Of a stretch of DNA of 37,818 nucleotides, positions 1-37,818 are shown piece by piece. The notes below the pieces were generated by a model. It saw only the letters and a list, made by a program, of their open reading frames with translations, did no database searches and had not been told where the DNA came from. Numbering within the stretch: position 1 is the stretch's first letter; every line of letters starts with the position of its first letter. The stretch lies in the IMG/VR virus record IMGVR_UViG_3300020411_003973, positions 1-37,818 of that record; one strand, given 5' to 3'. The position numbers and the translations under genes are program-made. The stretch is from a virus.

Positions 1-1139
1 TCGATGAATGCATCTCGCATAGCCTTTCTAGTTCTCGAAGTCGTCTTGGGTTCAGCAAGGAACTCAAGCTCTTTAATCTTAACATCTAATGGCGTAGCCG
101 CGATAGAAGACTTGCCTCGAATGACTTCACCCTTGCCCCACATTTCATCATCTTTGGCATAGTTAACGGCCTGCACTAGGGCTTTAAAATCTATCTTGCC
201 ATAGATATCTTCAAGACCCCTAGTCTTGATTATTTTTGCCAAGTTTTCCAGAAACTCTTTTTCTAAAACTTCGGCACTTGGAAATTGTCCTGCTGATGGC
301 AAGGCTTTCACCTTCCGACCCTTTAGAAAAGCCTGAGGTAAGATTATACAACGGCGCGACTCCTTGCTGGAGTTGGCAATGATGTTAAACACGTTGTCCA
401 GCGTGAAGTTAAATCTATAAAATTTTAATACGCCAGCCTTCTGCAAGCCCTCGCCCTGCAAGGTCTTTGTAACGACGACATATTGCATTGGCTCGCCGGT
501 AACTAAGTCGTTCACTAAGTCAACCCAGCTACCTCCGACCTTCACTGAGCCGTGATTGTAAAGCTTCAAGCTGATCGCTACCTGATTAGCGTCCTTGAGG
601 TCTGCAATAGTACCCTCGCCAGTCGGCACCTGTGTGCCACCTAGCAACACTGCTAAGAAGGACTCAAAAGAAAAGCCGGCCGAGGAAGCATTAAAGTGGC
701 CAATGATCGTTGTGAGCGTCTTGTAGAACACCAAGTAAGACATGACCTTGGAGATTCTTTCAGAGTTCGAAGTTCCCTCGTCCATACCCAGCATGCGAAA
801 TGACTCTTCGTCACCTTTATAAAATCGTGAAAGGCTGTCGAGTTTATCTTTTAGATCTGCGCCCTGAATATTTCTTAGGAAATTGTGCAGTTGACCACGG
901 GCAGTTTCATGGAAGCCTTCTTCCTCTTCGCCCACTGACACGTCAGACCAGCCAATTTCAGAAACAGGAATCTCTGGGATTGCCTGCATTGTGAGCGTGA
1001 ACTTTTCTTGATTTTCGAAAAGCATTTGAAGCTTATCTCTACCCATTTCATATTCCGCGATCATCTCAAAGAGCATCTCTAGGTCAAGGTTGTCAGAGTA
1101 AAAGCTGTCTACAAGTGAATTAATTTTTTCTTCATTCAT
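1..1139 (-). CDS. Conserved phage protein, partial (C-terminus beyond window)
   Basis: Reading from an ATG at 1139 the frame stays open for 379 codons to the left edge, so the gene is cut by the window and its stop is not seen. I do not recognise a named family. The middle of the protein (about residues 155-194) contains E159, D180 within TIADL, and S190-L191-K192 on a predicted strand. This spacing resembles the D-x(n)-(E/D)xK core of restriction-endonuclease-like nucleases, with Ser in place of the usual acidic residue; this is a weak resemblance, not an assignment. The N-terminal 120 residues are acidic and mostly helical. The start follows the ClpP-like gene by only 14 bases and is preceded by an ACTATTTATA box and a weak AGGA. 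It could equally be a structural or morphogenesis protein. Confidence 0.8.
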   Translation of the reverse strand, partial: MNEEKINSLVDSFYSDNLDLEMLFEMIAEYEMGRDKLQMLFENQEKFTLTMQAIPEIPVSEIGWSDVSVGEEEEGFHETARGQLHNFLRNIQGADLKDKLDSLSRFYKGDEESFRMLGMDEGTSNSERISKVMSYLVFYKTLTTIIGHFNASSAGFSFESFLAVLLGGTQVPTGEGTIADLKDANQVAISLKLYNHGSVKVGGSWVDLVNDLVTGEPMQYVVVTKTLQGEGLQKAGVLKFYRFNFTLDNVFNIIANSSKESRRCIILPQAFLKGRKVKALPSAGQFPSAEVLEKEFLENLAKIIKTRGLEDIYGKIDFKALVQAVNYAKDDEMWGKGEVIRGKSSIAATPLDVKIKELEFLAEPKTTSRTRKAMRDAFI

Positions 1140-1142
1140 GTT

Positions 1143-1152
1143 TATAAATAGT
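1143..1152 (-). promoter_or_regulatory. ACTATTTATA box, copy A (candidate late promoter element)
   Basis: The coding strand reads ACTATTTATA, three bases before the ATG of the leftmost gene. The same word recurs before several virion genes in this window (17038, 29900, and variants at 31637, 35096 and 37785). The opposite strand reads TATAAATA, the T4 late promoter core, but in the wrong direction for the genes. The function is inferred from recurrence only. Confidence 0.35.
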
Positions 1153-1153
1153 C

Positions 1154-1804
1154 CTAAAAAATGATATCAGCAATTCCTAGCTTAACTGCCTCTTCGGCAT
1201 CCAAATATACGTTGGTTTTTTTGTTCATCAGCCGCCTAACATATTTCTCATCCATGTTTGTTTCTTCAGCAAGGGCCCGGACATAAAGCTTCTGTGTCAT
1301 CTTGGCTTCCTCAAACTCATTGGCGATGTTCGCGAGATGGCCGTGCTGGCCGGAGATGACTCCGTGAATCATAACACGACAATTCTTCCCTATGTAGCGG
1401 TGGCCTTTTGTACCAGACGCCAACAGCGGAACGCCAGCAGACATAACCTTGCCTAAGCCATGTGTATAGATGGGAGTTTTGTCTCTTATGGAGCGTATTG
1501 TGTCGTATACTGAAAACATTTCTGCAGCGACGCCGCCGAAAGTAGATATGTAAAAGTCTATTGGTTTGTAAGTCTCAACTAGGCTTTTTTCAGGCTCGTC
1601 AGGATCCATAGCAACCAGCTCTTTGCCCATCTCATGAAGCGCGAGGAGGCCATAAATGGCTTCCGAGCAGCGCTCTTCTGTGATGTCACCATAAATACCA
1701 GTAAATCTTAAATCTTGCTTGTCCATATAGCTCATCAGAGTTGCTAACTCTTCATTCGATTTTTCTGTCTTTTCTTTCTTCTCACCTTCATTAAACTTGT
1801 TCAT
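1154..1804 (-). CDS. ClpP-like serine protease (S14 family)
   Basis: This 216-residue protein has the ClpP fold signature. The nucleophile Ser122 sits in GKVMSAGVPLL and His147 in RVMIHG; the C-terminal AEEAVKLGIAD matches the ClpP handle region. The residue aligning with the catalytic Asp of E. coli ClpP is Asn198 (in TNVYLDAEEAV), with Asp202 four residues later, so the triad is altered. Residues 1-30 are a charged extension with no ClpP counterpart. I chose the ATG at 1804 because AGGAG lies five bases upstream; a longer start at 1825 lacks this. It overlaps the upstream gene by 14 bases. ClpP-type proteases in phages often act in prohead maturation, and an acidic scaffold-like protein is encoded nearby, so that role is plausible. 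A host-directed ClpP partner role is also possible. Confidence 0.88.
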   Translation of the reverse strand: MNKFNEGEKKEKTEKSNEELATLMSYMDKQDLRFTGIYGDITEERCSEAIYGLLALHEMGKELVAMDPDEPEKSLVETYKPIDFYISTFGGVAAEMFSVYDTIRSIRDKTPIYTHGLGKVMSAGVPLLASGTKGHRYIGKNCRVMIHGVISGQHGHLANIANEFEEAKMTQKLYVRALAEETNMDEKYVRRLMNKKTNVYLDAEEAVKLGIADIIF

Positions 1805-2153
1805 CTTGACTCCTAACTTCTTCAAGTGCGTGAATAACCCTCTCCACAGTGGCCCAGTCTTTTATACCTAAAGAAGACCAGACCTCTGGAGGGGTGCTAT
1901 TTTTCAATGAAAGAACGGACAAGTTTTGCCAATACTTGACCGCTTCTCTTATAATCGGCTTCTCCGCCTCAGTCGCGCATGCCGCAAGCAAAAATTGCTC
2001 AGAGTGCCTGCTGGCATATTTTGTGATTCCCAAGCAATTAATCAAGGCTGTGCGATATACCCTTAATTTAATATTGATTCCAAGCATCCTAGAAAGGAAA
2101 GCGTGACACAGGGCGCCACTAATAAATATAAATAAAGCTTCTGCTAATTCCAT
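1791..2153 (-). CDS. Small membrane-anchored hypothetical protein
   Basis: This 120-residue protein is not recognised. Residues 4-25 form one hydrophobic segment (ALFIFISGALCHAFL), likely a membrane anchor, followed by a basic stretch and a helical soluble domain. The acidic C-terminus overlaps the start of the ClpP-like gene, so the two are probably co-translated. The start has GAGGT seven bases upstream, immediately after the strong terminator at 2162-2192. No signal peptidase motif is evident. Confidence 0.7.
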   Translation of the reverse strand: MELAEALFIFISGALCHAFLSRMLGINIKLRVYRTALINCLGITKYASRHSEQFLLAACATEAEKPIIREAVKYWQNLSVLSLKNSTPPEVWSSLGIKDWATVERVIHALEEVRSQDEQV

Positions 2154-2161
2154 TACTACCT

Positions 2162-2192
2162 CAAAAAAAAAGCAGAGCTTTCGCTCTGCTTT
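2162..2192 (-). terminator. Rho-independent terminator after the acidic protein gene
   Basis: On the coding strand a 10-base perfect stem (AAAGCAGAGC paired with GCTCTGCTTT) closes a GAAA tetraloop and is followed by a run of eight to nine T residues. It lies 27 bases past the stop of the acidic gene and just before the next gene, so it should end the transcript that comes through 2220-2783. This is the cleanest terminator in the window. Confidence 0.9.
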
Positions 2193-2219
2193 TCATTATA
2201 CCACTTTTACATCAATCTC

Positions 2220-2783
2220 TTAACGCTTCTTCAACAATCTTTTAGCGACGCGGCGGGTGACCTCTTGTACAATCGACTCCTCAAGATCGTCCTCGCCCTC
2301 GTCGCCTGCTGGGGCTTCGCCCCCTTCTTCGTCCTCTGGCTCATCCATGTCCATCTCTTCTTCGTCGCCAAGATCAGGCTCCTCCATGTCCATGTCGTCT
2401 TCACCGCCTGCTCCGGCAAGGATCTGGTCAATTACATCGCGAGCAGTGCGAAGAGTCTCAACATCCTCCTCGCTGATCTGGACCTCTGCTTCGACTCCTT
2501 CATCGCCGCCAGCCTCAGGATCATCGCCCATGTCCATGTCGTCTTCTTCGTCGCCCATGTCCATGTCGTCTTCTTCGTCGCCGGCCTCGGGGTCACCACC
2601 CATATCCATGTCTGCTTCTTCGCCGCCTGCTTCGTCGCCGGCTTCCATATCCATTTCGTCTTCTTCGGCCTCGAACATTTCTTCTTCTTCGAGACGATCA
2701 ATAAAGTTTTCGCTTAGTGGGTGAAGATTCGCGAATTTCATCATCTTGCGAATTTCACCTTCTGATAAGAGATTCTTACTCAT
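2220..2783 (-). CDS. Highly acidic, repetitive protein (prohead core/scaffold-like)
   Basis: This 187-residue protein has three parts. The N-terminal helical segment (residues 1-30) includes LLSEGEIRKMMKFANL. The long central region is made almost entirely of Asp, Glu, Gly and Met, with repeated DMDMG units. The short basic C-terminus reads VTRRVAKRLLKKR. Acidic low-complexity proteins with a basic tail occur among T4-type prohead core proteins (for example gp67), and the nearby ClpP-like protease would fit a maturation role; this is inference from composition and position. An exact 27-base tandem duplication lies at 2525-2578. The start has AAGGAG nine bases upstream. Because of its biased composition the other frames look open for long stretches, but they are artefacts. 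Confidence 0.8.
   Translation of the reverse strand: MSKNLLSEGEIRKMMKFANLHPLSENFIDRLEEEEMFEAEEDEMDMEAGDEAGGEEADMDMGGDPEAGDEEDDMDMGDEEDDMDMGDDPEAGGDEGVEAEVQISEEDVETLRTARDVIDQILAGAGGEDDMDMEEPDLGDEEEMDMDEPEDEEGGEAPAGDEGEDDLEESIVQEVTRRVAKRLLKKR
2525..2578 (-). repeat. Exact 27-base tandem duplication in the acidic gene
   Basis: Two identical 27-base copies (2525-2551 and 2552-2578) encode two consecutive nine-residue units of the DEEDDMDMG type. The in-frame period suggests recent expansion by slippage or unequal recombination. Degenerate versions of the same unit continue on both sides. Confidence 0.9.
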
Positions 2784-2819
2784 AGTATATTCTCCTTGGT
2801 ATAATATGCATACTACAAA

Positions 2820-3059
2820 CTAAATAGACCCATCTGTAAAGAAACGACCTATTTTTTTTAAAACTGAATCTTCTATTTGTTTAACCCTGACAAAACTAAT
2901 CCCGAGCCGCTCACCAACATCACGAAGAGTCATATTGCCATTCTTTTCAACCGCTTCCAGTGTGCAGTTTCTGTCTTGCTCAAAGTCTATCCAATGCCGG
3001 CACTCCTGCACAGGACAAGAAACGCCCAAGCGTTTACATGTTTTCAAGCATTCTCTCAT
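2820..3059 (-). CDS. Mini sigma factor-like protein (region 4 helix-turn-helix with Cys cluster)
   Basis: This 79-residue protein combines a Cys-rich N-terminus (C4, C8, C15, C20, C32) with a C-terminal half that closely resembles sigma-70 region 4.2: MTLRDVGERLGISFVRVKQIE at residues 43-63, then a basic helix. Region 4 binds the -35 element and the RNA polymerase beta flap, so the protein may redirect host RNA polymerase to phage promoters, much as T4 uses small sigma-like and coactivator proteins. Regions 1-3 are missing, and the Cys residues may bind zinc in their place. Its ATG overlaps the stop of the ribbon-helix-helix-like gene (ATGA), so the two are probably made together. The region 4 similarity is clear; the regulatory role is inferred. 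Confidence 0.75.
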   Translation of the reverse strand: MRECLKTCKRLGVSCPVQECRHWIDFEQDRNCTLEAVEKNGNMTLRDVGERLGISFVRVKQIEDSVLKKIGRFFTDGSI

Positions 3060-3394
3060 ATTCCACTCTCCGTCTCGATTATATCAAATATAGACTCAAT
3101 TTCGTTTTCATCTAAATTAAATTTTTTAATATTTTCATTAGAATTTTTAATCATCTTGCTGGCTGAGGCGCGCTTGTGCTTGCCTTGCAGGTTCATTTCT
3201 GCTTTTTTCTCTGTCAGATAGCCCACAACAGCGGGGTGGTTGTCTATATAGCCAGACAGCATGATTCTAAAAAACTGAGATTGGCTGATGCCATCATGCT
3301 GGCACCTGATCCTGAGCCTGGTTTGCCTGTCAAGAGAGTCATAGAACATGATTTTTTTTCTTTCTTTGGGCTTCGGTGCAGTTGGGTCCTTCAC
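3056..3394 (-). CDS. Ribbon-helix-helix-like small protein
   Basis: This 112-residue protein has a Lys/Pro-rich N-terminus and then a strand-helix-helix pattern at about residues 26-51 (RLRIRCQHDGISQSQFFRIM and following). This is typical of ribbon-helix-helix DNA-binding proteins, where the strand enters the major groove and the helices dimerise. The C-terminal half is charged and helical. It starts at GTG, with GGAGG five bases upstream, overlapping the stop of the IMP dehydrogenase-like gene (GTGA). It overlaps the sigma-like gene downstream by four bases, which suggests a joint transcriptional role. No family name is claimed; it could also be a coactivator or a structural partner of the sigma-like protein. 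Confidence 0.6.
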   Translation of the reverse strand: MKDPTAPKPKERKKIMFYDSLDRQTRLRIRCQHDGISQSQFFRIMLSGYIDNHPAVVGYLTEKKAEMNLQGKHKRASASKMIKNSNENIKKFNLDENEIESIFDIIETESGI

Positions 3395-4416
3395 TCATTC
3401 CTCCACAATATGTGAGTTGCGCTCTCGCTCTGGCCGGCACTAGTTTGCAAAATAAACTCAGATTTGGCTTGAAAGTCCGCTATGTTACGGCAGCCAGAGT
3501 AAGACAAGCCGCTCCGGAGGCCACCAACAATGTCACCCATAATCAAGCTCACGCTGCCTCTAAATGGGACAGTAGTTGACACACCCTCCGGCGTGGAGGA
3601 TTTCCCGCGCCAGCTAGTCTGCGCAGCATGAGAGGCCATGCCTCTGTAAACCTTATACTTCTTGCCGTTGGCCTTGGTCAAGACATCGCCCGGAGTCTCA
3701 GACGAGCCGGCCAACATAGATCCTAACATAACAAAGTCGGCGCCGGCAGCGATGGCCTTTACCATGTCGCCAGTAGTCTTTATCCCGCCATCAGCAATTA
3801 TCTTTGCATCGTAGGTGCTTCTTGCGCAATCCATAACGCTCTGTAGCGTCGGCATGCCGTGACCGGTCACAAGTCTCGTGGAACAGATAGACCCTCCTCC
3901 GATACCAACCCTGATAGAGTCAGCTCCAAGGGAGGCTAGCTTATCAAACCCCTCTAAAGTTGCCACGTTGCCTGCCATAATGTGAACGTCATCACCAATC
4001 CTGTTTTTTAAGTTGGTTAGGCTGCGCTCAACCATCGCATGATCTCCGTGGGCGACGTCAATGCACAAGACGTTAGCGCCGGCATCCACTAAAGCAAGTG
4101 CACGATCAATCGAATCGCCAGTCACTCCAATGGCTGCGGCAATAGTCTTGGCACCTCTAGAGTAAACTTGATAAACCAGCTTGGCCTGCTCTTTGATTGT
4201 ATTATATCGATGAATGACGCCTAGGCCGCCATGCTCGGCCATGGCCAAAGCCATAGTAGTCTCAGTAACCGTATCCATTGGACTAGAAATGACTGGCAGT
4301 GCTAGAGTGACGCCCTTGGACAAGGAAGAAGACAGGCTCACTTCTGACCTGCTTTCAATATCACTATATTTTGGCACAAGCAAAACATCATCGAACGAAT
4401 ATGTCTGCCTAATCAT
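3391..4416 (-). CDS. guaB: IMP dehydrogenase/GMP reductase family enzyme lacking CBS domains
   Basis: This 341-residue TIM-barrel enzyme acts on purine nucleotides (IMP to XMP, or GMP to IMP). Visible motifs are SFDDVLLVP near the N-terminus, SSPMDTVTE (44-52), the nucleophile loop [11 protein letters not shown] (171-181, Cys178 and Thr180), and the phosphate-binding ADGGIK (208-213). The CBS pair that normally splits IMP dehydrogenase after [10 protein letters not shown] is absent, which explains the short length. The IKEQ stretch and the C-terminal [11 protein letters not shown] favour IMP dehydrogenase. The Arg-Tyr pair of the mobile flap is not evident in residues 262-280, however, so the direction of the reaction is uncertain. 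The start has GGAG seven bases upstream and overlaps DUF3310 by eight bases. In context it would feed guanine nucleotide supply. Confidence 0.9.
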
Positions 4417-4699
4417 TTTCTACTCCTTTTTTTAGGGTGTCGAGCCTTCTCTTCAAGTACCATATTGCTTTCTCAATGTCTCTAATCGCTGTACCTTTAT
4501 GCATGTGTCTTGAAATATACTTCACGGCATTGCCGCAATTAAAATCAAGATCCCAATCTTCAATAACATCGATTGTTTCATATTTGCCCTGATTGTAGTG
4601 GTCTGGATGGTCGACTAAATTCAAGGCAAGAGTTAGAGTCTCTTCTTCCGAATTGTCAACACCCAAAAGCATTTTTATTGTCTTATTTTTATCTTTCAT
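4409..4699 (-). CDS. DUF3310 family protein
   Basis: This 96-residue protein carries the DUF3310 signature: DHPDHYNQGKYETIDVIEDW at 30-49, then LDFNCGNAVKYISRHMHKG and a C-terminal helix IEKAIWYLKRRLD. The family is widespread in phages and is often annotated as a nucleotide kinase-like or helper protein, but I know of no firmly established activity. Its position between dUTPase and the IMP dehydrogenase-like gene agrees with nucleotide metabolism. AGGAG precedes the ATG. Confidence 0.9.
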   Translation of the reverse strand: MKDKNKTIKMLLGVDNSEEETLTLALNLVDHPDHYNQGKYETIDVIEDWDLDFNCGNAVKYISRHMHKGTAIRDIEKAIWYLKRRLDTLKKGVEND

Positions 4700-4707
4700 C
4701 TTATCTC

Positions 4708-5220
4708 CTAGAAGCCTGGTGGCATGCCATTGAGTGGGTGCCCGTTAGGCCAAACCTGCGCCTGTTGGGGGGTCACGTCAGTGCTGCCAAGGGCCCCATC
4801 TCCGCGCTTAGAAATAGAGATTGACTCACCATAAAGATCTCCATCTGCCTTTTCAGATAAGCGGAAGGGCACCACTGGAATGAGCACAAGCTGTGCCACC
4901 TTGTCGCCCGGACAAATTGATTGTTCGTGCCGTCCGACATTGTGTAGATCAATGAAGACCTCTCCGTCGTAGCCGGAATCTACGATGTGCGCACCAACAA
5001 CAAGAGAGTATTTGGCACCCATTGAGGAGCGGTTGCAAACTTGCAGCATGTATCCATGCGGTACACCAAACCTCAAACCAGTTGGAATTAAACTATTTCC
5101 GGCTGGTGGGATGATAACCGATTCAGTTAAGTTTGCATACACATCCAGCCCGGCGTCCGATGGATTTGAGCGAGTTGGTGTTTTTACTTTCTCATTCTTC
5201 TTGCAGTATTCTAGAATCAT
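4708..5220 (-). CDS. dut: dUTPase (dUTP diphosphatase)
   Basis: This is a trimeric-type dUTPase of 170 residues that hydrolyses dUTP to dUMP and pyrophosphate. All five motifs are visible: DAGLDVYA (22-29), NRSSMGAK (63-70), the uracil-binding hairpin with IVDSGYDGEV (79-88), GDKVAQLVL (105-113), and the C-terminal RGDGALGST (139-147). Motif five is normally near the end of the protein; here a further 23 residues follow (Pro/Gln-rich, ending MPPGF), which is unusual. The ATG follows AGGAGGT and lies inside the upstream zinc-protein gene (29-base overlap). The product dUMP would feed ThyX, encoded further upstream. Confidence 0.95.
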   Translation of the reverse strand: MILEYCKKNEKVKTPTRSNPSDAGLDVYANLTESVIIPPAGNSLIPTGLRFGVPHGYMLQVCNRSSMGAKYSLVVGAHIVDSGYDGEVFIDLHNVGRHEQSICPGDKVAQLVLIPVVPFRLSEKADGDLYGESISISKRGDGALGSTDVTPQQAQVWPNGHPLNGMPPGF

Positions 5221-5467
5221 TTTCTACCTCCTGTATTGCGGCCATCGCTGTGTCCCAACATTCGGGACAATAAAGCCTAACTGCGTTTTGTTTTTCTCTA
5301 ACAATCACCTTCCAGGTATTAGCGTACTCCTTTGATTTCTTATCAAAATCTTTACGACAAGAGTAACATTCGTCACCTAGTTTGTGAAATAAGTTAATTT
5401 GTTCCTGCATGCTTTTTTTAGCACGCTTCTCTTTTGCTCTTCGCATTTTTCTTTTTAAGCTTCCCAT
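5192..5467 (-). CDS. Small basic zinc-ribbon-like protein
   Basis: This 91-residue protein has a strongly basic N-terminus (about 20 residues rich in Lys and Arg) and two CxxC knuckles (CYSC and CPEC) about 30 residues apart, typical of a zinc ribbon or treble clef. The C-terminal helix is acidic. I chose the ATG at 5467, one base after the DnaE stop, because GGGG lies just upstream; a longer version starting at 5524 would overlap dnaE without need. The function is unknown; nucleic-acid or RNA polymerase binding would fit the basic tail and zinc site. Confidence 0.7.
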   Translation of the reverse strand: MGSLKRKMRRAKEKRAKKSMQEQINLFHKLGDECYSCRKDFDKKSKEYANTWKVIVREKQNAVRLYCPECWDTAMAAIQEVENDSRILQEE

Positions 5468-5468
5468 A

Positions 5469-8400
5469 TTACCCCAACAGTTTGAAACCTCTAACAGAGC
5501 GCGAGCTAAAGCCCCACTCATCACTATAGTCTAGCTTGGCAGCATAAGGTCGATTAAGGTGCAATACATCATGCTCTTTGATGCCCCAGCACTTGATTGT
5601 TGTTGTCGTTGAAGTATCATCGATAACCTTAACCAGCCAGTATGGCTTGTCATTTTTAGTTTTCTTAGGGATGATCTGCCTAGGTATAAACCACGCAACT
5701 CCAAGCTTGTTGTCCCAATTGCCAACTGCTGGTACGCAGTATCTTTCAATTGCCTCCATGACGTTTTGTGACATGACAAGCGAAAAAGGAAACATTCCCG
5801 TCAATGAAGAGATGTACTCGATCTTCTCCTCGCTGGAAAAATCGCCCTCTGGAGAATATAGTTCAATATTTTCAACCAGCTTCTTAACGCTTTTTGGTCT
5901 GTCTTGGATGCACGCCATCCAGAAATGTTTTGCTCCGGTGAACCTCTCATCCACAAGATTGGGGATCGCACCAGCCCTACAAAGAACGTCAAGCGCCTTC
6001 TTGTTGAGTTTTGAATAGACAATATCTTCGTTAAACAGCAATTCTTCCACTGTGTTGAATGGCCTATTGTTGATAATCTGCTCAATAGCTTTGTCCCCCA
6101 GGCCTTTAATAGAGCTTAGTGGCTGAATCAAAGTCCTGCCGTCTTCAGCTATCTCCCACTGCTGAGTGGAAGTATTGATATCCAAAGACTTAATCTTAAA
6201 TCCAGATTTTTGAGCTAGCGAGATTGCGACCTCTTTTCTGGACTCTGGTTCCTTGTCAAGGAAAGCTGCCATCCATTCCGCAGGATAGTAGTTCAATAGC
6301 CAAGCACACTGAAAGCTGAGTATAGAATAAGAAATAGCGTGAGACTTATTAAAGCCGTAACCACTGAAGTATTCAAATGTTTGCCATAGATCGCTGGCCT
6401 TTGACTCTTCAATTCCCTTCTCCTTGCAGCCCTGGATAAACTTCTCTCTGATCTTGTTCTTTTCCTTCGCACCTTTTCCTGTTCCTTTCTTAGTTAATAG
6501 TTTTCTGAGTTTGTTTCCCTCGTCCAAAGAGATGTCCTTACCAAGCTTGTGAGCCAGCAAGGCAATCTGCTCCTGAAAGATGAGGAAGCCTGCAGTTTCG
6601 CTCGTAACTTCTTTAACGGTGTCGTTTATGTATCGAATGTCTGAGCTGTTATTCTTTGCCTTTACATATTGCCTATCAACAGAGGCCGACAATGGCCCGG
6701 GCCTGTAAATAGATGTGATAGCAGAGATGTCAATAATGTTGTTGGGCTTTGCTTTTTTGCAAAACCGTTGTGCACCGGCGTTAGTAAACTGAAATACGCC
6801 GGCGAACTTACCTTTATGAAAGATGTTTTTGTACACCTTGTCATCATTAAGATCAATCTTGTCTGGATGCAGATTCTCCTCGTAGTATTTTTTGATATCT
6901 GCAAAAGTCGGATCTTGGATCCCGTGATGTCTTTTCAGGATGTGGCCGACGGCGGACTGAATCATCTCCAAAGTAGAAAGACCCAATAGATCAAACTTAA
7001 TAAAGCCAAGCGGCTCTAAATGTCTGACGTTCATCCCCTCTGACCAAGGTGTTTGAATGACACCACCAGAACAGATCAAAGGCATGTGCTTGTCAAGATC
7101 TTCACCAATCACCACACCTCCGGCGTGACGACTGACAGAACGTACCTGCCCCACGAGAGATTCAACGTGTGTCTTGATGTGGGGGTATTTGTTCAAGAAG
7201 TTTTGCAAGGAAATAGAATAGTCCATGACCTCTTCAAAAGTTGGAACATAGACACCAGCCTTGATGCCATGCTTTTTCTTTGCCTTGGGGGTAGCCTCCT
7301 TGACCATGCGACTAGTAACCGCGTTGACTTCAACAAATGGCACATCATAGAACTTCCCGATATCTTTGATTAGAGATCTAAGCTGCAGAGTATTAAAGTT
7401 GGAGATAGGCACAACCGTTGTGTTGCCCCACTCCTCTGCAAGAATCTCTTTAAGGCCAAAAGCATCACTAACATCATAATCAATATCAGGATAGTCTTTT
7501 GCATCAGATCGCAAAAAACGACTGAATAGTAGGCCGTACTTGATTGGGTCGACTTGTGTGATTCCCAGGACATAGGCGACAAGTGAGCCGGCTGCGGATC
7601 CTCGGCCCGGGCCGGCCAGCATGTGCTCGCCAGCTTTGTCTGCGATAGCCTTCATGGTGAGAAAATACTTACTAAAACCTCTGCCATTGATCGTCGTTAT
7701 CTCGTGTTTTAGGCGCTCAATATACTCTTCATCATCGTCTAGGCCAAGCTTTTTAAGACCACTAATACAAGCCTTTGTCAGTGTCTCGTCGGCGTCGGCG
7801 CCATCAGGAACAACGAAGCCTGGTAGCCGCACAGTGTCGTCTGGCATAAAGTCATCAATTAGCTCATGAGCAATCCAGTGAGTGGTTGTTAGCGAATCGC
7901 GGACGACGCCATCATCGTATTCGACGCCGGCTTCGCTGGAGTACTTCTTGTAGGAAGCCCACATCTGATCGCCGTTCTTCGGGTAAAGCTCATAACCGAT
8001 CTCCTCAACACCGAGTGGAAGCTCGGAGGTCATATAATCAGGCTGCTTCTTGCCTCCTCCAAGCCAGCCCAAGCGCTTATAAAGCTCGCGCTCTTTCCAG
8101 GCGTCTGGACTGGGGTAGTGGCTGTCTGCTGTGGATATCAAATCTATGCCAAACTCGTCTTTCATTTGAATTACGAACTTATTTAAAATGTGTTGCTCCG
8201 GCACGTTATTCCACTGCAGTTCTCCATACCACCGGGAGCCGAGAGCTTTTTGCATTCGACGAGTTGTTTCGCGCATGGCGGTAAGGACAGCCTCGTCACC
8301 ATCATCGCGGTTGTCCCAGTAGTCGCCAGCGTATACGCCGCCGAGACAAGCGGAGGAGGCCATGATACCTTCCCCATACTTCTCAAGCATCTTGTAATCC

Positions 8401-8900
8401 AAGCGCGGATATCTATAAAAATTATCACCTTGATGAGTTTCAGAGACAATTTTGTAAATGTTATTCAAGCCCACCTGATTAAGCGCAACCAGCACGATAT
8501 GCCTGCGCGCATTGATCTTGTTCTTGGACTTCCTCTTGGAGGCTCCCTCGTCTTCTGTAGATACTTTATCTGTATCAGAAATAATCTTCTTAGCTTGTTT
8601 CTTGTCAAGCTTGACTCTCTCATACTCCTCTTTCCACTCTTCTACGGAAGGCACAAAATAGGCCTCGACGCCGAAGATGGGCTTAAAGTCTTTACCTTCC
8701 TCCTTCATCTTCTTGGCATGCAATACTTGATAAGACAAGCCATTCATGTTGCCATGATCGGTGAGGGCAAGGGCTGACATGCCGTTTTGATATGCGAAAT
8801 CCATGTGCTCTTGTGGATATCCAAACCCATCAAAAACTGAGCCGGCAACGCTGTGGGCGTGCAAGCCGACGAACGGAATTTGTGATACAGTTCTCTCCAT
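5469..8900 (-). CDS. dnaE: DNA polymerase III alpha subunit (family C replicative polymerase)
   Basis: This 1143-residue protein is close in length to bacterial DnaE (about 1160). The N-terminal PHP domain is recognisable by HAHSVAG (H14, H16), LTDHGN (46-51) and FGVEAYF. The polymerase core shows AGPGRGSAAGSL (429-440), the two catalytic aspartates in PDIDYD (471-476) and the third in FDLLGLSTLE. A helix-hairpin-helix-like region (IKGLGDKAIEQI) and a C-terminal OB-fold-like stretch follow. It would be the main replicative polymerase, which is uncommon for a T4-related phage because those usually carry a family B enzyme. AAGGAG lies before the ATG. A 52-base gap upstream contains an AT-rich stretch that could hold a promoter. 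Confidence 0.96.
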   Translation of the reverse strand: MERTVSQIPFVGLHAHSVAGSVFDGFGYPQEHMDFAYQNGMSALALTDHGNMNGLSYQVLHAKKMKEEGKDFKPIFGVEAYFVPSVEEWKEEYERVKLDKKQAKKIISDTDKVSTEDEGASKRKSKNKINARRHIVLVALNQVGLNNIYKIVSETHQGDNFYRYPRLDYKMLEKYGEGIMASSACLGGVYAGDYWDNRDDGDEAVLTAMRETTRRMQKALGSRWYGELQWNNVPEQHILNKFVIQMKDEFGIDLISTADSHYPSPDAWKERELYKRLGWLGGGKKQPDYMTSELPLGVEEIGYELYPKNGDQMWASYKKYSSEAGVEYDDGVVRDSLTTTHWIAHELIDDFMPDDTVRLPGFVVPDGADADETLTKACISGLKKLGLDDDEEYIERLKHEITTINGRGFSKYFLTMKAIADKAGEHMLAGPGRGSAAGSLVAYVLGITQVDPIKYGLLFSRFLRSDAKDYPDIDYDVSDAFGLKEILAEEWGNTTVVPISNFNTLQLRSLIKDIGKFYDVPFVEVNAVTSRMVKEATPKAKKKHGIKAGVYVPTFEEVMDYSISLQNFLNKYPHIKTHVESLVGQVRSVSRHAGGVVIGEDLDKHMPLICSGGVIQTPWSEGMNVRHLEPLGFIKFDLLGLSTLEMIQSAVGHILKRHHGIQDPTFADIKKYYEENLHPDKIDLNDDKVYKNIFHKGKFAGVFQFTNAGAQRFCKKAKPNNIIDISAITSIYRPGPLSASVDRQYVKAKNNSSDIRYINDTVKEVTSETAGFLIFQEQIALLAHKLGKDISLDEGNKLRKLLTKKGTGKGAKEKNKIREKFIQGCKEKGIEESKASDLWQTFEYFSGYGFNKSHAISYSILSFQCAWLLNYYPAEWMAAFLDKEPESRKEVAISLAQKSGFKIKSLDINTSTQQWEIAEDGRTLIQPLSSIKGLGDKAIEQIINNRPFNTVEELLFNEDIVYSKLNKKALDVLCRAGAIPNLVDERFTGAKHFWMACIQDRPKSVKKLVENIELYSPEGDFSSEEKIEYISSLTGMFPFSLVMSQNVMEAIERYCVPAVGNWDNKLGVAWFIPRQIIPKKTKNDKPYWLVKVIDDTSTTTTIKCWGIKEHDVLHLNRPYAAKLDYSDEWGFSSRSVRGFKLLG

Positions 8901-8952
8901 CTTTTCTCCTTAAGCTACAAAAACAATATAATGATGACTTTAAAAAAGTAAA

Positions 8953-9798
8953 TTACTCATCAAAACTAATCTCGTTCCACTCTTTGTAGCCCAATAAGCT
9001 TGGTTTTATAACATTGTTAGACTTGCCCAAAAACGAACAATAGTTAGCCCAGCTATCTATACTCTTGTAATCAGAGATTTCGATTTTCTCATGAGCACTA
9101 AAGTCCAAAGTATCGAAAACCTCAGAAGGAGAGAAGTTGCGATAAGAGTACCTCTCGTCTTTTGATAATTTTACAGTGCGAAAAGAGTCAAGCCAAAGAC
9201 CAGTTGATTTATCTCTGACCTCGCCAACAAGTTGTTCAATGTGCTCTGGAAGCAGAGTCATTCCTAAATATTTATTGTCAACAATAGACTGACCATCGTG
9301 ATTTAAGATAACACCTTTTTCATAAATAGTCCGCCTGTGGGCTTGAATTGCGTCAGGTGAGTAGTATCCGTATGGCCAAGAGACATAGAAGATATCTGGA
9401 CGCGTCCATTTGCTCAGAGCGCCGGCAACCTTTAGGGCCGTGCCGGCACCATGTATGGCGCCCCAACTCAGGCAATCTCTCTTTCCCAGGTCACGCGGAT
9501 GAATCGGCACATAGTAAATTCTAATCATGCGACGGTGTTCATCTCGATTGCTCTCAAAGTGCCGATTAGCGTAGACAGGATCTTCTATCTTTTCTCCAAC
9601 CTGATACCTTATCAATGGCTGGACGTCGTCATTGCAGACAATCCAGATTGTAGAGCATCCTGCATACGCGCACTCCGCAACCGAGCGTTCTACAGAAAGA
9701 TAGTTTGGCGCCAAGGGCATCAGACTCTCGTGCCATGGCATATCAAAGTCGCTCCTAAGGCCAGATACCGGTATTATACCTGCAACGTGCTTCTTCAT
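8953..9798 (-). CDS. Nucleotidyltransferase-like protein (GT-A fold), unknown substrate
   Basis: This 281-residue protein begins with HVAGIIPVSGLRSDFDMPW followed by ESLMPLAPNY. The layout matches the strand-loop-PxLxP start of sugar-nucleotide and related nucleotidyltransferases, although the usual GGxGTR loop is altered. IWIVCNDDVQPLIRYQVG (51-68) fits the next strand and helix, and the later VSWPYGYYSP fits a donor-site strand. Its ATG overlaps the stop of the upstream partner gene (ATGA), so the two are probably made as a pair. As far as I recall, this pair is shared by other marine phages. The reaction and substrate are unknown; activation of a sugar or modified nucleotide is a reasonable guess, not shown. 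Confidence 0.6.
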   Translation of the reverse strand: MKKHVAGIIPVSGLRSDFDMPWHESLMPLAPNYLSVERSVAECAYAGCSTIWIVCNDDVQPLIRYQVGEKIEDPVYANRHFESNRDEHRRMIRIYYVPIHPRDLGKRDCLSWGAIHGAGTALKVAGALSKWTRPDIFYVSWPYGYYSPDAIQAHRRTIYEKGVILNHDGQSIVDNKYLGMTLLPEHIEQLVGEVRDKSTGLWLDSFRTVKLSKDERYSYRNFSPSEVFDTLDFSAHEKIEISDYKSIDSWANYCSFLGKSNNVIKPSLLGYKEWNEISFDE

Positions 9799-10535
9799 CC
9801 CACCTTCACCAAAGTTATATTATTACTTTTTTTGTAGTCCTGCTTGTAGATTGGAAGAACATCTCTCTTCCAAAGTTCTAGCTCAACCCCAGGGAAGCCA
9901 TGACTACTCAGCAGCGCTTGGGCCTTAAATCTAGACATGGTGTCACTATACTCTATTGAAGATATCTGCTGTCTGGTCATAAATGATTCCACAACCAAAT
10001 CTTTGCTAGCGTGCTCTCCGTCGCGACGCGAGCTTTGAAAAAGCTGTATCTTTTTTGCAAACTCTTCGCCGTTGGCCTCAATAGAAGTTAAATCTATTTT
10101 AGAATGCCTCTTGATATCAAACCAGTCCAAAACCCTATAGCCAAGCAAAACCTGATTAAAGTCAGAATCTAAACCTGCGATGTCCTGCATGCTGAATATA
10201 GTGCAGGTCTGGTATTTGACTCTATACATGTTGCCAGACAAGGTAAACACCTTGATGGTGTCACTGTCTAATTCAAAGCGCAAGGATTGAATCAACCCGC
10301 CAAAAGGATTCAATCCTTTCTCGTAGAGTTCAACACTAAGCGCAGACCATTGCTCTTCTAAATTATTGCCGGCTGAATCGACATCATAAGAGTGGATAGC
10401 AGGATAACTATTGAGCAGTAAATGAGTCTTGTTTTTAGTGGCAAATCGTAATGCATCTAGACTTCCTCCTATGGTTACGGCAGTCCATTGAAAATCAGCA
10501 CCCGCAGCCGTCTTGCTTGGCTTCACATTCTTCAA
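9795..10535 (-). CDS. Conserved protein paired with the nucleotidyltransferase-like gene
   Basis: This 246-residue protein is of unknown function. The N-terminal WTAVTIGGSLDALRFATKN (about 17-35) has the strand, Gly-rich turn and helix of a Rossmann-type nucleotide-binding fold. The rest is mixed alpha/beta, with DWFDIKRHSKIDL and a conserved-looking SSRRDGEHASKDLV. The start is uncertain: TTG at 10535, or GTG at 10526, both within the 3' end of the lysozyme gene. The overlap with both neighbours indicates tight co-expression. A dinucleotide-dependent enzyme acting with the downstream nucleotidyltransferase is one hypothesis. Confidence 0.6.
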   Translation of the reverse strand: MKNVKPSKTAAGADFQWTAVTIGGSLDALRFATKNKTHLLLNSYPAIHSYDVDSAGNNLEEQWSALSVELYEKGLNPFGGLIQSLRFELDSDTIKVFTLSGNMYRVKYQTCTIFSMQDIAGLDSDFNQVLLGYRVLDWFDIKRHSKIDLTSIEANGEEFAKKIQLFQSSRRDGEHASKDLVVESFMTRQQISSIEYSDTMSRFKAQALLSSHGFPGVELELWKRDVLPIYKQDYKKSNNITLVKVG

Positions 10536-11187
10536 CTTCTTTTCTCAGCTTCATTATGTTTTTATGCCACTTCCTTAAAACACGGTAGTGTAAAGGCCTC
10601 TCCTTGCACCGGCCACCCTTCTTTTTGTAGCGTATGCCGGTCACCCAAGCAGCTAGCCATATCCTATTATCAGTTCTGTATTTGCACTTTCTCTTCACGC
10701 CAGGTATCTGGCGAACGATATGCTTCATCCACGCGTGGGCTGAGGCGATCGGATCAGTTCTGTCTAGACCAGGGTTCATTTTTTTATAGACTGGCCAAAG
10801 TTGCAGCATCCCAATGGCCATCGGTGTTTTCTTGTTCTTGCTAAACTTTCTGTCACCTTTGGCTTTTGGATTGTAACCAGATTCCCAACATGCTGCTGCT
10901 AGGAGCATCCCCTTCATCCCAGCTGGCACGTTATATGATTTTTCAATTTCAACCAACTTCTTCAAAAGCTTCCTATCAACCTTGTCAGGTTTTCGGCGCC
11001 GACAATTAAAGATTGCTTGGTCGAGGATCTCATCATAGGTGACTGACATTTGGACCTTTCTAACAGGTTTGACGTACATGTCACTGTCCGCAATTTCAAT
11101 CAAATGCACAGGCTTTGCGAAGGCCCGATCTATGTCGGTGCTCCCTGCTCCGCTAAAAATAAAATATAAAGGTAACAACCAATCCAC
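10495..11187 (-). CDS. Lytic transglycosylase/lysozyme-like endolysin
   Basis: This 230-residue protein has an SLT-type lysozyme core. The probable catalytic Glu102 sits in CWESGYNPKAKG, AIGMLQLWP is at 124-132, and WLAAWVTG at 177-184 stands in for the usual AYNAG motif. Such enzymes cleave the glycan strands of peptidoglycan. Residues 3-15 are hydrophobic and may be a signal-anchor, although no positive charges precede them. Seven Cys residues, three at the C-terminus (C221, C228, C230), suggest disulfides outside the cytoplasm. The gene starts at GTG, overlapping the thyX stop by one base, with GGAGAG upstream. No holin is evident nearby. It could serve lysis or be a virion entry enzyme; its place among replication genes favours lysis. 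Confidence 0.75.
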   Translation of the reverse strand: MDWLLPLYFIFSGAGSTDIDRAFAKPVHLIEIADSDMYVKPVRKVQMSVTYDEILDQAIFNCRRRKPDKVDRKLLKKLVEIEKSYNVPAGMKGMLLAAACWESGYNPKAKGDRKFSKNKKTPMAIGMLQLWPVYKKMNPGLDRTDPIASAHAWMKHIVRQIPGVKRKCKYRTDNRIWLAAWVTGIRYKKKGGRCKERPLHYRVLRKWHKNIMKLRKEVEECEAKQDGCGC

Positions 11188-11891
11188 TACTTCTCTCCTT
11201 CCGCAACTTTAAAGGCGCTCACTGCCGCTGGCCACAAATCTCTTGCTATTTCTAACATGTTATTTGCTAATTGCTGAATCTCCCACTGAGCACCCTCATG
11301 CGTTCTAAGACTTATAAACTTAAGTAGGTTGCTTAGATTGACAGTGCCATAATATTCAGTATAAAGATTTTGAGGTAGTACGCCGCGTGCTTGTTCTCTA
11401 CAAATTCCGCTATCAATTAATTTATTGTAGAGTCGTAGAGATTTGAGGTGATGACCCCTAACGAGATACGACGCACCTGAGCCGCCAGACAGACTACCCT
11501 CATCAATCACCGGGTCGATCAAATCGTTAAAGTTACTAGCCTGTCTATTTGATTTATGTTGTGTTCTAAAGCTTTTTGGCTCATAAAACCTAATACCAAC
11601 ATCAGTGTACCTGCGACTGATCTCATTATAGGACCACGTACGATGCCTCATGTGCTGAGACCGCACGAACAAGGGAACACAAATTCTAAAAGTCAAAACA
11701 TTGTGCTCGAAGGTTGATGTGTGCCTATGCTCAACCAAATATTTAATTAACTTACGATCCTTGTCGTCGATCTCATCCTTGTGTTTTCCAAAAGATACGC
11801 GCGCTGCATTAACAATCGTCAAGTCGGTACCCATGCTGTCAACTAGCTCGACAAACCCCACCTTATCATCATATAGGTATTTCCTTTCCAT
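11187..11891 (-). CDS. thyX: Flavin-dependent thymidylate synthase
   Basis: ThyX methylates dUMP to dTMP using FAD, NADPH and methylene-tetrahydrofolate. The diagnostic RHRx7S motif is at 82-92 (RHRTWSYNEIS) followed by RRY, and the N-terminal AARVSFGK and EHRHTSTFEHN segments are typical. At 234 residues it is full length. I prefer the ATG at 11891, with AGAG/GTGAG just upstream, over an upstream TTG at 11912 that would overlap the co-chaperonin gene. With dUTPase, the deaminase and the reductase it completes a phage-encoded dTTP route. Confidence 0.95.
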   Translation of the reverse strand: MERKYLYDDKVGFVELVDSMGTDLTIVNAARVSFGKHKDEIDDKDRKLIKYLVEHRHTSTFEHNVLTFRICVPLFVRSQHMRHRTWSYNEISRRYTDVGIRFYEPKSFRTQHKSNRQASNFNDLIDPVIDEGSLSGGSGASYLVRGHHLKSLRLYNKLIDSGICREQARGVLPQNLYTEYYGTVNLSNLLKFISLRTHEGAQWEIQQLANNMLEIARDLWPAAVSAFKVAEGEK

Positions 11892-11901
11892 ACTCACTCT
11901 T

Positions 11902-12171
11902 TTAAGATTCAACTCGCGCTACGACATGACTCTCCAACACAATGTGGTGGACTTCACCGCCTACGTTAACATGCTCAAGGCTATGGCTGGGCACAACAAG
12001 ACAACACCCAGACCAAAGGGCAGAATCCTCATGAGCCTTTATCAGCTTCACAACCTTGAAAGGCTCAACATCGATTTTTACATCATCCGGCACAAGTATA
12101 GTTGATTTGTCTTGTTTGTCTTCATTGAGGCAAGGCTCAACAACCAAATACCTATTTAGTGGGAATAGCAT
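11902..12171 (-). CDS. GroES/gp31-like co-chaperonin
   Basis: This 89-residue protein has the GroES layout: an N-terminal PLNRYLVVEP strand, a short mobile-loop-like STILVPD segment (23-29), and a C-terminal half ending in VVARVES, which matches the GroES ending LAIVEA. T4 gp31 replaces GroES for folding of the capsid protein, and many marine phages encode such a protein; the same role is inferred here. Sequence identity with GroES is low, and the roof-loop Gly residues are only partly kept. It starts two bases after the GapR-like stop, with AGGAG upstream. Confidence 0.6.
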   Translation of the reverse strand: MLFPLNRYLVVEPCLNEDKQDKSTILVPDDVKIDVEPFKVVKLIKAHEDSALWSGCCLVVPSHSLEHVNVGGEVHHIVLESHVVARVES

Positions 12172-12172
12172 G

Positions 12173-12421
12173 TCATGCTCCTGTGATTTTTGTATTAATC
12201 TTGTTAAAGTAATTTACAAACTCATTGATGTCGTCGCCGTTCTTCAGCATACGATAAGCTCTCACAACTTGACGCATCTCGTCGCGACTTAGCCACCCGT
12301 TTTGAACGTAATTACTTCTCAAATCTCTTTTGTGTTCCTTGTACGGCTCCATCTCATCTTCAATAGCCTTAAACGCTTTAATAAACTCAACTGCGTACTC
12401 ATCCTTCGTTAGGTCACTCAT
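12173..12421 (-). CDS. GapR/DUF2312-like DNA-binding protein (tentative)
   Basis: This 82-residue helical protein has a long charged helix (IEDEMEPYKEHKRDLRSNY), a turn at NGW, and the helix EMRQVVRAYRML, then a C-terminal acidic helix. The order and the NG(F/W)-x(5-7)-(L/M)R-x-(V/I)-(V/I)-R pattern resemble GapR, an alphaproteobacterial protein that clamps around overtwisted DNA ahead of replication forks. If correct, the phage copy could sense supercoiling during its own replication or modulate host nucleoid proteins. The match is by eye, and other small coiled-coil families could look similar. GGAGAG precedes the start. Confidence 0.45.
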   Translation of the reverse strand: MSDLTKDEYAVEFIKAFKAIEDEMEPYKEHKRDLRSNYVQNGWLSRDEMRQVVRAYRMLKNGDDINEFVNYFNKINTKITGA

Positions 12422-12444
12422 TATACTCTCCTTTGTTGTTTTTG

Positions 12445-14301
12445 TTAAGTGATTTCACAGGCGCCGCCAGCACAAGCTAGCTCGCCCGTCAGATTTGTAT
12501 TATCCTCTGCTTCTATAATTTTAGAAACATCCACCTCTTTTAAAAGGTTAAAACTCTTTTCGTATTCTTCCTTGCTGCAATCTTCGAACGGAGCCTGTTT
12601 ATAATTGTGATCTGCCCAAGGTAGTACCGACAGGCCGTTATATACATTCTTGTTGTCCCACATCCACTCTGCAACCTCTTCCCATTCTTTTTCCTTAATA
12701 GAAATGGTGGCAGACACGTTGTGCGTATTCTGACCCCTGCAGTGGCCCGGGCGGACCCAATCATGAGAAACTGCCTGAACTCTCCTCAGCAAATCCAGAG
12801 CGCTCTCTTTTCTAGTGATACTGCCTCTAGGGGCTTGCTGTGGTACAGTTATAACTGCAGTGTCATGAGGTCGAAAGAACTCATCTTCTACGAGTTCTGG
12901 ATGGTTTACATACAAATACCAATATATGGCCTCATTTTTCCCAACCCGTATTCTCCTCTTGTAGTGTCTGTTGTGCCATGCATGGATGCCACTAGAGGTG
13001 CCAAGAGTCAAGGATGTGGTGCCTGCAGGCTTAACACAAGTTGTCCTAGCTGCTGGTTTTATCCCAATCAAGCTTGCGACTCTTTTATTTTCCTTCCTAA
13101 CAAGCTTGGCTGCAGTCGACATGTCCAAATTAAGAACTTTACCTGATGCGATACCAGTCATAGAAACTCCAATCAATGCATCTTTTTCTGTTGTCCTGCG
13201 CCAAATATCTCGCAAATAATGAAAATCAGTGTATCCTGCCTGGAGCGTGCCAATAAAGGCTGCTGCAGTGGCACGTTGCTCATAATCTTGTTGAGACTCT
13301 ATGTTGGAAGCATTAATTTCAGTCAAATTACAAAATTGGTAGGGCCGGAGGGCAATCTCACAACATGGATTGGTGCCCCAGTCTTTATCGTTAGAGAAAT
13401 AAAAACCAGGCTCCCCCGAGCCGCTAGCGCGGACGCGCTCCCAGATGTCCATAAAGAATTCTTTAGTGACTCTGTGGCGCATCAAAACTACTGAGTTGTT
13501 TGCCCTGCCTCGCTGAGGATTTGTCTCCCACCAGTTTCCTGTTTTCGCAGCGAGCATCTCTTCATCGTCCGCCGAAAAAAGTGAAATAAGAGCAGCACGA
13601 CGAATCCCCCCGGCGAGAACAGCATCAGCAATGTAGCAAATAATGTCGTGTACTTCGATAGGTTCAAGCTGGTCTCCTGCTTCTTTGCTATCTAAAACTC
13701 CCCTGACCTTCAAAAGACATTCTTTTAAAGGCTGGGGGCCTGGGGCTTTGCCGCCAGAAGTAACTAGTCGCGCGCCTTTAGGACGGATGTCACTAAAATC
13801 AAAACGCACCCTGGAGCCCCCCTTAAAGTAGGATCCAATTAAAACTTTCACTGCGTCGGCCCAGCCTTCGATTGAGTCCCCAATTAAATATCTCCTAGTC
13901 CTCTTTAGGCTAGGTTTTTTGATTTCAGGTAATTTTTCAACGTGGTGCTTCTGCACAGAAAAACCAACACCTGTTCCTCCAAGAAGGAGAAACATGCACT
14001 CGCTGAAAGCCAGAATATGATCAACAGGAAGGTAAGCGCAGTTGTAAATCCGGTTAGGAGCCACTTCAATTGGCTTGCCACCGAATTGCATCGATCGCAT
14101 AGATGGTAAAACTTTTTTTTCATAGACATATTCATAGGCCTCCTTGATCTCGTCCCTTAGATCTGGATACTTCTTAATGTGCATATTTTTATTTCTGGTT
14201 ACTAACTCTTCCCATGTCTCGCGGCGCTCAAGCTTCGGCTCAAAGCGCGCATATTTCATATGTACTGTGATGTCTGATAAGATTTTATTAGATAGTTCCA
14301 T
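12445..14301 (-). CDS. Adenosylcobalamin-dependent (class II) ribonucleoside-triphosphate reductase
   Basis: This 618-residue single-chain reductase turns ribonucleotides into deoxyribonucleotides. The five expected cysteines are visible: Cys88 (YNCAYLP) and Cys324 (FCNLTEIN) as the redox pair, Cys313 in NPCCEI as the thiyl radical site with Glu315, and C610/C615 in the C-terminal CAGGAC tail that passes electrons on. SMTGIASG and CVKPAGTTS are also typical. There is no small radical subunit gene and no glycyl-radical loop, which supports class II (B12) rather than class I or III. It is shorter than the Lactobacillus enzyme (about 740), so part of the allosteric region may be trimmed. It overlaps the helicase gene by 14 bases, with AAGGAAG before the start. 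Confidence 0.93.
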   Translation of the reverse strand: MELSNKILSDITVHMKYARFEPKLERRETWEELVTRNKNMHIKKYPDLRDEIKEAYEYVYEKKVLPSMRSMQFGGKPIEVAPNRIYNCAYLPVDHILAFSECMFLLLGGTGVGFSVQKHHVEKLPEIKKPSLKRTRRYLIGDSIEGWADAVKVLIGSYFKGGSRVRFDFSDIRPKGARLVTSGGKAPGPQPLKECLLKVRGVLDSKEAGDQLEPIEVHDIICYIADAVLAGGIRRAALISLFSADDEEMLAAKTGNWWETNPQRGRANNSVVLMRHRVTKEFFMDIWERVRASGSGEPGFYFSNDKDWGTNPCCEIALRPYQFCNLTEINASNIESQQDYEQRATAAAFIGTLQAGYTDFHYLRDIWRRTTEKDALIGVSMTGIASGKVLNLDMSTAAKLVRKENKRVASLIGIKPAARTTCVKPAGTTSLTLGTSSGIHAWHNRHYKRRIRVGKNEAIYWYLYVNHPELVEDEFFRPHDTAVITVPQQAPRGSITRKESALDLLRRVQAVSHDWVRPGHCRGQNTHNVSATISIKEKEWEEVAEWMWDNKNVYNGLSVLPWADHNYKQAPFEDCSKEEYEKSFNLLKEVDVSKIIEAEDNTNLTGELACAGGACEIT

Positions 14302-15667
14302 CGGCTGCTTCCTTCTTTGTTTTTCTAAATTGTTTGTATTTTTCCTTTAGAGAAGTTGCGACTTGCTGAGGTGACGCGACAGGGCCCACAGAGGGACTGT
14401 CGACAGGCGAGAGGACCTGCAGATTGACACAAGACGTGTCCATAAGCATAGGGAACACCAGTCCATCGGGTCCATTTCTATTTTTTGCGATAAACATTCG
14501 TGCTGTATTGGCATTTTTGTCTCTTATCGTTCGTGAAACAGAGCAGATAAAGTCTGACACAAAGCACTTATTAAATGCCTCAGAGATAGATTCCATTGTT
14601 ACCACTTCTGCGTTCAATCCTGTCCTGTTGGTTTGCGAAGCTGTCCAAACAGGACACTTATTTTCTTGCGCAATAGCTCTTAGGTTTTCATAAATAGACT
14701 CTAACTCATTCCTCTTCTCTTTAAAAATTGCAGGGGCTCTTAGCAAATCAGCGTAATCTACTAAAATCATATCAATTTTGTGATTTCTTTTTTTTAATTT
14801 TTCTAAATGTGCGCGTAAAGTATTCGGAGAGGCGGTCTTTGTGGGGTATTCTTTAATAATAAGCGTCCCTTCAACTTCGCTAATAGCCTCTAAGACATCT
14901 TCTTTGCGATGAAATAAGGTAGACAACGGCACTTGACTAATGCAACTGTCGTATCTCTGCCCTGTTACGGCCTCCGACAATTCTAGTGTATAATGCACTA
15001 CATTTTTGCCTGCTTTTAGCGCTTGGGCGCCCAAGTGTGCCAAAACCATTGATTTTCCTGCGCCCGTGGGGGCGATTACAACACCCATCTCGCCAGTACC
15101 TAAGCCGCCTTTCGTCAGCTTGTCAACTTTGTCCCAGCCAGTCGTTACAGGATTACGAGCTTTAATCTCATATCTCATCTCGAAGTCTTTAACAAACTCG
15201 TGACCAAAATCATTATCAGTGCCGAGATTCAGAGCCTCATCAATTACTTTTCTAACTTCATCGTATGATGAACTTTGAATTAAGTCGGCCGACTTCATAA
15301 GCGCTTCTTTGAGCTTCTGCTTTTTGCAAAAATCCAAAGATGTATCTTTGATGTACTTCTCGTCATCAACACTCTTAATGAGTGTTCGGCTAAAATAGTC
15401 TCTTACCTGTTTTTGAGTTGCTTCGTTTTGATTGTCAAGTTCTGTCCTCAGAATAGAGGCAATAATCTTATCAGTTGGATGGACGCCGTATTTTTTTCTA
15501 TAACCAAACACCACCGAGACAAAGACTCTCAGGTACTTTAGCTCAAAAAAATTTATATCTAAAACTTCTTCAAGTTGATCTGCGAATGGCCGGTCTTGTA
15601 AAATTAGTTGACATAAAGTCTCCTGAAATTGTTTTCCATATTTGGAAAAGCTGATATTGTCTGTCAT
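14288..15667 (-). CDS. Replicative DNA helicase, DnaB/gp41-like
   Basis: This 459-residue helicase has an N-terminal helical domain (1-150) and a RecA-type motor. Walker A is APTGAGKS (199-206) and Walker B is MILVDYADLL (300-309); TASQTNRTGL is the H3-like motif that follows, and a basic segment ends near the C-terminus. It would unwind DNA ahead of the phage polymerase as a hexamer. No separate primase was found in the window; there is no zinc-finger or TOPRIM region in this protein. It starts after GAGGAAG. Confidence 0.93.
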   Translation of the reverse strand: MTDNISFSKYGKQFQETLCQLILQDRPFADQLEEVLDINFFELKYLRVFVSVVFGYRKKYGVHPTDKIIASILRTELDNQNEATQKQVRDYFSRTLIKSVDDEKYIKDTSLDFCKKQKLKEALMKSADLIQSSSYDEVRKVIDEALNLGTDNDFGHEFVKDFEMRYEIKARNPVTTGWDKVDKLTKGGLGTGEMGVVIAPTGAGKSMVLAHLGAQALKAGKNVVHYTLELSEAVTGQRYDSCISQVPLSTLFHRKEDVLEAISEVEGTLIIKEYPTKTASPNTLRAHLEKLKKRNHKIDMILVDYADLLRAPAIFKEKRNELESIYENLRAIAQENKCPVWTASQTNRTGLNAEVVTMESISEAFNKCFVSDFICSVSRTIRDKNANTARMFIAKNRNGPDGLVFPMLMDTSCVNLQVLSPVDSPSVGPVASPQQVATSLKEKYKQFRKTKKEAADGTI

Positions 15668-15701
15668 TTCTTCCTCGCTTAAATTTAAGATAACTACGGC
15701 A

Positions 15702-16676
15702 TCAAGAGTTGTCTACGCAAATCTTATTAAAATGCTGAAAGATCTCAGAAAAATTAGTTTCGCCAAAGCCATCCTGCAACATCATCTTTATGACCTCAGT
15801 CCTATTGAATGTATTGTCCGGAGAGTCTAGTGTGGCATTTATCTCTTTTTTTGAAGAAACTGTAAGCATAGGGGCATAGAGTTGCATCATCTTATAGTTG
15901 CGCTCAACAACCTGCCGATGATCTACCACATTTTGGTATGCCTTGATGTCCTTTTCCTCTAGTTGCTTTTCGCAGTGTTCAATTAGGTCATCCACAGTTG
16001 CGGCCTGTTCGCTCCGCAGGAATGGGAAGCGGCGGGCGACTGTTTTCAATCCCAAGCCAGGAACACCGTCAAGATTATCTGATTTATCTCCGACGATCGC
16101 TCTGGCAATTGCAAAATTATTAGGATGTATATCAAACTTGTCAAGCAAAATTTTTCGATTTACAACTTCTTTCTGTACAGGCCGCATCAAAACGGTGTGC
16201 TCATTTAGTAGCTGAAAAAAATCTTTATCGCTCGAAACAATCAACTTTTGCCAGTCTTTAAATCTGGGGTGCTGGGTAACGTAGCCAATGACATCATCAG
16301 CCTCTGTGCTATCAAACATAAATTGGACAACTGGCATCTGGTTTAGATATTCGACCAGCCTGGTTTGTTGCCAAATTTTGTTTTCAAGCTCTTCGTGTTC
16401 AGACAGGTTTCTGATACCCCTATTGAGCCTAATTGGCTTTCTTCCAGCCTTGTAGTCTTTCTTGATTAGTTTTCTTTTACGAGAGCCTCCAGCACCATCC
16501 CAACAAACGACAATCATGTCAGGCTTTGACTCTCTAACAATCTTCTGTAAACTCTGGATGCAGCCCTTGAGACCGCCGATTGGCTGTCCGTTAAGAGACA
16601 GACTCGGATTTACAATATAGTTCCTAAAAAATAGGTTCAACTGGTCAATGACCAGCATACGTTTAGAATTTTTCAC
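15702..16676 (-). CDS. 5'-3' exonuclease / RNase H, FEN family
   Basis: This 324-residue nuclease resembles the N-terminal domain of DNA polymerase I and T4 RNase H. Metal-binding acids are visible: D11, D60 in VVCWDGAGG, the EADD cluster (125-128), D150/D152 in SSDKDF, and D197/D200 in the helical clamp and hairpin region GDKSDNLDGVPGLG (196-209). It would remove RNA primers and flaps. The polymerase part of a Pol I-type enzyme is encoded separately at 20720-21898, so together they may act as a split Pol I. It starts at GTG with AGAGGA four bases upstream. Confidence 0.92.
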   Translation of the reverse strand: MKNSKRMLVIDQLNLFFRNYIVNPSLSLNGQPIGGLKGCIQSLQKIVRESKPDMIVVCWDGAGGSRKRKLIKKDYKAGRKPIRLNRGIRNLSEHEELENKIWQQTRLVEYLNQMPVVQFMFDSTEADDVIGYVTQHPRFKDWQKLIVSSDKDFFQLLNEHTVLMRPVQKEVVNRKILLDKFDIHPNNFAIARAIVGDKSDNLDGVPGLGLKTVARRFPFLRSEQAATVDDLIEHCEKQLEEKDIKAYQNVVDHRQVVERNYKMMQLYAPMLTVSSKKEINATLDSPDNTFNRTEVIKMMLQDGFGETNFSEIFQHFNKICVDNS

Positions 16677-16684
16677 TCTTTCCT

Positions 16685-17020
16685 CTAGTTTCTGTAGATT
16701 CTGTTTTGGACTTTTCCAACTTTCGTAACAATAAAAGAATAAACACCATCGATCTTTCTAGCTTCAAAAGCCATTTTTTCGACATGCCTTCTCATCGAGT
16801 CCTCAGTTTGAAAAAATTTAACTTTCAGATATGTTTTCTCTGCGGATGCGGAAACTTTTTGAGCTGCCTCCTTGACAGTCACAACCGTGATTCCGCATAC
16901 TCCGCGCAAATTATCTGTTATAAGAGTGAGTCTTTTTGTCCGATCCGAGCGCATTATAACATCCGCTTCATATAGAGTGTCTTTAAGATATTCCCTAACA
17001 AGGCTTTTTACAGAATCCAT
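16685..17020 (-). CDS. Conserved small phage protein of unknown function
   Basis: This 111-residue alpha/beta protein has a basic N-terminal helix, a central ITDNLRGVCGITVVTVKEAA segment, a TYLKVKFF strand and an ARKIDGVYSF segment before a basic tail. The alternation suggests a ferredoxin-like fold. I recall similar proteins in other marine myoviruses but know of no function. It has its own ACTATTTATA box at 17038 and a GGAG ribosome site, so it may be expressed with the structural genes rather than with its replication neighbours. Confidence 0.7.
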   Translation of the reverse strand: MDSVKSLVREYLKDTLYEADVIMRSDRTKRLTLITDNLRGVCGITVVTVKEAAQKVSASAEKTYLKVKFFQTEDSMRRHVEKMAFEARKIDGVYSFIVTKVGKVQNRIYRN

Positions 17021-17037
17021 TTAAAATTCTCCGTTTA

Positions 17038-17047
17038 TATAAATAGT
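17038..17047 (-). promoter_or_regulatory. ACTATTTATA box, copy B (candidate late promoter element)
   Basis: The coding strand reads ACTATTTATA, directly after the deaminase stop and 17 bases before the ATG of the 111-residue protein; GGAG lies between. Its flanks (a TAG stop just before, AAAC just after) resemble copy A at 1143. Confidence 0.35.
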
Positions 17048-17048
17048 A

Positions 17049-17483
17049 CTAAAGCTTGTACATTTCAAACGTTCCTTCATTAGTTGTATAATAAACTCTT
17101 TTCACCCCGACATGTCTTAGTGCCTCATGGCACATAGGACAAGGCTTACTAGAACGAAACTCACCTTCTTTGTTAATGCGACAAACATAAATATCTGCGC
17201 CTGTGGTGCTGTCTCTCGACAGGCCCAGGACGCAACCAAGTTCGGCATGCACGGTCGCTGGGCCTTGGCCTGACCTTCGAAAACGGTTGCCAAAAGAGCT
17301 AAAGTTCTCTTTATTGAAGGAAGCGTTTAGCACAGAGCCGCCCCTGACAAGAACCGCACCATGTCGAATGTTGCCATAAGTACTGTTATGAGCAACATTC
17401 CGCGCTAGTTCGAAATTGCGACTAATTTTGCGAGTCACGCTAACTTGCGTGCCTACCGCTTCTGTTCTTGACTTAAAAGACAT
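17049..17483 (-). CDS. Cytidine/deoxycytidylate deaminase family protein
   Basis: This 144-residue zinc deaminase has HAE (79-81; Glu81 as proton shuttle) and PCPMC (114-118), with the Zn ligands His79, Cys115 and Cys118. HGAVLVRGG and the C-terminal RVYYTTNEG fit the family. Near dUTPase and ThyX genes, the likely substrate is dCMP (giving dUMP), but free cytidine or another cytosine substrate cannot be excluded. The ribosome site GAGGG lies inside the 3' arm of an inverted repeat (17487-17516), which may hold translation off. Confidence 0.85.
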   Translation of the reverse strand: MSFKSRTEAVGTQVSVTRKISRNFELARNVAHNSTYGNIRHGAVLVRGGSVLNASFNKENFSSFGNRFRRSGQGPATVHAELGCVLGLSRDSTTGADIYVCRINKEGEFRSSKPCPMCHEALRHVGVKRVYYTTNEGTFEMYKL

Positions 17484-17486
17484 ACA

Positions 17487-17516
17487 CCCTCTAGATAAAT
17501 ATAAGAACCTAGAGGG
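17487..17516 (-). promoter_or_regulatory. Hairpin enclosing the deaminase ribosome binding site
   Basis: The coding strand has CCCTCTAG, a 14-base AT-rich loop, then CTAGAGGG ending three bases before the ATG. The stem is eight perfect base pairs and contains the only good Shine-Dalgarno sequence (GAGGG). The loop includes TATATTTAT. In T4, some genes carry such hairpins so that long early transcripts are not translated; a similar control is inferred here. Confidence 0.55.
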
Positions 17517-17528
17517 GAGTAGAAAGAA

Positions 17529-18638
17529 CTACTCAGAATCAATATTATAGAAATCGCTAGCTTTGCCTTCCTTGTTGTCGAAACGCATGATGATCTCCTC
17601 ATCCATAATCTGGAGCACTCTGGACTTGAATTTTTCATCTTTTAGCTTTTCTTTCCACTTTGCAGCTTGAAACTTGTCAACACTCCCATCTTCATATACA
17701 AGGTTATACCAAGCCCCAGCTTGCTTTAGATTATCCGATCCCTTGATTGCCTCAAGCCAGCTTTCTTCGTCCTGAATGCCAACATCGCCGCCCCACATAA
17801 TTTTAAATGTGCATTGGCGACCCTCAGTGCCAAAGCGACTTTTCTTTAAAGTAACTTTAACTTCTGATCCAACTCGGTAACCATTTTCATCAACAATAAA
17901 AGACGCCTTGGCCTTCCTCTTAGTTAGCCAGATACGCAAAGAATAAGCGTAATGCATCGCCTTGCCTCCGGGCGTGACATAGGGAGTGGTCATCGCCTCC
18001 GCGACGTTGCTAGTAATGTTGGTCTTAAGCTGATTCAAAACCAAGAACGTTGATTCAGATGCAGCGATTGGCACGGTCAGCTTTGACATGCCTTTTGCAA
18101 GAATTCTTGGCTTAACAGCCATCGAGGACTGTGGGTTAAAGTCTCCTTCAACGTCGCTAATTGAAGGAGTAAGCGCCAGCGAGTCCCAAATAAACAACAT
18201 TCTGTTATCGTTTGAGCCTAGTAGCTCTTCAATTGTCTCCAGCACATATTCAACGCTGGGCGGCTGTAGATATAGGATATTGTCAACGTCGCAGCCTGCG
18301 CTGGCTAAAAATTCAGGATCAATAGCTGATTCTGAATCAAAGTATACAACGTCAATGCCCAGCTTTTGAGCATTCGCAGCAATTTGTGCTGCCATATAAG
18401 ACTTACCTGAGCCTTCAAGTCCAGCGATTTCTACGATCTTTCCGACCGGAACTCCAGCTAGATGGCCCCTGCAGATAACACTATCAAGCCAGCGTGACCC
18501 CGTTGAAATCCACTCCTTGACTTGTGTTGGGTTGTCTTTTGTCAGGTCAAAAGCAACCTCTCTGCCTGATTTTTTGTTAATAAGATCTCGCATTTCGCCA
18601 ATGCTCAAACGACCTAGTTTTTTCGCTTTCTTAGCCAC
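17529..18638 (-). CDS. uvsX: UvsX/RecA-like recombinase
   Basis: This is a recombinase of about 369 residues. Counting from a possible ATG at 18650, Walker A is GLEGSGKS (77-84), the catalytic Glu108 is in YFDSESAID, Walker B is MLFIWDSLAL (151-160), and GGKAMHYAYSLRIWL (226-240 region) matches the UvsX/RecA core. The C-terminal domain is small and charged. It would drive recombination-dependent replication and repair with the SSB. I place the start at GTG 18638, since GGAGG lies five bases before it. The ATG at 18650 directly follows the T-run of the terminator hairpin and has no ribosome site. No promoter space exists between that hairpin and the gene, so readthrough is implied. Confidence 0.93.
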   Translation of the reverse strand: MAKKAKKLGRLSIGEMRDLINKKSGREVAFDLTKDNPTQVKEWISTGSRWLDSVICRGHLAGVPVGKIVEIAGLEGSGKSYMAAQIAANAQKLGIDVVYFDSESAIDPEFLASAGCDVDNILYLQPPSVEYVLETIEELLGSNDNRMLFIWDSLALTPSISDVEGDFNPQSSMAVKPRILAKGMSKLTVPIAASESTFLVLNQLKTNITSNVAEAMTTPYVTPGGKAMHYAYSLRIWLTKRKAKASFIVDENGYRVGSEVKVTLKKSRFGTEGRQCTFKIMWGGDVGIQDEESWLEAIKGSDNLKQAGAWYNLVYEDGSVDKFQAAKWKEKLKDEKFKSRVLQIMDEEIIMRFDNKEGKASDFYNIDSE

Positions 18639-18651
18639 ACCTTCCTCCATT

Positions 18652-18680
18652 AAAAATAAGGCACCTGTAACCCGTGCCTT
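18652..18680 (-). terminator. Terminator-like hairpin, copy 2 (between lipoprotein and uvsX)
   Basis: On the coding strand AAGGCAC and GTGCCTT pair around a nine-base loop and are followed by ATTTTT. The wider repeat (18652-18688), including ACCGCAGG before the stem, is nearly identical to the copy at 18998-19036, differing by one base in the loop and in the length of the T-run. Confidence 0.75.
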
Positions 18681-18700
18681 CCTGCGGTACTTACTAAAGT

Positions 18701-18982
18701 CTACTTGGTATTAGTACCGGTAGAAGGCGTAACAATCACCTCCTCAACAACAACAGGGGTGTTGTCGCTGTTGATAGGACCAGTAGTCTTAGTGCTAGTT
18801 GTGTTGGTTGTATTTGTAGCACTTTCGGTGCCAACGCTAGCGTCCAAACCATTTGAAACTGGGTCCGTATTTGGAGCCGGTGTCGTAGTGGGTTCAGCTA
18901 CCGTAGTAGTTGTCTCTTCAGCAAACGGGTTACAACCAACCATCATTGCAAGACATGCCATAGTGGCAAAAATTCTAATCAT
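18701..18982 (-). CDS. Small Thr/Ser-rich lipoprotein
   Basis: This 93-residue protein has a classic lipoprotein signal: a positive N-terminus (MIR), a hydrophobic stretch and a lipobox MVGC with lipidated Cys17, followed by Asn18. The mature part (about 76 residues) is low complexity, rich in Thr, Ser, Asn, Pro and Val. It should sit in the host envelope, facing the periplasm or the surface. Phage lipoproteins can block superinfection by masking receptors, or act in lysis; neither role is shown here. Flanking duplicate terminator hairpins suggest an inserted cassette. AAGGA precedes the start. Confidence 0.82.
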   Translation of the reverse strand: MIRIFATMACLAMMVGCNPFAEETTTTVAEPTTTPAPNTDPVSNGLDASVGTESATNTTNTTSTKTTGPINSDNTPVVVEEVIVTPSTGTNTK

Positions 18983-18997
18983 AGTAAAATCCTTTTT

Positions 18998-19028
18998 AAA
19001 AAATAAGGCACCTGTAACCCCGTGCCTT
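18998..19028 (-). terminator. Terminator-like hairpin, copy 1 (after the SSB gene)
   Basis: AAGGCAC and GTGCCTT pair around a ten-base loop and are followed on the coding strand by ATTTTTT. It lies 13 bases past the SSB stop, where a high-output gene would be expected to terminate. It is the partner of the copy at 18652-18688. Confidence 0.8.
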
Positions 19029-19041
19029 CCTGCGGTTTTCT

Positions 19042-19788
19042 CTAGGCGCCTAGAAGATCCTCAAAAGCCTGATCAACAGAGCTTTTTTCTGAGTTGCTCG
19101 TATACCGAGCAGACTCAACGGATGCATCTTCGGCATCCTCCTCCCCAAGGAGGAACTCATCCAGCATTGCTTGGACTTGCTCCGGCGTCTTACGTTCGAA
19201 GACATCGTTAAAGTCCGGAATGCTATCGAGTAGAGTACTAATCTCTTCCTCAGAATCCACGAGCTTGGAGGGACGACGACGGGGGGTGATAGTGGTCTGA
19301 GGAAATTGAGCGCCGGCTGGCTTGCCATAATTAATGACAAGGTCAGTGCCCTCATTTACATCAGTAATATCACCGTACTCGGGATTGAGAACGAGATTTA
19401 GCAACTCTTTATAGGCCATCTTTCCATAGCCCCATAGTCGCACACCTTCCCCCTCTTCTCCACGGACGAGGACAGGTGAAAAGAAACGCTGTCGTGCAGA
19501 CAGGTTTTTAGCCATCTTGACGGACTCGTCAGAGCCATCCTTGTATAGCTGTCGGATAAAATCATCAAGCGGATCATCTTCTCCGAAATTCTTCTTAGGG
19601 CTCAAGAAACCAGCGTTCTTGCCCAGGTTATAGTGAAACCAATACTGCTTGAATGGATCACCATCGGCAGTTGGTAGAAGGCGAATAGTTTGCTCGCCAT
19701 CTTCCGGGCGCCAAAAGACGCTCTTGCCATTTCCGCGATTCTCTAAGGCGTCGCGCTTCGCCTTCATTTTTGCAAAATCAATACCCAT
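19042..19788 (-). CDS. Single-stranded DNA binding protein, gp32-like
   Basis: This 248-residue protein has the gp32 plan: a short basic N-terminus (MGIDFAKMKAKRDAL) for self-interaction, an OB-type core starting near TIRLLPTADGDPF, and a long acidic C-terminal tail (from about 185) ending FEDLLGA that would contact replication partners. The zinc-binding Cys residues found in T4 gp32 are absent: FLSPKKNFGEDDPLDDF (61-77) sits where CP and CPxC would be expected, and there is no Cys in the protein. I chose the ATG at 19788, with GGAG seven bases upstream, over one nine codons earlier. The roughly 100-base leader upstream is AT-rich, with a possible TATAAC box. Confidence 0.8.
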   Translation of the reverse strand: MGIDFAKMKAKRDALENRGNGKSVFWRPEDGEQTIRLLPTADGDPFKQYWFHYNLGKNAGFLSPKKNFGEDDPLDDFIRQLYKDGSDESVKMAKNLSARQRFFSPVLVRGEEGEGVRLWGYGKMAYKELLNLVLNPEYGDITDVNEGTDLVINYGKPAGAQFPQTTITPRRRPSKLVDSEEEISTLLDSIPDFNDVFERKTPEQVQAMLDEFLLGEEDAEDASVESARYTSNSEKSSVDQAFEDLLGA

Positions 19789-19889
19789 TATTTTCTCCAT
19801 TTTAATAGAGTACACCCGGCTAATGTTCCAGATGCCTGATTCTTTTTAACTTAGTTATACAATAGCAACTCTTGCTCAGTAGTAAAACT

Positions 19890-20723
19890 TTATTCTAAAT
19901 ATTCTTCCTGAACCATGGTGGCATAGTGTTTGGTGTAAACATACGTGTCCTTATAGGCAGTAGAATAAATTGAAAAAGAGGCATTAACCTCTTTCGATGA
20001 TTTTGTACGCACTGATGATCTGACGTCGTGCAGCAAAGACTTGTTTTCCTCCAAGTGAGAGTTGTTAACTCCAAAGTAGTATACTCTACTTCTGGGCATC
20101 TTTAAATCATAAAACAACTTTTCCTCAAAATCCTCGAACTTGACAACACCAATGGTGCTAATCCTCGCAGTATCGGGCTTGCTTGAAAAAGTTGTCAGCA
20201 AAGGCTCTGTATTCTCGAATACATTTATCATGTGAAAAGAATTAACAATTGTATCATTAATTGAGCCCCAGTAGTTTTTTAAAGATATGTGCGGCGTCAA
20301 GGCTTCTATTTTTTCATTAGAAACAAAGCAGAATTCCTCAATCACGCCAGAGCGAGTGTATTGTTGCAGCACCTGACTAACAACTCGATTTTGCGCAGAA
20401 GCGAGAGACGACATGTCTTCTTCGGCAGGCTTAATGTATAGAATTTTTATTTTATTTGTTTTCAACTCTTCAAGCAGGCGAAGAACACAGCCAGAAATAG
20501 CTCCGGCGCCGGAAAGCACGAGCAAAAGCTGGTCTTCCGAAAAGTTTAATCCGAGCTTGGTATAGTTTTTTTCGTAACTCTCGTGATCCTGTTGTTTTAA
20601 AATTTTTATAAAATTGTCATACCCGGCGTTCTCGACGTCGATGCACGTTGTAGAATACTCAGGAAATGAGGAAAATTTTTGTGCTATCCTGCAACCAGCG
20701 GATCCAAGACCTAAAACTCTCAT
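19890..20723 (-). CDS. Divergent tubulin/FtsZ-like protein
   Basis: This 277-residue protein follows the FtsZ GTPase plan in order. MRVLGLGSAGCRIAQ (1-15) is the first strand and nucleotide loop; LLLVLSGAGAISG (66-78) sits where FtsZ has AGxGGGTGTG; ILYIKPAEED (94-103), FCFVSNEKIE (131-140; FtsZ has VIPNDKL) and NDTIVNSFHMIN follow. NTEPLLTTFSS (171-181) falls where FtsZ has NVDFADVRTVM. The Thr-rich signature loop and the second catalytic acid are degraded, so GTP hydrolysis may be weak or lost. Length is below FtsZ (about 380). Its ATG overlaps the stop of the family A polymerase gene (ATGA). Possible roles: a filament that positions DNA as PhuZ does, or a decoy that blocks host FtsZ. Confidence 0.6.
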   Translation of the reverse strand: MRVLGLGSAGCRIAQKFSSFPEYSTTCIDVENAGYDNFIKILKQQDHESYEKNYTKLGLNFSEDQLLLVLSGAGAISGCVLRLLEELKTNKIKILYIKPAEEDMSSLASAQNRVVSQVLQQYTRSGVIEEFCFVSNEKIEALTPHISLKNYWGSINDTIVNSFHMINVFENTEPLLTTFSSKPDTARISTIGVVKFEDFEEKLFYDLKMPRSRVYYFGVNNSHLEENKSLLHDVRSSVRTKSSKEVNASFSIYSTAYKDTYVYTKHYATMVQEEYLE

Positions 20724-21898
20724 TTTATCTCCTTGAGGTTTCCAAAATTTCTGCCCATGGATAGATTAGCTTTGAAGCGGCCTAGTGATGTATCTGAAAA
20801 TACGCTAAGGATCTCCTCTAGAAGCTGCTTGTCTTCTCTGTCGACATCCAAAACTACGCTATCATGCACAAGAAACGCAATTTTAGTTTTCTTGCCAGCA
20901 AGAAGTTTATCAACCTCAAGCACGCTTCTCAAGAACATGTCGCTGGCGGTGCTTTGTATTAGATAGTTTAAAGCCTTGTCGGGCTCTACCTCTATTGTGC
21001 GATTGTACGGCGTAGATACGCAGCCGTCAATATAATATTTTTTAAGCATCTGATGCTTATCAAAGAAGTTTGATAATTTTTTGTTTTTAGCGTTTGGATT
21101 GTAGAGCCATGCAAAAACTTTCTTCTTGGCTTCGGCGCGTGTTATCTTAGAGTCAAAAATATTCTCTCGTGCCCACTCATGGATATCAGCTTCGGGCTGG
21201 GGATCTCCCATAAGCGAAAGCAAAGTACGAATTTCAGCTGAATTATAATCAAGTTCAACAAACAAATCATTCTGAGGATGGATAACGCTGCGCAAATTCC
21301 TGTTTAAGGTTAAGATTGGAAAACTATCTGAGTGTGTGGAGAGTCTTCCTGTTGTTGTACCCCATAAATTATATTTTACTTTTGTTTGTGCATTCTTGAT
21401 CTTCGCGAAACCCTGCCTTGCAGAAGGATTTATAAAATCAAGGTTTTTTAACTGCAGGTTTAGCTCTTGTGTTGCTATTTTATCGACAAGTGCCGACATG
21501 TCAACCATGAAATCATAATTTTTTGGCTTTTTTGTATGCTCAAAGACATAATCAGTTATTTTATTCTTTACCTCACAAAATTCCAGTAAAAACTTCTTAG
21601 GCACCAAATCATAAAAACAGACATGATCTAAATTTATCTTGGCGTGCTTAAAAGAAGTCAAAAATGCGGATGCGCGGGAACGAATGTGCTCGTATTCGTC
21701 CTTTAAGTGCTCTGGGCAGGCGGCCGTGAGGTCTGCGCCGTGGGCCCAGATCTGAGCGTATTCAATATCGCGACCCTTAAAGTGGGGACTGTAGGACCAA
21801 GTTCTACTCAAATCTATATCACCGGGATAGTGACAAAGCTCGCCTTCACAGTAAATCGCATAGCATTCTTTTTTGTTATCTAATGCTTGAAAAAGCAA
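20720..21898 (-). CDS. Family A DNA polymerase, polymerase domain only
   Basis: This 392-residue protein corresponds to the C-terminal polymerase domain of Pol I. TTTGRLS (181-187), motif A with Asp217 (VELDYNSAEIR), an O-helix with Arg254, Lys258, Phe262 and Tyr266 at the correct four-residue spacing (the following Gly replaced by Asn), NYLIQSTASD (311-320), and motif C HDS (345-347) are all visible. Motif C is normally HDE, so the catalytic Asp346 stays while its Glu neighbour is Ser. The 5' nuclease is a separate gene and no 3'-5' exonuclease domain is seen; residues 1-150 do not match one clearly. It starts at TTG with AGAGGA upstream. It may fill gaps or process lagging-strand fragments beside DnaE. 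Confidence 0.9.
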   Translation of the reverse strand: MLFQALDNKKECYAIYCEGELCHYPGDIDLSRTWSYSPHFKGRDIEYAQIWAHGADLTAACPEHLKDEYEHIRSRASAFLTSFKHAKINLDHVCFYDLVPKKFLLEFCEVKNKITDYVFEHTKKPKNYDFMVDMSALVDKIATQELNLQLKNLDFINPSARQGFAKIKNAQTKVKYNLWGTTTGRLSTHSDSFPILTLNRNLRSVIHPQNDLFVELDYNSAEIRTLLSLMGDPQPEADIHEWARENIFDSKITRAEAKKKVFAWLYNPNAKNKKLSNFFDKHQMLKKYYIDGCVSTPYNRTIEVEPDKALNYLIQSTASDMFLRSVLEVDKLLAGKKTKIAFLVHDSVVLDVDREDKQLLEEILSVFSDTSLGRFKANLSMGRNFGNLKEIK

Positions 21899-21899
21899 A

Positions 21900-23303
21900 T
21901 TATCCTCTTTTCTTGTTTAAGGAGCCTCGAAGCTCAAGGTCGACTTGTGATGGGTCCGATTTTGACATTTCAGCCAGCTGCTTTCTGTGCTGATATTTGA
22001 ATCTTGTTTGACCATGCCAATATTCGCCTTCTCTTATAAACTTACTATCCATGTGCCCCTTTGTCAAGTCATTAATGTAATTTAAGCCAGCAATGGGGCC
22101 CATGACGTTATTTGAATTCAAAACAATATCAACGTGGTGAGCAAAGCTAGTTTCAGAAAGTTGATGGCCGGTCTCGGCCAGGCGTAAGTGCAATATTATC
22201 TTTAGCCAATATTCATCTCCATACACCATCTCTTCAAGTTCGCTTTTTGGATCATCAGGCCCCGGCAGGGGCTGTCTATTCTCGTATTGTCTTTTTACAG
22301 TATCAACAAAACAGTCTCCATCAAAAGAAGACTTATGAAATCTTAATTTAATATAAGAACTATACTGTCCATAGAAAGAACTGTAAAGATCAAACATGCT
22401 TTTTCTCAAGTTCTCAATTTCTCTTAAGTGTGATTTTTGATAGTAAACATCAAACACACTATCAAACTCCAGGCCATAATTTGCCAAGTATTTTGCAGCA
22501 CCAGACACAAGCTCGGCGCCTTCCTCTAATCCAGTTTGCTTATTTTTTTTAAAATATTTGCCGCCGGAAGCAACATTAAAAACTATACGCCAAGGTGCGT
22601 TTCTATCGACCATAAAGCCAAACTTTCTAGCTGTTTCTACAAAGTGATCATAGTTGTAATCATTTACATATTGAGGAATCTTGTTGTTGGCTACTACATG
22701 AGGCTCACTAGCTATATCGATCATAAGCCCGCTTGCATATGGAGAGCAATGATTGGACAATATAAACCCAGTCATGGTGACCGGAAAATAGTAAGCAATT
22801 CTTGAAGCGTACCTTAAAAATTCGCGAACAAAATCATTAAAATCATGTATTTTTTCATGGCGGCGGTCCACGCTTAGGTACTCTTGCACGAAATTTACAT
22901 ACATTTTTTGCATGTGCTTGCTGTAATTATAGGCAATATCACCACTCCTTTGAGCTTTATAAGCCTTGAGGAAGCGATTATACGGACTGTCTTTAACAAG
23001 GAAAGTTTTTCTTTGATAGTTGGCCTGCAGGTCGCTAAAGGCTTCAGCAGCAAAGTCAGCAACCCACTCTGTTGAGCGCCCGGCGGAAATTTGTTCAAGA
23101 TTTTCTTTCTCTAGGTATATTGCGTTGCCCTCCCTATCAATACGACCATAAAACAAGTGTTTCTTTTCCAAATCAAACTGAGGCGCAGGCGTGCTGAGAA
23201 AGTTTTTTCGTGCGGCTTTCTCGGCAGCAATATTTGCTAACACCTTTGAAGTTTTCCAAAAGCGCTGCTGGGCATCAAATATAGCTTTAGAGAGTTTTGG
23301 CAT
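21900..23303 (-). CDS. Probable virion protein of unknown function (degenerate M15-like stretch)
   Basis: This 467-residue protein, rich in Tyr, Phe and His, is encoded at the end of the tail and baseplate genes and overlaps the 909-residue gene at TAATG. I do not recognise a named family. Residues 187-197 (S-P-Y-A-S-G-L-M-I-D-I) have the spacing of the SxHxxGxAxD zinc motif of VanY/M15 peptidases but with Tyr for the His ligand. KFGF and APWRIVFNV (227-244) follow, roughly where VanY has a GF element and HxE strand. If related, it is probably not a zinc peptidase any more. A baseplate or fibre-associated role is inferred from position. Confidence 0.55.
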   Translation of the reverse strand: MPKLSKAIFDAQQRFWKTSKVLANIAAEKAARKNFLSTPAPQFDLEKKHLFYGRIDREGNAIYLEKENLEQISAGRSTEWVADFAAEAFSDLQANYQRKTFLVKDSPYNRFLKAYKAQRSGDIAYNYSKHMQKMYVNFVQEYLSVDRRHEKIHDFNDFVREFLRYASRIAYYFPVTMTGFILSNHCSPYASGLMIDIASEPHVVANNKIPQYVNDYNYDHFVETARKFGFMVDRNAPWRIVFNVASGGKYFKKNKQTGLEEGAELVSGAAKYLANYGLEFDSVFDVYYQKSHLREIENLRKSMFDLYSSFYGQYSSYIKLRFHKSSFDGDCFVDTVKRQYENRQPLPGPDDPKSELEEMVYGDEYWLKIILHLRLAETGHQLSETSFAHHVDIVLNSNNVMGPIAGLNYINDLTKGHMDSKFIREGEYWHGQTRFKYQHRKQLAEMSKSDPSQVDLELRGSLNKKRG

Positions 23304-26032
23304 TACAAGGTCATCCTCTTGGTTTTCATTTTGCCATGGCCTAATGTTTTAGCATTTATAATCCTTGTCTCAAACGTTCCAGGCTCAATAACTATTTCTG
23401 TTTCTAAAATTAAGAAATAGCCTCCTAGATTTAGTTGATACGCTAAAGAGTTTCTGTCTTCTGCTGATCCTAGACCAAGAAAAGTTGGGTTAGCATAGAA
23501 AATCATCCCAGGGGTGAAAAGTGTATTTCCAACCAACGTCAAGTCAACGTCATAAGGAAACGCTAGCTGGCTTATTTGGTCGCCGCCAGCCTCAATAGAC
23601 TGCAGACTGCGCATTTCTGCTACGCCTGCGATATCTTGTTTTGAGAATTGCATTGTCTTTAAAAGCCCTCGGTCTGAGCCTATATTAAAATGATATATCC
23701 CGTCCTTTATATCAGAAACAGCTGTGCCAGTCCTTCTTCTTATGTCGCCAATTGATGACAACTGAAGAAGCAGGTAGTCGTAAGATTTGTGCACAGCGGA
23801 ATCAGACTTGTATGCGGCAGCAGCTTTTTCTTTATACATAGCCTTAAAGAAGCCATCGTCGACATTGATGACACGCTCGATGGGAAGTAGCTCCTCGCGA
23901 GTCCCGCTTTTGGTCTGGCGCCCGGGGAGGCTCACTTGCACATTCTCAACACGAGTTCCTCGTGGTTTGGCCGGGCGTATGCAATCAGCACCCATGCCAG
24001 GAAGCACAAGTTCATTCATAAATTTTCTGAGAAAGGTCCCAAGAGACATTGTGACAGCATCTCTTTTAATAACTGCATTTGTAAACCACTCTCTAAAAGT
24101 ATCGAAGGCTATAGGAAATTGAGACAAGTTGCAATGTTTAAGCTTACCGGTTCGGCTTCTGTATTCCATTGGTCCGATTAGTATTCGCACTCCAGACAAG
24201 ATAGAGTATAGTGAGTTCTCATCTTGTTCTTTCCAATAACTCTTTGGTTCAAAAATATATTTTTTATCCTCGTGCAGTTGCACGATGCCCGCGTTTTTGC
24301 ATGCTAATTCAATTACGTCACCAGCAAATATAAAGTGAAATTGATATCTCTCGCCCTCTCTCGCAGCTGTAATCAGCGATCTTGCGTTGTAGTCGACTGG
24401 CTTGTCTTTTTTGTCCTTACCTGCGCTCTCGCTACTTGGGCTTCTTGAAAATTCATCCGCATTTTTACTTACATCTGCCATCTTGGCGGCGTCAGCCAAA
24501 ATCTCGCTACAGACCGCAACTTTAAATGATTCCGCAGCATCACTAATTGCCGCGGTTGTTTGTTTCTTAATTCTTTCTTTTTCTTTTGCCTTGAGCTGCT
24601 CCTCTTCGCCAGCAGGTGTCATTTTAGCGCCCTTCGCCAAGGTGTTGCTTAGGCCTAAAACCTCATCCATTTTGCTGCTCGGCACGTTGGCACAAAACAA
24701 TCTAGTCCCCGTGCCTCGGTCTCCCTTGGCTCCATTAATAAGCTGACTCATGAAAGAGCGGTAAGCCGTTCGACGCAGGGCACCCGCCTTTTCATCAACA
24801 GAGGCTTTAAGACCCTGAACGAGTGCCGCGTCCTCGATATCTAACAGCACTTTCTCAGCATTTGTAGAAGATATTTTACCTTTTTTATTTCTAATCTTCT
24901 TGCCGGAAAACTCTTCATATATTTTTACAAAAGAGGGCATTTTAAGCAAGCGCGCGACGATAGATTCTCCGTCTGCGACGTCATCCTCCGAGTTTAAATC
25001 TTTGTTTGCCTCGGTAAGAAGAAGCTTGATTCTCCCCAGATTAACGGGGCTGGATTCGGGCGACGCGGTCGGCGATATATCACCCTCGCCATCTTTTTTT
25101 ACCTGCAAGGATGGTTGAAAAACATTTGCGTGGGCTGAAGAAATAGTAGTCTCAATTCGGCCAAAATAATCCGCACTAAGCTCTACACTACCATCGGCCT
25201 GTATACTAAAATCATGGCGATGGAGACTTAAAGACACCATTATATTTGAGTTTTCAAGTTTTTTTATGCACTCAATTTCTTTTTTATTAGTAATTCCCAA
25301 GCCACGCAAAGAAGATTCAGGCGGTATATTGTAGCCAATCAGCGCTCTGATTTCATAATGCTTGGGGTTGTATTCTTCTGTTTGGCGGTTTATCTTCCCT
25401 TCAGGAAACAATACCAAGTCAACATATCTTATATCGCGTTGGCCGGCTGGTCGGGCCACTAAATCTTTCAAACCTTTAAATTTTAAACTCAAAGAGCACT
25501 TAATATTCCTCTCTATGCCGCCATGGTCGCGTCCAATATGTCTTAATGTAAAAGACCTGAGGCCTACATTTCTCCAGTTTGCCTGAGAGGATTCAGATGC
25601 AAGATAGCTTGATACACTAGCAGACTGCTGTTTTCCGAAATTATCAGCAAATTTAATTTCTTTCATTGTTGGCTCTGAGAGGGGTATTATCTGACCTTCG
25701 TCATCGGTAGTAGTATACCTGACCTTGAAGAGTCGCACTTTTGGATGCAGAAGAGACAAAGTGGAGCTTTTGATGTTATAAAAACAACTCAAGTCACCTA
25801 AACCCTTCAGGGAGCTAACGATTGTTGGTGTGTGTCCTTTAATTTGGCGAAAAGTCCTGTATTCGAACAAATCCTCCCTAGAATTAGCGAATTCAAGAAC
25901 ACTGTCAATGTTTTGAGAAAGTATGCACTGTTGAATATTTCTATGTGTGCGCTCTTGGCGCAGAAAAGCCTTCCTTCTCTTTTCCTCCAGAACCTTAGGG
26001 TCTACTTTTTCTTTTTTTTCTTCTTTCGACAT
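23303..26032 (-). CDS. Large probable baseplate/tail structural protein
   Basis: This 909-residue protein has a Lys/Glu-rich N-terminus, several beta-rich segments and a conserved-looking C-terminus (about 815-905), with FPYDVDLTLVG, FTPGMIFYANP, LGGYFLILETE and FETRIINAK. The middle (about 330-520) is helical and charged. No catalytic motif is seen. Position after the LysM and tube-cap-like genes and the C-terminal beta pattern suggest a baseplate hub or wedge component. AGAGG precedes the start. The exact T4 counterpart is not identified. Confidence 0.6.
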   Translation of the reverse strand: MSKEEKKEKVDPKVLEEKRRKAFLRQERTHRNIQQCILSQNIDSVLEFANSREDLFEYRTFRQIKGHTPTIVSSLKGLGDLSCFYNIKSSTLSLLHPKVRLFKVRYTTTDDEGQIIPLSEPTMKEIKFADNFGKQQSASVSSYLASESSQANWRNVGLRSFTLRHIGRDHGGIERNIKCSLSLKFKGLKDLVARPAGQRDIRYVDLVLFPEGKINRQTEEYNPKHYEIRALIGYNIPPESSLRGLGITNKKEIECIKKLENSNIMVSLSLHRHDFSIQADGSVELSADYFGRIETTISSAHANVFQPSLQVKKDGEGDISPTASPESSPVNLGRIKLLLTEANKDLNSEDDVADGESIVARLLKMPSFVKIYEEFSGKKIRNKKGKISSTNAEKVLLDIEDAALVQGLKASVDEKAGALRRTAYRSFMSQLINGAKGDRGTGTRLFCANVPSSKMDEVLGLSNTLAKGAKMTPAGEEEQLKAKEKERIKKQTTAAISDAAESFKVAVCSEILADAAKMADVSKNADEFSRSPSSESAGKDKKDKPVDYNARSLITAAREGERYQFHFIFAGDVIELACKNAGIVQLHEDKKYIFEPKSYWKEQDENSLYSILSGVRILIGPMEYRSRTGKLKHCNLSQFPIAFDTFREWFTNAVIKRDAVTMSLGTFLRKFMNELVLPGMGADCIRPAKPRGTRVENVQVSLPGRQTKSGTREELLPIERVINVDDGFFKAMYKEKAAAAYKSDSAVHKSYDYLLLQLSSIGDIRRRTGTAVSDIKDGIYHFNIGSDRGLLKTMQFSKQDIAGVAEMRSLQSIEAGGDQISQLAFPYDVDLTLVGNTLFTPGMIFYANPTFLGLGSAEDRNSLAYQLNLGGYFLILETEIVIEPGTFETRIINAKTLGHGKMKTKRMTL

Positions 26033-26044
26033 TCTGAAGCCTCT

Positions 26045-26377
26045 TTAGTAGCCCAAGTAAGGCAAGACCGCCTCAAGAGGGAAGGGTATGTATATCACAT
26101 CGCCTTTCCTGAGGTGTGACTCAGTCGGCTTCTTATTAAAAAGGCCAATAACCCACCACATCTTTGGATCTGAATAGTGCTCACTGGCCAATTTAAAATA
26201 TCTGTCGCCTTCGCCCCAGATGTGCTCGATAGTTGAAAAATTTTCTATTTCAGAGACAGTTGGATGTCTGAAGATTGAAGTATCATATTGCCGAATGCTA
26301 GAAATGCCTCTACTCTTCAACAGTTGTTTGTAATTTTGTTTTTCATTTTTAAAAATATTGTTTTTAGAATATCTCAT
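26045..26377 (-). CDS. LysM-domain baseplate protein, gp53-like
   Basis: This 110-residue protein has a LysM-like domain at about 52-100: IWGEGDRYFKLASEHYSDPKMW, then WVIGLFN and LRKGDVIYIPFP. T4 baseplate wedge gp53 carries a comparable ELANAIYGNPQLYWVL segment, so this is probably a wedge protein or a small tail protein with the same fold. LysM domains often bind peptidoglycan, but in tail proteins they can be purely structural. ATGA overlap with the upstream gene shows coupling. Confidence 0.75.
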   Translation of the reverse strand: MRYSKNNIFKNEKQNYKQLLKSRGISSIRQYDTSIFRHPTVSEIENFSTIEHIWGEGDRYFKLASEHYSDPKMWWVIGLFNKKPTESHLRKGDVIYIPFPLEAVLPYLGY

Positions 26378-27222
26378 GTTTTTGTTTGACTCCCCATCAT
26401 TCCACTTGCGCCTGCTGCAGCAACCTTTCCATCAGCACCCTCGCTGGCGCCGGGCGCGTCTGCGACTGTTGGAGATGCTGATTTTGCCGGGCGCGTGGTG
26501 CCTTTGCCCAACCCATAGCCGTATGGGAATCCGATGGTATCACCGCCGCGCCACTCTCCACTTTGCAGATCCCAACCTAAAGAATGATCATGTACGACAC
26601 TTAGATTAACGCTTAGGCTAAAGTTTTTAGGAATCAAAAGTTTGCTGGGTCCGGACTTGCCTTTTAGTTTGCGATCCACACTGTCAAAGTCAATATAAAT
26701 AAATCCAGAATTTACCTCAGGTGAGACTTCAACTCCTGACATGGTGCACAAAAGACCTCGGTCGCCGCGTGCATGCGAAATCATATTTGCATACTTAACT
26801 CTAAACAACGGCGAAGCTGCAATAGACGTGGCGTCGCCTTGACTTGCGTACGCTGGGTATTGCGAGGCTATAAGCAGATTTAGATTATTTAAGTTCCTCA
26901 AAGCGCTCTCTTTTGACGTCGAAGGAACAGTCCAACTTATGCTTATTGTTCTTTCTGACTTCTGCCATATGTGATATGGGTCTGGGCGTCCAAAAGGCTG
27001 CTCTGGTTGGTGATCATGCCTAAAATTATCGGACATGCTCTTGATGAAGGCCATAAAAGTGATCACAGGAGCGTTTCTAACATGGACTGGAATGAACTCT
27101 AAAACTGTGCCAGTTTGAGCTTCTGGTGAAGAGCCAAAAGCGGCGTTGTCTTTTTTAAATTCAGCATTAACAGATGCCGCCTTACCAAGTGCTGCTCTTT
27201 CGTTTGCAAAAAATTTAGACAT
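26374..27222 (-). CDS. Probable tail tube cap/baseplate protein
   Basis: This 282-residue protein directly follows the tape measure gene, where T4 has genes 48 and 54 (tube cap and tube initiator). The core has FGRPDPYHIW, TISISWTVPS (about 92-101), SPLFRVKYANMI and ISLxVVHDH-type strands, giving a beta-rich pattern similar to tail tube-related proteins. The C-terminus (about 245-282) is Gly/Ala/Ser-rich and probably flexible. The assignment rests mainly on order and fold pattern. GGGAGGTG lies before the ATG. Confidence 0.55.
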   Translation of the reverse strand: MSKFFANERAALGKAASVNAEFKKDNAAFGSSPEAQTGTVLEFIPVHVRNAPVITFMAFIKSMSDNFRHDHQPEQPFGRPDPYHIWQKSERTISISWTVPSTSKESALRNLNNLNLLIASQYPAYASQGDATSIAASPLFRVKYANMISHARGDRGLLCTMSGVEVSPEVNSGFIYIDFDSVDRKLKGKSGPSKLLIPKNFSLSVNLSVVHDHSLGWDLQSGEWRGGDTIGFPYGYGLGKGTTRPAKSASPTVADAPGASEGADGKVAAAGASGMMGSQTKT

Positions 27223-27236
27223 CGATGCGCACCTCC

Positions 27237-29882
27237 CTATCTACCATAATTCTCAATTGTGTGCTCAATAAACTCTTTCAAGGTTCGGATGATTGTTTCG
27301 TATCCAACCTCAGCACCGCCTGTTTGAGAATTTTTAAGCTGCAGCTCGTACATTTTTTGTAATATGTCAAGACCGGCGCCTCCCATGGGATCAAGGCCAA
27401 TACCCATAGCTCGTCGAGTAGCTTCCGGGCCTGTTTCGGCCCTCAGTTCAGCCAAACCAGGGGCAGTACCAAGCTTGCGCTTTGTTAGCTCTTTTGCTTT
27501 CTTTTCAGCCTCAGTCTCAACTGGCTTAGCTTTAAGGTTTCTTTGATAATCTTTAAATTGCAGCACTGCATCGCGCATGGACGTTCCCGGATCGCGGTCT
27601 TTTATAAAGTCTTTCAGAGTTTTTGCTTTCGCTGCTTCTGCTTTCTTTGGCGTCGTAGCAGCCTTTTTTTGTTCTGCTTTCAATTTCTGCATTTTTTGAT
27701 TTACATGGAACTCTGCCATTTTTTGGGCTTTCGCTTCCATTTCTTCTTCTGACATGCCGGTCTTCTTGGCCCATTCGCCCATGACGGTCTTTGAATCTTT
27801 CAGCTGCCTTAGAGCCATCTCTTTCCTAGCTTCAAGCATCATCTTTCTCATCGCAGGCATGGCGCTAGCGGAGCCGACGAAATCTCTACCGCCGCCGCCA
27901 CCACCACCGGTCTTGGGCTTTCCTTTTGCCTTTGCGCGAAATTGCTCATTTTGCTCTTCGAGCATTTTCTTCAACGCTTCATCGTCGATTTTGCTCATAT
28001 CCACTACGTTTCGGGATTCGTCGAAGTACGTAGCCCGGGATCTTCCGCGATCAGCGCCGCGAAGCAAGCGCGCGGGGTCTTTTGCTTTGTTGAAAAAACC
28101 TTCGGCCGCGTCTGTGCCAGCTGTCAATGCGTGCATTGCCATCTCAGGCATGAGCGTAGCTAGCTTTGCAAGATTGCCGCCAATCTTCTCAGTAAGGATG
28201 CGAGAAATTTTATCGATATTGTCGGCCTGCTTGTAGACAACCGCGTTGACTCTGTCTGTCAAAGTCTGAGACGCGTCGAGCTTGTCCTGTATCAATTTTA
28301 AGTTTTTCGCAGGGTCTTTCGCATCCACAGCTTTGGCTTGTTTGTCTAACTCACCGGTCAAAGCTGAAGTAGTTGCACTAAACATTCTCTGCGCTGTGGG
28401 GACGTCCACCTTTAAGATGCCAGCAAAAACTTGCTGTTGTCGACGATCTAACTCAGAGAAATCTTTATCTAGGCCACCCATTGCTTTTTGTATTATTTTA
28501 ATTTTATCATCAGGCGCTGCGTGGACTAGCTCCATGACAGAGATCTTGTTTTGGCCCAGCATGGCGTTGAGGCGGCCGGCTGCTTCTGCGGCGCCTTCAA
28601 AAGTGTCCATGCCCATGGCCATATCGGTTAGTTTAGACACCTCGACACCAGTAGCTTTTGCGACTGCTTGCATGCCGGCAAAAGTCTTAATAATGTCTTT
28701 CTTGCCAAACATTGCAATCTTAGGAGCCATCTTGACAAAATCATCAAAATTCTGGTTTAGGTTAATATCCAGAGCGTCCCCAACAGCAAGTATGTGGTCC
28801 ATTGTTTTAACCATTTGCGGACCTTGCATTTGGAGCGCTCTGTTGAAGAAATCAAGCGTACCTGCAGTAGTTTTCGTACTGACGCCAAATTTTGCCAGAA
28901 CTGCCATTCGCTGACTTATGACAGTTGCGCCGGCACGGAGCCTTTTGTCGCTTTCTAGCTGCTCTCTTCTGAATGCCATAATAGTCGAAGTCAGATCAAC
29001 CATAGACTTTCTAGATTCTTTTGCTGTAATGCCAGTATCTTTTAGCGTACCGCCAAACTCTTCGTAAGCTTTCCGCGTTAAGCTCGCATCCGGTCCTGCA
29101 ATATCAGGATCAAGAGGCGCCATTGTGGCTACAAAGACATCACGCAAATTTTCAGACTGCAATCCGGTGGCTTTAACGAATGCTCTATATTCGTCATCCA
29201 TCTCGCCAATGGCATTCTTAAACTTAGTCTTCGCGCTATCCATAGTTGATTGAAGGGTATCCAAGCCAAACCCTGTGCCCTGGCCGAGGGCCTCACCAAG
29301 CTGTTGTTTAAAATACCCCATAGCGCCCAGCTTCTTAAACTCCGTGAACTTTCTGATGGCCTTCGCGACGGCGCCGGGGTCAGTGCCCATTTTCCCAGCA
29401 GGCGATGGTGCACCGGCAGTGCCCATCTTTCTCTGATTTTTATAATACTCTTCTTGTAGTCTGAGTCCTTTGCCCCACGCAGTGGCTTCTTTTTCCGCGG
29501 GACTCTGACCCTTGCCGGGTGCAGAAGAGGCTGCTTTGACTCTTTCGAACGAAGTAAGAACCTCCTTTAAGGAGGCGGTTATACCGGCTGTTCCGGTCTT
29601 AATTTCTGCAAGGATCTGCTTTACAGCTAGCGCTGCGTTAGCTTGCTCTTTGAGGCCGTCGGCTTTGACTTGCTTTTCAGCATCTTTGGCTAGCAACTCT
29701 GCCTGTTTTAGTCTAGTTTCGGCAAATTTGGTCATTTGCTCGCCAGACGTATTCACGACACGAAGAAGCTCTTGAAAACCAGCAACTTGCCCCTGTGTAA
29801 GGTTTGTAACTTGCAGCATGCCTTCTTTTAAGGCATTAAGGTTCTCTAGGGCTTCCTTTATTTTTTCTGGATCAAAGGCCAT
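27237..29882 (-). CDS. Tail tape measure protein
   Basis: This 881-residue, largely helical protein is rich in Ala, Lys and Glu. The N-terminal third is coiled-coil; the middle (about 330-500) has hydrophobic helices such as IAMFGKKDIIKTFAGMQAV and an AAGRLNAMLG segment; the C-terminal part has a poly-Gly stretch near residue 660 and Lys-rich helices. Position between the chaperone and the tube-cap-like gene is standard for a tape measure. Using the usual rule of about 0.15 nm per residue, the tail would be near 130 nm; this is only an estimate. GAGGAG precedes the ATG, and an ACTATTTATA box lies just upstream. Confidence 0.85.
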   Translation of the reverse strand: MAFDPEKIKEALENLNALKEGMLQVTNLTQGQVAGFQELLRVVNTSGEQMTKFAETRLKQAELLAKDAEKQVKADGLKEQANAALAVKQILAEIKTGTAGITASLKEVLTSFERVKAASSAPGKGQSPAEKEATAWGKGLRLQEEYYKNQRKMGTAGAPSPAGKMGTDPGAVAKAIRKFTEFKKLGAMGYFKQQLGEALGQGTGFGLDTLQSTMDSAKTKFKNAIGEMDDEYRAFVKATGLQSENLRDVFVATMAPLDPDIAGPDASLTRKAYEEFGGTLKDTGITAKESRKSMVDLTSTIMAFRREQLESDKRLRAGATVISQRMAVLAKFGVSTKTTAGTLDFFNRALQMQGPQMVKTMDHILAVGDALDINLNQNFDDFVKMAPKIAMFGKKDIIKTFAGMQAVAKATGVEVSKLTDMAMGMDTFEGAAEAAGRLNAMLGQNKISVMELVHAAPDDKIKIIQKAMGGLDKDFSELDRRQQQVFAGILKVDVPTAQRMFSATTSALTGELDKQAKAVDAKDPAKNLKLIQDKLDASQTLTDRVNAVVYKQADNIDKISRILTEKIGGNLAKLATLMPEMAMHALTAGTDAAEGFFNKAKDPARLLRGADRGRSRATYFDESRNVVDMSKIDDEALKKMLEEQNEQFRAKAKGKPKTGGGGGGGRDFVGSASAMPAMRKMMLEARKEMALRQLKDSKTVMGEWAKKTGMSEEEMEAKAQKMAEFHVNQKMQKLKAEQKKAATTPKKAEAAKAKTLKDFIKDRDPGTSMRDAVLQFKDYQRNLKAKPVETEAEKKAKELTKRKLGTAPGLAELRAETGPEATRRAMGIGLDPMGGAGLDILQKMYELQLKNSQTGGAEVGYETIIRTLKEFIEHTIENYGR

Positions 29883-29899
29883 TGGTGTCTCCTCGCTAG

Positions 29900-29909
29900 T
29901 ATAAATAGT
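29900..29909 (-). promoter_or_regulatory. ACTATTTATA box, copy C (candidate late promoter element)
   Basis: The coding strand reads ACTATTTATA 17 bases before the tape measure ATG, after the stop of the gp51-like frame. The ribosome site GAGGAG sits between box and start. Confidence 0.4.
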
Positions 29910-29937
29910 CTAATGGAGCAAACTAAACACAGCAGAA

Positions 29938-30120
29938 CTACTCGTTAGCCTTTTCGATCGCTTCTTTCTCATCTTCAAATTGCTTGTTCAGGCGTTGTAT
30001 ATACCAGCGTCGGAGACCGACAGGCAGGTTGTAAGCTTCAATGAAACTCCAACCTCCATGGTATTTGAGTAAAAAGAACTCCTCATATACGCCCTCAATG
30101 TATTCATCACCCAGGCCAAA
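29938..30120 (-). CDS. gp51-like C-terminal extension made by frameshift (no start codon)
   Basis: A second reading frame overlaps the end of the gp26-like gene and continues to a TAG at 29938. From the T-run onwards it encodes 59 residues: a helical EGVYEEFFLLKYHGGWSF segment, then AYNLPVGLRRWYIQRL and an acidic tail. The Y-x-LP-x(2-4)-R-x-W-(Y/F)-x(2)-R-L pattern resembles small gp51-type baseplate hub assembly or tail chaperone proteins. The frame contains no ATG, GTG or TTG between the preceding in-frame TAG (near 30160) and its end, so independent translation is unlikely. A +1 (or -2) shift at TTTTTTT would fuse it to the gp26-like protein. Frame-shifted chaperone pairs before the tape measure gene are a known theme in tailed phages. 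Confidence 0.75.
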   Translation of the reverse strand, partial: FGLGDEYIEGVYEEFFLLKYHGGWSFIEAYNLPVGLRRWYIQRLNKQFEDEKEAIEKANE

Positions 30121-30976
30121 AAAAGTCCGTATTAAACGGCACCTCCATGTCTTCTATATGACCACAGTTTGAACATGCAAACGTTTGGGTGAGGTCAACT
30201 GCAGGCGTAAGCTGCGAGTACAATTTTCTCAAGTGTTTTGAGTCAGAAATAGGCATAACGCCCACAAAGCGCTTGATTGTCCAACGATCATCGTCGCCGT
30301 TGACCGCCTTAATGATCATCATCAACTGGTCAGTTACAACTGATTCGCCTTTGCCCTTTTTGTTGCTGTTTTGAGCAAACAACTTTGACTCTTCGTGACC
30401 AGTCATTAGCGACACGCCAACAACAACTTTAGATTTTGGCAACTCAATCAAAAACAATCCAGACTCTTCATCATGTTTGATTTTATTTTCTGCCAAAAAG
30501 TTTTGATCTGTGCAGTTGTTAACTATCTTCTTCTCTTCCAAGTCAAAAACGTGCTCTTCGTTAGAAGAGCATGCAGGACACTCAACGATTGTCTCATATG
30601 AGCTTCCAAACGCACTTGCGCGGGCCGCAACCAGAATAGCGTTGCGATCGCCAGTCAACAAAGACAAACCTTTAATGTTCTTATTGACCATGATGCTATC
30701 AATAAGCCTATCGAGCGCAACACCTCTTTTTATGAGAGCCGTCGAGGATAAAATATCCTCCTCCTTGGCCGTCATAAACTTAATTTCTAAATCTTTGGCA
30801 CCGTGCAGCGGGTGACCTTCGGGATAAAACCGACCTGCTGAAGGTAATTCAACAAATTCAGTTGGAACCGAGAAAGATAAACCAGTTTGAGCTTGACCGC
30901 CGTTAAAAACCTCTGGTATTACGCCATCAGAAGCTTCGCCAGGCTTTGGTCCAAGCCGATCCTCATTGTTCCTCAT
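30107..30976 (-). CDS. gp26-like baseplate hub/tail chaperone protein
   Basis: This 289-residue protein matches the T4 gp26 baseplate family in its N-terminal FVELPSAGRFYPEGHPLHG (41-59) and the following KDLEIKFMTAKEEDIL. Two CxxC knuckles (C133/C136 and C268/C271) probably form one zinc site that brings the middle and C-terminus together. The zero frame stops at TGA just nine bases past a run of seven T residues, and a start-less second frame continues beyond, so this protein is likely made in a short and a frame-shifted long form. GAGAGG precedes the ATG. Confidence 0.8.
   Translation of the reverse strand: MRNNEDRLGPKPGEASDGVIPEVFNGGQAQTGLSFSVPTEFVELPSAGRFYPEGHPLHGAKDLEIKFMTAKEEDILSSTALIKRGVALDRLIDSIMVNKNIKGLSLLTGDRNAILVAARASAFGSSYETIVECPACSSNEEHVFDLEEKKIVNNCTDQNFLAENKIKHDEESGLFLIELPKSKVVVGVSLMTGHEESKLFAQNSNKKGKGESVVTDQLMMIIKAVNGDDDRWTIKRFVGVMPISDSKHLRKLYSQLTPAVDLTQTFACSNCGHIEDMEVPFNTDFFWPG
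30118..30124 (-). other. Candidate slippery site (seven T residues)
   Basis: The coding strand reads GAC TTT TTT TGG in the gp26-like frame, and the gp51-like frame continues as TTT GGC CTG. Moving between them needs a +1 or a -2 shift at the run of T. The zero-frame stop follows three codons later. Confidence 0.6.
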
Positions 30977-30988
30977 TCAAACCTCTCA

Positions 30989-31011
30989 AGAATGTTACAT
31001 TCTTATTATAC
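30989..31011 (-). promoter_or_regulatory. TATAAT box followed by a small hairpin before the gp26-like gene
   Basis: In the 64-base gap between tube and gp26-like genes the coding strand has TATAAT (31006-31011) and, one base on, AAGAATG-TAA-CATTCTT (30989-31005), a seven-base stem. No good -35 element is seen. The hairpin could protect the 5' end of a transcript or act as a weak 3' end for the tube message. Confidence 0.3.
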
Positions 31012-31040
31012 ACACATTAAAGATAAATTAAAGATTAATT

Positions 31041-31616
31041 TTAACTATAAGGCATGAAAGACGTGATTTTTTCGTATTTAGCATAATCATATGCAATATC
31101 AATCCCAACTTCGACTAAGCCATTGTTGCCGTAATCCAGGCTTTCACCCCACTTAATGCTGGTAATGAAAGGATTGACTAATGACCATACCTCTTTTACG
31201 TTCGCATTTTCAGGGACGCCGGCATCGTTGGTGGTGCCACCGTCAAGCTGCTTAATTGTAATTCCGCCAATAGCTTCAACTGCGGCTTTCTTTGTAATAC
31301 CGACTGCGGCATCTACCCTGTTACCCGGTAGACGATATCCCATGGACTTCATTACATGCCAAAATTCGCTTCCCATGTCAGCTTGAAAGGAGTCAATAAG
31401 AGTAACGCTGATGGGTTCCCATTTAACCTTGGTGGGAAACTTAAAAACATGATTTAAAAAGTTATGCTCTTCTGCGTCTTGGCTAAAAGACGGCTTCTTA
31501 GCTACCTTTGCCATAAACTCAACGTCGCTTACGTTGGCAAAGTTTAAAATCCATCGAAACTGCCTTTTGGGCTCAAATGCATTTGGGTTCGTTGCTTTAC
31601 TAAAAAATGTACTCAT
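31041..31616 (-). CDS. Tail tube protein, gp19-like
   Basis: This 191-residue protein lies directly after the sheath gene, the standard place for the tube subunit. The sequence is beta-rich: RQFRWILNFANV near the N-terminus, KWEPISVTLIDS (about 65-76), a loop-rich middle, and a C-terminal SIKWGESLDYGNNGLVEVGI followed by YDYAKY, which match the strands that build the tube hexamer in gp19-like proteins. AAGGAG precedes the start, with a GCTATTTAAA box upstream. It should be made in large amounts. Confidence 0.85.
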   Translation of the reverse strand: MSTFFSKATNPNAFEPKRQFRWILNFANVSDVEFMAKVAKKPSFSQDAEEHNFLNHVFKFPTKVKWEPISVTLIDSFQADMGSEFWHVMKSMGYRLPGNRVDAAVGITKKAAVEAIGGITIKQLDGGTTNDAGVPENANVKEVWSLVNPFITSIKWGESLDYGNNGLVEVGIDIAYDYAKYEKITSFMPYS

Positions 31617-31636
31617 TAAAGTTGTCTCCTTCCAAT

Positions 31637-31646
31637 TTTAAATAGC
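31637..31646 (-). promoter_or_regulatory. GCTATTTAAA box, weak variant (candidate late promoter element)
   Basis: A variant of the ACTATTTATA box lies 20 bases before the tail tube ATG, at the same distance as the copy before the gp13-like gene. The sheath stop is just upstream. Confidence 0.25.
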
Positions 31647-31659
31647 ATGAAAAAATATT

Positions 31660-34600
31660 TTAGTCGTCAAAAGAGGCTCCGGAGCGCGTAATAATGAAAT
31701 CAAGCGCGATGTACTCAATTGCTCGTGCAGGTTTAAGGTAAATTTTCGCATACATAATGTTACGGTCAATTAAGTCCGGAGTTGTAGTCGTCCCGTCAAG
31801 AACAACCTTGTAATCCGTAAGACCAAACCCTGCCTTTACACTGTCCAGGAGGGGGTCAACTTGACCAATGAATCTATCCCAGGTCTTCTGCACGTTTTGG
31901 TCAAATAAGATTCGAGATGCAATTTTAGAAATTCTCTTCTTAAGGAAGATGAGAAGTCTTCTAACGTTAATTCTGTCCAGCGCTGAAGGTGTTACTTGCA
32001 GCGTTTTTTGACCAAAGATTACAATTCCTTCCGCTGGGAAGCTAGCAATCGGGTTGATGTTAGCATCATACAGCTTGTCACGCTCTTTGGAGGTAACACG
32101 CTGGCGTACGCCAACGACCGGGATGCCTGCAGAACCTTCGCTTAGGCCGCCTCTTGTGAAGCCAGCTGGTGCAAACCAAACATCAGATTTTCTCTGCGAG
32201 CTTGAGAACGTGCCCAAGGCTACAACAGATGGCGGAACGTAAAGAATGGAGTTATTGATAGTGTCGCGCACTTGGACCCATGGGTAGAAAGCGCAACCAT
32301 AGCTTGAGTTAAGGCCCATGGCCTTAAGATTCGACACAGTCGTATCAACACTACCAACTCTTGCTGTTTCAGTCGTGTTGGTTTCATGCTTGGGCACGTA
32401 GCCGCCAGGCAAGTCGATTATTGCCAACGAGTCGCCGCGATCCTCGCATGCGTTAACAAGGGCTGTCGTCAAGTTAGTGTTGGTAAGGCCCGGCATGCAA
32501 GCAGTATCAAACTCAACATACTCGGAATCTGACAAGATATCAATGGCCTTTTTGACAGAGTAATAAGCATAGTTAGTCGTAACGCCGCCGCCGTCCAAGT
32601 AGTTATTTCGGAAAGGATCAGCTTCTTGAATCTTCAAGCCGTCGCGGCCTCCCCACATGGGCGAAGTAAAGCGGTTGAAGCCCTTGTCAAGAACACCCTC
32701 AGAGCCTGACCTTGCAGTCAGAGAAAGGTTATCTGCGCGGGATCCCGAAGTCCAAATGGCTGTTGAAGTATCAGTGTTGTCTCCATCGCTGTCTCTTAAG
32801 CGAACATCGTCAAGCGTGAACACCCAAGAATACTCAGTGTTGTTTGAAGACACAGCATGCTGATCAAGACCAGCAGGACCGGCGCGAAGGAGATCTAGGT
32901 TGGTGTGATCGAAAATGCGTGTACCTTCAATAACAGACTGATATCCAAAGTAAGCTTGCGTATCCAGCACCAGGTCTCCCTCTGAAGAGGAAACGCGCGT
33001 GCGAGTGCGAGGCCAGTCTAAGCGAGCGTCTAAATTAAACTGATATGCCGCTTCTGCTGCATCGCCGTTAAACAAGATTGATGCCGGGCTGTGAGCAGTA
33101 TTGTTAACAAGCGATCCCGTGGGCAGATGGCCTGCGACACCTTGACCACCAAGGACCCAAGAATTAAGATTTGTAGTCCCTTCCTGGTCCTTAACATTCG
33201 CAATAGTCGAGTCTTCGGCAATCCAAAGATTTCTAGGCACGACCGGACCGAAACAACCATAAGGCAGAAGACCTTCTGCGCCGGCATTGTCAACCAACGG
33301 AGAGGTTTCAACACGAATATGCTGTGAGTGGTTTGGATAGTCACCATGCTGGCGAATCACCTTGTTCGTCGCGTCGTAAGTGTATTCACGGTTACCAATA
33401 ACCCGAGCAATAAAGTTAGCAGAAGTTGGATTTAAGTTTAGGCCACTGTAGCGCTCTAGCACAACTGGGTTATTGTCAGTGTCGTTGGCGCGCCGCACCA
33501 AGACAGAGAAAGTGCCGAACTTGTTAAACTTATCCGATGGAGCTTTGATGTCTTGAATAGAGATCTTGATATCTCTGTTTGTGTGCGCACCATTGTCAAG
33601 TGCAACAAGACGGAAAAGCTTTTCGGTGTCATCAATTGGATTAAAGTCCGCGTAGTTTGTACCGCGCGTGTCTTGAGAAATAAACCACCCAGTTTTTGCT
33701 GCTGCAGCAGTGCCGGTGGATCCCAGGTGATTTGACCAATCAGTGCTACCCTGCTTAAGGCCTAAAATCACACCCAAGAACTCACCACTGTGGTTTACCG
33801 CAGTGCCGGTGACCGCTAGCTGTGTTCTAACCGGCTGGTCAAAAGTCTCTCCAAGCCAGTAATGCTCTTGTGTGCCGCCACAATCCGTGCAGACCAAATC
33901 TTCATTAGTTTTTGTTGGGTCAGTGTTGAACACCTTTCGAATGTAAAGATCAGAATCCTTGTCAAAATTAAAAGTTGCGCTCTTTTGTACACCAGTGTTA
34001 GCGGCAGCAGTTGTATAACCGTCCTTGACAACCTTAGCAGTAAACTTTTGGTCGGTGGAACGAATAAGCACACCTGCGCCTTCGCGGGGTTGACTATCGC
34101 GGGCAGTACCGGACAGAACAACGGCTCCGTCTTCAACATACCAAATCGCTGCTAGCGTTCCCGTAACATGCATCGTGTTGATTACGTGACTGTCATTTGC
34201 GACAGTTACTTTGTCTCCAGATACAAGAGTACCTCTAACGGGATCCTGTGGGACGCCGTTTGCAACAAATCGAATTGTAGAAGTCGTACCACCTTCGCCC
34301 GCAGCTTGAATATCAAGCAAAGCGCTGCCGTCTGCGGTGTCCTTTGTTGTGGCGGTCACGCCATACAGACGTGCTTGGTTGAGCGAATTTTGAATTGAAT
34401 CGCACAGGTTGGCTGTATCGCCACTGATGCCGGAGGCGCCAATTTTCGTTGCGGTACTATCAGCAATTGCAACATCGCCGTCAATCTGGGCACTATATAC
34501 GTTGCCAGACTGATCTGTAAAAGTTAGAGTCTCTCCACCCGAGAGCGAGACGTTGGCTGCGACGATGTCAACAGTTGTTGTCGAGCCGCGCTTGTCCGGG

Positions 34601-35043
34601 TCGGGCATAACAAAAAGACCGTAAGCTCCGCCAGAATCGTTGATGCTGTTGTTTAGAGTGTTCGCAGTTCTCCAGCCAGCTTGTCCTTTAAGGTTGGTGG
34701 AGCTGTAAGCTTCAGCGGAATCTGACTGTTCTCCAAGCAAGCGGAAAACAGTAACAGGGGAGTTGTTTCTTAGCCATGCTTGCACAGCATAAGCTGCATA
34801 AGTCGGAGCAGTCATTGCTCCGGTTCGCCAGACGTCGCCGCCTGGATTTCCATCTGAAGGGTTGCCGAAGAGCGACACAAACTCAGGAAAACTCTCTACT
34901 TGAACCGGTCGCATCGCAGGGCCTTTGGCAAACCTACCGATAACAACTGGGCCCATCTCTACGGGCTGCGGTGGTAGGGCAGATTCATCAATCTCGTTGA
35001 TGAAAACGCCCGGTGATACAAACTTAAACTTATCAACTGCCAT
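31660..35043 (-). CDS. Tail sheath protein, gp18-like, enlarged
   Basis: This 1127-residue protein keeps both ends of contractile sheath proteins. The N-terminus has SPGVFINEIDES and a VVIGRFAKGPAM/VESFPEFVSLFG segment. The C-terminus (about 1000-1127) has FPAEGIVIFGQKTL, NVRRLLIFLKKRI, a WDRFIGQVDPLL stretch and the final LKPARAIEYIALDFIITRSG that links neighbouring subunits. T4 gp18 has 659 residues, so about 450 extra residues are inserted, mostly beta-rich, Thr/Gly/Asp-rich domains at about 150-600, including a CTDCGG knuckle. These would lie on the outside of the tail. GGGAG precedes the ATG. Confidence 0.92.
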   Translation of the reverse strand: MAVDKFKFVSPGVFINEIDESALPPQPVEMGPVVIGRFAKGPAMRPVQVESFPEFVSLFGNPSDGNPGGDVWRTGAMTAPTYAAYAVQAWLRNNSPVTVFRLLGEQSDSAEAYSSTNLKGQAGWRTANTLNNSINDSGGAYGLFVMPDPDKRGSTTTVDIVAANVSLSGGETLTFTDQSGNVYSAQIDGDVAIADSTATKIGASGISGDTANLCDSIQNSLNQARLYGVTATTKDTADGSALLDIQAAGEGGTTSTIRFVANGVPQDPVRGTLVSGDKVTVANDSHVINTMHVTGTLAAIWYVEDGAVVLSGTARDSQPREGAGVLIRSTDQKFTAKVVKDGYTTAAANTGVQKSATFNFDKDSDLYIRKVFNTDPTKTNEDLVCTDCGGTQEHYWLGETFDQPVRTQLAVTGTAVNHSGEFLGVILGLKQGSTDWSNHLGSTGTAAAAKTGWFISQDTRGTNYADFNPIDDTEKLFRLVALDNGAHTNRDIKISIQDIKAPSDKFNKFGTFSVLVRRANDTDNNPVVLERYSGLNLNPTSANFIARVIGNREYTYDATNKVIRQHGDYPNHSQHIRVETSPLVDNAGAEGLLPYGCFGPVVPRNLWIAEDSTIANVKDQEGTTNLNSWVLGGQGVAGHLPTGSLVNNTAHSPASILFNGDAAEAAYQFNLDARLDWPRTRTRVSSSEGDLVLDTQAYFGYQSVIEGTRIFDHTNLDLLRAGPAGLDQHAVSSNNTEYSWVFTLDDVRLRDSDGDNTDTSTAIWTSGSRADNLSLTARSGSEGVLDKGFNRFTSPMWGGRDGLKIQEADPFRNNYLDGGGVTTNYAYYSVKKAIDILSDSEYVEFDTACMPGLTNTNLTTALVNACEDRGDSLAIIDLPGGYVPKHETNTTETARVGSVDTTVSNLKAMGLNSSYGCAFYPWVQVRDTINNSILYVPPSVVALGTFSSSQRKSDVWFAPAGFTRGGLSEGSAGIPVVGVRQRVTSKERDKLYDANINPIASFPAEGIVIFGQKTLQVTPSALDRINVRRLLIFLKKRISKIASRILFDQNVQKTWDRFIGQVDPLLDSVKAGFGLTDYKVVLDGTTTTPDLIDRNIMYAKIYLKPARAIEYIALDFIITRSGASFDD

Positions 35044-35095
35044 GTCTTAAACTCCCTATACGTCATTCGGTTGAAATACGCTGTGCATTTTCTTT

Positions 35096-35105
35096 AATAA
35101 ATAGT
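35096..35105 (-). promoter_or_regulatory. ACTATTTATT box (candidate late promoter element)
   Basis: The coding strand reads ACTATTTATT 52 bases before the sheath ATG, in the 83-base gap after the gp15-like gene. The distance leaves room for a real untranslated leader, which makes this copy the best fit to a promoter. Confidence 0.4.
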
Positions 35106-35126
35106 ATATGCTCTTGCCAAAGTCCT

Positions 35127-35972
35127 TTAAAATCTAAATTCACCATCGACGTCTTGCATGATGACCCGCTCCCTCGCAAAACGTATCTGGACAGCATTTT
35201 CGCGACGTACGGCACGTGGTGTTATTTGGTTATCTCCGTTACCTATTAAATATCCCAATACTTTAATTGTGACTGCTGTCTCAAACTTCTTCTCTTCCTG
35301 CTGGTAGTTTGCAATATTGTTGTTCGCTGCGAAACTATCTTCAACAAACGCCTCATATGTGTTTCTATTGTGGCTTATCATCGCTCTTCGATGACCATTT
35401 GTATAGCGGATGAAAGGTGTCAATAGATCATTCATTTGTTGTTGATATTCTGTCCTCAAACTTATCTTATAGTCAATCTCCACATAAACCGGCACAGGGA
35501 TTGTTATGGTTTCGTATACAATTTTTTCATTTTTTTTATTTTTATAAATTGGGTGGTGCATCTGGCCTTTTTGTCTCATAGCATCCATTTTTGCAAAATT
35601 GGATGTTTTGTCCTGCTTGATGACTCGATTAACTGTCAGGAAGCCTCTTTTGATGTCTCCAGTGGGGTCGAGGGCGGCATATGGTAGAGTTTTCTTTTCA
35701 AGATCTTTAACAACTGCACCTCGCTCAATGGCGATAACTGGATAAATTATCATCCCGTCCGCGTCTCTTTTAATTGAGTCATTTTTGACATTTTGTGCTC
35801 TTTCTGCACCACTCCAAATTACTGGGACCTTCACAAAACCTTTATTAGTCTTTGTTTGAATATCTAATGTCTTGTCAACAAAAGCATACAGAGCCATATC
35901 GATGTCTTCAAAAGTAGATTCAATGCGTGGAAGATCGCGCTCTGTGTCTTCATTTTTAGGGCTACGTGGCAT
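35127..35972 (-). CDS. Tail completion/sheath stabiliser protein, gp15-like
   Basis: This 281-residue protein matches the plan of T4 gp15 (272 residues), the ring that caps the tail and joins it to the neck. The N-terminal KGFVKVPVIWSGAER corresponds to the FIRVPITYAS strand of gp15; VPVYVEIDYKISLRTEYQQ, then MNDLLTPFI, corresponds to YELSIFTRYEDDMFQIVEQILPYF; and FETAVTIKVLGYLI to the later strand. I chose the ATG at 35972, with GGGAGGG eight bases upstream; a GTG at 36008 is less likely. It overlaps the gp14-like gene by 11 bases. Confidence 0.78.
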   Translation of the reverse strand: MPRSPKNEDTERDLPRIESTFEDIDMALYAFVDKTLDIQTKTNKGFVKVPVIWSGAERAQNVKNDSIKRDADGMIIYPVIAIERGAVVKDLEKKTLPYAALDPTGDIKRGFLTVNRVIKQDKTSNFAKMDAMRQKGQMHHPIYKNKKNEKIVYETITIPVPVYVEIDYKISLRTEYQQQMNDLLTPFIRYTNGHRRAMISHNRNTYEAFVEDSFAANNNIANYQQEEKKFETAVTIKVLGYLIGNGDNQITPRAVRRENAVQIRFARERVIMQDVDGEFRF

Positions 35973-36456
35973 CGAAAAGACCCTCCCGTGCCTTAATGCA
36001 CTGTGCAACTATTTCAAACCTCTTGTCAGCTTGGCCAAAAAGCTCTTTTGGTTCCTTGAGGCTGACTATCTCATAGTGTACCTTGCCATACAAAACGAAG
36101 TCTCCTTCTCTTACAAACAAATCTTGATCCTTTGTCAATCTTCTCTTGTGAAAATAAATCGCTAGCTTCGCAGTCTTATCAACACCATAAAAGTCAGTCG
36201 CTGTTTCTTGGCCCTGAAATTCAATCAGTGCGTAAACCCTGACAGGTGGAAGAAAAGACTTTACAATTGCTTCGTTGTAAAGGGGGTGAAAGTTCGTGTG
36301 TTCCAAGTCAATAGGATAGTATAAAACTTGCTGGCCAATCACGCGCTCAATTAATTCATCATTAACTTGTTTGACTAAATCTCGCTCTTTTTCTCCTAAG
36401 AATAGAGGCGGAGGTGGAGCTTCTGGTTGTGACCATTTGTTTTTCTTATTAGACAT
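35962..36456 (-). CDS. Neck protein, gp14-like
   Basis: This 164-residue protein sits between gp13-like and gp15-like genes as in T4. Similarities to gp14 include GQQVLYYPIDL (41-51; gp14 has ECYYVPREY) and a C-terminal REGDFVLYGKVHYEIVSLKE, then LFGQ (gp14 has [21 protein letters not shown], then YQLG). It is shorter than T4 gp14 (256) and lacks the C-terminal tail. It should form part of the ring between portal and tail. Confidence 0.72.
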   Translation of the reverse strand: MSNKKNKWSQPEAPPPPLFLGEKERDLVKQVNDELIERVIGQQVLYYPIDLEHTNFHPLYNEAIVKSFLPPVRVYALIEFQGQETATDFYGVDKTAKLAIYFHKRRLTKDQDLFVREGDFVLYGKVHYEIVSLKEPKELFGQADKRFEIVAQCIKAREGLFDAT

Positions 36457-36462
36457 AACTCA

Positions 36463-37764
36463 CTACCCCTGGTAAATAAACATTGGATAAGTTTGAATTA
36501 TGCCCTGTGATTTCTCTGCCATGTTTGACTGCAGTTCTGTCATTTTCTCGTAGGTCATCTCATCTAGCACTTTTTGCAACTCTTCTCTTAATTTAGACTG
36601 CTCTTCTTTGCCTTCTGTAATCAGCGCAGTGCCGTTAAGTTGCACATTACTATTAGGAATTGGAATTTGACCAAACTTACTTCTAATCTGACCCAAGACT
36701 TCCTTGCTCAGGGCTACAGCGAATCTCCTAATCCACTGTTTTCCTATGCTGTTAATGTTTTTGTAAGGTATGTTAGACAAAGGAAGTGTGTTCATGTTGT
36801 TCACACCCTGTACGCCGTCTCTGCGATCGGATTGTTCTTCCCACGGGTCTTGTTCAACAGTAAATTCAATCCAATATTTATCAAGGCCAGCAGATGTTGG
36901 CATCGGATGAATTCTTATGTTGTTGTTCCTAATTTCATAAGAGTAGTGAGAATTCCTAGTATAAATTGCATCCTCATAGGCGATCGCCTGAAGTTTATTT
37001 TGCCATGGCGGAATAATCTCGTAAGTTGAGTCATCCGCAAACATGCCATATGTCGACATGTTGCCGATAGTGTTCAGCCCTCCATAGTAGCCATAGAACC
37101 TCCACATAGCATGCGGTGTCTTATAATAAACTCTTCTAATTTTTATTCGATTATTGTCAACTTTATTATAAAACGATATGTTTGCGATGGAAGAAGAGGT
37201 CTGTATAATCTGTTGCAGATCATAATCCTGGACCTCTTCATCTACTGTAAAAGACGCAGAATAGATGCCTTGCGTGCCCCCCAGGCCAGTTTCAGTAATC
37301 GTATTGTCCATCACTCTTTTAGAATACCCAAATTCAAACTTAGGATACTTTAAGGCAACATCTTTGAGGGAGTCGTAGTTTATTTCCACCGGATGGGTTG
37401 ACCCCGAAAGCTCACCATCGCTATCAAAGCTCCCAGTTGTGGCGCCGAGCGAGCTATGTAAAATATTTTTCGCTTGATGAACATTAACGATATAAGAGTA
37501 CTCTAAGACAGCCTCTTCATAAGAGGAGTACACGTTCTTCTCTGTAAGCTCAATATCTAGAACATCGCCGCCCAACTTTCTATAGACATAAGCTACTTGC
37601 TCAACAGCTCCAGTAATAAAATTATGGTCGTATAGGTCAGAATCTTCGTCAGCGTAAAGTCCATATGGATAGTTGGATGCAACATTTGCCACCGTATACG
37701 TGCCGGTGACTGGAAGCACAACTTTCGAAATTTCAGAGCTAGGTGTTAAAGTGGGTAGTGCCAT
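36463..37764 (-). CDS. Neck protein, gp13-like
   Basis: This 433-residue protein resembles T4 gp13 (309 residues). VYRKLGGDVLDIELTEKNVY (60-79) matches the RRLGAPIINVELTPDQIY segment of gp13, and WIRRFAVALSKEVLGQIRSKF with NGTALITEGKEE and LREELQKVL near the C-terminus match its final helices. About 120 extra residues lie in the middle, rich in Tyr, Asn and Ser. It would bind the portal and start neck assembly. AGGAG precedes the start, with an ACTATTTACC box upstream. Confidence 0.88.
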   Translation of the reverse strand: MALPTLTPSSEISKVVLPVTGTYTVANVASNYPYGLYADEDSDLYDHNFITGAVEQVAYVYRKLGGDVLDIELTEKNVYSSYEEAVLEYSYIVNVHQAKNILHSSLGATTGSFDSDGELSGSTHPVEINYDSLKDVALKYPKFEFGYSKRVMDNTITETGLGGTQGIYSASFTVDEEVQDYDLQQIIQTSSSIANISFYNKVDNNRIKIRRVYYKTPHAMWRFYGYYGGLNTIGNMSTYGMFADDSTYEIIPPWQNKLQAIAYEDAIYTRNSHYSYEIRNNNIRIHPMPTSAGLDKYWIEFTVEQDPWEEQSDRRDGVQGVNNMNTLPLSNIPYKNINSIGKQWIRRFAVALSKEVLGQIRSKFGQIPIPNSNVQLNGTALITEGKEEQSKLREELQKVLDEMTYEKMTELQSNMAEKSQGIIQTYPMFIYQG

Positions 37765-37784
37765 CGCATCGTGTCTCCTATCAA

Positions 37785-37794
37785 GGTAAATAGT
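37785..37794 (-). promoter_or_regulatory. ACTATTTACC box (candidate late promoter element)
   Basis: The coding strand reads ACTATTTACC 20 bases before the gp13-like ATG, between a probable terminator tail at the window edge and the ribosome site. It would start the neck, sheath and tube transcript if it is a promoter. Confidence 0.35.
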
Positions 37795-37802
37795 TTTTAT
37801 AT

Positions 37803-37818
37803 AAAAGAAAACCCCGGC
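37803..37818 (-). terminator. 3' arm of a probable terminator, cut by the window edge
   Basis: The coding strand at the right edge reads GCCGGGG followed by TTTTCTTTT. This looks like the second arm and T-run of a terminator whose first arm (CCCCGGC expected) lies outside. It would separate the preceding operon from the neck genes. Confidence 0.45.

Follow-up and report, generated by a model that had tools for sequence, protein, structure and literature searches.

The locus lies on the minus strand of the window, the whole stretch of 37,818 nucleotides that was analysed (IMG/VR record IMGVR_UViG_3300020411_003973). Its genes follow one another as sheath, tube, chaperone pair and putative tape measure, which is the position occupied by chaperones of the G/GT type. 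The tail sheath protein (31660–35043, 1127 aa; phrog_23, E 8e-70, and PF17482) and the tail tube protein (31041–31616; phrog_4542, E 1.5e-18) stand upstream, and the next gene downstream encodes a putative tape measure protein of 881 aa (27237–29882, all on the minus strand), so named for its length and its position after the chaperone locus, as profile searches gave no match above noise. Further downstream, two large ORFs (23303–26032, 909 aa, and 21900–23303, 467 aa) had no PHROGs match at E 0.001.

The pair itself consists of a short tail assembly chaperone of the T4 gp26 type (TAC-N; 30107–30976, minus strand, 289 aa), read in the zero frame, and of a second (+1) frame (29938–30117, minus strand, 59 codons plus stop) corresponding to the C-terminal domain of a longer form, TAC-NC, and resembling the C-terminus of T4 gp51. 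TAC-N ends with VPF NTD FFW PG and the stop TGA at 30109–30107. The register of the second frame is open from 30153 to 29938, following a stop at 30156–30154, and after the T-run it encodes the 59 residues GLGDEYIEGVYEEFFLLKYHGGWSFIEAYNLPVGLRRWYIQRLNKQFEDEKEAIEKANE. A sequence-only reading of this DNA had described a gp26-like frame closing three codons past a run of seven T, a 59-residue frame reached by a +1 or -2 shift and a location just before the tape measure gene; on the minus strand its coordinates and counts are correct, the second frame is present at 30117–29938, and the 881-aa putative tape measure is indeed the next gene.

Regarding the identity of the proteins, TAC-N matches the Pfam family PF12322 (T4_baseplate) with 50.7 bits against a cut-off of 24.5, which places it in the gp26 family, as well as phrog_150 (baseplate hub, E 1.7e-16). 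A profile built on the gp51 C-termini of KVP40, cyanophages and T4 aligns with the second-frame family (hhalign probability 92, E 6.4e-7), in agreement with the gp51-type assignment made at first reading. Meanwhile, its score against PF20546 (DUF6760), 19.5 bits, stays below the cut-off of 27, and 16 of 37 relatives match this family weakly. The AlphaFold model of the fusion has a mean pLDDT of 84.5, with an uncertain C domain that was modelled without related sequence rows. For the N-domain model, the best PDB match is the HK97 tail assembly chaperone 2OB9 (Z 5.8 over 85 residues, rmsd 5.2), which appeared only in the VIA second look, followed by YqbN 3KLU (Z 5.5), both low in absolute terms, the next best being 3.4. 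Foldseek of the model against the PDB gave no match below E 0.001 and a sequence search of solved structures nothing relevant; the predicted viral structures matching the model include T4-like hub assembly proteins.

The second frame is unambiguously a protein-coding sequence under protein-level purifying selection, as judged from the comparison of relatives. Among 204 distinct relatives, none has a stop in this register within 50 codons, whereas the other two registers have one in 202 and 204 of them, a difference well outside what chance would give. Among 449 pairs of close relatives, 4757 single differences are synonymous and 1034 non-synonymous, and the differences at codon positions 1, 2 and 3 number 1794, 798 and 6056, respectively; as the pairs share ancestry, these counts are descriptive, with an unambiguous direction. 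In the window, the frame holds no ATG, GTG or TTG from its upstream stop to its own stop, as had been claimed, and the lack of a shared start, proposed earlier as a check on homologues, turned out to be conserved: in 52 of 210 distinct loci, the stretch between the preceding stop and the eighth codon beyond the site lacks all three, and the remaining loci have no start position common to all. Several groups have a stop in this frame one to three codons ahead of the site, so an upstream start cannot serve there. With no common start and a frame closed so near the site, entry by frameshifting near the two phenylalanine (FF) codons is the simplest route. Thus, as in pairs of the G/GT type, the downstream frame overlaps the upstream ORF, lacks a conserved start and is under selection.

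For the comparison of frame phase, 272 loci were collected in six scans of viral contigs and from cultured phages. With the requirement that the second frame run at least 35 codons past the TAC-N stop, the +1/-2 phase was found in 253 of the 264 loci having a readable TAC-N stop, and most of the 11 non-conforming loci run off the contig end. Of 12 further loci from GTDB assemblies, 11 were readable, and all 11 show this phase; ten have T7-GG, while in the eleventh the T-run is longer and precedes a C. The phase is also found in the isolates RM378, Mel-JY01, immuto, SP-15 and others. In the public records of phages of this +1 clade, the C domain is annotated as a separate hypothetical protein or left unannotated. 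A few loci depart from the pattern: L232 and L261 have both registers open, their protein motif fitting +1, and the huge phage L088 carries the C domain in the -1 register. In L181 (near 2214) and L186 (near 2205), the site at the TAC-N stop is altered, to TTC TTG TAT and TTC CTT TGG CCA, respectively, and the C domain, set in another frame and separated by a stop, has an ATG of its own, an apparent natural loss of frameshifting that serves as a natural control supporting it elsewhere.

The putative shift site is TTT TTT TGG (30116–30124, minus strand), with the T7 run at 30124–30118, and it occupies the same position in 210 distinct relatives. Its codons would be the P-site TTT (30121–30119), the zero-frame A-site TGG (30118–30116) and the +1 A-site GGC (30117–30115). 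Among the 210 regions, the zero-frame codons are TTT TTT TGG in 156, TTT CTT TGG in 28 and TTC TTT TGG in 13, with TTT CTA TGG and CTT TTT TGG (three each), TTT TTT TAC (two) and the single cases TTT CTA TTC, TTT TTT CAC, TTC TTT CGT, TTT TTT AGT and TTT CTT TAC. The second codon is therefore TTT in 177, CTT in 29, CTA in four and TTC in none, that is, YTT in 206 of 210, and the base following YTT is T in 203, C in two and A in one, a conserved slippery site in the overlap. TTC makes up about one quarter of the Phe codons in the TAC-N genes of the window group and is repeatedly used as the first codon; in a tree built from 104 chaperones, there are at least six changes of the first codon, and TTC appears at about four distinct points. 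The A-site codon is mostly TGG, otherwise TAC, CAC, CGT, AGT or TTC. Conservation of the T-run had been suggested as a check, and the position and codons are conserved, but not strictly the run itself, as TTT CTT TGG and TTC TTT TGG occur.

A ribosomal +1 frameshift yielding a minor TAC-NC fusion is the favoured and probable explanation of these sequences. Most ribosomes would translate TAC-N and stop three codons past the T-run. In a minority, with UGG waiting in the A site, the peptidyl-tRNA-Phe on the second UUU would slip forward by one base, from UUU_U to UUU (in some relatives, from CUU_U to UUU), and translation would resume from GGC in the second frame, giving TAC-NC with the junction NTDFF-GLGDEY. 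By analogy with gpG/gpGT of lambda, both forms may cover the tape measure protein, with tail tube subunits being recruited by the C-terminal domain of the minor form. We infer from the comparisons that frameshifting occurs and has the +1 direction, and likewise the ratio of the two products and their function in tail assembly. Counting against the mechanism are the A-site UGG, which is no stop codon and not obviously hungry, the distance of the SD-like element (17–28 nt), the negative search for a downstream structure, and the four sites whose second codon is CTA, where the slip would have to take place at the preceding codon, at UUU_C.

The direction was the point left undecided by the sequence-only reading, which had allowed +1 or -2. 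A -2 ribosomal frameshift at the T-run, of the type of phage Mu, would add one extra Phe (NTDFFF-GLGDEY) and is accommodated by the T7 run, which gives perfect -2 re-pairing. Upstream SD-like elements at longer spacing are also known as stimulators of backward shifts, as in dnaX. However, in a simple re-pairing test of the peptidyl-tRNA, +1 was possible at 210 of 210 sites and -2 at 196, so re-pairing of the Mu type does not extend to all members. The 14 sites that bar it are the TTC TTT sites (TTC TTT TGG and TTC TTT CGT), spread over about four lineages of the tree, where -2 meets a mismatch at the middle codon base and +1 a perfect slip. As T7 sites, that of the window included, are compatible with both and cannot separate them, the +1 assignment in the window rests on homology with the TTC TTT relatives. 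The +1 alternative is thus the better supported one, and -2 is unlikely.

Transcriptional slippage, in which RNA polymerase would omit one U (U7 to U6) or insert two more with the aid of a 5' hairpin, would resemble the stem-loop-mediated slippage known in a Roseiflexus IS630 element, and a GC hairpin does lie two nucleotides before the T7 in the window and in about 40% of its group. This short hairpin (CCGT-TTAAT-ACGG, 30127–30139, minus strand), between the SD-like element and the T-run, seems optional, as all four pairs are kept in just 20 of 52 thinned window-group loci, and in many relatives sharing the phase, homopolymers do not exceed three or four bases (TTT CTT TGG, TTC TTT TGG). Such broken T-runs make slippage by RNA polymerase unlikely and, together with the unconserved hairpin, led to its rejection as a very improbable explanation.

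Equally improbable is a separate gene for the second frame, expressed from a non-AUG start or by re-initiation after the TAC-N stop. It would find some basis in the annotated or plausible AUG starts of the C domain in KVP40, cyanophages and L181/L186, as well as in the SD-like element upstream, but the 52 loci without any of the three start codons and the lack of a start common to all speak against it, and the conserved FF codons and the second-frame GL preceding the domain would be left unexplained; an independently started gene was rejected for want of a shared start. A sequencing error in the T-run, named beforehand as what would undo the proposal, is excluded because the phase recurs in more than 250 loci from many independent assemblies, in all 11 readable GTDB loci and in the isolates.

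With these alternatives weighed, the locus most likely represents a conserved programmed +1 frameshift like those of other tail assembly chaperones, as far as sequence comparison can tell. The proposal that a programmed frameshift joins gp26-type and gp51-type chaperones is accordingly retained as the best explanation, given the conserved site, the phase, the absence of a shared start and the homology. Known frameshifts of tail chaperones are mostly -1, with Mu being -2. Like the lambda gpG/gpGT type (P2, Mu, HK97 and others), the pair would comprise a short and a long chaperone encoded by overlapping frames, and it lies directly ahead of the putative tape measure gene. For its N-domain model, the HK97 chaperone is the best match, though with the low Z score given above. 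Unlike in the lambda type, +1 is favoured here. A +1 shift has been suggested for the archaeal myovirus HSTV-2 (PMC5009743). The +1 frameshift of bacterial RF2 (prfB) has CUU_U as its conserved shift site, UUU_U being used in a minority of species (PMC5009743). The same shift codons, with an upstream SD-like sequence, are found at the present sites, whereas the A site here holds no stop codon and the SD-like element is farther away.

This element, a candidate stimulator, is GGAGG at 30142–30146 (minus strand) in the window, 17 nt before the T-run, with no ATG after it. GGAGG, AGGAG or AAGGAG occurs 8–40 nt upstream of the site in 77%, 55%, 62% and 100% of the loci in four groups, the background rate of these motifs being 2.5–5% of comparable stretches elsewhere in the same genes, and anti-SD complementarity at these positions exceeds that of synonymous resamples. 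The spacing in the other groups is mostly 23–28 nt. RF2-type stimulation has a spacing of 3 nt, and 17–28 nt is too far for it. The SD–anti-SD hybrid is described to rupture after a further 5–7 nt of translation (PMC5009743). Downstream of the site, no stimulatory structure was found (mean z between -0.84 and 0.50).

In T4, genes 26 and 51 lie apart in opposite (divergent) orientation, their products reportedly being chaperones made from separate genes. The locus shares with T4 the membership of TAC-N in PF12322 and the homology of the second frame to the gp51 C-terminus, whereas it presents as one locus, with an apparent frameshift, what T4 has as two genes. Long-tailed phages as a rule produce two tail chaperones through frameshifting, and T4 has been named as the exception (PMC5009743). 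The pairs of KVP40 and cyanophages comprise the same genes, and their apparent shift likewise falls on the FF codons near the end of TAC-N; they differ in having T TTT TTC and the C domain in the -1 frame, instead of +1. This motif occurs at the FF codons of KVP40, S-SM2, B23, P-RSM6, ME01, Astolliot, Moby, 6E35.1a and Atu_ph07, with T TTT TTG in RHph_I9, and in this set of KVP40, cyanophages and other canonical T4-like phages the gp51-like ORF is continuous in the -1 frame. The public records of these phages (L273–L281 and L284) annotate separate genes around the apparent -1 site at the gp26 end. PMC12846349 refers to Vladimirov et al. 2022 (Virology 566:9–15) with regard to poly-T -1 sites of T4-like phages, and priority for the -1 part presumably belongs to that work. 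No report of the +1 clade was found in the literature searched, the coverage of which is incomplete.

In the tree, a single change lies between the -1 and +1 groups; its support is weak (54) and some branches are long. The direction of frameshifting thus seems to have switched at one homologous point. The sequence-only reading had suggested a fused or ancestral state. This idea fits, but KVP40 and cyanophages share the pair and have an apparent -1 site, so that at least two frameshift states exist, of which +1 is one, and the tree does not say which state is ancestral.

Apparently, T4-like phages, hundreds of them uncultured and a few cultured, make their long chaperone by a +1 slip at the T-run. 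The trick is known in other phages, usually as -1, and here a large clade would use +1, opposite to its sister clade, so that a conserved shift joins the gp26/gp51 pair forward in one clade and apparently backward in the other. To our knowledge, an SD-like stimulator as distal as 17–28 nt upstream has been described for neither +1 nor -1 sites. A broader scenario, put forward tentatively, is that a large T4-like clade would use a stop-independent +1 shift at YUU_U with such a distal stimulator, sometimes brought nearer by the hairpin, that within one homologous gene pair the direction would have changed between +1 and -1, with the same two codons as the shift point, and that T4 would have replaced frameshifting by separate genes. 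The evolutionary path to the two genes of T4 becomes testable, since its relatives have gp26 and gp51 joined in two directions. In addition, the series UUU_U, CUU_U and UUU_C, with hundreds of natural variants, constitutes a data set for stop-independent forward slips of the bacterial ribosome.

The tail sheath protein has a weak BON-domain match near residues 303–331, below the Pfam cut-off. A search of plasmids gave no match. A T4-like tail module with the same shift site was found in CP070664.1 (L286), titled as a chromosome of a candidate division WOR-3 bacterium, this module being either a prophage or misassigned phage sequence.
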